A stretch of 44,884 bases of DNA from Desulfovibrionaceae bacterium. GTDB taxonomy: Bacteria > Desulfobacterota > Desulfovibrionia > Desulfovibrionales > Desulfovibrionaceae. This document shows positions 1-44,884 of this stretch, piece by piece. The notes below the pieces were generated by a model. The model saw only the letters and a list, made by a program, of their open reading frames with translations, was not told the DNA's origin and searched no databases. The stretch spans positions 1-44,884 of the forward strand of contig JAFTDR010000211.1 of NCBI GenBank assembly GCA_017454105.1. Reading direction: 5' to 3'. Both the position numbers and the translations under genes were made by a program. The first letter of the stretch is position 1, and each line of letters begins with the position of its first letter.

Positions 1-2
1 AA

Positions 3-227
3 TATGTCGACGAAGAACAACGGATGTACTATACAAAGTGGAAGAGAGATTTAGAAGCCCAGTGGAGAAAAATGTTTGAAGCAAGAGCATACAAGAACGC
101 TGAAAAGGAAGTTCGCGCATCAGTAGCGAGAACGCTCGCTGAAAACGGTTTTGATGCAGAGAAGATTGCGTTATTTACTGGTCTTTCACCGTTAGATGTG
201 CAGACCGCATTGCAAGCCAAGCCGTAA
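3..227 (+). CDS. Rpn-family nuclease/transposase-like protein, C-terminal fragment
   Basis: The reading frame is open from the left edge of the window and stops at 225-227, so only about 74 C-terminal residues are present. The tail has a charged, helical stretch followed by ARTLAENGFDAEKIALFTGL and a final helix. This pattern is typical of the C-terminus of Rpn/PD-(D/E)XK recombination-promoting nuclease or 'putative transposase' proteins, where a short helix-turn-helix-like segment (IALFTGLSPLDVQTAL) ends the chain. The catalytic nuclease domain lies outside the window. The methionine at 24 is internal, not a start. Family assignment rests on the tail alone and is moderate. Confidence 0.55.
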   Translation, partial: YVDEEQRMYYTKWKRDLEAQWRKMFEARAYKNAEKEVRASVARTLAENGFDAEKIALFTGLSPLDVQTALQAKP

Positions 228-1001
228 CACGCGCATTAATTTTTTCACCGCAGGATTGGCATCTGGGGATTTTCCGAAGGTATCTCGATTCATGTATGTA
301 TCCGTTCACGGGTCAAGTACTATGCGGGCTTCGTACCTCTTCCAGCTGTGTCAGTGTGTCAACAAAGACCGTCGAAGCGAAGCTAGTCTACCGCCTGCGA
401 GATAGCCCAGAATCGGCTAATAGGCGCATTCCAGCCCCGTGAGCGGCTCATGTATCTCGGCAGCAATGCGATTTGCCCATGAGGCGACGTTCCTGGCGAC
501 GTGTAAGGAATATGGCGGTGCAGCTATTCGGAAACCGATGTGCCCAGTATGAGCTGAGTACTCGACAACGTAATTATACTCGCTTTCGTCCTTGTCAGCG
601 GCGCTCGCACTTCCTCCGAGGTTGGGAAGAAAGATTTCACCTGTCGCGAGTATACGTATCCGTTCATGGATCAACGGAAGTACGCGGATCTCGTTTCACG
701 TCGGAACTCTTTAAAATGTATCATGGCGCAAAAGACCGCATTCTACAGTTGGAGAGATAAGCCGAGAGGAGAATGATGAGCTCGTTCCACTATGCATCCA
801 GAGCGCCAAAAAAATGCCGGAGTACAGATGAGTACAATAGGGACATGGGTTTAGTGTATCGAGCGCGCTCGGCCACACAAAGCATAGCCTATCGCAATGC
901 CAGTACGGAAGAATCGGTACGCTACCGATATAATTGCCGTTATGCGGACTGTTTAGTCTTGGCAGGCCATACATAAAGAATATACGCTTAAGGGGGGAGA
1001 A
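228..1001. other. 774-base stretch without a convincing gene; holds a diverged repeat pair
   Basis: Open frames here are short, mostly begin at non-ATG codons and overlap one another on both strands, so none is called. One similar sequence occurs twice, near 293-337 and 650-696, sharing the core GTATCCGTTCAYGGRTCAA. In the forward frame both copies read YVSVHGS. The stretch may be a decayed gene or a duplicated element. A purine-rich ribosome binding site at 991-998 belongs to the next gene. Confidence 0.4.
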
Positions 1002-3839
1002 GTGGCGATAGAAAAAAGAAATTGTGGCTTATCGGCTGAGGACCTGAGGGCTAGGACAATTCAAAAGGCAGCTTCTTTTGCCTCCTTTTGGGGCAAAAAA
1101 AAACACGGAGAGCGTCAGGAGGCAAGCCAGTTTGAGAAAGAATTTCTTGAGATTTTCAGCCTGAATTTTCGGGATGCGCGACTTGAACACAAAATTAAAG
1201 GATCTGACGGAAAAATACGCTACGTGGACTTGTTTTGGCCGGGGGAAATTCTGGTCGAGATGAAAAGCAGCGGCTCAGAAGAGTTTAAAGGCGATGAGGC
1301 GAACACGCAGGCCTTCGACTATGTTTCAGCGATTGAGCGTGCAGCCGATACACCCAAAGTAGTCATGGTCTCTGACTTCAATACCATTCGTCTTTTTGAT
1401 CTCAGAAACAGTATGGAGGATGGGCGATGGAACGGGGTTCGTCCAACGCCGCATGAATTTCCGCTCAGTGAGTTGTCCAAGGAAAAAAATTTCGCGCTGC
1501 TTCAGTTTCTCATAGGCAGAGAGGACCTCTTCTGCCATGGGCAGCTGGAAGTGAACCAGGAGGCCGCAGAGGAAATCGGCAAACTCTTTTCCCGTCTGAC
1601 CGAGAAAAAATACGCTGAGCATGATTGTACTGTCTTTCTGATGCGCGTTCTTTTTTGTCTGTTCGCCGAAGATACGCATATTTTCAGCGACAACGCTTTT
1701 GCTGAATTTATCCTGGAGTCCATTGATCACGGTCAAAGCATAGCGGGGAGACTCGGGCAACTCTTTGAAACTCTGGACACCAAAGTAGAGGACCGCGCGG
1801 ATTTGCCTTGCCCATGGGACAATTCGAAGCCTGACCCTGTTTTGTCTTTTCCGTATGTTGACGGGGGGCTCTTTCACGAAAAGATTAGGACACCGCCGAT
1901 TTCAGATGCAGAAGCTAAGGAGCTTATCGTTGAGAACTGCTCGACCATGGATTGGTCTAAGGTGTCTCCAGCTATCTTTGGCTCCCTTTTTCAGTCAATT
2001 CGCACGCGAGAGGAGCGTCGTCAGCTCGGCGAGCATTATACGTCAATAGAAAACATAGAAAAAGTGCTTAATCCGCTCTTTTTGGATGCGCTTAACGAAG
2101 AATACCAGTCAATTGTCAATTCTTTATCCGGCAAAAAGAAGAGCCAGCTTAAGGAATTTCAAGCGAAGCTCGGGAAGCTCCAACTTCTGGATCCGGCATG
2201 CGGTTGCGGCAATTTTTTAATTGTCGCCTATGAACGTCTGCGCAGTCTTGAGTATCGCGTCATCCGCGAGCTGTACACAAACAGTGATGGTGAAGTGCAG
2301 GTTGCGCTCGAAGCATCCCTTGTTCGCGCGGTACGACTCTCTCAGCTCCACGGCATCGAAATTGATCTCTTTCCGCAGATGATAGCCATGACTGCGGCCT
2401 GGCTCCAAGACCATCTTGCCAACGAACGCTTGTCGGCGCTTATCGGTAAACACGTTTCGACAATCCCTCTTTCCGATGCAGCGCACATCATTCACGGCAA
2501 TGCTCTGCAGCTTGATTGGGAGACTTGCTTCGAAGATATGGGGGAAAGGCATTTCGACTATATCTTTGGAAATCCACCGTTTGTAGGCGCAACGATGATG
2601 ACGGCGGAGCAAAAAAATGAAGCTGTTCAAATTTTTGGAAAAATAAAACTTTCCAACAGTATAGACTATGTAGGGGCATGGTTTTGCAAAGCTGCCAGCT
2701 ACATGGGGAGATATCAAACCACCCGCAGCGCATTTGTCGCGACAAACTCCATCACACAGGGAGAGCAACCTTCTGCCTTGTGGAAGCCTTTGTTTTCTCA
2801 ATACCCCGCTCTTCACTTTGATTTTGCCTGGAAAACTTTTAAATGGGATAATGAAGCCAAAGGCAAGGCTTCTGTCCACTGTATCATACTCGGCTTTAGT
2901 GTAGGCGAAAACATTAAAAAGCAAATATTTTCTCAGGATAACCAAGAATCTGTTGGAGAAATCAATGAGTATATAACGCCTCTCCCGATGGTTTTTATAG
3001 AGTCTCGGTCAAAGCCTATTTCAGGTGTTGAAAAAATTCGTCTTGGCAACAAGCCATCTGACGGTGGGCATTTGATTCTTACAGAAAAAGAAAAAAATGA
3101 AATCGAGTCCAATGAACCAAATATAAAGAAATATATAAAGAAATATATAGGCGCAGAAGAATTTATTAACAACACGACACGCTATTGTCTTTGGCTTCTT
3201 GATGTGAACCCCAATGACGTGAGAAAGAGTAAAGTGCTGCAGGAAAAATTAGAAAATGTAAGAAAGTTTCGCCTTAACAGCAGCGCAAAACCAACCAGGG
3301 AAAAAGCGCAAACCCCGCACCTTTTTTTCTATATATCCCAACCACAAACAGACTATCTGCTTATTCCCTCCACATCCTCAGAGCGTCGTGAGTATGTCCC
3401 AATCGGCTTCATTGATGGGAAGGAGATAATCGCCTCCAATGCAGCTGAAATCATTCCCAATGCAAACCTCTACCATTTTGCTATTCTCACGTCATCAATT
3501 CATATGACTTGGATGCGAACGGTCGCTGGACGACTTGAAATGCGCTATCGTTACTCAAACAACATTGTCTACAACAACTTTCCGTGGCCGGATAAACCAA
3601 AGGATACATCGAAGATAGAGACACTTGCGCAAGCCGTCCTGGATGCGCGCGCGGCACACCCAGGTTCCTGCCTTGCAGATCTGTACGATCCACTTGCCAT
3701 GCCTGACAATTTGCGCAGGGCACATAAAAACCTGGACAAGGCCATACTCAGACTCTATGGGCTTAAGTCTGGTGCGACGGACACAGAAATGCTTACTGTT
3801 TTGTTCGCAAAATATAAGGATTTGACCGCTGGGAAGTGA
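1002..3839 (+). CDS. MmeI-like (type IIL) restriction endonuclease-adenine methyltransferase
   Basis: This is a 945-residue single-chain restriction-modification enzyme. Near the N-terminus D76 is followed after nine residues by E86-M-K88, the D-X9-EXK nuclease pattern known from MmeI. A helical connector follows. Next comes an N6-adenine methyltransferase domain with the SAM-binding motif DPACGCGNF at 397-405 and catalytic NPPF at 524-527. The C-terminal third fits the target-recognition and C-terminal helical parts of this family. The length matches MmeI relatives (about 900-950 aa). Translation starts at GTG 1002, just after the strong AGGGGGGAG site at 991-999. In this family one strand is methylated and cleavage falls about 20 bases away; that is family knowledge, not visible here. 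No partner gene is needed and none is adjacent. Confidence 0.88.
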   Translation: MAIEKRNCGLSAEDLRARTIQKAASFASFWGKKKHGERQEASQFEKEFLEIFSLNFRDARLEHKIKGSDGKIRYVDLFWPGEILVEMKSSGSEEFKGDEANTQAFDYVSAIERAADTPKVVMVSDFNTIRLFDLRNSMEDGRWNGVRPTPHEFPLSELSKEKNFALLQFLIGREDLFCHGQLEVNQEAAEEIGKLFSRLTEKKYAEHDCTVFLMRVLFCLFAEDTHIFSDNAFAEFILESIDHGQSIAGRLGQLFETLDTKVEDRADLPCPWDNSKPDPVLSFPYVDGGLFHEKIRTPPISDAEAKELIVENCSTMDWSKVSPAIFGSLFQSIRTREERRQLGEHYTSIENIEKVLNPLFLDALNEEYQSIVNSLSGKKKSQLKEFQAKLGKLQLLDPACGCGNFLIVAYERLRSLEYRVIRELYTNSDGEVQVALEASLVRAVRLSQLHGIEIDLFPQMIAMTAAWLQDHLANERLSALIGKHVSTIPLSDAAHIIHGNALQLDWETCFEDMGERHFDYIFGNPPFVGATMMTAEQKNEAVQIFGKIKLSNSIDYVGAWFCKAASYMGRYQTTRSAFVATNSITQGEQPSALWKPLFSQYPALHFDFAWKTFKWDNEAKGKASVHCIILGFSVGENIKKQIFSQDNQESVGEINEYITPLPMVFIESRSKPISGVEKIRLGNKPSDGGHLILTEKEKNEIESNEPNIKKYIKKYIGAEEFINNTTRYCLWLLDVNPNDVRKSKVLQEKLENVRKFRLNSSAKPTREKAQTPHLFFYISQPQTDYLLIPSTSSERREYVPIGFIDGKEIIASNAAEIIPNANLYHFAILTSSIHMTWMRTVAGRLEMRYRYSNNIVYNNFPWPDKPKDTSKIETLAQAVLDARAAHPGSCLADLYDPLAMPDNLRRAHKNLDKAILRLYGLKSGATDTEMLTVLFAKYKDLTAGK

Positions 3840-4248
3840 TCCGACGAATTTGTATATTCCGTAGGTTGTCGAGTTCAGCGCAGTTTGCAACAAAAAAAGC
3901 CCCCGAAATTGGGGACCCTTTTGAACATGTTTTCTTGCTCTGCCTTGTTGATTGACAGTCGGGGACACAGGAAGATTTTCCTGTGAAGCAAAAAATCTGC
4001 GTTCTGCAATGCTTGTACGACACTTGGCCAACGAGGTATGGCGTCACAAGGATTCTTCCCGAGGCAATGCCTTGCATGGGAAAAGCATTAAGCGGCGGGT
4101 TTAGGGCAAGACAGGAACCGCGCGTCATATAGGGGAGATGGGGAGTCAGTTTTGGAGGAGCGCAATGCACTGTCAGGTATGAGAATAAGTGGCTGAGAAA
4201 CGGGAAAGCGAATTTGCGAGACAGTTGGCGAGTACGATTTCAGTTTTG
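3840..4248. other. 409-base intergenic region between convergent genes
   Basis: No protein with recognisable features is encoded. It lies between the 3' ends of the MmeI-like gene and the minus-strand amidohydrolase gene. It contains a terminator-like hairpin (3892-3919) and a second small inverted repeat, ACAGGAAGATTTTCCTGT, near 3967-3984. Confidence 0.4.
3892..3919 (-). terminator. Rho-independent terminator, minus direction
   Basis: Read on the minus strand, a stem of TCCCC and GGGGG with a short AATTTC loop is followed directly by C and seven T residues. It lies about 330 bases downstream of the amidohydrolase stop codon and could end that transcript. In the plus direction the T tract is only four bases, so it would act weakly on the MmeI-like gene. 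Confidence 0.55.
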
Positions 4249-5097
4249 TTACGATTGGTTAAGCGGCGTTCCGACCGTGAGATTGCACAGAGCGCAGCGT
4301 AGCATATCGAGCGCGTGGCAGGCCGTGCGGTCGCGTATCGCGTCGCGCTCTGTGCAGTCTGCTACGGGATGGAGGGTTCTCAGCCAGACACCTTCGCTTG
4401 ATGCGAGCGCGATATACACAAGGCCTACTGGCTTTTCTGGCGTGCCGCCGTCTGGCCCGGCTATCCCTGTCACGGCAAGGCCAAAATCCGCATGCCCCCG
4501 CTTTCTTGCGCCAACTGCCATGGCCTGTGCGGTTTCAGGGCTGACGGCTCCGTGAGCGGCAAGGATTTCGTGCGGCACGCCAAGAAGTTCTTCCTTGGCC
4601 CTGTTTGCATAGCTCACAAAACCGAAACCAAAGACCGCAGAGGATCCCGGCTGATCGGTTATACGTTTGGCAATAAGACCGCCTGTGCAGGATTCGGCCA
4701 GGGCCACAGTCATTTTTCTCTCCTTAAGGAGTGCGCACACATTGGCCTCAAGCGAAGAAGCTGGAATAAACGAGGTCGGGAAGGCTTCTGCAAGAAGGTG
4801 CGCCGCATCCTCAGTGTGCGCATTGACGTACCGTTTTTCATGAAAAGCCTCGAGAGCAAGCCCGTTTTTTGCGCAGAAGGCCTTGAGTTTTTCCTCGTCG
4901 CGCACGCCAAAAAGAAGACAGGGCTCTGAGGCAGCGGCAAGATCGCTTTTTTCCCGCGCGCTTAGTTTTTGCGGGAGACAGGCAATGCACGCCGCACTCT
5001 TGTCGTTGAGCGTCGTGAGCCATTGCTCGACCTCCGCGAGCGTACGATCGCCAGATTTTTCAAACTCGAGAAAAAGGGGGAAGTGTTTTTTTTCCAT
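4249..5097 (-). CDS. pncC: CinA/PncC-family nicotinamide-nucleotide amidohydrolase with N-terminal extension
   Basis: Residues from about 115 to 270 match the CinA C-terminal (PncC) domain. The hallmark AESCTGGLIAKRIT is followed by GSSAVFGFGFVSYANRAKEE and by AVTGIAGPDGGTPEKPVGLV. The family converts nicotinamide mononucleotide to nicotinic acid mononucleotide and ammonia, recycling NMN made by DNA ligase and other reactions in the cytosol. Full-length CinA carries a MoaB-like COG1058 domain upstream, and stand-alone PncC is about 160 aa. This protein is 282 aa and has about 112 extra N-terminal residues that I do not recognise as COG1058. AAGGA seven bases before ATG 5097 supports the start. 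No operon partner is seen. Confidence 0.85.
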   Translation of the reverse strand: MEKKHFPLFLEFEKSGDRTLAEVEQWLTTLNDKSAACIACLPQKLSAREKSDLAAASEPCLLFGVRDEEKLKAFCAKNGLALEAFHEKRYVNAHTEDAAHLLAEAFPTSFIPASSLEANVCALLKERKMTVALAESCTGGLIAKRITDQPGSSAVFGFGFVSYANRAKEELLGVPHEILAAHGAVSPETAQAMAVGARKRGHADFGLAVTGIAGPDGGTPEKPVGLVYIALASSEGVWLRTLHPVADCTERDAIRDRTACHALDMLRCALCNLTVGTPLNQS

Positions 5098-5109
5098 AGC
5101 GTTTCCTTA

Positions 5110-5238
5110 CTATTGAGTGAGCTTTCGGCAAGCTTCATAGAGTCGCGCGGCCAAGGGGACCTGGACGTTGGGCCAGCAGATTCCGTGCGAAACGATTGTA
5201 CTGTGCAAGCCAAAGGTGAGCGCAACGCGGCGTGTACA
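5110..5238 (-). pseudogene. Possible relic of pseudouridine-5'-phosphate glycosidase (PsuG) N-terminus
   Basis: A minus-strand frame reads RRVALTFGLHSTIVSHG followed by ICWPNVQVPLAARLYEACRK, then stops 12 bases before the amidohydrolase start. It resembles the PsuG N-terminal signature (VALESTIISHG, then a FPQN-like segment and a helix). The catalytic remainder of PsuG, about 250 residues, is absent. Residues upstream in the same frame do not look like PsuG. I read this as a degraded fragment left by a deletion, on the basis of one short recognisable block. Confidence 0.35.
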
Positions 5239-6354
5239 AAAAGATGGCATGGTAGGTCGCGTTGAGCGGGGCATGTGCAGGAGTCCTGCCGCTTCGATGA
5301 ATTCACGCATACGCCACAACGCTTTGCCGATGAACTCTCGTGGTCCAAAGAATACCGTGTGTACGGTTGAGCTATCGTTCACTGATCTTAATGGCACAGA
5401 AAGCGACAATGAGCTACTGTATCCTAAACCAAAAAAAGCCACACACTTCATTCGGCATAGAAGGGATGATGTATTGAAGAATACGCGGGGTCACAAATGA
5501 CCTGCCCCGTACGCCTTGCAAACAGCACTACAAAGCCGGTTGCGCGTGTATGCAGGCGAATGAAGATGAGCCCCACTTGTTTCCTGCATATCCAGTGTGC
5601 GCGATAGTATGGCAATCCGAACAAGGGCTTTTTTTTCAAAATATCTGCCTCTCCGATTCCCATATCTTTAGGAGCGAAAAAAATATTCTGCGTAAAGCGA
5701 GAATTTCTCTCCTTCTTGAGGACCGTTCTGTCTGCGATGGCCGCGATCATACGAGAAGAACAGCCATGCGCCTGGGCGTACGCGCCAATCACAAAGAACG
5801 CGCGGCAAAGGCATACTCTGGGCGAAAGCGCGCAGGAAGCCGGCGAATAGACTCAGGGCTCACAATGATTCTTCCAGCGCCACAAAGTGAGCCCTCGCCG
5901 ACTTAGGTTTTCGTAAACCAGTATGTGCCCTTAAGGCGCTGAATCAGTGCAAAATAGGTTTCCCTCGCATGTCGGCTTAAAAAAAAGCCGCCGAGTCAAA
6001 GCCAGATTGCGCCGTGTACAGCCCTACTGCTTGGCTGCGAACCGGTATGTTCCGCAATCTTCAGCCCTCGGTCACTTTTTTCCGGTTGGCGTACTACTTG
6101 ACCGCACAATAATTTGCCACCTACTCCTTTCGTTATCTCTTTTTCTTGTGGATATGGAGCTTTGTGCTGCTCGAATGGTTTTTTTTCGTTGGTCGCTACG
6201 GGAAGAATAAGTACGCAGTTGGTATAGCTACACATTTTTTCTGAGAGAAGCGATATTTTTTTTTGTTTTCTCGAAAAATTTCCTTATTTTTAGATTCAGC
6301 GGGTATTTTTTTTGCAGAAATACAAAAAAGCTGGCTAATGTTGTAAAAAAAGGA

Positions 6355-6383
6355 TTGACAGAGGAGCCTTTCCCACTTAGAGA
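6355..6383 (+). promoter_or_regulatory. Candidate sigma-70 promoter
   Basis: A perfect TTGACA at 6355-6360 is followed 17 bases later by TAGAGA, a weak match to TATAAT, and is preceded by about 100 bases of A/T-rich DNA that could act as an UP element. It points toward the S24-type regulator 300 bases downstream, which would give a long leader. The -10 element is poor, so this is tentative. Confidence 0.3.
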
Positions 6384-6435
6384 ACAAAGTCTGAACTGCT
6401 TTTTCACGGAGTGACGGCAAAATGCGCGCCTTGTT

Positions 6436-6459
6436 CAATTGTCCAATTGTCCGATTCTC
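6436..6459 (+). repeat. Short direct repeat, possible operator
   Basis: CAATTGTC occurs twice in tandem (6436-6443 and 6444-6451), followed by the related CGATTCTC. Each copy contains the palindrome CAATTG, spaced 8 bases apart. The position between the candidate promoter and the S24-type regulator suggests an autoregulatory site. This is inference. Confidence 0.3.
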
Positions 6460-6679
6460 GCGGCCCATGTCGTACGAGACAAAGGCGCAGGGCGTTATAC
6501 TTTGGCCAGAAAAAAATTTCCGTGCGCAAAACTATGCGCTTAGGTCATAAAGCCCCTAGGTGGGCGATGGCAGAGTGTAACTCTAGGGCGCTTTGCGGAA
6601 AATCACTGCTTTTGGAGGACAATGTATTGCAAGCCATGCCGATGAAGAGTTCACTGATTTTTCCTTAAGGAAGGTGAAT

Positions 6680-7402
6680 ATGGCTCCACGCAGCTTACTA
6701 AATAGGATGAACAGACCGGGAAAACGAGGTACAAAGCTGCAGTTTGACAGAAAAATGTCTGATGAGAGTCTCCTTCTTCGCTTTGCCCACCAGATTCTCT
6801 ATATTGAGACTGAGGAATTTCCAGAACTCACGGGACTTTCTCTTGAGGAAGTTCGCAAGCTGTATTACGGCTTTAAAAACAAGGCTGCCCCAGAAACCTT
6901 TGACAAATTATGTGAGCTTTTTCACCTAGATCGCCATCTTCTCCTCTCCTATGCCTACGATTGGAAACGGAACAACGGAATGCTCAGCCGAGATCTTCCC
7001 TTTCCCATGCTGCTTATGGGCAGTGACGGTCGTCTTACAGATGAGCGCGTGTGGTTTCAGAACTCGTGGTATGAAGAGAATTTTAAGCGGGAAGACAATA
7101 CAACGGTTATGCGCATATCCGACAATTCCCTTGCGCCCTATGGCTTCAACAGAGGCGATATTGTCATTGCAAGCCGCCTTCCAGAACATGTTCTTTTCAA
7201 AAACCACCATATTTATATGGTGCAGGAAAAAGACGAGAGCATCAATCCAAGGGTCGCTGAGGTCCTGTCGAATGGCAATACCGCAGACTACGCGCGTATG
7301 CTCTGCAATCCCCTGGACAAAAATGACAAGATCTTTTTTTCTCCTCTCCCCGAGGGGTACACGATGATTGGCCGTCTTGTCTGGAAGAGCTGCATGCTTT
7401 GA
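6680..7402 (+). CDS. XRE/S24-type transcriptional regulator (phage-repressor-like)
   Basis: The 240-residue protein has a predicted helix-turn-helix region at about residues 30-95 and a C-terminal LexA/CI-like S24 domain from about 140. In that domain VMRISDNSLAPYGFNRGDIV resembles the serine motif 'GDSMxPxxxxGDxV', with S150 in the nucleophile position. The usual catalytic lysine region reads NPRVAEVL, where arginine seems to replace lysine, so autocleavage may be lost. I chose ATG 6680 because AAGGAAGGTGA lies just upstream. A frame extends back to 6593, but without a good ribosome binding site. Such proteins bind operators as dimers and often control prophage or stress genes. No clear target operon is adjacent. 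Confidence 0.65.
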   Translation: MAPRSLLNRMNRPGKRGTKLQFDRKMSDESLLLRFAHQILYIETEEFPELTGLSLEEVRKLYYGFKNKAAPETFDKLCELFHLDRHLLLSYAYDWKRNNGMLSRDLPFPMLLMGSDGRLTDERVWFQNSWYEENFKREDNTTVMRISDNSLAPYGFNRGDIVIASRLPEHVLFKNHHIYMVQEKDESINPRVAEVLSNGNTADYARMLCNPLDKNDKIFFSPLPEGYTMIGRLVWKSCML

Positions 7403-7985
7403 TATCCGTCATGAGTCCTGCATCCTGTACGAAGCTCGGGGCTTTGGGCATAAGGATCCGCCAGCAAGAAATTTGTACGGCGCAGGCGATAAAATACCTC
7501 TTGTGACTTGTGTATCTTTGTGATACGAAGGCTTTATATTGGCAAAGGGTAGGAGCAGTGTGCTTGCAATCTGCGCAAAACGACGCTCATAATAGCAAAT
7601 GAATAGAAGGGCGTTGGGAGTCTCTCGACGCTTCGTTGTTTGCAGGAGATGGGCAAGCTTTTGCCCCGCACTCACACTGTGCCGTCTTTGCCGATTCGAA
7701 TGAGTTTCTGCGGCAGTTGGAGTACACAGCAGCCCGCTGGTTTCCAATTCTCGATGTGTCCGCATTATGGTGACAGCCTGTGGACACGCAGAGTGCGGTG
7801 AAACCGGTCTTCGGTTTGCGTACGATAGAGTAGACGGCCGGCTCGATGCTTGTATTGGCTGGCCAAAGCAGAGTATTTGTTCCTCAAGGTATTGTGGCGT
7901 GAGCAGAGTCAGCGAAAAACCGCGCAGTCACGATGACCTGTGAGAATTCCTATGGATCCTTTTTCTGTAATCGGAGGGTGAGACT
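7403..7985. other. 583-base intergenic region
   Basis: No supported gene or RNA was found. The overlapping minus-strand frames lack recognisable motifs. The region ends with the strong ribosome binding site GGAGGGTGAG used by ppaC. Confidence 0.35.
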
Positions 7986-8906
7986 ATGTCGGCACTGGTT
8001 CTCGGTCATATGAATCCTGATACGGACAGCATCATTTCTGCGATTGCCGCAGCCGATCTGTATAAAAAACGCGGTTTTGATGTCAAAGCGTGTGCGCAGG
8101 GCGACCCCACCCCTGAGAGCAAATTCGTCCTCGATAAATTTGGTCTCACGGCCCCGGAGGTCGTCAAAGATGTGGCTGGTCAGGACGTGTACCTTGTGGA
8201 CTACTCAGATCTGGCTCAGGCTCCCGCTGGCCTTGCCGAAGCCACAGTGAAGGGTATCGTTGACCACCACAAACTCGGTGATGTGACCACATCGACTCCA
8301 CTCGAGTGCTGGATTTGGCCTGTGGGCTGCACCAATACCGTTCTGACCAATATGTACGAGTTTTATGGCATTGAGATCCCCCGTGCACTCGCTGGCGGCA
8401 TGCTCTGCGCCATCCTTTCTGACACCGTTATCTTCAAGTCCCCGACCTGCACAGAAGAGGACAAGAAAGCTGTTGATAAGCTTGCGAAGATTGCCGGTGT
8501 GACCGATGTCGAAGCCTTAGGCATTGAAATGTTCAAAGTGAAGAGCGCGGTCGACGGCACCCCGATGCGTGATCTTGTGAACCGCGACTACAAAGACTTC
8601 AACATGAACGGCAATAAAGTCGGTATCGGTCAGCTCGAAGTTGTCGATCTCTCCATCCTCGACAAGGTGAAGGACGGCCTGCAGGCTGAAATTGAGAAAG
8701 TGAAAGCAGAAGGTGGCCGTCACAGCGTCTTCCTGCTTTTGACCGACATCATGAAAGAAGGTTCTGAGATGCTTATTGCTTCCGATGATCCTTCCGTTGT
8801 GGAAAAAGCCTTTGATGTCAAGCCTGCCGGGAAGAGCGTATGGCTTAAGGGCGTCATGAGCCGCAAGAAGCAAGTTGTTCCCAATTTCGAAAAGGCCTTC
8901 AAATAG
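7986..8906 (+). CDS. ppaC: Manganese-dependent inorganic pyrophosphatase (family II)
   Basis: The enzyme hydrolyses pyrophosphate to two phosphates in the cytosol and so pulls biosynthetic and sulfate-activating reactions forward. The 306-residue chain has the DHH-family metal ligands: H8, D12 and D14 in GHMNPDTDS, a VDYSD motif near residue 73, and D93-H94-H95 in VDHHKLGD. The C-terminal DHHA2 signature SRKKQ is at 292-296. Length agrees with the family (about 305-310 aa) and no CBS insertion is present. GGAGGGTGAG upstream of ATG 7986 fixes the start. The gene appears to be transcribed alone, with a hairpin terminator 16 bases after its stop. Confidence 0.96.
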   Translation: MSALVLGHMNPDTDSIISAIAAADLYKKRGFDVKACAQGDPTPESKFVLDKFGLTAPEVVKDVAGQDVYLVDYSDLAQAPAGLAEATVKGIVDHHKLGDVTTSTPLECWIWPVGCTNTVLTNMYEFYGIEIPRALAGGMLCAILSDTVIFKSPTCTEEDKKAVDKLAKIAGVTDVEALGIEMFKVKSAVDGTPMRDLVNRDYKDFNMNGNKVGIGQLEVVDLSILDKVKDGLQAEIEKVKAEGGRHSVFLLLTDIMKEGSEMLIASDDPSVVEKAFDVKPAGKSVWLKGVMSRKKQVVPNFEKAFK

Positions 8907-8921
8907 CACAAGCGGAATAAT

Positions 8922-8951
8922 AATGGCTCCGGCCCTTGGGCTGGGGCCATT
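8922..8951 (+). terminator. Hairpin terminator after ppaC
   Basis: AATGGCTCCGGCC pairs with GGCTGGGGCCATT (two G-T wobbles) around a four-base loop, 16 bases after the ppaC stop. The following tract is TTGTGTG rather than a pure T run, so termination may be partial. Confidence 0.6.
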
Positions 8952-9158
8952 TGTGTGCTTGCCCAAGGAAAGATCTCTTGAATTTTCTCCCATAGCGAAG
9001 TCTTGATTTTTCTGGTACGTAAAGTTCTGGGCGTCTGCCGCGACAGGGACAGCGAGTGCCTAGGCGGCAAAACTGCACAAATGCTTCATGTTTAGGGAGA
9101 GATTCCCTGTCTGTCAGGGATACGTTTTGTTTCGTGCGTTTTTTTCATGGAGACCAGC

Positions 9159-10472
9159 ATGAGTGATCTGACTCCCAGCCGCATTGTGGAAGAATTAAAT
9201 AAATACGTTATTGGCCAGGAAAAAGCGAAACGCATGGTCGCTGTGGCTGTGCGGAATCGCTGGCGTCGTCAGCAGCTTGCCCCTGAACTCCGTGACGAGA
9301 TCGCGCCGAAAAATATTATCATGATGGGTCCTACAGGTGTCGGGAAAACAGAAATAGCCCGGCGTCTCGCAAGACTTTCAGGGGCTCCCTTCCTTAAGGT
9401 TGAAGCGACAAAATTCACAGAAGTCGGGTATGTCGGCAGGGATGTCGAATCCATGGTCAGGGATCTCATGGAGATTGGCATGAACCTTCTTCGCAGCGAA
9501 GCCAACAAGAAGGTTCAGAAGGCGGCTGAGGCTGCGGCCGAAGCCCGCCTGCTCGATCTCCTGCTTCCGCCTTCCCTAAGTGGTGAGGAACACAATTCGA
9601 CACGAGAGAAGCTTTTGCAGCAATTCCGTCTCGGTTTTCTTGATGAGCGCGAAGTCGAGATGGAAGTGACGGAGAGCAAGGGCGCGACAATCGATATTTT
9701 CGCCATACCCGGTCTTGAGCAGATGGGCGGACAGGTCAAGGATATGTTTAGCAAAGCCTTTCCGCCAAAGCGCAGCAAAAAGAAGCTCAAGATAAAAAAA
9801 GCGTACAATTTGCTCGTCCAGGAAGAGGCGGCGCGCCTTGTGGACGATGAGTCTTTGGCCGATCGGGCGCGGGAGAGAGTTGAGCAGTCTGGAATCATCT
9901 TTATCGATGAAATCGACAAAATAGCCCAGACATCGCAGACACGCTCCTCGGACGTCTCGCGTGAAGGCGTGCAGCGCGATCTTTTGCCCATTGTCGAGGG
10001 CAGTGCTGTGAACACGAAATACGGCCTTGTACATACCGATCACATACTCTTCATCGCGGCCGGGGCGTTTCATTTCAGCAAACCCTCAGACATGATTCCA
10101 GAACTTCAGGGCCGCTTCCCGCTGCGTGTTGAGCTCGAAGCGCTCGGCAAGGATGATTTTCTGCGCATTTTGACCGAGCCGGACAATGCCTTAACAAAGC
10201 AGTACGCAGCCTTACTCGGCACGGAGCAGATTTGCCTTGAGTTTGCCGAGGATGGACTAGCCGAAATCGCGCTTTTTGCCGAAGAGGTCAATGCGCAGAC
10301 GGAAAATATCGGGGCGCGGCGTCTGTACACAATCATGGAGAAAATACTCGCTGATGTCTCCTTCAATGCCCCGTCAATGCCTGGAGCCCATATCATTGTG
10401 AACAAAGCCTATGTCCGCGAACATCTTGAAGATGTGCGCAGCGATCAGGATTTAAGCCGCTACATTCTGTAA
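9159..10472 (+). CDS. hslU: HslU, ATPase subunit of the HslUV protease
   Basis: HslU is an AAA+ unfoldase that forms hexamers and feeds substrates to the HslV peptidase in the cytosol. The 437-residue protein shows the conserved N-terminus ([19 protein letters not shown]), Walker [10 protein letters not shown], the pore-loop region with [11 protein letters not shown], the variable I-domain, Walker [10 protein letters not shown], and the C-terminal sensor-2 region with [13 protein letters not shown] ending in ...LSRYIL. I chose ATG 9159 because GGAG lies six bases upstream. The in-frame ATG at 9147 contains that GGAG within its own codons. hslV is not adjacent on either side, so the peptidase must be encoded elsewhere or be missing. 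A terminator follows. Confidence 0.95.
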
Positions 10473-10570
10473 GAAAATTGCCGCTACCCAAGAGATCAAG
10501 CGTTTCTCAACTTTTTGAATAGATTTGAGCGTACAGCTCGATCCCACTCTTTGCTCTATCTTGCGCAAGT

Positions 10571-10603
10571 AAAGCCCTCGCGATTCGCCTGGGCTTTTTT
10601 TTT
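10571..10603 (+). terminator. Rho-independent terminator after hslU
   Basis: AAAGCCC pairs with GGGCTTT around an inner GCG-ATT-CGC stem and is followed by an uninterrupted run of T residues. It lies about 100 bases after the hslU stop codon. Confidence 0.85.
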
Positions 10604-11166
10604 GTCCAAAAACGCCAATACCCCCCACGTCAGGAAGCAGCATCATGGGCGCTTTTTGCCCAACAGGAGCTAATCCGTGAAAAATTTCACAATGGTGCAG
10701 CAATATGCAAGACAGTTGAAAGTATACTAAAGAGTTGCCCGTATCCAGTCACTTCTGGCCTTGCGTGCAGCAAAAGAAAAAAATACGCCGCAGAAGTATC
10801 AAGAAAGAGAGAACGATGGAGACGATTTGTACGTAACACAGTGATCCCAGAAAGGATTATGGCGTTACCTGCGCTCTGGAAACGTGTTGATCAACTAATC
10901 ATGTGGATCCGCATGGGATTGACAGTCAGCTACCCTGAAATCACTAGAGCGCAAGAAAAACGGAGAGATGCCCTTGATATACGCGGCACAAAACGCGTGC
11001 GACAGAAGAGGATTGTCTTGTCAAAGCGCGTTTGAGCGAAAGGAGGTAGCATATGTTGAGTCGCCAAGCAGCATACAGCGCTGCGTCTGACCTGCATTCA
11101 CCTGTACAGTAGGCGCGCTGATCTGGCCCGTCTCTCAAATTGTGGAGCAATGGTTTCCAGGAACTG
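10604..11166. other. 563-base intergenic region upstream of the dicarboxylate operon
   Basis: No gene is supported. The region probably holds the promoter of the downstream operon. TTGACA at 10919-10924 is the best -35-like match, but no good -10 follows at standard spacing. Three tandem 17-base repeats follow at 11167. Confidence 0.35.
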
Positions 11167-11217
11167 TGCGTAGGTTTCAATGGTGCGCAGGTTTCAATGA
11201 TGCGCAGGTTTCAATGA
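11167..11217 (+). repeat. Three tandem 17-base direct repeats upstream of the DASS transporter
   Basis: The unit TGCGYAGGTTTCAATGR is repeated three times head to tail (11167-11183, 11184-11200, 11201-11217). The last two copies are identical and the first differs at two positions. The array ends about 30 bases before the transporter start and probably lies in its 5' leader or promoter. It could be a multi-copy binding site for a regulator or simply replication slippage. Confidence 0.8.
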
Positions 11218-11249
11218 TGAATGCGCCTATTCATAGGCAAGGATATATG

Positions 11250-12614
11250 ATGAAACGATTTTTCCCATTATTTTTGATTGCAACCTGTATCCTCGCGACG
11301 CTTGCCGCAGCAGACGCGTTTGCCGCAGCCCAGACAATCGTTCTTCCCGAGGATCCAACAAAGGCATATATCACCCTTGGTATTCTCTGCGTGGCTGGAG
11401 TCATGTTCTTCCTCGAAATTGTGCCTCTGCCCGTCACAGCCTTGCTGGTTCCAGTTGCGCTGTCGTTAACCAATGTCATTTCCTCAAAGGCCGCTTTCAG
11501 TTATTTCGGCAATCCGACGGTCGTACTCTTTATGGCCATGTTCATCGTCGGTGAAGCGACCTTTGTCACCGGTTTTGCCGACAAGGTCGGCGCCTTGGCT
11601 GTCCGCTTTTCTAAGGGGAGCCAGGTCAAACTGCTCTTGTACACGATGATGGCCATCGGTCTTCTTTCGACCATGCTTTCCAATACCGGTACAACCGTTG
11701 TTGCCGTGCCGATGGTGCTTGGCATGTGCATGAAAGCAAAGATTGCTCCAGGCCGCGTGCTCATTCCCATCGCCTTTGCCTCCTCTCTTGGCGGTACAGC
11801 AACCCTTGTCGGCACTCCGCCAAACGGCATTGTGAACGGTGTTATTTCCGGCCTTGATCCGTCTCTTGGCATTCAGCCTTTCGGTTTTTTTGAATTTGGC
11901 CTGATTGGCATACCGCTTCTTGTCGCCGGTCTCCTGTACTATGCGCTTATCGGCTACAAATTTTTGCCGGATAAAAAAATCGACACAGTTGAAGACGATT
12001 TAATAGACAAGAAGCCGCGCCGCCAAAATAAGATGTGGTTCTCCATTGTCATTTTCATTTTTGTTGTGAGCATGATGGCCACAGAACTTATGCCCTTGAC
12101 AACCGCGGCTGTTCTTGGCGCCTGTCTTATGATTATATCGGGCTGTATGACAATGCGCGAAGCCTTCCGCAGCGTTGACTGGACAACGATTTTTCTTTTT
12201 GCCGGCATGCTTTCTATGTCTACCGCCATGGATAAGTCGGGCGCAGCGGCCATTGTCGCGAGTGCCGTTGTTAAGATGGTGACCAATCCGTGGATGCTTA
12301 TGTTTGTGTGCTGCGCTCTGACAGCTATTATCACGAACTTCATGTCAAACACGGCCACAGCGGCTCTTATGGCTCCGCTGGCCATGCCGATTGCCATAGC
12401 GAGCGGCATTTCACCTCTGCCCATTATCATGGGTATTGCCATGTCCGCCTCCTGCTGTTTTTTGACCCCCATCGCAACCCCGCCGAACACCATTGTTCTG
12501 GGTCCTGGCCGCTATTCCTTTATTGACTACGTGAAGGCCGGCTGGCCGCTCCAGCTTTTGTGCCTGGTCCTTTGCGTGTTTTTGATTCCGATAATCTGGC
12601 CGTTCCATCCCTAA
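11250..12614 (+). CDS. DASS-family (SLC13-like) anion/dicarboxylate:sodium symporter
   Basis: This is a 454-residue inner-membrane transporter. It has many hydrophobic segments and the two inverted-repeat substrate/sodium signatures of the family: SNTGTTVVAVPMVLG in the first half and SNTATAALMAPLAMPIA in the second. GTPPNGIV and ATPPNTIVLG follow the respective repeats. The N-terminus (KRFFPLFLIATCILATLAAADAFAA) looks like a signal peptide or first membrane helix. ATG 11250 (or 11247) is chosen because AAGG lies a few bases upstream; the frame extending back to 11142 runs through the 17-base repeats. Placement directly before fumarase and fumarate reductase genes suggests C4-dicarboxylate import. 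Citrate or another anion cannot be excluded. Confidence 0.88.
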   Translation: MKRFFPLFLIATCILATLAAADAFAAAQTIVLPEDPTKAYITLGILCVAGVMFFLEIVPLPVTALLVPVALSLTNVISSKAAFSYFGNPTVVLFMAMFIVGEATFVTGFADKVGALAVRFSKGSQVKLLLYTMMAIGLLSTMLSNTGTTVVAVPMVLGMCMKAKIAPGRVLIPIAFASSLGGTATLVGTPPNGIVNGVISGLDPSLGIQPFGFFEFGLIGIPLLVAGLLYYALIGYKFLPDKKIDTVEDDLIDKKPRRQNKMWFSIVIFIFVVSMMATELMPLTTAAVLGACLMIISGCMTMREAFRSVDWTTIFLFAGMLSMSTAMDKSGAAAIVASAVVKMVTNPWMLMFVCCALTAIITNFMSNTATAALMAPLAMPIAIASGISPLPIIMGIAMSASCCFLTPIATPPNTIVLGPGRYSFIDYVKAGWPLQLLCLVLCVFLIPIIWPFHP

Positions 12615-12691
12615 TTATAAAAAAGACACTGGAGGCGGCGCTTTCTAGACCTTTCGACCTTTCGGCCTTGGGTCTTTGCGCTGAATGTTTG

Positions 12692-13537
12692 ATGAAAGAA
12701 ATTGAATGTTCAACAATAACGGATGCTGTAGCGAAACTTGCCATTTCAGCCTGCTGTCATTTGCCAAAGGACATGCGCAACGCTTTTGCTCGGTTTCGCA
12801 CAGAAGAACCCTCGCCTGTCGGACGGGATATTTTCTCCCAGCTGATTGAAAACGCCGACATTGCGGATCGCGAAGAAATGCCTATCTGTCAGGATACGGG
12901 GCTGGCCGTTGTTTTCGCCGACATCGGCCAGGATGTGCATATAGTCGGAGGAGATTTCACAAAAGCAGTAAACGACGGGATACATAAGGGATATGTGGAC
13001 GGCTATCTGCGCAAATCAAGTGTGGAGGAACCGCTTTTTGACAGGAAAAATACGGGCGACAACACCCCGGCTGTTTTGCATGTGCGCATTGTGCCCGGTG
13101 ACAGCCTCCGTCTTCGCTTAGCCCCCAAGGGAGCCGGATCGGAGAATAAGAGTGTTCTCAAAATGCTTGTCCCGGCGGACGGGATTTTGGGGGTAAAAAA
13201 AGTCGTACTCGGCGCTGTTGAGGCGGCAGGTCCTAATGCCTGTCCTCCCATGGTTGTCGGTGTCGGCTTGGGCGGCACGATGGAGCTTGCCTGCATCCTG
13301 GCAAAGCGGGCTGCCGCTCGAGATCTTGACAGTGTGAACCCCGATCCCCGCTACGCCTCATTTGAACGCGATCTGCTCGCTTTGATCAATAAGACGGGCA
13401 TCGGACCGCAGGGTCTTGGGGGCGCGACAACAGCTCTTGCCGTGCATGTGGAATGGGCTCCAACCCATATAGCTTCGCTGCCAGTCGCTGTGAATATAAA
13501 CTGTCATGCGGCACGGCATGCTGAAGTAGTCTTGTAG
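12692..13537 (+). CDS. Fumarate hydratase, alpha subunit (class I, iron-sulfur)
   Basis: This is the alpha part of the two-subunit, oxygen-sensitive [4Fe-4S] fumarase/tartrate dehydratase family, which interconverts malate and fumarate. The 281-residue protein carries EMPICQDTGLAVVF, GDNTPAVLH, the GAGSENKS segment, and AGPNACPPMVVGVGLGGTME, the motifs around the cluster cysteines. ATG 12692 is chosen by comparison with the family N-terminus (here KEIECSTITDAVAKL), although the ribosome binding site is weak. The frame stays open back into the transporter gene. The beta subunit begins 10 bases after the stop, consistent with coupled translation. Confidence 0.92.
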   Translation: MKEIECSTITDAVAKLAISACCHLPKDMRNAFARFRTEEPSPVGRDIFSQLIENADIADREEMPICQDTGLAVVFADIGQDVHIVGGDFTKAVNDGIHKGYVDGYLRKSSVEEPLFDRKNTGDNTPAVLHVRIVPGDSLRLRLAPKGAGSENKSVLKMLVPADGILGVKKVVLGAVEAAGPNACPPMVVGVGLGGTMELACILAKRAAARDLDSVNPDPRYASFERDLLALINKTGIGPQGLGGATTALAVHVEWAPTHIASLPVAVNINCHAARHAEVVL

Positions 13538-13547
13538 GAGCTTTTTC

Positions 13548-14105
13548 ATGAGCGAGATACGCTATATAAAGGCACCGTTTGACCCGGATGTCGCGCGCAG
13601 TCTTCGGGCCGGTGAAAGTGTTCGGGTGAGCGGCGTGATTTTGGCCGCGCGCGATGCGGCCCACAAACGCATGGTCGCCTGTTTGGACGCAGGGGAGAAA
13701 CTTCCTCTTGATTTGCACGGGCACGTTGTCTACTACGTCGGTCCTTCTCCGGCGAAACCGGGGTATCCGATTGGCTCCGCAGGTCCGACGACCTCAGGGC
13801 GCATGGATGCCTACACCCCGCGCCTGCTTGAGCAGGGTTTGCTCGGTATGATTGGCAAAGGCTATCGGAGCGCGGCTGTTGTTGAAGCCATGAAGAAGCA
13901 CGGGGTGCCGTATATGGCCGCCGTTGGCGGGGCGGGAGCGCTGATTGCCCGGAGCATAAAAAAATACACGGTTCTCGCCTGGCCTGAACTCGGCCCCGAG
14001 GCTCTGGCACTTATGGAAGTGGAAAATTTTCCGGCCATTGTGGTCATCGATTCACTTGGCAATAATCAGTACGAAGCAGGTCAAGCTCCGTACAAGACTC
14101 TCTAG
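13548..14105 (+). CDS. Fumarate hydratase, beta subunit (class I)
   Basis: The 185-residue beta subunit completes the fumarase. Family motifs include ESVRVSGVILAARDAAHKRM at about residues 22-41, the VYYVGPSPAKPG segment, and GSAGPTTSGRMDAYTPRLLE, followed by GKGYRS and the AAVGGAGALIA region near 122-132. AGGAGC upstream of ATG 13548 supports the start. Together with the alpha subunit it supplies fumarate from malate to the fumarate reductase encoded next. Only eight bases separate it from frdC. Confidence 0.93.
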   Translation: MSEIRYIKAPFDPDVARSLRAGESVRVSGVILAARDAAHKRMVACLDAGEKLPLDLHGHVVYYVGPSPAKPGYPIGSAGPTTSGRMDAYTPRLLEQGLLGMIGKGYRSAAVVEAMKKHGVPYMAAVGGAGALIARSIKKYTVLAWPELGPEALALMEVENFPAIVVIDSLGNNQYEAGQAPYKTL

Positions 14106-14113
14106 GAGTCCCC

Positions 14114-14740
14114 ATGACACCAAGATCTCCAAAGGACATCCGTTCGCGTCTTGATTTCTGGCAGGCGCTGACCGGCGCATGTCTTGCCCTTTTTGTCACA
14201 GTTCATCTTCTGCTTGAAGGCTCTGTTGTTTTGAGTCCTGATCTCACCAATTCCATAGCATGGTTTTTGGAAGCGTCCTATATCGCGCAGATAGCGGCTC
14301 CCTGTATTGTTCTTCTGATTCTTGTGCATTTCTATATCGCAGCACGGAAGATGCCGGTGCGCGCGGGTGAACTGCAGATTTTTGTCGCGCACAGCAAAGC
14401 CTTGAAGGAAACAGACACCTGGCTGTGGCTTGTGCAGGTTTTCACGGCCATTATTATTTTGGCCGGGGCTTTTTTTCACGTCTACACAGTCATGACGGAT
14501 CTTCCAATCACTGCCAACGGGACAGCGGCGCGCCTGCACAATGGCTGGATTTTCTTCCATCTTGTGTTTTTGCCCTCTGTCATTGCCCACACAGGCATTG
14601 GCGTATGGCGGCTCGCTGTGAAGTACGGCATTTGCTTGAAGAAAGATCGTGACGTGTGGCGTCGCCGGATTTGGATTACAATGGCCTGCTACATGCTGCT
14701 TGGGCTTTGTGCTCTGACACGTCTGTGGTTCCAGGGATAG
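14114..14740 (+). CDS. frdC: Fumarate reductase cytochrome b subunit (diheme)
   Basis: This 208-residue membrane anchor passes electrons from menaquinol to the catalytic subunits. It has five hydrophobic segments and histidines at H31, H72, H122 and H159, each in a hydrophobic helix. Their spacing is close to that of the four heme ligands of Wolinella-type FrdC, so two b hemes are expected. It lies directly before frdA, giving the C-A-B order typical of epsilon- and deltaproteobacterial quinol:fumarate reductases. GGAG upstream of ATG 14114 marks the start. The direction in vivo (fumarate reduction or succinate oxidation) cannot be read from sequence. Confidence 0.93.
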   Translation: MTPRSPKDIRSRLDFWQALTGACLALFVTVHLLLEGSVVLSPDLTNSIAWFLEASYIAQIAAPCIVLLILVHFYIAARKMPVRAGELQIFVAHSKALKETDTWLWLVQVFTAIIILAGAFFHVYTVMTDLPITANGTAARLHNGWIFFHLVFLPSVIAHTGIGVWRLAVKYGICLKKDRDVWRRRIWITMACYMLLGLCALTRLWFQG

Positions 14741-14749
14741 GGGGAGTGT

Positions 14750-16609
14750 ATGCGCGTTTTTCAAAGTGATGTTCTTTGTATAGGAGCGGGACTCGCCGGT
14801 GAGCGTGTGGCTGTCGAAGCCGCGCAGGCAGGGTTTTCAGTTATCTGCCTGACCGTTGTTCCCCCACGCCGTTCGCATTCGTCGGCCGCAATGGGCGGCA
14901 TGCAGGCGGCCCTTGGCAACTCGATCATGGGCGAGGGGGATACCCCTGAAATCCACTTTAAAGACACGGTGAAAGGCTCTGACTGGGGCTGTGACCAGGA
15001 AGTGGCGCGGCTTTTTGCCGAAACAGCGCCCATAGCCATGCGCGAAATGGCCTGGATGGGAGTTCCGTGGAGCCGGGTTGTGCCTGGAGAACATACCTAC
15101 TACAAAGGCGGACAGCCCTTTCAGGCGACTGAAAAGGCGGAGAACGAGGGCCTGATTCACTCCCGCGCCTTTGGCGGAACAGCCAAATGGCGCACCTGCT
15201 ACACCTCCGACGGCACAGGGCATGCGGTTCTTTTCACCCTGGACAACAGGCTTCTGCAGCTTGGAGTCGATGTGCACGACCGCATGCAGGCGGAAATTCT
15301 CATCCACAACGGCGAGCGCTGCATGGGCTGCGTGGCCAGGGATCTGCGCACAGGCGAACTTGTCGGGTATTTTGCCAAGGCGACCCTTATTGCGACAGGC
15401 GGTTATGGCCGCATTTACCGCGCAACGACCAATGCGGTCATCTGCGATGGCGGCGGACAGATTGCTGCTCTTGAAACAGGCGTTGTGCCTCTTGGCAACA
15501 TGGAGGCTGTCCAATTCCATCCGACAGGCACAGTGCCGACGGACATTCTTGTGACAGAAGGCTGCCGCGGCGACGGCGGAACCCTGCTTGATGTGAATGA
15601 ATATCGTTTCATGCCCGATTATGAGCCGGAAAAAGCGGAGCTTGCCTCGCGTGACGTTGTCTCCCGGCGCATGACTGAGCATATGCGCAAGGGCTTCGGG
15701 GTGAAGAGTCCCTACGGCGAGCATTTGTGGCTGGATATCCGTCACCTGGGAGAAAAGCATATCACGACAAATCTGCGTGAAGTCTACGATATTTCAACGC
15801 ATTTCCTGGGTGTCAATCCGATTCATCAGTTAATCCCTGTGCGTCCGACCCAGCACTACAGCATGGGCGGGGTGCGCATCAATAAAGACGGCCATGCGTA
15901 TGGCCTCGAAGGTCTCTTTGCCGCAGGCGAGGCGGCGTGCTGGGATATGCACGGCTTCAACCGCCTTGGCGGAAACTCCCTTGCCGAGACCGTTGTCTCT
16001 GGGCGGATAGTCGGCGCAAAGCTTGTGGAATTTTTGAAGGGTTATGAGACAACCTTCAAAACGGAAGACATGCGCAGCGCGGCCAATAAGCTTAAGGCAA
16101 AGATAGAGAAACTTGCACACGGAACAGGCGAAGATTGCTACACGCTCCGCAATGCCATGCAGGACACGATGATGGAGTATGTTGGTATCTTCAGAAACGG
16201 CAAGGATCTGCAGGAAGGTGTGGACAAGCTTCAGGAAATCCTTGAGCGCTGCCAGAATATGCGCCTGGTCGGCCGTCCCTCTGCTGGCCCGAATGCCGAA
16301 CTCTCCATGGCGCTGCGTGTGGGAGGAATGGTGAAGCTCGCCCTCTGCACGGCCTACGGCGCGCTTAAGCGGACAGAAAGCCGCGGAGCGCACGCGCGTG
16401 AGGATTATCCGGAACGCAATGACAAAGATTGGCTTGTGCGGACTCTGGCATACTGGCATGAAGGAGACACTCTCCCGACGCTTAAATATGAGCCGGCAAC
16501 ACCCTTCTTTATTCTGCCTCCCGGTGACCGCGGGTACGGCGGCGGCAAGATTATTCCGGGGGATCCCATAAGTGAAGACAAGCTTGTGCCCTTTGCCCGG
16601 TCGAACTAA
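14750..16609 (+). CDS. frdA: Fumarate reductase flavoprotein subunit
   Basis: This is the catalytic subunit that reduces fumarate to succinate with covalently bound FAD, on the inner face of the membrane complex. The 619-residue protein has the Rossmann motif GAGLAGE at 12-18 and H43 in RSHSSAAMGGMQ, the expected FAD-linking histidine. It has HPTG at 257-260, the active-site arginine R301 in ASRDVVSRRM, and H369 in QHYSMGG. GEAACWDMHGFNRLGGNS is the usual C-terminal FAD motif. Length is normal for the family. The ribosome binding site GGGGGAG precedes ATG 14750. All key residues are intact, so the enzyme should be active. Confidence 0.96.
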   Translation: MRVFQSDVLCIGAGLAGERVAVEAAQAGFSVICLTVVPPRRSHSSAAMGGMQAALGNSIMGEGDTPEIHFKDTVKGSDWGCDQEVARLFAETAPIAMREMAWMGVPWSRVVPGEHTYYKGGQPFQATEKAENEGLIHSRAFGGTAKWRTCYTSDGTGHAVLFTLDNRLLQLGVDVHDRMQAEILIHNGERCMGCVARDLRTGELVGYFAKATLIATGGYGRIYRATTNAVICDGGGQIAALETGVVPLGNMEAVQFHPTGTVPTDILVTEGCRGDGGTLLDVNEYRFMPDYEPEKAELASRDVVSRRMTEHMRKGFGVKSPYGEHLWLDIRHLGEKHITTNLREVYDISTHFLGVNPIHQLIPVRPTQHYSMGGVRINKDGHAYGLEGLFAAGEAACWDMHGFNRLGGNSLAETVVSGRIVGAKLVEFLKGYETTFKTEDMRSAANKLKAKIEKLAHGTGEDCYTLRNAMQDTMMEYVGIFRNGKDLQEGVDKLQEILERCQNMRLVGRPSAGPNAELSMALRVGGMVKLALCTAYGALKRTESRGAHAREDYPERNDKDWLVRTLAYWHEGDTLPTLKYEPATPFFILPPGDRGYGGGKIIPGDPISEDKLVPFARSN

Positions 16610-16657
16610 ACAACTTCAGGCTATCGTGTGCCCACTTTTTGCACATTGGGAGAACGT

Positions 16658-17437
16658 ATGGGTCGCAAATTAACCTTTGAAATATTCCGCTATCAGCCGC
16701 TTGATCCTCATTCCACGCCGCATATGCAAACCTTTACTTTGGAAGAGCATCCCAGTATGACGCTCTTCATCGCCTTGAACATGATCCGTGAGAAACAGGA
16801 TCCCACGCTGCAGTTTGATTTCTGTTGCAGAGCGGGCATATGCGGATCCTGTGGGATGGTGATCAACGGCAGACCTGGCCTTGCCTGCCACACGCAGACA
16901 AGCGATCTGCCCGAGTATATCTCTCTTCATCCACTCCCGGTTTTTAAATTGCTTGGCGATCTTTCTGTTGACACAGGAACCTGGTTCCGTAATGTTGGCA
17001 AGCGGATTGAGTCGTGGATACACACGAATAAGGAATTTGATCCAAAGGCGCAGGAAGAGCGCATGGATAACGAGCTTGCCACAAAGATCTTTGAACTTGA
17101 CCGCTGCATCGAATGCGGCTGTTGTGTCGCAGCCTGCGGAACAGCCAGAATGCGTGAGGACTTCATGGGAGCCACCGCGATCAACCGCATGGCGCGTTTC
17201 TACATCGATCCCCGCGACAATCGGACACCAGCTGATTTCTACGAACTGATAGGCGATGACCGGGGCGTTTTCGGCTGTATGGGCCTTCTTGCGTGCGACA
17301 ATGTCTGCCCGAAGAAATTGCCTTTGCATGATCAACTGGGCATTATGCGCAGGATGGTCAGTATTGAATCGGTTCGAGGCATTCTGCCTGAATTTTTGCG
17401 GAAGAAGTTGCAGGGCTGTAGTTCCCATACAAGCTAA
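16658..17437 (+). CDS. frdB: Fumarate reductase iron-sulfur subunit
   Basis: This 259-residue subunit carries electrons from the FrdC hemes to the FrdA flavin. The [2Fe-2S] cluster cysteines are C57, C62, C65 and C77 in CRAGICGSCGMVINGRPGLAC. The ferredoxin-like C-terminal half has C150, C153, C156 and C160 in CIECGCCVAAC, and a second group in GCMGLLACDNVCP. I chose ATG 16658, which follows GGGAGA at suitable spacing. A GTG frame starting at 16628 is possible but lacks a site. It is the last gene of the fumarase-frdCAB block before a perfect hairpin. Confidence 0.95.
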   Translation: MGRKLTFEIFRYQPLDPHSTPHMQTFTLEEHPSMTLFIALNMIREKQDPTLQFDFCCRAGICGSCGMVINGRPGLACHTQTSDLPEYISLHPLPVFKLLGDLSVDTGTWFRNVGKRIESWIHTNKEFDPKAQEERMDNELATKIFELDRCIECGCCVAACGTARMREDFMGATAINRMARFYIDPRDNRTPADFYELIGDDRGVFGCMGLLACDNVCPKKLPLHDQLGIMRRMVSIESVRGILPEFLRKKLQGCSSHTS

Positions 17438-17445
17438 GCAGCACA

Positions 17446-17469
17446 ACCCGCCCACCTCTGTGGGCGGGT
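17446..17469. other. Perfect 10-bp hairpin between frdB and the CBS-ACT gene
   Basis: ACCCGCCCAC and GTGGGCGGGT pair perfectly around CTCT. There is no T tract, so a simple intrinsic terminator is unlikely. It may instead stabilise the upstream mRNA end or separate expression of the frd genes from the genes downstream. Confidence 0.7.
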
Positions 17470-17497
17470 GCGCGCGATACGCCATGAGGAGGCACGC

Positions 17498-18196
17498 ATG
17501 CTTGTACAAGACTGGATGAAAACAAACGTCGTGACTGTAACGCCAGACACAACACTGCATGTTGCACGGCGCCTTTTTCAGGAAAACAATATTCACAGCC
17601 TGCCGGTCATCAATGACAACAAACGAGTTGTCGGTCTGTTCACAACCACGGAGTTGAAACGCTACGCCCCGACCAATACGACAGGCGTTGAGATTCTGGA
17701 AGCCCTTGAACTCCTTGACATAACAAAGGTCAAGGAAGCCATGGTTCCGAATCCACCAACTATTCATCCGCACAACACAATTGAGCAGGCCGCCCAGCAT
17801 ATGATTGACAAACACGTTGTCTGCCTTCCGGTCACTGACACTGCCGGCATACTCGTCGGGATCTTAAGTGGCAGCAATGTGTTTAAAGCGCTTCTTGATT
17901 TAAGCGGCGCGGATCAGCCGGGCATTGAGGCTGGCTTCATACTCCAGAATAAACCAGGCGAGCTTCTGTCAATTATAGAGAAACTCCGCTCGCTTGGCAT
18001 GCGCATGATTGCCGTTCTTTCCTCTCTGCACGGCGAAGGGAGCGATACACGAAAGGTGAAGCTTCGTTTCCGTGGAGCGAATGAGGAACTCCAGGATAAG
18101 GCTGTTGAGATGCTGCGCAGCCACCCTGGACTGAAATACTGGATGCGTGGGGATGAGTTTTTCCTCTGCGAGGATTACGGCAAGGATAAAAAATAA
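17498..18196 (+). CDS. CBS-pair plus ACT domain protein (AcuB-like)
   Basis: The 232-residue cytosolic protein has two CBS motifs (residues about 5-60 and 75-130, with HSLPVIND and HVVCLPVTD cores) followed by an ACT-like domain from about 140. CBS pairs bind adenine nucleotides and ACT domains bind small metabolites such as amino acids, so this looks like an energy/metabolite sensor. No catalytic domain is present. ATG 17498 is chosen because GAGGAGG lies seven bases upstream. The position between frdB and malic enzyme suggests control of dicarboxylate metabolism, but the target is unknown. Confidence 0.8.
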   Translation: MLVQDWMKTNVVTVTPDTTLHVARRLFQENNIHSLPVINDNKRVVGLFTTTELKRYAPTNTTGVEILEALELLDITKVKEAMVPNPPTIHPHNTIEQAAQHMIDKHVVCLPVTDTAGILVGILSGSNVFKALLDLSGADQPGIEAGFILQNKPGELLSIIEKLRSLGMRMIAVLSSLHGEGSDTRKVKLRFRGANEELQDKAVEMLRSHPGLKYWMRGDEFFLCEDYGKDKK

Positions 18197-18231
18197 AGGC
18201 TTCAGAGTTTTTTGCAAACAAGAGGATGGTT

Positions 18232-19482
18232 ATGAGCCGCATAAAAAATCTGCGTGAAGAAGCGCTTGCGCTGCACAAAGACAATCAGGGAAAGATAGAT
18301 ATTCGCGTAAAAGTTCCAGCAAGGGACAGCGATGATCTGACACTTGCGTATTCGCCAGGCGTTGCTGAGCCCTGCAGGGAGATACATAACGATCCCTCAA
18401 CACTTGACCTGTACACGAACCACTCGAATTTTGTCTGTGTTGTGTCCAATGGCACAGCGGTTCTGGGTCTAGGCGACATAGGCGCCCGCGCGGCCATGCC
18501 AGTTATGGAAGGGAAGGCCCTTTTATTTAAGACCTTTGCCGATGTTGACGCTTTTCCTATCTGTGTGGACACGAAGGACACGCAGAAGATCGTGGAGCTC
18601 GTCGAGCTTCTTGGTCCCACATTTGGCGGTGTCAACCTGGAGGATATCAAGGCGCCTGAGTGCTTTATTATTGAAAAGGCGCTCAAGGATCGGGGAATCT
18701 TCAAAGGACCTATTTTCCACGACGATCAGCACGGAACGGCCGTTGTCACAATGGCAGGTCTGCGCAACGCGCTCAAGGTTGTCGGAAAAAAACTTGATTC
18801 CGTCCGGGTCGTCACAAGCGGTGCCGGCGCTGCGGGCACAGCAATCATCAAGCTTTTGATGGCTGTTGGGCTTAAAAACGTCATCATGTGCGACTCAAAT
18901 GGTCCTATCTACGAAGGACGGCCAAAAGGCATGAATCCCTTTAAGGATGAAATTGCGAAAGCAACCAATCCCGACAAGGTCAAAGGGACGCTCGCCGACG
19001 CAATAAAGGGCGCTGATGTCTTTATTGGCGTTTCAGTCCCGAATGCGCTCAATGAAGATATGATTAAGAGCATGGCGAAGGATCCTGTTGTTTTTGCCCA
19101 AGCCAATCCGATTCCAGAAATATGGCCGCTTGAACGGGCCAAGAATGCCGGCGCAAAGGTTATGGCGACAGGCAGAAGCGACTGCCCAAACCAGATTAAC
19201 AACATTCTGGCCTTCCCCGGCATCTTCAGAGGCGCCATTGATGTCCGAGCGACAGATATCAACGATACCATGAAGATTGCCGCTGCGACGGCGCTCGCTG
19301 ACATGGTCAAGGAGAGCGAACTCTCCGAGACCCACATCATACCGTTCTCCTTTGACAAGGAAGTTGCGCCGTGCGTTGCCAAGGCAACGGCAAAGGCAGC
19401 CATAGAGAGCGGCGTTGCGCGCAATCCCATTGATCCCGACGTTGTCGCGGAGAATTTGCGGAAGCGCTTGGCGAACCGCTAG
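18232..19482 (+). CDS. Malic enzyme (malate dehydrogenase, decarboxylating), short form
   Basis: The enzyme oxidises malate to pyruvate and carbon dioxide with NAD(P). The 416-residue short bacterial form shows AYSPGVAEPC, GLGDIGARAAMPVMEGKA, the metal/substrate segment FHDDQHGTA, the Rossmann motif GAGAAGTA and the NPIPEI region. It lacks the phosphotransacetylase-like C-terminal domain of MaeB. ATG 18232 has AGAGG six bases upstream; ATG 18226 would abut that site. As the last gene of the dicarboxylate block it supplies the oxidative branch that balances fumarate reduction. Cofactor preference cannot be stated. Confidence 0.93.
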   Translation: MSRIKNLREEALALHKDNQGKIDIRVKVPARDSDDLTLAYSPGVAEPCREIHNDPSTLDLYTNHSNFVCVVSNGTAVLGLGDIGARAAMPVMEGKALLFKTFADVDAFPICVDTKDTQKIVELVELLGPTFGGVNLEDIKAPECFIIEKALKDRGIFKGPIFHDDQHGTAVVTMAGLRNALKVVGKKLDSVRVVTSGAGAAGTAIIKLLMAVGLKNVIMCDSNGPIYEGRPKGMNPFKDEIAKATNPDKVKGTLADAIKGADVFIGVSVPNALNEDMIKSMAKDPVVFAQANPIPEIWPLERAKNAGAKVMATGRSDCPNQINNILAFPGIFRGAIDVRATDINDTMKIAAATALADMVKESELSETHIIPFSFDKEVAPCVAKATAKAAIESGVARNPIDPDVVAENLRKRLANR

Positions 19483-19489
19483 AACAGAA

Positions 19490-19515
19490 AAAGCGGCTTG
19501 TAGAGAAGCCGCTTT
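19490..19515 (+). terminator. Hairpin directly after malic enzyme
   Basis: AAAGCGGCTT pairs with AAGCCGCTTT around six bases, starting eight bases after the stop. Only three T residues follow, so it probably acts together with the larger hairpin just downstream. Confidence 0.6.
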
Positions 19516-19526
19516 GAGTACGTACC

Positions 19527-19596
19527 AAAAAAAGTCATACCGTTGTCCATGGCAGCTTGTTTTTTTGCCATATCACACAGCTGGTATGACTTTTTT
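19527..19596. terminator. Long-armed bidirectional terminator
   Basis: AAAAAAGTCATACC and GGTATGACTTTTTT form a 14-base-pair stem enclosing a second stem, TGGCA/TGCCA. The T run at 19591-19596 ends transcription from malic enzyme. The A run gives an equivalent T run on the other strand for leftward transcripts. Confidence 0.8.
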
Positions 19597-20073
19597 GTTC
19601 TTATGGCCTTAGGCTTGCGGCAACAAGCGGCCAGGAAATTCTCTTTTGAAAGGACTCGCTTAAGGAGATTGGCATACTCAGATTTCGGTTCCCTGTACTT
19701 TTGCAACGACTTGGGCTTCCTTTCTGACATTCGTGGCGACGCGCTTGCCAAGCCCTTTGGCTGTCAGGATCTCCCTGGGTCAAGAATACTGGCTTTCTCC
19801 GTTATCTTCCGCTTTGTTTACATACGCAGAGCCGGCAGGGGACTTCTACGCATGCCTAAAAGGGGGCCTTTCGAAGGCCACGAGGTTTGCTTTCTTTCCT
19901 CTGGTAGGCAAGCCGCGAAGCGAGCCCCTTGCGGGTTACGAGACACACCTTTCTTGCCACCAGCTGCTCTTGTTCGGGACTTTCACCCTATAGCAAGTAT
20001 TCATGACGGGCACACAAAATACAGTTTTTAAGCGAGTACCTAAAATGGTCACACTGAATAAGCCAAGAATAAT
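19597..20073. other. 477-base stretch without a recognised gene
   Basis: A plus-strand open frame covers most of it but shows no family motifs or ribosome binding site. One perfect hairpin, GGCCTT-TCG-AAGGCC, lies at 19865-19879. The base composition is like the chromosome until about 20040 and turns strongly AT-rich where the radical SAM gene begins. Confidence 0.35.
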
Positions 20074-21012
20074 CTACAGTTGAATTTTTATTATTTTTTT
20101 TAATATATCTAGATTAACAAAAAATGGAATGGGATTTAAATTTAAATCTTTAGCACGTTTTATAAAAAATGCAGCAGCTAAAAGTGATGTATATGATATA
20201 GCTTTTTTATTAACTTCTCTAAAATCAAAAGAAAATTGTACATTTTTTATTTGAAGAGTACGAGATGCAAATACTAAAAAAGATTCTATTTCAGAAATAG
20301 AATTATTCATATCGAATATAATATATTTAAGTTCTATCGCCGTATCAGATGATTTTTTTCTGTATTCAATAATATTATTAATAACTTTATTGTATGCATC
20401 AACACCTTTTACTGCTTTGTATGTTTTAGGTGACGAGCTATCAAGGCTAATGTTAATTTTGGCATAATTCTCAGAAAGTAAATGTGAAATATTTGGAGAA
20501 AACTTAATGGCATTTGTATGTATATATTGTTGCTTTGATATAGAAGCAATATATAGACTTGTATCTTCAAAGTCAGGTTGAATAGTTGGTTCTCCGCCAC
20601 CCCAGCTGAAGAAACAATCATCTTGCAGAACTGATTGATCCTGCAGACTTTTTAATGCTGGAAGTATTTTGTAGCCGACTTGATTTTTTTTCCAAAGATC
20701 ACAATATGTACACCTACAATTACATAAATATCTATGCATATTGAAGCTTACAGCATTAAATTTTGTGCTAATGATTTTACCTAATAATTTACTTTCGTCA
20801 ATATCATAAAGTTCAGGACATCCTTTGCAGATACTGCTTCCACTCTGAATATTTTCAAGGCATTCCTCAATAAATTTTGTGTAATCCTTCATGTTGACAG
20901 CGCCGCCATGAAATTCAAATTGAGGAACGGTTATTCCATGGACATTACAGCAAGGCTGAATGCAAGAAGGTTCAAAGTTAATATCAGTCAGAAATTTATA
21001 ACAAAATTTCAT
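20074..21012 (-). CDS. Radical SAM protein with N-terminal cysteine cluster, in an AT-rich island
   Basis: The 312-residue protein has the radical SAM motif C97-X3-C101-X2-C104 (YLCNCRCTYC) and GGGEPT at 138-143, both needed to cleave S-adenosylmethionine. Before this core lie C17, C21, C22, C62 and C65, spaced like an auxiliary iron-sulfur site of SPASM type but placed at the N-terminus. The start is ATG 21012, eight bases after a near-perfect AGGAGGAA. Codon use is very AT-rich compared with all neighbours, suggesting recent transfer. Substrate is unknown. Peptide or sugar modification is common for such enzymes, but no precursor peptide or glycan gene is adjacent. Confidence 0.8.
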   Translation of the reverse strand: MKFCYKFLTDINFEPSCIQPCCNVHGITVPQFEFHGGAVNMKDYTKFIEECLENIQSGSSICKGCPELYDIDESKLLGKIISTKFNAVSFNMHRYLCNCRCTYCDLWKKNQVGYKILPALKSLQDQSVLQDDCFFSWGGGEPTIQPDFEDTSLYIASISKQQYIHTNAIKFSPNISHLLSENYAKINISLDSSSPKTYKAVKGVDAYNKVINNIIEYRKKSSDTAIELKYIIFDMNNSISEIESFLVFASRTLQIKNVQFSFDFREVNKKAISYTSLLAAAFFIKRAKDLNLNPIPFFVNLDILKKIIKIQL

Positions 21013-21036
21013 AAAATTCCTCCTCATCGTGGAAAC

Positions 21037-21059
21037 CACACCCCTTTAGGGAGTGTGGA
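21037..21059 (-). promoter_or_regulatory. Leader hairpin upstream of the radical SAM gene
   Basis: CCACAC and GTGTGG, extended by a CC-GG inner part, form a hairpin beginning about 10 bases before the ribosome binding site of the radical SAM gene. It could be the end of an upstream unit or a leader structure. Confidence 0.35.
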
Positions 21060-21184
21060 GGAGTGTATTCTTACATTTGTATCCAAACTGAACAATGTCG
21101 TACGACTTTTGATTTTGAATAAGACAGCTCTTACCCGTTTGGTGAAAGATTCTTTGACAATAATACAACGGTTTTTCCAAGATT

Positions 21185-21500
21185 GTGCATTCCTTTATAA
21201 GCCAGGTTGCTACTGCGGTATCAATGAAGAATGGTTTTGCAGCAGGCGAACACAAAGCTGTAGCGGCAAAGGCAGAAAGAGGAGCACCAGAAGTGACAAT
21301 ACATAGGTTTGTTTCCCCTGTAGACATCAAGGGAAAGAAGTCTCTTGCGCGGATAACAGTGAAAGAGTCAAGAAGCGGCGCATCTACTCTATTGAACTTG
21401 CGGACGAAAAAAAGCTCCAGGATAAAGTAAGAAGAAAGGCCGTACATGCCAATACTTCCCTCCACCGAAGCTTTAAAAAAATAATAGCCGAACGTAACAA
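21185..21500 (+). pseudogene. Frameshifted relic resembling the C-terminal module of a large phage protein
   Basis: One plus frame reads HRFVSPVDIKGKKSLARITV and, about 15 bases after that segment ends, the +2 frame continues with RRIYSIELADEKKLQ. Joined, the two pieces resemble the beta-rich C-terminal modules of phage polyvalent/MuF-like proteins (family pattern: 'HxFxxPVxxxGKxYxxxLTVxE' then 'xxLYSIExxE'). The frameshift, internal stops and absence of the rest of the protein indicate a relic. Identification by pattern only. Confidence 0.35.
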
Positions 21501-22558
21501 GCCTGTCAACAACAAAAGCGAAAAATCTTCCGCGTGTACGGATTGGCATACACAAAGAACCAGGATTTTCTGTCGCTTTACAGTTCTTCTGGACTCCTCG
21601 CTTCCTTTTCGTGCGTCGCGGAAGATAAGCCAAGATGCTCTATAACGCGAGGATTTCAGCTTCAACTCGGCAGGGATTGACCGATAGTATTGTACTCCGT
21701 ACATGCGAAATTTTTTTGGATCTTCGATAGGTTTCGTGGGTAAAAAAAGCTACAGGCAGGCAGTGGCATTCCCCGTCGGCCACCCCTTATTGGGCATCTT
21801 ACCTTTGTTGCGCCTCGGTGCTTCAGCAGAAAAACCTGCTCTGCGCCGCATCGAACGCCTCTTTCTACCTTGCAGCGGCGTCCGTCAAGGGGTCGCTTCG
21901 AAGCTCACGCGCCCTTGACTGTCCGCCTTTCTGCTATGGTAGAAAGGCTCTAGTCCTTCGGACGTCGGCGATGCTGGCTCCGAGGAAGCTTCAAGGTGAA
22001 GCAGATCTCACAATGAAACGACTCCGAAGGCGGCATTCGCCAAGGTCCATCGGTTACACCGCGCATGGCAAGGAGGCAAATCCGAGCAAGCGGGAGGACG
22101 CCGAAAACCTTGCATCGCGCAGTGTAGCTGCCCACGACTCATAACGAAGAACCATTTTTTGGGACATACCCAGTAAGAGCACTGCCACGAAGCGGAGGAA
22201 GAAGATCTTTGGCGTCGTGAGTATTTCTCAGCGCAAGTCTCTGCTTTTACGCGAGCTCGCGTTGGCAACAGGGATACGGATCTGCGCGCATGTGAGGAGA
22301 ATCAAAGCGGTCAGGTTCGCCAAGTTTCTGAACCCTTTATACTCTGCGCTCGCGTACGCTTACAAAGATGTCCGTTTGTTTCTGACTTGAGTATACCATG
22401 CGGATACGGGCTTTGAGAACTGTTTGCCCTGATACGTGATGGCATCCCTGTCTGCAAGCGCAACGAAGGGAATCGCGCTCTCCTTTGTCTTTTGTGGGAA
22501 TATCTGCGTCCAGAATTCTATTGTGCGGAATATGCGAGCAATGGGTGTACAAAGAAAC
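21501..22558. other. About 1 kb without an intact gene; includes a hairpin-rich tract
   Basis: No protein family is recognised. From 21925 to 22041 four short perfect hairpins follow one another: GCCTTTCT/AGAAAGGC, GTCC-TTC-GGAC, GCTTC/GAAGC and GGCG/CGCC. They may be part of a structured RNA or decayed DNA. The remainder to 22558 shows nothing I can name. Confidence 0.35.
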
Positions 22559-22584
22559 GTGGTACTGTCGTAGGACAGTACCAC
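22559..22584 (-). terminator. Hairpin downstream of dctM
   Basis: GTGGTACTGTC and GACAGTACCAC pair perfectly (11 base pairs, four-base loop), 14 bases after the dctM stop on the minus strand. The trailing sequence on that strand is GTTTCTTTG, so it is T-rich but interrupted. Confidence 0.65.
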
Positions 22585-22597
22585 AAGAGGCGTCTTT

Positions 22598-23887
22598 TTA
22601 CAGTCCCAAGATCGTAGGCAGGAAGGTGGACAGACTGGGGAAAACAATGATTACGGCAAGGGCCAGAAGGGCGGCCAGAATAAACGGAAGGGCAGCCCGG
22701 CTTATTGCCTCCATGCTTATTTTGCTTATGTTTGCGCCAACGTAGAGATTGACGGCAACTGGGGGGGTGACCTGACCTACGGCCAGGTTTACCGTCATCA
22801 TGACGCCAAACCAGATGGGATCCCAGGCAAAATGGGCAAGAATAGGCAGGAGAAAGGGGAGAAAGACGTAATAGATGGAAATTGCGTCAAGCAGCATGCC
22901 CGCTAAAAGAAGCAGGAAGTTGATCATAATGAGAATAAGCCACTCGTTGTCCGAGAGGGCGAGAAGGGCCTTTGAGCTTTTCTCAATAAGACCAATATCT
23001 GTGGCAACCCAGGAAAAGAGGCCTGCGCAGGTGACGACAATCATCACAACTGCTGTTGAGCGCACACTTGAGCAGAGGATGTAGAAAAAATCCTGTATAG
23101 TCCTGATTTGCCTGTTAATAAAGACACCCACAAAAAGACCATAGAAAACAGCCACAGCCGCCGCTTCCGTTGGGGTGACAATACCGCCGTAGATGCCTCC
23201 GAGAATGACTACCGGGGTGAGCAGGCCAAAGAAAGCCTCGCGAAATGCCCGGCCTATGCCAATGGTCGATTTCTCGCCACGGTAGTTGCAGGAGCGAGAA
23301 ATGACGAAAACCGTCACCATAAGAAAGCCTGCGACAAGCAAACCTGGAAGAATACCGGCAGCAAAAAGAGCTGGGACCGAGACATTGGCTATGCCACCGT
23401 AGACGATGAACGCTATACTTGGGGGAATCACGATGGCAAGTCCGCTTGCGACGGAGACGGTCGCGGCGGAAAAATCCTTGGCATACCCGGCTTTCGCCAT
23501 GCCAGGTATAAGAATGAGGCCAAGAGCCGCGACAGTTGCTGGTCCAGATCCGCTCACAGCTCCCCAGAACGTTGCGACCGCCACAGCCACAACGGCCAGG
23601 CCGCCTGTAACCCCACCAGTGATAGCCTGCACAAAGTTAATTATGCTCTTGGCTATCCCTGCGCGTTCCATAATGAAGCCCGCAATAATGAAAAAGGGGA
23701 TGGCGAGAAGCGGCGGTTTTGCTATGCCCGCGAAAAAATTATACGAGAGCATAGCCAGGCCCTTGTCCCATTTCCAGATGACTATAACAGCTGCCATCCC
23801 TAGGGCAACTGCAATAGGCACCCGGAAGAGAAGCGGCAGAAGAAAGAAAAAGAGAAGCCAGAGCGAGGGGTCAGAGAAACTTTCCAT
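22598..23887 (-). CDS. dctM: TRAP transporter large permease DctM
   Basis: The 429-residue membrane protein is the translocating subunit of a tripartite ATP-independent periplasmic transporter, driven by a sodium or proton gradient. It is almost entirely hydrophobic with about 12 segments. Family motifs include PFFIIAGFIMERAGIAKSII, GGVTGGLAVVAV, AAVSGSGPATVAALG-type sequence (here GAVSGSGPATVAALG), the LPGLLV region, and GGIYGGIVTPTEAAAVAVFYG. The start ATG 23887 is eight bases after the dctQ stop, so the two are probably translationally coupled. It is the last gene of the unit. Confidence 0.94.
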   Translation of the reverse strand: MESFSDPSLWLLFFFLLPLLFRVPIAVALGMAAVIVIWKWDKGLAMLSYNFFAGIAKPPLLAIPFFIIAGFIMERAGIAKSIINFVQAITGGVTGGLAVVAVAVATFWGAVSGSGPATVAALGLILIPGMAKAGYAKDFSAATVSVASGLAIVIPPSIAFIVYGGIANVSVPALFAAGILPGLLVAGFLMVTVFVISRSCNYRGEKSTIGIGRAFREAFFGLLTPVVILGGIYGGIVTPTEAAAVAVFYGLFVGVFINRQIRTIQDFFYILCSSVRSTAVVMIVVTCAGLFSWVATDIGLIEKSSKALLALSDNEWLILIMINFLLLLAGMLLDAISIYYVFLPFLLPILAHFAWDPIWFGVMMTVNLAVGQVTPPVAVNLYVGANISKISMEAISRAALPFILAALLALAVIIVFPSLSTFLPTILGL

Positions 23888-23895
23888 AGATTGTC

Positions 23896-24366
23896 CTAAA
23901 ACGAACGGTCCCTGAAATCCCTGTATGTGCGCTGTGCGATGCGAAAGACTATTAAAAGCGAGAAAAGGGGAACAGCACCCGAGTAGATCCAGTACGGAAG
24001 CTCAAGTGAGTCCGAAACGCGTTCCAGCTCGATTTCATCTAGAATTTCCATGACGCCTGTATAGCCAAGTACCAGAAAAAACGTGATTGAAAGGCCGGCT
24101 ACAAGAAGTGTGAAGAATACACGGGCGGGGACGGGGAGTCTGCTGTAGAGGAGGTTGACGGAGAGATGTGATCTGTCGCGGAAGGCGCAGGAGGTACCGA
24201 GCAAAACCACCCAGACAAAGAGGTTTGTGGTTATTTCCTCTGACCAGGCGAACGAGAAGGAGGAGCAGTATCGGACAACCACATTGATAAAGGCTATTGT
24301 GACCATAAGCGCCAATATGGCTGAGCCGATAAGCTCCTCGCAGTATTTATCAAGAAAAGTCCACAT
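23896..24366 (-). CDS. dctQ: TRAP transporter small permease DctQ
   Basis: The 156-residue protein has four predicted membrane helices and the DctQ signature FAWSEEITTNLFVWVVLLG with an AFRDRSHL segment following it. It supports the large permease DctM and helps dock the binding protein. The ribosome binding site is weak (GAG nine bases upstream). A perfect hairpin terminator separates it from dctP upstream, which should lower its expression relative to the binding protein. Confidence 0.92.
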   Translation of the reverse strand: MWTFLDKYCEELIGSAILALMVTIAFINVVVRYCSSFSFAWSEEITTNLFVWVVLLGTSCAFRDRSHLSVNLLYSRLPVPARVFFTLLVAGLSITFFLVLGYTGVMEILDEIELERVSDSLELPYWIYSGAVPLFSLLIVFRIAQRTYRDFRDRSF

Positions 24367-24381
24367 AGTTGACGACTCGTG

Positions 24382-24413
24382 TTTTTTCGGCCTGGGGTCC
24401 CAGGCCGAAAAAA
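24382..24413. terminator. Perfect palindromic terminator between dctP and dctQ
   Basis: TTTTTTCGGCCTGG and CCAGGCCGAAAAAA pair over 14 bases around GGTC. Read on the minus strand it is a G/C stem followed by six T residues, placed immediately after the dctP stop (24416) and 16 bases before dctQ. It is probably an attenuator that sets the ratio of binding protein to permease. Confidence 0.85.
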
Positions 24414-24415
24414 CC

Positions 24416-25486
24416 TTACTTCGCTACTTCGATGTCGCGCAATGCCTGATCGACGATATCTTTACCTATAGAGTTTGTCCATTTCTCACGGACTTTTTTT
24501 GTGGCCTGAATAAATTCCTTCATATTGCTCGCGCTTGGTGTGACAACTGTCATACCATTTTTGGCAAGTTCAGCGTAGGGTTCCTTAACTGCCGGCACTT
24601 TGTTGATGGACTCAAGGTAGGCGAGATAGGAGGGATCCTGGCCAAGACGCGAGAGGGCCTTGCTGTATTTTTCCATAGCCTGGGCGCACTCAAGCAGGAT
24701 TTTCTGATCTTCCGGTGTAAAGCTCTTCCAGATATCGTTATTGCTGCAGAGAAGCAGAGGATCGATGACATAGTGCCAATCACAGTGGAATTTGTGATAC
24801 AGCCACATTTTTGAGGGAATATTGATGCCTGTCGTCGGGTTTTCCTGGCCGTCAACTGTTCCCTGCTGGAATCCGACAATGGCCTCGCTCCAGTTGATCG
24901 TGGTCGGATTGGCGCCAAGGGCCCTGAAGGTGTCGATAAAGATGGGGCTTCCGACCACGCGGATTTTCATGCCCTTCAGATCGGAGAGGCTTTTGACTTT
25001 TTTATTTGTCGTCAGTTCGCGAAAGCCGTTTTCGCCCCAGCCGATGAAGTGGACGCCCTTTTTCTCGATAGCGTCAATGAGCATCTTCCCGGATTTCCCT
25101 TTTTCAATCGCGTCGATTGCCTTGTAGCGGTCTTGTGCCTGGGCCACGAAGAAGGGCATACAGGGCAGGTTCAACTGTTTCACCTGGGGAGACCAGTTGA
25201 TCGTGGATGCGAGAGCGAAGTCGATTGTGCCGTTGCGGACAAGAAGAAATTCCGAGGTCTGCATGCCGCTCATAAGCTGGCTATTGTGATAGACCTTGAT
25301 GTTGATGCGTCCGTTTGTCTTTTCGCGGACAATATCGGCAAAATACGTTCCTGACATCCCCCATCCTGACGAGGCGCCAGGAACTATGCTCATTTTATAT
25401 TCTTTCTTATATTCTGCTGCTTGAGCCAGACCAAACGTCGAAAGCACAAGCATGAAGCAGCAGATGGCGACTACAAGACGTTTCAT
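24416..25486 (-). CDS. dctP: TRAP transporter periplasmic binding protein DctP
   Basis: The 356-residue mature-plus-signal protein captures the substrate in the periplasm. A classic signal peptide (KRLVVAICCFMLVLSTFGL, then AQA) precedes mature AEYKKEYK. The family core KIRVVGSPIFIDTFRALGAN carries the conserved arginine that binds a carboxylate group, followed by WSEAIVGFQQGTVDGQENP. This supports a C4-dicarboxylate or related organic acid; the exact ligand is unknown. ATG 25486 is chosen because GGAGG lies about 11 bases upstream; a frame from 25504 starts inside that site. Confidence 0.93.
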   Translation of the reverse strand: MKRLVVAICCFMLVLSTFGLAQAAEYKKEYKMSIVPGASSGWGMSGTYFADIVREKTNGRINIKVYHNSQLMSGMQTSEFLLVRNGTIDFALASTINWSPQVKQLNLPCMPFFVAQAQDRYKAIDAIEKGKSGKMLIDAIEKKGVHFIGWGENGFRELTTNKKVKSLSDLKGMKIRVVGSPIFIDTFRALGANPTTINWSEAIVGFQQGTVDGQENPTTGINIPSKMWLYHKFHCDWHYVIDPLLLCSNNDIWKSFTPEDQKILLECAQAMEKYSKALSRLGQDPSYLAYLESINKVPAVKEPYAELAKNGMTVVTPSASNMKEFIQATKKVREKWTNSIGKDIVDQALRDIEVAK

Positions 25487-25509
25487 AGCCAAAAAAACCT
25501 CCACAGGGT

Positions 25510-25539
25510 AAAAAAACAGCCTGACCTTTTCACCTCAGG
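25510..25539 (-). terminator. Terminator overlapping the AEC permease stop codon
   Basis: On the minus strand CCTGA and TCAGG pair around GGTGAAAAGG, followed by CTG and seven T residues. The 5' arm contains the TGA stop of the AEC gene (25537-25535), and only 23 bases then remain before the dctP start. It would reduce read-through from AEC into dctP, unless dctP has a promoter within the AEC gene. Confidence 0.55.
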
Positions 25540-26512
25540 AGAAAAGTGGAAGTATCCCAAGGGCAAGGACAGGAAGAACGATAAGCAGCGCGACAGTACT
25601 CACGATCCAGCAGGCATTGGCGAGATCCAGATCGAGAGAGAGAAGGGCCGGAGGGATGAGCGCATTCATGGCGACCGGCATGCTTGCAAGAACAAGGCAA
25701 ATCTTAAAGGGGAGGCCGTCTGCCACATGCTGGAAGCCTGCGGCGTAGGCCAGACTTCCGATGAAAAGCGGCACAAGAAGAAACTTTATGGCCGCAATGC
25801 ACAGACAGCTTTTTGGATAATGGCCGAGTGTTTTAAGACGCAGGCCAAGACCTATGGAAAAAAGGGCAAGGACTGCGGCTGAAACGCTCATGACAGTTGC
25901 GAGATCGCTCAAACATTCAGGTCTTCGGATGCCGAGCATGTTGAAAAGAATGCCTAGGCCCAGGGCAAAAAGGACGCAGACGATAAGCCGTGTTAGGCGG
26001 AAGCCCTGCACGGAGATGCCGGCTGCGCCGCTTCCCCTATAGCGGGCTGCGATTGGCATCGCGATTCCGTAGTACACGGCCTCCTCGCAGAGCCTGTAGA
26101 GGGCAACCCAGGCTATACTCTCTTCGCCAAAAAAAACCACGCAGACAAGGGTGCCAATTGCGCCAATGTTTGAAAAGGTGCCGCAGCAAAACAGGCTTCC
26201 TGTCTGTTTGGGGCTAAAGCGCAGAAGGCGGGCCGCACAAAGGGCCAGGGCACCGCCAGACGACCAGGCGAGGATGCCTAGAATCGGAAAAAGGAGCAGG
26301 CGTCCGTCCGGTGCCGACATTCCCCAGAGAGAAAGCATGGAGGAGAGCGGAAGCAAAACAAAGAAAGCCAAAAATTGCAGGCGATTGCGCAGACTGGCAA
26401 GTCTGTTTTCAGCACCTGCACTGTCAGTTTTTCGCAGTTCCCGCACGCGGTAGAAATACCCGAGTGCGGGACTTGCAAATATGAGCAGAACAGAAACAAG
26501 AAGGCGTATCAT
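25535..26512 (-). CDS. AEC-family (auxin efflux carrier-like) permease
   Basis: The 325-residue inner-membrane protein has about ten hydrophobic segments and the Mem_trans (PF03547) layout. It contains GTFSNIGAIGTLVC in the first half, which matches the NxG-type motif of this family, and PVAMNALIPPALL in the second half. Bacterial members transport malate, malonate or other small organic acids, often in facilitated or efflux mode. That role would fit the adjacent TRAP system, but the substrate is inferred from context only. Its ATG overlaps the stop of the upstream HD-GYP gene by the sequence ATGA, so translation is coupled. Confidence 0.8.
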   Translation of the reverse strand: MIRLLVSVLLIFASPALGYFYRVRELRKTDSAGAENRLASLRNRLQFLAFFVLLPLSSMLSLWGMSAPDGRLLLFPILGILAWSSGGALALCAARLLRFSPKQTGSLFCCGTFSNIGAIGTLVCVVFFGEESIAWVALYRLCEEAVYYGIAMPIAARYRGSGAAGISVQGFRLTRLIVCVLFALGLGILFNMLGIRRPECLSDLATVMSVSAAVLALFSIGLGLRLKTLGHYPKSCLCIAAIKFLLVPLFIGSLAYAAGFQHVADGLPFKICLVLASMPVAMNALIPPALLSLDLDLANACWIVSTVALLIVLPVLALGILPLFS

Positions 26513-27708
26513 AATGGTTGTATATTTCCCTCGAAGAGGAGAGCCTGTATATCGACGGGAAAGGTATCCGTATTGATGGCCTTGATGATTTGGATATCGT
26601 GCTGCTGCGCGAGATCTATCCGTTCAGGTTTTTTGAGATAGTTGCCGTTTCGGTCAAGGCAAAGCACAACCGTAGGATACAGTGGCGCCTGGGGATTTGA
26701 TTGAACGACAAGACCCTTGAAGCCTCCTGTCAGCGCAATCGGCGTACCGACGGGGTAAATGCCGATCATTTTGATAAAGTGTTCAAGCAGTTCCTGATCC
26801 CAGGCGTCCCCACGCATATCGTACATAATGGAGAGCGCTTGACTGAGCGAAAGGGGGTCTTTGTAGACGCGTTTTGAGGTCAAGGCGTCGTAGACATCGC
26901 AAATTGAGAGAATGCTGCCAAAGGCTGAAATTTCCGGTCCCCTTCTTTTGTTCGGGTAGCCGGAACCGTTGTAGCGCTCGTGGTGATCGAGGACACCGTC
27001 AATAATGCACTGATCGACGCCTCTGGCCTTTGCGAGCAGTTCAGTGCCGTACAGGGGGTGCCGTTTAATGAGACGGAATTCATCTGGGGACAGCTTGCGC
27101 GGGGCATTCAAGATGGCAGGTGGAATTTTCATCTTACCTATGTCGTGGAAAAGCCCAGAGAGGCCAAGCATATGCAAATCGTCGCCCTGCATACCCAAAT
27201 GGAAACCGAAGGCTATGCTGAGAATGCTGACATTGACGGAGTGTGCGTAGGTGTAGTTGTCGAAGGTTTTGAGCTTGCTTAGGCAGAGCAGGGCATCCCT
27301 GTTGCGGGACATGCTTTGCATAATGTCCTGAACGATGAAGTCCTGGGCACTGAGAGTTACTCGTCCGCTTCGGGCATCTTCCATGACGTTCAGCATATGG
27401 CTGACAAACTCTTCGTACGGCTTTTGCTGACGGCTTATTTCTTCGTGAATCGGAATTTGCTGCGCTTTTTGGACTCGATTGGCATTTGCTTTGGCGAGCG
27501 TATCGTCGCTTTTGGTTTGAGACTGCGATTTTTCCGGGTCGTAGTACGCATCATGGAAGCCTTGTCGGATGATCTCTTCTATTTCCTTTTCGTTTGTCAC
27601 CAGACCGGGCTTGGCGTAGAGGTAAGGACGATTTTTCCACGATTCCCCTGTCTGTACAATATACATTCCAGGACGAAGATCTGTAATTGCAATATGAACG
27701 AATGCCAT
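26509..27708 (-). CDS. HD-GYP cyclic-di-GMP phosphodiesterase with DUF3391 N-terminus
   Basis: The 399-residue cytosolic protein begins with a DUF3391-type domain (DLRPGMYIVQTGESW at about 10-24), then a linker with a short charged helix. The HD-GYP domain starts near residue 150. Metal ligands H188-D189 lie in FHDIGKMKIP, HHERYNGSGYP includes G250-Y251-P252, and CDVYDALTS follows. HD-GYP enzymes hydrolyse cyclic-di-GMP, and all hallmark residues are present, so it should be active. It lacks a receiver domain, so its input is unclear. It follows lysC by 45 bases and overlaps the AEC permease gene. Confidence 0.9.
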   Translation of the reverse strand: MAFVHIAITDLRPGMYIVQTGESWKNRPYLYAKPGLVTNEKEIEEIIRQGFHDAYYDPEKSQSQTKSDDTLAKANANRVQKAQQIPIHEEISRQQKPYEEFVSHMLNVMEDARSGRVTLSAQDFIVQDIMQSMSRNRDALLCLSKLKTFDNYTYAHSVNVSILSIAFGFHLGMQGDDLHMLGLSGLFHDIGKMKIPPAILNAPRKLSPDEFRLIKRHPLYGTELLAKARGVDQCIIDGVLDHHERYNGSGYPNKRRGPEISAFGSILSICDVYDALTSKRVYKDPLSLSQALSIMYDMRGDAWDQELLEHFIKMIGIYPVGTPIALTGGFKGLVVQSNPQAPLYPTVVLCLDRNGNYLKKPERIDLAQQHDIQIIKAINTDTFPVDIQALLFEGNIQPL

Positions 27709-27753
27709 GGTAGGTCCCGTAGAGCGGCGCTTTTGCGGCTCTCACGCTGGATG

Positions 27754-28977
27754 CTAGGCAATATCCCAGTCCAAGCCGAAGGTATCATGGAGAATGCGCA
27801 CAGCAAGCTCGACGTATTTCTCCTGAATCAGGATGGTAATTTTGATCTCAGAGGTTGAGATCATGAGGATATTGATGCCTTCCTGGGTGAGTGCGGTAAA
27901 GGCCCGAGCCGCAACCCCCGAGTGATTGCGCATCCCGACACCTATTGCCGAAACCTTAGCGACATTGATGTCGTGGAGTATTTCCGAGGCGCCGATTTTC
28001 TCCGCGATCTCGTTCATGATGCTCAGCGTCTGCTGAAGATCTTTGCGGGAAACCGTGAAGGTGATGTCGGTATGGCCGTCCTGGCTTGTGTTCTGGATGA
28101 TCATGTCGACAAGAACGCCTTTTTCCGAAAGCGGTCCAAAGACTGCCGCCGCTGTCCCTGGAACATCGGGGAGGTCGCGCAGTGTGACGCGGGCTTGATC
28201 TTTATCGTAGGCAATCCCTGAAACTAAAACGGCTTCCATGCTGGCATCCTCCTTGGTGACTAATGTGCCGGGATCATCGCTGAAGGTCGAGCGAACACGC
28301 ACAGGAACCTTATATTTCTTGGCGAATTCAACAGACCGGATATGGAGTACCTTAGCCCCCATACTTGCCAGCTCAAGCATCTCCTCGTAGGAAACGCGGT
28401 CCATCTTGCGGGCAGCGGAGCAAATATTGGGATCTGTCGTGTAGACGCCATCGACATCCGTGTAGATTTCGCATTCCGCAGAGTCGAGGGCCGCTGCAAG
28501 CGCGACGGCAGAGGTGTCTGAACCGCCGCGGCCAAGCGTTGTGATTCTGCCTGATTCGGACAGGCCCTGGAAACCGGCGACAACAAGGACATCATACTGC
28601 TCAAGATAGCTCGTCAGCGCATCCTTGTCTATGTCAATAATACGGGCATTGCCGAAATCGTCGTTGGTGTGAATTGGAATCTGCCATGCGAGGAGCGAGC
28701 GGGCCGAAATGCCGGCGTCACGCAGAAGCATGGAAAAAAGGGCGACCGAGACCTGTTCGCCGGTCGCAACAAGGCAGTCACATTCCGCCTTGTCAGGACA
28801 AGGCGACCACTGTCCAGCGAGCGCAAGCAGTGTATTGGTGTCTCCGGCACGGGCAGAAAGGACGACAATGACTTTGCCGTGCGTGTCAAGGCCGTGTTTC
28901 ACCTTGCCAAGAACATGCTTCATGGCCTCAAGATCGGCCACTGATGTTCCGCCAAATTTTTGTACAAGAATTTTCAT
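27754..28977 (-). CDS. lysC: Aspartate kinase (lysine/threonine/methionine pathway)
   Basis: This enzyme phosphorylates aspartate, the first step to lysine, methionine and threonine. The 407-residue protein has the N-terminal KFGGTSV, GRGGSDTSAVALAAAL and TDVDGVYTTDP motifs, followed by two ACT domains from about 265 that provide feedback control (VSAIGVGMRNHSGVAAR in the second). I start at ATG 28977, which aligns with the family N-terminus KILVQKFGG; the preceding codon is TTG. No strong ribosome binding site is visible. The 174-base leader upstream contains two hairpins. Confidence 0.96.
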   Translation of the reverse strand: MKILVQKFGGTSVADLEAMKHVLGKVKHGLDTHGKVIVVLSARAGDTNTLLALAGQWSPCPDKAECDCLVATGEQVSVALFSMLLRDAGISARSLLAWQIPIHTNDDFGNARIIDIDKDALTSYLEQYDVLVVAGFQGLSESGRITTLGRGGSDTSAVALAAALDSAECEIYTDVDGVYTTDPNICSAARKMDRVSYEEMLELASMGAKVLHIRSVEFAKKYKVPVRVRSTFSDDPGTLVTKEDASMEAVLVSGIAYDKDQARVTLRDLPDVPGTAAAVFGPLSEKGVLVDMIIQNTSQDGHTDITFTVSRKDLQQTLSIMNEIAEKIGASEILHDINVAKVSAIGVGMRNHSGVAARAFTALTQEGINILMISTSEIKITILIQEKYVELAVRILHDTFGLDWDIA

Positions 28978-29151
28978 CAAATATTCAGCGCGCAGACCCA
29001 GCCTGTGCGACTGGGAGAAAACGCTGCCTCCAAGCTAACGGTAGCACCATGACGATGCAGGAAAGGCGCGCGGCAACGAAAATCGTTGCGCGCAGTCCTC
29101 GGTATTGCGCGAAAAAAACAGCTCGGCCTTGAGGTCAAGGTTTTGAGGTGT
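28978..29151 (-). promoter_or_regulatory. Structured leader of lysC
   Basis: Three inverted repeats lie between tsaE and lysC. On the minus strand, near 29125-29138, CCTTG/CAAGG is followed after a few bases by seven T residues, a possible terminator of the tsaE transcript. At 29066-29093 GCAACGA/TCGTTGC is extended by GCGC pairs. At 28997-29015 CCCAG/CTGGG forms a third hairpin. I could not match the conserved core of a lysine riboswitch. Confidence 0.4.
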
Positions 29152-29643
29152 TTAGATAAACAATTCGGGATGGTCAGCCGCGAGTTTCTTTGTCAGGCTC
29201 TGAAGAATTTTTTCTGCATCCCCAAAGGCCTCCATGGTCACAAGGCGCTCGCTTGGGCCAAGGACGCTTAGCCTAAGCGCAAGATAGGCTTGGGGGCGCA
29301 GATTTTCCGGCAGAAACTCCGCCCATTCCACAAAAACGGCACAGTGCGGATCCTCAAGCGCTTCAAGTATTTCCTCAGGGACAGACGATCCTGTGCGGTA
29401 GAGGTCACAGTGGAGAACAGGCGGTGTGACAGGGTAGCGGTTGCAGATGGAAAAAGAGGGACTTGCCACCTCCGCATGCGCGCTGCCTGGAAGTTCCTGA
29501 ACAATTGCCCGGATACAGTGCGTCTTACCGCTGCCCAAAGGCCCTGTAAACAAAAGGACTCTGAGCCCGCAGTCTTCTACCGCGCGCGCAAGATACTGCG
29601 CAAGGATTGCCGTCGCTTTTTCTTCTGCGAGGCGACAGCGCAT
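29152..29643 (-). CDS. tsaE: TsaE, ATPase for tRNA threonylcarbamoyladenosine formation
   Basis: TsaE works with TsaB and TsaD to make the t6A37 modification of tRNAs that read ANN codons. The 163-residue protein has the P-loop GPLGSGKT at 34-41, SPSFSICNRY in place of the usual 'SPTFxLxxxY', HCDLYR, and the Walker B-like VEWAEFLP. ATG 29643 is chosen because it lies two bases after the nnr stop (TAGCCATG) and aligns with the usual family N-terminus; the open frame extends ten codons further upstream. It is likely co-transcribed with nnr. Confidence 0.93.
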   Translation of the reverse strand: MRCRLAEEKATAILAQYLARAVEDCGLRVLLFTGPLGSGKTHCIRAIVQELPGSAHAEVASPSFSICNRYPVTPPVLHCDLYRTGSSVPEEILEALEDPHCAVFVEWAEFLPENLRPQAYLALRLSVLGPSERLVTMEAFGDAEKILQSLTKKLAADHPELFI

Positions 29644-29645
29644 GG

Positions 29646-31217
29646 CTAGCGATCCTTTTTCCGCTGCGCACAATCCATGGGGAGCGCGTCGGCTAGCATG
29701 GACGCAGTCATCCCCCGCAAGGGAAAGTCCTCCGCAAGTCGCTTGGCCGCCGCGCTGTGGCGCATAACGCCAACGGCTGCGACAAGAAGCGCTGAGAGAG
29801 GGGCCGGTATGTCTTCAAGGCTCAGATAGGCTCTCTGTGCGGAGAGCGCAGCGAGCAGTCCAGACAGCACGTCCCCTGCGCCGGCTATGGCGAGCTTTGG
29901 AAGATCCCAGGGCGAGACAAGCATGGGCCCATTGCCCTGGCCAATCAGAGTCTTTGCCCCTTTTAGGATCACAACGCCTTTGTTAAGCGCGCAGAGTGAG
30001 CGGAGGGCAAGAGGCCTGTTGTCCTGCACATCGCTGTTTGAAAGGCTGAGTAGGCGCGCGGCTTCGCCTGGGTGCGGGGTTATAATGTCCTGGTCGGTCA
30101 GCTTCGCCATCAGCTTTGGGGCTCGGGCGAGAAGGCTGAGCGCGTCGGCGTCCACAATGCAGGGCGGCCGGTTATCGGCCGATAGCAGGCTCTCTATAAA
30201 GGAGAGGGCGTTATCGCTCATTCCCATGCCTGGACCAACGACAAGGCATGAGTAGGCGTTTAGGTCAAGTGCGTCCTGCGCGTTTTTGGGCCAGTCTGTA
30301 TCCTGAACTGGATGGAGCATAAGTTCTGGGAGGTTGCCGTAGATTGCGCCGAGCATGGCCTTTGGGGCCACGCAGGTTACAAGACCGGCTCCCATGCGCA
30401 GGCTTGCCCGCGCCGCAAGATGGGCGGCTCCAGGGTGTTGCGCGCCGCCAAGAATCGCGATAGAGCCAAAGGTTTTTTTATGGCTGTTGTTTGGGTAGTG
30501 CGCTTCCACATTGGCTATGGTCTTTTTCAGAAGATAGGCGCTAGCCGGATAGACCGTCTGCACAGCCTTGGGTATGCCGATTGGCACAGCAAGAGTGCGT
30601 CCAACCCAGGGTTTGGCGTAGGGCTGCTCAAGGCCCAGCTTTATGGCTTCCATGCAAATGGTGAGCTTGGCCGCAATTGCGACTGGCTGCGGCTTGCCGC
30701 TTGTTCCGTTCAAGCCTGAAGGAATATCGATGGCCACGACAAGAGGTATGCCGCGCTTGTTTATGGCATCAATGCGGTAGGCGAGATCTGGTCTTAAGTC
30801 CTTGGTGAGGCCTGTGCCAACAAGGCCGTCGAGTAGGACTTTCGGGGCATCATCCAAGACACAGTCTATGGTTTTTTTCGGGATTGCGAGTTTTTCGGCA
30901 ATGGCAAGCTGGCTTGCGCAGGCTGCGCTGACATTTGGCGCATCCTTGAGACAATAGAGGGTGACCGGGACGCCCATATCAAAAAGGATGCGGGCCATTG
31001 CTACGGCATCCCCCCCGTTATTGCCGCTACCGACAAGGGCTGCGCACTGCATTGTTTTGATCCGGGGGGCAAGCCTGAGCAGGGCGTCAACAGCCGCCCG
31101 TGCGGCATTTTCCATAAGGACTAGGCCGTGTATGCCGATTGCCTGTGCTTCCTTGTCCCAGACGCTCATCTCGTGGGGGGTTGGAAGAGGCGCGAAACAG
31201 TGAGTTGAGTGAAACAT
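29646..31217 (-). CDS. nnr: Bifunctional NAD(P)H-hydrate epimerase/dehydratase (Nnr)
   Basis: The protein repairs NAD(P)H hydrates, damaged cofactors that form spontaneously. The N-terminal half (to about 215) is the YjeF_N epimerase with GSGNNGGDAVAMAR. The C-terminal half is the ADP-dependent dehydratase with VVGPGMGMS, TPHPGEAARLL and the ribokinase-like GAGDVLSGLLAAL. The 523-residue length is normal for the fused form. The start at ATG 31217 is nine bases after the stop of the permease-kinase gene, with only a weak ribosome binding site. It probably shares a transcript with tsaE. Confidence 0.95.
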   Translation of the reverse strand: MFHSTHCFAPLPTPHEMSVWDKEAQAIGIHGLVLMENAARAAVDALLRLAPRIKTMQCAALVGSGNNGGDAVAMARILFDMGVPVTLYCLKDAPNVSAACASQLAIAEKLAIPKKTIDCVLDDAPKVLLDGLVGTGLTKDLRPDLAYRIDAINKRGIPLVVAIDIPSGLNGTSGKPQPVAIAAKLTICMEAIKLGLEQPYAKPWVGRTLAVPIGIPKAVQTVYPASAYLLKKTIANVEAHYPNNSHKKTFGSIAILGGAQHPGAAHLAARASLRMGAGLVTCVAPKAMLGAIYGNLPELMLHPVQDTDWPKNAQDALDLNAYSCLVVGPGMGMSDNALSFIESLLSADNRPPCIVDADALSLLARAPKLMAKLTDQDIITPHPGEAARLLSLSNSDVQDNRPLALRSLCALNKGVVILKGAKTLIGQGNGPMLVSPWDLPKLAIAGAGDVLSGLLAALSAQRAYLSLEDIPAPLSALLVAAVGVMRHSAAAKRLAEDFPLRGMTASMLADALPMDCAQRKKDR

Positions 31218-31226
31218 CGTGCTGTA

Positions 31227-34200
31227 TCAGAAGATTTGCTTTAAAGTTGTCAAAAGATTGTCAATATTTATGGGTTTTGCAATGTGGCCGTTCATGCCGG
31301 CGTCAAGGGCCGCCTTGCGATCCTCGTCAAAAGCATTTGCCGTCATGGCGACAATGGGTGTTTTGGCCTTGGCTGCGTCAGTAAGCGAGCGTATGGCCCG
31401 TGTCGCCGTATAGCCGTCCATGGTGGGCATCTGTATGTCCATAAGGACGACATCGTAGTAGCCGGGCTCAGCCTTCATGACCTTGTCAACAGCTTCTGTG
31501 CCGTCACCGGCCTCTTCAACCTGAAAACCGCTCATGGTGAGAATTTCAACGGCTATCTCGCGGTTCACCTCGATGTCATCGACGAGAAGTATGCGTTTGC
31601 CCTCAAAATTCCACTCAGCCTCGGCTTCTTCCTCAGTCTTTTGGGCGAAATCTTTGGAAAAAGCCTCCTCAAGGCATCTGTCAAGTTCCGAGGCGAAAAC
31701 AGGTTTATTGCAAAAGGCCTTGACACCGGCCTTCTCGGCATCTTCCTTGATGGAGAGCCAGTCGTAGGCGGTCACAAGAATAATGATCGGCTTTTCGCCC
31801 TTTGCCTCATCAGTTATCGCCTGAGCGAGCTGGATGCCGTTCATATCGGGCATCTTCCAGTCGATAATGCAAATTTGAAATGGATCGTTGCGCTTTGCCG
31901 CATCCGTGTAGCGGAGTTGCGAGTCTTTGCCGGACAGAGCCCAATCAACTCTGGCTCCAAGCTTACTGAGCATATTGCTTATGGCATCGCAGGAACTGTA
32001 GTCATCGTCCACAACAAGGATGTGCCGGTTTGCAAGATCGACTGCCTGGACTTGTTGTTTTGTCTTGGCGATTTTGAAGGTAAAGGTGAGGATAAATTCG
32101 GATCCCTCGCCTTTTTTGGTCTTAAGCTGAATGTCCCCCTTCATGAGATCCACAAGATGCTTGGTAATGGACATGCCAAGTCCAGTTCCCTGAATCTTGT
32201 TTACAGTCGAGGTTTTTTCGCGTTCAAAGGCTTCAAATATTTTCGCCGCGAATTCTGGGGACATGCCCATGCCATTGTCCTTGATCCGAAACTCAAAGGT
32301 GCCGTTCTCGCCATCCCGGGCAAGTTCGCGCACGCTCACCTCAATATGTCCGCCGGCCTGCGTGTATTTAATGGCATTGCTTAAAAGATTCAGAAGAATC
32401 TGATTTAAGCGAAGCTTATCGCAGACTATGGTCTCGTCGTCAATGGCAAAGGCATTGATATCAAAGGTCTGCTGCTTTTCCTCAATCTGTCCGATGATAA
32501 TGGTGTTTAGGTTGTGGAGGAGCTTAGGGATGCTGACTTCGGTGTTCTGCAGTTCTACCTTTCCGTTTTCAATGCGGCTCATTTCAAGGACATCATTGAT
32601 AAGAGAGAGGAGATGATTGCTCGAAAGCTGAATTTTATTGAGATAGTCGCGGATGACATCGGGATCTTTTTTGGTCAGCGCAAGGGTTGTGAAGCCGATG
32701 ATGGCGTTCATCGGGGTCCTGATGTCGTGGGACATATTGGAGAGGAAGGTGCTTTTCGATCGGCTGACCTCCTCGGCCTTCGCTTTCTCCATTTCAATTC
32801 TGCGCCGTCTGCTCTGCATAAGGGAGTAGACAATAAAGACAACGCCTATGCTCACAAGGATAATTAACATCTGCAGTGAGCTGTGTTTGACAAGCTGTCG
32901 GCCGAAGACCGTCATTTTATTTTCGAGAAATTTCTTTTCATCCTCGTCGGTCTGTATTTCATTTGCTGTGAAGGTTTTATAGTATACCGAGACATCCTTG
33001 ATCAGATCGTCGGTTGCGACCTGGACGTCCTGGCGCATCCACATAAGGGTTGAGGTGAATATGACAAAGAGCATGGAGAGCCAGACCATGGTGGATCGGC
33101 CAAAGCGCTCTGATTTGTCGTTTTTGAAGACCTTAAGGAAGTAGATGAAGCCGATCATGCCCCAGAGGGCGAAAATAAGATAGGACTCGGTCGCAAGGGA
33201 GCCGATTGACCAGAAGGAGGGGAGGAAGATAAACAGGCTGAGTGCCCCTGAAAGCACAATACCGAGAGCGCCGGTTATGAGATAGCGTGCGCGCTTCTTG
33301 CTTTTCGCTTTTTTGTAGGTGCAGATGGAAATATAGCCATAGGTCAATGTCGCGCCGATTGTCCCGATATCAATTATCCAGCCGATAGCCGTGCGTCCAA
33401 AGAAGGAGACAAAAATTGTTGATCCTATGACCAGGAAGATTGCGTTTTTGGGTATATTCCTATCGCTGCACCGAGTAAAAAAAGAAGGCAGAATCTTATC
33501 GTCCGCAACTGCATGCGTAAGCCTGCTTATGGCGATCGTAAGCCCCAGAATGCCGGTGGCCACTCCTGAGAGAATGGTAATGAAAAGAACAACAAGGCCA
33601 AATGTTCCGAGATATTCGCGTATAACATGAAAGACCGGCAAAGACAGAGAGGGCGCTCCTTCTATCTCCTGCGCGATACACTCTGCGTACTGCGTCCAAG
33701 TCAAGCCATCGCTGAACGGAAAGGAGGCAATGAGAGAAAAAAAGCAGTACATCAGGGTCGCTGCGACAACGCCGCCGAGCAAGGGGAAAAAGAGTGATTT
33801 TTTAGACGTGTTTATTTCTGTCTGCACATGTGAGACGGCTTCAAAGCCGCAAAAAGCCCAGGGAACAAGAGCGGCGACAGAGAAAATCTCGAAGGGTATG
33901 TCTTCATTCGGAAGAAAGGCCGGTGTTACATTGGCGAAGCCTCCGCCTTTGATCAGGACTCCCAAAAAGAGAGTGGTTCCGCCAAGAAAGAGCAGAACGG
34001 CAAAACAGGTGTTTAACCAAATGGCTATTCTGTTTTTGTAAATGCACAGAAGGCCGCCCAAGGTTATGCAAAGGGCTGTGCAGGCTACCTCTCCTCCGTA
34101 TACTTTGTATTCTGCGATACGGTAGTTAAAGCCGAATTTGAGGAAATTGTCCGTGAAATTATTGATGAGGAGAGGAAATGCGGTTGAGTTCGCCCAGATG

Positions 34201-34511
34201 ATCGCCGCATAGAGAAGCCAGAGAAACCAGCCGCAAAGGTAGGCGTGGTCCGCTCCAAGAATCGATTGGATATAGGTGTAGGCGCCGCCGGAACTCGGTT
34301 TTTCGGAAGACATGTAGTGATAGTTCGCTGCGATAATAATCATGGCGAGCGCGCCTAAGAGCATAGCTAGTGTCGAGCCTAAAGGGCCTGCCTTGGGGAG
34401 GAAAAGCGTGCCAGGCATAACAACAACCCCCCAGCCGACGCAGCAGCCGAGAGACATAGCTAAGACACGAAACGGTGTATAGCGCTTACGTGGAGAATGA
34501 TCTTGGGTCAT
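31227..34511 (-). CDS. APC permease-hybrid histidine kinase fusion with two receiver domains (copy 1)
   Basis: The 1094-residue protein joins a transporter-like sensor to a hybrid kinase. Residues about 10-470 form an amino-acid permease (APC)-type bundle of roughly 12 helices. The first carries [13 protein letters not shown] in the place of the GSG substrate loop, and [11 protein letters not shown] lies in the sixth-helix region. A further membrane pair flanks an extracytoplasmic segment of about 60 residues (near 490-555). Then follow a HisKA domain with phospho-acceptor H595 in SHDIRTPMN, an ATPase domain with [17 protein letters not shown] and [10 protein letters not shown], receiver 1 with D884 (IIDWKMPD), and receiver 2 with D1025 (LMDIQMP). 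No Hpt or DNA-binding output domain is present. The substrate may be an amino acid, by analogy. It sits nine bases upstream of nnr and is paralogous to 38912-42223. Confidence 0.9.
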
Positions 34512-34807
34512 TGTTGAATGGTCCTGTTGTTTTTAATCCTTTGTGCTATCGCAAGTGCGTTTGTAGAAGTGCAGAATATAGCAGAGTCAACGGCAAAAAG
34601 CGAGACGCTTTGCGCCTGAAAATTTTGACGGGAGCCTCAGGCGAAAAAAAAGGCCTGTATTGTTTTGCGCAAAGAAAAACCTGTTGCTCTATTCTGTGCG
34701 ACGTAAAACGTGAGCCGGGCTTTGGCAATCGGCTGCGCGGCTTGTGGGCATTTGTGCGTGTCACGCCCTGGCAACAAAAGAAATCTCTGTGCCATGAAGA
34801 CAATTTT
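34512..34807. other. 296-base region upstream of permease-kinase copy 1
   Basis: No gene is supported. It should contain the promoter of the minus-strand permease-kinase gene, but I cannot place -35/-10 boxes with confidence. TATATT on the minus strand near 34576 is the best -10-like match. Confidence 0.3.
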
Positions 34808-35785
34808 GGGTTGCTGACAGAAGCCTGGATAGCGGATCGACAGTACGATGCAAAGCAAGACGGGGATGGTTTATTTCTGGTCGTGACAGAGAGCGGTGGC
34901 AAGTTTCAAGGCCAAGAGACTCGCCAGCCAATCTCAGCAAATGGCTAGGCAAAAGCTTGCGGAGATCACGGAGCGTGCGCAGGCTGAAGAGTGTGCGAAC
35001 AAAGATGTGGCGAAAAAAGTTTCATGGGATGAGGGAAACACTTTTGAGTCCGTGTTTAGCGCGTGGGGAGCTGCCATACAGGAGCTGACCCAGGCGGATT
35101 TGATTGATTTGTGTCTGTCGATACGAGACAGGTCGGTTGCGACTGCGCGGCAAGCGTTTTGCAGCATGTGTTCGGATACGCCGAGGACCAGGGCTTGATT
35201 TCAGCCTCACCCGCACACTCTCTTTCCTGGGCGCTCCCAAGGCGCGAGGGCGGGCATTATTCATCGGTCTCAGAGCTTAGGAAACTGTATGACTATGTGC
35301 AAAGCGGACGCAGCACCCTGCAAGTGAGGGTCGCCTTGGAACTCCTTCTTACGACCGATCTTTGCGCTGGGAGGACGTTGATTTGGATCGCGGCACTGTC
35401 TTAGTCCTGCCCAAAAGTGTACACAAAAGAGATGGTGGCATCCCTGTCTTTCTTGGGCCAAGGACGCTCGAAAGTTTGCGGCGCTACGCAAACGCCCGAG
35501 GTCTGTCGCGAATTTATGTTCCCGGCAGCCGTCAGAAAAAAAGGCCGAAGCCTGTCCGCGGATTCGCTGCGGCCATGCACGCGGCGGGTATTGGTGGTGA
35601 AATGACGCGTCAGGGCTTTTGGTCAATTATGAAGACCATCGCTTATGACAATGGCGCACCTTCTGAGAGTACGCAATGCGCCTTGGGACACAAGGGCACG
35701 GAGAATGCGATCACCCAGGATGTTTTTCAAGCAGCCTTACGCAAATTTGCCGCCTGGTACGAGGACTATTTGCTGGCCTTAGTGG
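34808..35785 (+). pseudogene. Broken P4-like tyrosine recombinase (phage/island integrase)
   Basis: Pieces in at least three frames line up with a P4-type integrase from N- to C-terminus. First comes the N-terminal LTEAWIADRQ, then DGDGLFLVVTESGGKF (about 34811-34910). Next is RQKLAEITERAQ with the core-binding part (to about 35150). Then ASVLQHVFGYAEDQGLI to LLLTTDLCAGR (to about 35370), and finally LRWEDVDLDRGTVLVLPKSV to AAWYEDYL. Catalytic positions are lost: the first arginine region reads LCAGR, HGFR reads QGFW, and the tyrosine region reads DVF. With frameshifts and lost catalytic residues this cannot be active. It marks a former integrated element; no tRNA or att site is visible nearby. 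Confidence 0.8.
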
Positions 35786-35821
35786 CAAAACAAGACGGAT
35801 GCGTAGCGTTTGGGGCAAGAA

Positions 35822-35848
35822 AAAAGCCCCAGAGACACTGGGGCTTTT
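35822..35848. terminator. Bidirectional terminator after the integrase relic
   Basis: AAAAGCCCCAG and CTGGGGCTTTT form a perfect 11-base-pair stem around AGACA, with T-rich ends on both strands. It serves the relic on the plus side and could stop the ychF-acpS-sel1 transcript, which ends at 35967 on the minus strand. Confidence 0.85.
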
Positions 35849-35966
35849 GTTCGTACAAGCTGTTTGCGAGCTGCGCACTTTGCGTTTTTCTGTGGCCCGT
35901 TTTCTTACGCTCGCCTACGGAAAAACCTAAAATGCTCAACCTGTCTGTCCAAAGGATCCGCGCTGG

Positions 35967-36770
35967 TTACAGACGTTTCATATGGTTTTTGACCGCCTTG
36001 ATTGCGGCTGGCGCGTCCTCGACACCGCAACGGTTCGCAAGCTCAAAATACTGCAAGGCTTTGCCGAAGTCTATCTCGCAGCCTTCTCCGTTGGCATACA
36101 TTGCCCCAAGTTCGTAGAAAGCCGAGGCATCGCCTAGCTTTGCCGCTTTTTCATAGTATTTCTTGGCAGTGGCGTAATCTTGTTTTGTCGCCTCTCCGTA
36201 GAAATACATTCGGCCAAGGTTAAATATAGAATTCGGATTGCCCAGCTCAGCGGCCTTTTCATACCACTGCATGGCTTTGAGCAGGTTTTTTGCGACACCG
36301 ACCCCATCGTAGTACATGCAGGCTAAATTGTGCAAGGCATCCCTGTCGTTTTCCTTGGCCGCCATCTCATAGAGTTCCCGGGCTTTTTTCAAGCTCTTTT
36401 TGACCCCGCAGCCAAGAAAATAGAGATTGCCAAGATCGGTCAGCGCTTCCACGCTGCCCATATCTATCGCTTTTTCATATAAGAGTTTGGCTCGGTCGTA
36501 TTCCTCGGTCTGAAAGCTCTTATGATAGATATTGGCAAGAAAGTAGGTCATATCCACATCCCCAGAGCGGGATCGTTTTTCAAGGTATTTTTTGAGTTCT
36601 TCTATGTCATTGAGTGATATCGCATTATTGGTGTACAGGTCATCGATGAAATGAATGAAAGCGTGTTTATCGTTTTTTATAGAATATTCTATGGCTCGTG
36701 CGAGAAGTTTATTGGAAAACACTTCGTTTTTCTCTGCTCGAGGTTTAAACTGGATAATTTTGCAGGCCAT
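35967..36770 (-). CDS. Sel1-like repeat (TPR) protein
   Basis: The 267-residue protein is built of about four to five Sel1-type repeats of 36 residues from about residue 85 onward. Examples are ALTDLGNLYFLGCGVKKSLK, ALHNLACMYYDGVGVAKNLL and SIFNLGRMYFYGEATKQDYA. Such helical solenoids bind other proteins. There is no signal peptide or membrane segment, so it should be cytosolic. The first 80 residues are charged and unassigned. AAGGA seven bases before ATG 36770 supports the start. It follows acpS by 42 bases and probably shares the ychF-acpS transcript. A specific partner is not evident. Confidence 0.85.
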   Translation of the reverse strand: MACKIIQFKPRAEKNEVFSNKLLARAIEYSIKNDKHAFIHFIDDLYTNNAISLNDIEELKKYLEKRSRSGDVDMTYFLANIYHKSFQTEEYDRAKLLYEKAIDMGSVEALTDLGNLYFLGCGVKKSLKKARELYEMAAKENDRDALHNLACMYYDGVGVAKNLLKAMQWYEKAAELGNPNSIFNLGRMYFYGEATKQDYATAKKYYEKAAKLGDASAFYELGAMYANGEGCEIDFGKALQYFELANRCGVEDAPAAIKAVKNHMKRL

Positions 36771-36812
36771 TCCTCTATCCTTGTACGCTATGCCGTTTGT
36801 GCGCTGGACGCG

Positions 36813-37193
36813 TCAGGAAAAATCGCGCTCCAGGACAACAAAGGCAATGGCGAAATTTTGTTCATGACTGATTGAAATAAATGTCTTGGAGATGCCTTTG
36901 CTCCTCGCGAATGCGAGGGCACCTCCGGCAAAAGACAGCACAGGCGATCCGCCATCAGCGTTGACGATTTCTATATCTGTCATCCAGATGCCCTGGCTAA
37001 AACCTGTGCCAAGGGCTTTTGCCGCCGCTTCCTTGGCTGCAAAGCGGCCGGCAAGGAAGGTCTCTTTTGGACCGTGGAGACAGTTTTTTTCCTTTTTTGA
37101 AAGAATTTTGCTGATGAACTTGTCGCCAAAGCGGTCGAGCGCATGGCGTATGCGGCGGATATCTGTGATGTCGCAGCCAATGCCAAAAACCAT
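36813..37193 (-). CDS. acpS: Holo-[acyl-carrier-protein] synthase
   Basis: AcpS transfers 4'-phosphopantetheine from CoA to a serine of acyl carrier protein, activating fatty-acid synthesis. The 126-residue protein has the metal-binding aspartate in GCDITDIRRI near the N-terminus, the glutamate motif RFAAKEAAAKALGTG, and the C-terminal SISHEQNFAIAFVVLE. Length is typical. ATG 37193 is chosen because the family starts a few residues before GIGCD. An upstream in-frame ATG (37208) overlaps the ychF stop. Seven bases separate it from ychF, implying one transcript. Confidence 0.94.
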   Translation of the reverse strand: MVFGIGCDITDIRRIRHALDRFGDKFISKILSKKEKNCLHGPKETFLAGRFAAKEAAAKALGTGFSQGIWMTDIEIVNADGGSPVLSFAGGALAFARSKGISKTFISISHEQNFAIAFVVLERDFS

Positions 37194-37200
37194 ATGTGTC

Positions 37201-38298
37201 TCACACATTAAAAAGGAAATGCATCACATCGCCGTCCTGGACAATATAATCCTTGCCTTCTGTTCTAAGAACAGCTGCTGCGCGGCATTCAGCCTCATTT
37301 TTATAGTGCATGTAGTCGTCATAGGATATGACTTCAGCCCGTATAAAGCCGCGCTCAAAATCCGAATGGATGACACCTGCGGCCTGCGGGGCTTTCCAGC
37401 CTTTGTGTATTGTCCACGCGCGGACCTCATCGGGACCGGCAGTGAAGAAACTGCACAGCCCAAGTGTGTGATAGCCAACGCGGATAATCTTTTCCAGTCC
37501 GCTTTCCGAAACGCCGTAGGACTGCAGAAGTTCGGCCTGTTCATCGGGGGGCAGTGTCTGCAGTTCTTCTTCAATGCGGGCGCAAATGCGGGAGAAGCCA
37601 GATGTGTGCGCTGTTGCATATTTGGCAACAGTGTCCGCATAGCTATTTCCCTCAGCCATCGCCGCCTCATCAACGTTCGCGCAGTAGATGACAGGTTTTG
37701 CCGTGAGCAGGCCGAGTTCCTTCCAGATCTGGGCTAAAGCGTCTGAGGCAGTACTCCTGTCGAAAGAGGACGCGGCTTTTCCGGCATTCATATGCTCTAT
37801 TAGGGCCGAGAGATCCTCAACAAGAAGTTTGGCATCCTTGTTTGCCTTGGCGAGTTTTTTTGTTTTTTCGAGTCTCTTGTCAAGGCTTTGGATGTCGGCC
37901 AGAAGAAGCTCGGTTTCAATTGTTTCAATGTCCCGCAGAGGATCGATTGTTGTATCCACATGGCTTATGTTTTCATCATCGAAACAGCGGACCACGTGGA
38001 TAATGGCCGCGCACTCGCGAATCGTTGCCAAAAATTGGTTGCCCAGGCCTTCGCCGGTACTCGCCCCGCGGACAAGGCCGGCAATGTCGGTAAAATCGAC
38101 CGTCGCGTAGATGGTTCTCTTTGGTGCTACCTTTGCTGTCAGCGCGTCAACGCGTTTGTCGGGAACCGTCACGCACGCCGTATTTGGCTCTATGGTGCAG
38201 AAAGGGTAATTGGCAGCCTGTGCATTCTGCGCCTTGGTCAGAGCGTTGAACAGCGTCGATTTCCCAACGTTGGGCAGTCCGACAATTCCTAATTTCAT
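37201..38298 (-). CDS. ychF: YchF/OLA1-type ribosome-associated ATPase
   Basis: The 365-residue protein belongs to the Obg-like P-loop family that prefers ATP and binds ribosomes, with roles in translation and oxidative stress. It has [15 protein letters not shown] at the N-terminus, [20 protein letters not shown] (switch II region), a coiled-coil-like helical insert, [13 protein letters not shown] in place of NKxD, and the C-terminal TGS domain ending [17 protein letters not shown] precedes ATG 38298. It leads the ychF-acpS-sel1 gene group. Confidence 0.95.
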
Positions 38299-38911
38299 AG
38301 TGTCTCCCGATCACACGAATGCGTGCAGCAAGTGCTGCACGAGTACAGCCCTGTGGGCTGTGGAGCTGATGAGTCCCTACGCAGCGCGAAGAGACTACGG
38401 TTTCTTTTGACATACGACATGCGTATCCTATCGTCAATATGCTATTATTTTAATAAAGAAAACCGTGAAAAATTCGTGAAGAAAATCTTTAGCCGCGCAG
38501 GCGGCTTTGTCGACAGTGATCTGCGGACGACAATTGTACTTGAGCTCTTCTGCGCTTTTGCGTAGAGTATAGACTCCTTTTTTTTCAATATATCTGTATC
38601 CGCTCACGGCTTTACAGTTCTTCAGTTGTCTCTCAAACGGCAGAATGCAGACTTTGTCGCCATTGATATCATCTAAAGAACTATAGTAAAGCTCCTTGTA
38701 CTACGTTTCGCCGTGACCTGTGAGCGCATATATCCAGCGATGCCATACGTAAAAAAAAGTGGACGATTTTTGCTTAAGGCAGTGAAAAAGCTGGTTTTTC
38801 TCCCAAATTCTGAACAGACTCGCCTCTTTGTTTGTTGTCGCACCGCTTTTTTGTTCAGTAGTGCATGCGATGGATGAAGGATCGCACGCGCAAGAGACCT
38901 TCGAGGTTGCC
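38299..38911. other. 613-base divergent intergenic region (ychF / permease-kinase copy 2)
   Basis: No protein gene is supported. It must hold promoters for both flanking genes. Two perfect hairpins lie near the ychF side: GTGCAGC/GCTGCAC at about 38321-38338 and ACAGCCC/GGGCTGT at about 38344-38360. At 38595-38605 GTATCCGCTCACGG resembles the core of the repeat pair at 293 and 650. Confidence 0.35.
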
Positions 38912-41900
38912 ATGCCTGAAATATACCAGACACAAAAAACGTTCACTCCCCTGGCCATTTGGGCGATGTCCTTCGGCTGCTGCGTCGGGTGGGGGGCCTT
39001 TGTCCTGCCAGGCTCGATCATGCTCCCGAGTGCCGGGCCACTCGGCGCTGCGCTCGCCCTTGTTCTGGGCGCTTTTGTCATGATCGTTATCGCCGCAAAC
39101 TATCATTTTCTTGCGCAGCGCTACCCTGGCCCAGGCGGGCCTTTTTTCTTTGTCCGCGCGGTGTTTGGCGCTGATCACGCCTTTCTCTGCGCCTGGTTTC
39201 TTTGGCTAGTGTACGCGGCGATCATCTGGGCAAATGCCTCGGCACTCACGATCATTTCCAGCCATTTTCTGGGGCCGGTTCTTAAGTTCGGCTTTCACTA
39301 CACACTTGCCGGTTCGGAAATCTATGCCGGAGAGATTCTTTGCACATCGCTTGTTCTCATCGCTTTCGGCCTGCTCTGTCTCTTCGCCAACCGTCTTGCG
39401 GTCATAGCCCAAATTGTCTTTGTTTTTTGTCTTCTTGCCGGCGCCCTTATCTGTTTTTTTGCTGTGTGTACCTCGCAAGGACAGAGTCTCCTCACCTCTC
39501 TTACTCCCCCCTTTATGCCCAATAATGAAAATCCGGCCCTCCAGGTCATTCGTATCCTTGCGCTTGCTCCGTGGGCCTATGTTGGCTTTGAGGCAGTTTC
39601 TCATCTAACCAAGGAAGTGCGCTTAAACAGAAAAAGGCTTTTTGGCATTATGACCTGCAGTTTGCTGACTGCGGCCTTGGTCTATGTTCTTTTTCTCATC
39701 CTCTCCGCCATGCCAATTCCTGATGCTGCGGACTGGCGCGCTTTTGCCTTGGGCAGGGCCGACAACGGTATAGTTTTTTTCCCGATGCTGCGCGTTGTCC
39801 GCAATGCGCTGGGCGAGGCAGGCGTTGTTGTCCTAGGCCTTGCTGTTTTGGGTGCGGTCGGATCCGGTTTGCTCGGTTTTTATATAGCATTGAGCCGGTT
39901 GACAGCGGCCATTGCTGCGGACGGCATTCTGCCCAAATGGTTTGCTGTCAAGTCAAAGCAGGGCATTCCCCGCAATGCCTTCCTTTTTATCATCGCAGTC
40001 TCGCTGATCATGCCCTTTGTCGGGCGGACGGCCATTATATGGATCGTGGATATCACAAGTATCTGCGCAACGATTGCCTACACCTATGTGTCCATCTGCG
40101 CTTTTCTTGAGGGCAAACGAAAAAACAGAAGAGTCTACACAGTCACTGGTGCCCTGGGCATCGCTTTCGGGATAGCGGTAGCGTTCTTCACCTTTATGCC
40201 GAGCCTCTGGTCTATCCCAATGCTTGCCTCGGAATCGTATTGCATTTTTTCGATCTGGGGGATTCTCGGTTTTGTTTTTTTCCTCTCCGTCTTTAGGCGC
40301 GATTCCTCTGAGCGCTACGGGCAGGCGACCTTTGTCTGGCTTGCCATGCTTTTTTTTATTTTTGTGTCTTCTCTTATGTGGATGCGCCAGGAGGCGCACA
40401 ATTCGGCTGAGACCATGCTCAACCGGGCAAGCGCGTACTACAATGCAAAAATAAGGGCGCTCGCTCATTCCCCTGATAGAGATGCTGACAGGGAGGCTCT
40501 ATCGAAAGAAGAGAAGGATGTTGTCGCAGGCTGCCTCAATGACTTCAATTCCCACCTCATTAAACACAGCCTCATTCAGATGCTGCTCATTTTTGTGAGC
40601 ATCGGCGTTGTGTTCAGTGCCTATTCCCTTATACATATGCGACGGCGCAAGGTGGAAATAGAAAAGTTAAAAGCCGAGGAGATAAACCGCTCGAAGTCCG
40701 CCTTTCTCTCAAGCATGTCCCACGACATACGCACGCCCATGAACGCGATCATAGGTTTCACCGATCTTGCGCTCACGCGCTATGATATCGAGACAGTGCA
40801 TGAGTATCTTGGAAAAATTAAGCTATCGTGCAATCATCTGCTCTCGCTCATTAATGACGTGCTTGAGATGAGCCGGATTGAAAGCGGCAAGGTGGAACTT
40901 CACCCGGCCCCGGTCAGTATCCCCGATGTTCTCCACGATTTAAACGCCATCATTATCGGACAGGTTGAATCAAAACAGCAGACACTTGATATCAATGCCT
41001 TAAATGTCCGAAACGAGAATATCCTCTGCGACAAGCTGAGGCTCAATCAGATTCTGCTCAATCTTTTAAGTAATGCCATTAAGTACACTCCTTCAGGCGG
41101 AAGGATTTCCGTTAATTTCAGCCAGTTTCCGGCCAAGGACGGCTTTGCCTGCTACGAGGTGCGCGTCAAAGACAATGGGCTTGGCATGTCCAAAGAATTT
41201 GCTGCCCGCATTTTTGAGTCCTTTACCCGCGAAAACACAAGCCATGCCCACACAATCCAGGGGACAGGTCTTGGCATGGCCATTACCAAAAATCTGGTCG
41301 ATCTGATGGGCGGCACAATAACTGTCGAGACCGAGAAGGGGAAAGGGTCAGAGTTTATTGTGACCTTCACTTTTCCCACCCTGCCAAGTGACACGCGGGC
41401 AATTATTCCGCAGGATCTTAAGGGCACGCACACTCTTGTGGTCGACGACGACTACAGCGCGTGCGATGGCATTATCGAGATGCTCACAGATTTTGGTGTC
41501 AGAGCGGAATGGTCTCTCTCGGGCAAGGAAGCGATACTGCGCTGTACAAGTGCCTTAAAGCGCGGCGATCCCTTCATGCTCTGCATTATAGACTGGAAAC
41601 TGCCGGATATCTCAGGAATCAGCGTTGTGCGGGAGATCATGGCGCTGCATGGAGAAAAAAAACCGAAGATTATCCTTGTCACAGCCTATGAGTGGCAAAA
41701 CATAAAGGATGAGGCGATTGCTGCCGGGGTGAATGTTTTCTGCAATAAACCGGTTTTTGCCTCAGAACTCAATGCGGCAGTACTCGCAGCCGTCGAATCC
41801 CATGACTACCAGGCAAAAAAGGAAAGAGAAGAGAAAGACGTCGCCTTTACCGGCCGGCGCATTCTTCTGGTGGAGGATGTCGAGGTCAATAGAGAGATTG

Positions 41901-42223
41901 CCGTGGCCATGCTGACCATGAACGGCATTGAGGTCGAGGAAGCCTGCAATGGACAGGAAGCCGTGCAAAAAGTTGGCGAGGCGGAGCCTGGGTACTATGA
42001 TCTTGTGCTTATGGACATACAGATGCCCGTTATGGATGGCTACGCGGCAACCCGAGCAATCCGCGCGCTCGATGGCGAGCAGGCCCATGTGCCGATCATA
42101 GCGATGACTGCGAACGCTTTTGACGAAGATAAAAAAGCAGCCCTGGCTTCTGGCATGAACGGCCATCTGACGAAGCCCATAACTATTGAAAAGCTTCTGG
42201 AAACAGTCCAGGAGGTCTTCTAA
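38912..42223 (+). CDS. APC permease-hybrid histidine kinase fusion with two receiver domains (copy 2)
   Basis: This 1103-residue paralog of the protein at 31227-34511 has the same order. An APC permease-like bundle (about 10-470) has GCCVGWGAFVLPG in the first helix and WAYVGFEAVSH in the sixth-helix region. A membrane pair and extracytoplasmic segment follow. The HisKA domain carries H604 (SHDIRTPMN), and the ATPase domain carries [10 protein letters not shown] and DNGLGMS. Receiver 1 has D894 (IIDWKLPD) and receiver 2 has D1035 (LMDIQMP). I chose ATG 38912, which has GAGG nearby and aligns residue for residue with the start of copy 1. The open frame extends to a TTG at 38828. All phosphotransfer residues are intact. 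It converges on the FIST-HD-GYP gene. Ligand and output are unknown. Confidence 0.9.
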   Translation: MPEIYQTQKTFTPLAIWAMSFGCCVGWGAFVLPGSIMLPSAGPLGAALALVLGAFVMIVIAANYHFLAQRYPGPGGPFFFVRAVFGADHAFLCAWFLWLVYAAIIWANASALTIISSHFLGPVLKFGFHYTLAGSEIYAGEILCTSLVLIAFGLLCLFANRLAVIAQIVFVFCLLAGALICFFAVCTSQGQSLLTSLTPPFMPNNENPALQVIRILALAPWAYVGFEAVSHLTKEVRLNRKRLFGIMTCSLLTAALVYVLFLILSAMPIPDAADWRAFALGRADNGIVFFPMLRVVRNALGEAGVVVLGLAVLGAVGSGLLGFYIALSRLTAAIAADGILPKWFAVKSKQGIPRNAFLFIIAVSLIMPFVGRTAIIWIVDITSICATIAYTYVSICAFLEGKRKNRRVYTVTGALGIAFGIAVAFFTFMPSLWSIPMLASESYCIFSIWGILGFVFFLSVFRRDSSERYGQATFVWLAMLFFIFVSSLMWMRQEAHNSAETMLNRASAYYNAKIRALAHSPDRDADREALSKEEKDVVAGCLNDFNSHLIKHSLIQMLLIFVSIGVVFSAYSLIHMRRRKVEIEKLKAEEINRSKSAFLSSMSHDIRTPMNAIIGFTDLALTRYDIETVHEYLGKIKLSCNHLLSLINDVLEMSRIESGKVELHPAPVSIPDVLHDLNAIIIGQVESKQQTLDINALNVRNENILCDKLRLNQILLNLLSNAIKYTPSGGRISVNFSQFPAKDGFACYEVRVKDNGLGMSKEFAARIFESFTRENTSHAHTIQGTGLGMAITKNLVDLMGGTITVETEKGKGSEFIVTFTFPTLPSDTRAIIPQDLKGTHTLVVDDDYSACDGIIEMLTDFGVRAEWSLSGKEAILRCTSALKRGDPFMLCIIDWKLPDISGISVVREIMALHGEKKPKIILVTAYEWQNIKDEAIAAGVNVFCNKPVFASELNAAVLAAVESHDYQAKKEREEKDVAFTGRRILLVEDVEVNREIAVAMLTMNGIEVEEACNGQEAVQKVGEAEPGYYDLVLMDIQMPVMDGYAATRAIRALDGEQAHVPIIAMTANAFDEDKKAALASGMNGHLTKPITIEKLLETVQEVF

Positions 42224-42286
42224 CACTGGGTAAGAAAAGCCAAAGCGCGCAAGATGCGTACTCATTGAGAGGCATTGCTCAAAAAA

Positions 42287-42311
42287 AAGACCCCGGTTTT
42301 TCCGGGGTCTT
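42287..42311. terminator. Shared terminator between convergent genes
   Basis: AAGACCCCGG and CCGGGGTCTT form a perfect stem around TTTTT. On the minus strand it is followed by eight T residues and ends the FIST-HD-GYP transcript. On the plus strand the tail TCTCTTT is T-rich and can end the permease-kinase transcript. Confidence 0.88.
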
Positions 42312-42329
42312 CTCTTTGGGGTGTACGCG

Positions 42330-44252
42330 CTAGCAAACGCAATACATTTCCCGCATCCTGTACGTTTTGTCAGAATCGATCATTTTGAGCATGATGTCGG
42401 CAAAGACGGGATCGAATTGTCTGTCTTTTCCTTTTTTTATTTCCTGCCGGACAATATCCTGAGGAAGGATATTGCGGTAGCTTCTGTTGCTCGTCATTGC
42501 GTCGTAGGCGTCGGCTACAGCAATAATTCGGGCTATTTCAGGAATCTCATCGCCTTTTAGCCCGTCAGGGTAGCCTAGGCCATCGTAGCGTTCGTGATGC
42601 CAGCGCGCGCCAATCGCCAGGTTGGGCATCTCCTTGATGGTGTTTAAGATATTCGCACCGATAATCGTATGCTCCCGGATCACGGCGTACTCATCGTCGC
42701 TTAATTTGGTCTTTTTGTTGATAACATAGTCGGGCACACCTATCTTTCCCACATCGTGCAGAAGGGCAACCATGTAAATTTCGTCTAACTTTTTTTTCGA
42801 ATACCCATACACCCTGGCTATATCCTTTGAATACTGCGCAACTCTGCTTGAATGACCTTTTGTATAGGTGTCCTTGGCATCAATGGTACTTGCCAGAGTT
42901 TCAACAATATGCAAAGATAAACTTTCATTTTTCTTCGATATTCTCTCAACTTCAGACTTCAAGTTGTTCTGATAGTTGAGCAGATCATGCGTCATCTGGT
43001 CGAAGAAATGCGAGACGATAAAGGACAGGGGAATGTTTGTGTTCTTGAATTTTTTAACTTTAGGAATTGAATAATTGAACGGCGCATCGCTTTGTTTTTG
43101 CTTTGTGTCTTCGCGTAAGGCCACAGAAACCAAGGCGCTGTTGAGCGTTCCACCAGTCCTGTTGTTGCAGGCAATTTCACCGTAGGCATGGCAGTAGGTG
43201 AAGTCCGACACGCAGTTGCTGTAGTATTCCAGTTCAGAAACCTCTTCATCGCGCATAAAAGCATTTCTGTTGGCGCATATAATCAACATCAAGGCTTCAG
43301 GAGACATTGACAGTATTCTCTGACAGTTGTCAAATGAGGCTTCAAGTATCTCCTCACGCGTGCAGTACGCGAACTGGACTTGGTCGTTGGGATTAATCTT
43401 CCCTCCATAGTAGATTGTGCCCTCATGGCAGCCTATGGGGGTATAGCAGATATTGATGCCGTTTTTGTTGACGATGAGCGGAAAGTACCAGGCATTTAAG
43501 AGAAAGTTGTCATCCCAGGGCACGCCAAGATATTTGAGAAAAACTTCAAGAGCGTTGACGCCATCAATCTGGTAGAGGCCGGTTGCGCCAAGAATAGGTT
43601 TTTTTTCGAGGCAAACGCACATCTCCCGGCCGATCGGCCGCCAGCTCTGCACATAATTAACAGATATCTTTAAGTTTTCCCCTGTATACACAATAATTGA
43701 GTAGCCGCTGTCCTCTATGTTCTCTCCTATTGCAAAGGAGTCTTCAAGTTTTACTAAGGTACTCCCTTCAAAGCGTGCTGGCTTGGACAATGATCCGAAA
43801 ATTGAAATATCCCCGTATTCTTCAGATAAGGCTTCAATAAATTCAGACGTGTCCGTTAACTGGTTCGCAGAGCAGATTTCAAAGGCTTTAATGTTCTTTA
43901 GTGAGGATACCTTGTCGATAAAATTTTTGGCGGCTATCCGCTCTGTTCCGCGTGTGCATGGAATATAATATGAGTAAAAAAACGAGGTATCCGCTATAAT
44001 GAGGTTCAACTTGATCCTATGTCTGTCCGTTTTTGGCTGCGACGGAAACTCTGAAATTCCGATGCGCGGAATATCAGGAAGGACGCCAGAGATATCTTGA
44101 AGGAGCCTTTTCGCAAGGTTTTTTGACATGCCTGAGACATAGATGTGCATGAGAACCTTGGAGGGCGGTACGTCTTTCAGCATTTCTCTGATTGGAATAA
44201 GGGCGTCTACCGCACTCGATAGGTTATTGAATACATAGTTTTTTTGTCTCAT
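42330..44252 (-). CDS. FIST-sensor HD-GYP cyclic-di-GMP phosphodiesterase
   Basis: The 640-residue protein has a FIST_N-like region (about 30-200) and a FIST_C-like region (about 220-380) with the signature CHAYGEIACNNRTGGTLNSA around G358-E359. A helical linker (about 410-450) leads to an HD-GYP domain. There H499-D500 lie in LLHDVGKIG, HHERYDGLGYP includes G560-Y561-P562, and ADAYDAMTS follows. FIST domains are predicted to bind small ligands such as amino acids; HD-GYP domains hydrolyse cyclic-di-GMP. No signal peptide or membrane helix is seen, so it should sense a cytosolic ligand. The start ATG 44252 has AAGGG upstream. It converges on the permease-kinase gene. Confidence 0.88.
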   Translation of the reverse strand: MRQKNYVFNNLSSAVDALIPIREMLKDVPPSKVLMHIYVSGMSKNLAKRLLQDISGVLPDIPRIGISEFPSQPKTDRHRIKLNLIIADTSFFYSYYIPCTRGTERIAAKNFIDKVSSLKNIKAFEICSANQLTDTSEFIEALSEEYGDISIFGSLSKPARFEGSTLVKLEDSFAIGENIEDSGYSIIVYTGENLKISVNYVQSWRPIGREMCVCLEKKPILGATGLYQIDGVNALEVFLKYLGVPWDDNFLLNAWYFPLIVNKNGINICYTPIGCHEGTIYYGGKINPNDQVQFAYCTREEILEASFDNCQRILSMSPEALMLIICANRNAFMRDEEVSELEYYSNCVSDFTYCHAYGEIACNNRTGGTLNSALVSVALREDTKQKQSDAPFNYSIPKVKKFKNTNIPLSFIVSHFFDQMTHDLLNYQNNLKSEVERISKKNESLSLHIVETLASTIDAKDTYTKGHSSRVAQYSKDIARVYGYSKKKLDEIYMVALLHDVGKIGVPDYVINKKTKLSDDEYAVIREHTIIGANILNTIKEMPNLAIGARWHHERYDGLGYPDGLKGDEIPEIARIIAVADAYDAMTSNRSYRNILPQDIVRQEIKKGKDRQFDPVFADIMLKMIDSDKTYRMREMYCVC

Positions 44253-44884
44253 AGACTACCCTTACCCTTGCTTTCACCAGAAAAAACTTTGGTTTCGTTT
44301 TTTTTTTGCGAAAGCGCTGTGCCCGATTGCCTGTCCTCAAATGAGGAGATCGGCCGAATAGATCGGCAACTCGCGCGTTTATTGCGTAGGACACTTGCGT
44401 TAGATGGAGAACTCGGTCCTGATACGAAAACTTTTCCCTTCTTTCAGAGACCTTTTCTTCGTAAATGCGCACAGCATCATTCTTGACAAGGAATTTTTTT
44501 GCGAGCGTACGTATCGCTTGTTTCCTTGCAGAAAATCAGTATGCAGTCCCCAACTTTTGTCACGCACAGTGTACGCAATCACTATTTTAAAGACTAGATA
44601 TGACTTGAAATATCTGGTAATGTCAAGAGTGAGCGCTAAAAAAATGCCCTGCGAAGTCTTGGGTAGTACAGATTTACGTAAGTTCCATGGCACGCCAAGG
44701 ACAAGAGAATGTGGCCCATGTGTCAGTACAAGCTGCAAAAATCTTTCCGCCTGTGCATTTTAGGGTTTTTCCGTTTACGCACTTCTGGCTTGCAGCCTCC
44801 CTAAGCCGAGCGCGGATCACCGGACACCTTCCGCTTGAGGCAGCCTTCCCGACAGTCCGATGCCTCCCTCTTCAAGCTGCCTTG
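44253..44884. other. 632-base stretch to the right edge without a recognised gene
   Basis: Open frames on both strands are short, overlapping and lack motifs. The left part should contain the promoter of the FIST-HD-GYP gene. The last 120 bases have higher G+C and could belong to a feature continuing beyond the window, but nothing can be named. Confidence 0.3.

Follow-up and report, generated by a model that had tools for sequence, protein, structure and literature searches.

To our knowledge, covalent fusions of a transporter to a histidine kinase are rare and few of them have been characterised. In Escherichia coli the APC-family permease LysP serves as amino-acid co-sensor for the membrane regulator CadC. 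In CbrA and CrbS, an SLC5 transporter is joined via a STAC domain to a kinase (PMC7096432, PMC13022988), and CbrA transports histidine, although signalling does not require its transporter domain and its kinase activities are unchanged by histidine (PMC7096432). In Ks-Amt5 from Candidatus Kuenenia, the domain joined to a kinase is an Amt domain, which binds ammonium but no longer transports it (PMC5764959). A literature search, covering few subscription journals and hence weak evidence, found no description of APC or amino acid permeases fused to kinases or GGDEF domains, in line with the initial annotation of the locus described here, which knew of no characterised APC-type example.

The gene is located at 31227..34511 on the minus strand of the window, by which we mean the whole analysed stretch of 44,884 nucleotides from a Desulfovibrionaceae bacterium, and encodes a protein of 1094 residues (P0001) with the order APC permease, TM13/hairpin/TM14, HisKA, HATPase_c, REC1 and REC2. 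Its frame begins with ATG and runs through 1094 codons with no internal stop. All Pfam domains scored far over their cut-offs: AA_permease_2 at residues 13-431 (2.6e-32; 112.7 bits, cut-off 27, with positions 3-407 of the 427 of the profile covered), HisKA at 585-650 (1.3e-19; 32562..32759, minus strand), HATPase_c at 698-812 (4.6e-27; 32076..32420, minus strand) and Response_reg twice, with the best match at 974-1090 (6.5e-45; REC2, 31242..31592, minus strand). REC1 spans residues ~830-950 (31662..32024, minus strand) and was assigned from Pfam, conservation and the full-length model. The histidine of HisKA, the N and G boxes of the HATPase and the acceptor aspartate of the receivers, which define a hybrid kinase, are present; the SSS family is not among the Pfam matches, and the permease matches are AA_permease_2 and AA_permease. 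P0001 belongs both to the APC fold family and to the hybrid kinases, and it falls outside the SLC5 family of CbrA.

A second gene of the same architecture is encoded 4.4 kb away on the opposite strand (38912..42223, plus strand; ATG start preceded by GAGG), and the two proteins are 52% identical over their full length. Its APC permease domain (38948..40201), HisKA (40694..40888), HATPase_c (41030..41374) and receiver 2 (41861..42208, all plus strand) were located by Pfam. The TTG start listed for this copy is probably not used, because the GAGG-preceded ATG 28 codons further on aligns with the start of P0001. A third, broken permease relative is found on another contig of the genome (C57, L035:6951-8692), where it is divided into two frames with a break near the middle and follows a dCache-GGDEF gene; its intact counterparts in L070 and L071 have the same neighbour. 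An assembly or frameshift fusion of two adjacent genes, which would have undone the initial annotation, finds nothing in its favour beyond the 341 contigs of the genome, and is opposed by the two divergent copies in the window, by a shared architecture in ten or more further assemblies from two phyla, and by the NAD(P)HX epimerase/dehydratase-like neighbour gene kept in both L149, the closest relative of P0001, and L078. We consider its probability negligible, and an assembly artefact was rejected on the recurrence of the architecture across assemblies.

Other features of the window are frames resembling a broken tyrosine recombinase between the paralogues (~34900-35800, plus strand; no Pfam match at 1e-5 for 35362-36117), an MmeI-type restriction-modification protein at 1002-3839 (plus strand), and a FIST sensory domain joined to HD_5 at 42330-44252 (minus strand), in a gene that converges on the second fusion gene. 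In L126, too, a FIST hybrid kinase lies near an APC fusion.

The permease domain (residues 13-464, 33120..34475, minus strand) has twelve membrane helices and was delimited from Pfam, hydropathy, modelling, PDB matches and conservation. An AlphaFold2 model of residues 1-585, with homologues of the fusion as the only alignment input, reached a pLDDT of 81 and a pTM of 0.82. Residues 7-474 of this model superpose on AdiC (VIA Z 37, 421 residues, rmsd 3.0) and ApcT (Z 35), with y+LAT1, CAT4 and BasC as further fold matches in Foldseek and VIA-align. Pfam and, for the permease, the model bear out what was initially annotated from the sequence, an APC-type permease joined to a hybrid kinase that has two receivers. 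The nearest solved proteins by sequence are CAT1, CAT4 and GkApcT, and a LysP is present among both the sequence and the fold matches in the PDB.

In AdiC and GkApcT, TM1 and TM6 bind the backbone of the amino acid and contain the gating tryptophan. The corresponding motifs of P0001 are GWG in TM1 (residues 26-28) and PW..GFE in TM6 (217-224), with W218 and E224 equivalent, by motif, to W202 and E208 of AdiC. Among 56 fused domains, G26 and G28 of TM1, N108 of TM3, and P217, W218 and G222 of TM6 are near-invariant. GWG is found in nearly all of the 56 fused permeases and likewise in 35 of 38 free-standing relatives; it is a trait of the subfamily, and the earlier suggestion that a VGWG loop marks binding without transport lapses. 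Where GkApcT has its TM5 lysine, the fused proteins mostly align with Leu or Phe and the free relatives with Leu. Four positions separate the two groups: W106 in TM3 (53/56 fused) and D88 (56/56) are each absent from the 37 free-standing residues listed, E224 (54/56) is replaced by Asp in 37/38 free-standing proteins, and H228 (43/56) by Gln in 38/38. Judged from the alignments, these are the best candidates for a change from transporter to receptor. The amino-acid-recognition core is conserved and may also transport.

The fusion by itself is no proof of sensing, because the transporter domain of CbrA is dispensable for signalling and histidine has no effect on its kinase activities. By this precedent (PMC7096432), permease and kinase of P0001 could be fused and yet mostly independent, the APC part importing an amino acid and the kinase answering an intracellular or other signal, and the TM1/TM6 recognition residues are indeed retained as in free-standing relatives. 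However, the PAS domain of CbrA could receive the signal, whereas P0001 carries no sensory domain on the cytoplasmic side from TM14 to HisKA, and the permease domain remains attached when the output changes (see below). Independence of the two parts is therefore considered unlikely.

Hydropathy averaged over 13 homologues gave 14 membrane helices, namely the 12 of the permease followed by TM13 (474-492) and TM14 (544-562), with ~50 residues between them. The transporter bundle proposed earlier as the membrane part is a true APC bundle, but it is extended by an additional TM13-hairpin-TM14 module. This linker (residues 474-570, 32802..33092, minus strand, from hydropathy and the model) would, from the parity of the twelve APC helices, place the segment between TM13 and TM14 outside and the kinase inside. 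No Pfam match was obtained for residues 465-584 with a profile set that may lack a STAC model; TM13, hairpin and TM14 are predicted there. In the 1-585 model, helices 474-516 and 522-584 form a long hairpin, which falls outside the PDB matches of Foldseek and VIA-align. The model of the full-length protein extends the TM14 helix to residue 592 as an unbroken helix 522-592 with confidence below 50 from residue 577, and confidence is low along the helix 577-654. The spacing between Q547 in TM14 and H595 is exactly 48 residues in 10/10 full-length homologues, with hairpin lengths between 50 and 60; this fixed spacing, together with the unbroken helix, fits the expectation of helical transmission.

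As TM13, hairpin and TM14 are laid out like an ordinary two-TM sensor and the unit is present in the kinase and GGDEF fusions examined, the extracytoplasmic hairpin might itself read the signal, with the permease bundle as a relic that serves only as anchor or dimeriser. The hairpin is, however, short, length-variable and poorly conserved compared with the near-invariant substrate-site positions of the permease, whose loss one would expect in a relic. We regard sensing by the hairpin as somewhat less likely still than independence of permease and kinase.

Ten full-length homologues all retain H595 of HisKA, the N box, DxGxG and GTGLGM, together with D1025 of REC2 and its Thr and Lys partners. 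The initial annotation had called H595, D884 and D1025 intact, which is correct for P0001, but D884 of REC1 is Gly in two of the ten homologues (L041 and L048). The acidic pair and the Lys of REC1 are lost in L039, two further members of the genus (L068 and L076) have Glu at the D884 position, and REC1 is the least conserved stretch of the catalytic half. Because REC1 is weaker in the homologues and members from the Negativicutes mostly have one receiver, REC2 is the likely exit for the phosphate, with REC1 as an accessory domain.

Among the flanking genes read, which are a part of the window genes, neither an Hpt nor a DNA-binding regulator was present, as had been noted before. The output was accordingly called open; this holds for the neighbourhood, but less so for the genome as a whole, in which three Hpt matches exceeded the cut-off. 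Two of these are located within one frame of 1029 residues that is CheA-like by size, and the only free Hpt found is a 148-residue protein beside a REC-GGDEF-EAL gene, which makes a phosphorelay from P0001 to c-di-GMP plausible; the assignment follows from a single free Hpt found by a search that weak Hpt domains can escape. Sister proteins of P0001 bear GGDEF directly. A PAS-HisKA-HATPase-REC gene with a similar PAS adjoins the fusion in further Desulfovibrio and in Negativicutes (L146, L148, L150, L151, L126, L127 and L152), and two homologues of this gene are present on other contigs of the window genome.

A survey of the architecture, as suggested with the initial annotation, showed its occurrence in more than one phylum and with several outputs. 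A scan of genome contigs led to 13 loci, 12 of them in Desulfovibrio or Desulfovibrionaceae MAGs and one in a Selenomonadaceae MAG, and several of the records with fusion loci name rumen samples. Counted from the search output, fusions are present in 13/79 genomes of the genus of the window and in 17/250 genomes of the class of the Selenomonadaceae genome, which is Negativicutes in the NCBI taxonomy. One further fusion genome (G708) was detected in a sample of 398 Bacillota, and none beyond the window's own genome in a sample of 198 genomes of its phylum. This range is a lower bound, with Actinomycetota, Bacteroidota and Pseudomonadota lying outside the survey. Free-standing relatives, mostly 27-33% identical, are commoner in the family of the window and are also present in Bacillota and in other parts of the phylum. 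None of the matches in a plasmid search spanned 80% of the query, and the annotated ones were plain permeases.

Following the permease and linker, the output is HisKA-HATPase-REC-REC in proteins of the P0001 type, HisKA-HATPase-REC in L064, L067, L069 and L145, GGDEF in L044, L064, L075, L133 and others, and GGDEF-REC-EAL in L144; a form of ~1280 residues in L065 and L074 has a receiver and, read by eye, an Hpt-like tail. L137-L143 contain tandem pairs of APC fusions with kinase-like domains without receiver, most of them without a recognisable G2 box, and with a CheB-like gene in most loci and MCP genes in several. In L070, L071, L077 and the broken third copy of the window genome the permease stops after TM13 and a dCache-GGDEF gene adjoins, which may be a split version of the fusion. 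The loci read gave no hint at the ligand from metabolic neighbours; recurrent neighbours were further signalling genes (PAS-HK-REC, CheB-like, MCP and dCache-GGDEF) and, in a few loci, C39-type ABC pairs. ABC transporter gene pairs, one with a C39 peptidase domain, occur near an APC hybrid kinase in L127 and L145, from different Bacillota genomes.

In a maximum-likelihood tree of 73 permease domains, calculated by a quick search with SH-aLRT support only, 24 free-standing domains were separated from 49 fused or split ones with an SH-aLRT of 99 for each group. The fused permease domains all fall into a single clade, distinct from the free-standing permeases, which were chosen by similarity to the fused protein, so that deeper free branches could fall between. 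Within the fused side, hybrid kinase, GGDEF and receiver-less outputs occur in several blocks and the host phylum switches at least five times, a pattern suggestive of transfer between Desulfovibrio and Bacillota. The fusions are apparently a larger, undescribed family, in which one transporter-derived sensor is combined with several signalling outputs, and the same input on kinase and GGDEF outputs fits a sensor rather than a passenger.

Therefore, of the explanations considered, we favour as rather probable that P0001 is a transceptor, in which an APC permease core was recruited as the input of a hybrid histidine kinase and signals via the TM13-TM14 hairpin. The core would bind an outside amino acid or a related amine, and its movement would pass by the TM13-hairpin-TM14 unit and the continuous helix into the HisKA dimer. 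Phosphate would then be transferred from H595 to D1025 of REC2, with REC1 as accessory. From REC2, a free Hpt whose gene lies elsewhere in the genome would relay it to a response regulator on another protein, for which the REC-GGDEF-EAL protein encoded next to this Hpt is a plausible candidate. With similar, moderate confidence we propose an undescribed family of bacterial APC-type transceptors, consisting of a permease-derived amino-acid-sensing module that has its own TM13-hairpin-TM14 transducer, has passed between Desulfovibrio and Negativicutes living in animal guts and is mounted on kinases, diguanylate cyclases and c-di-GMP phosphodiesterases. Such a family would reveal an amino-acid signal acting on sulfate reducers of rumen and gut and on selenomonads, and sensor swaps would be feasible with an input that serves both kinase and GGDEF outputs. 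As fused and free-standing permeases belong to one subfamily and differ at few sites, the change from transporter to receptor is directly testable.

The free-standing APC permeases of Desulfovibrionaceae and Bacillota share the subfamily and the GWG and P(W/F) motifs with P0001, but form a separate clade with Asp for E224 and without W106, D88, TM13-TM14 and an output domain. LysP is a separate protein that contacts the one-component regulator CadC, whereas P0001 is covalently fused to its kinase. CbrA and CrbS of Pseudomonas and Vibrio, like P0001, combine a LeuT-fold transporter and a sensor kinase in one chain; their transporter is of the SSS/SLC5 type with 13 TM instead of an APC domain with 12, their linker is STAC (plus PAS in CbrA) instead of a predicted TM13-hairpin-TM14, and CbrA has the dedicated regulator CbrB, where none was found near P0001. 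Ks-Amt5 differs in its trimeric Amt fold, followed directly by DHp and CA and without receivers, but likewise joins a transporter-derived membrane domain to a histidine kinase, as proposed for P0001, and its kinase is regulated by conformational change (PMC5764959). By analogy, either behaviour, that of CbrA or that of Ks-Amt5, is possible for P0001.
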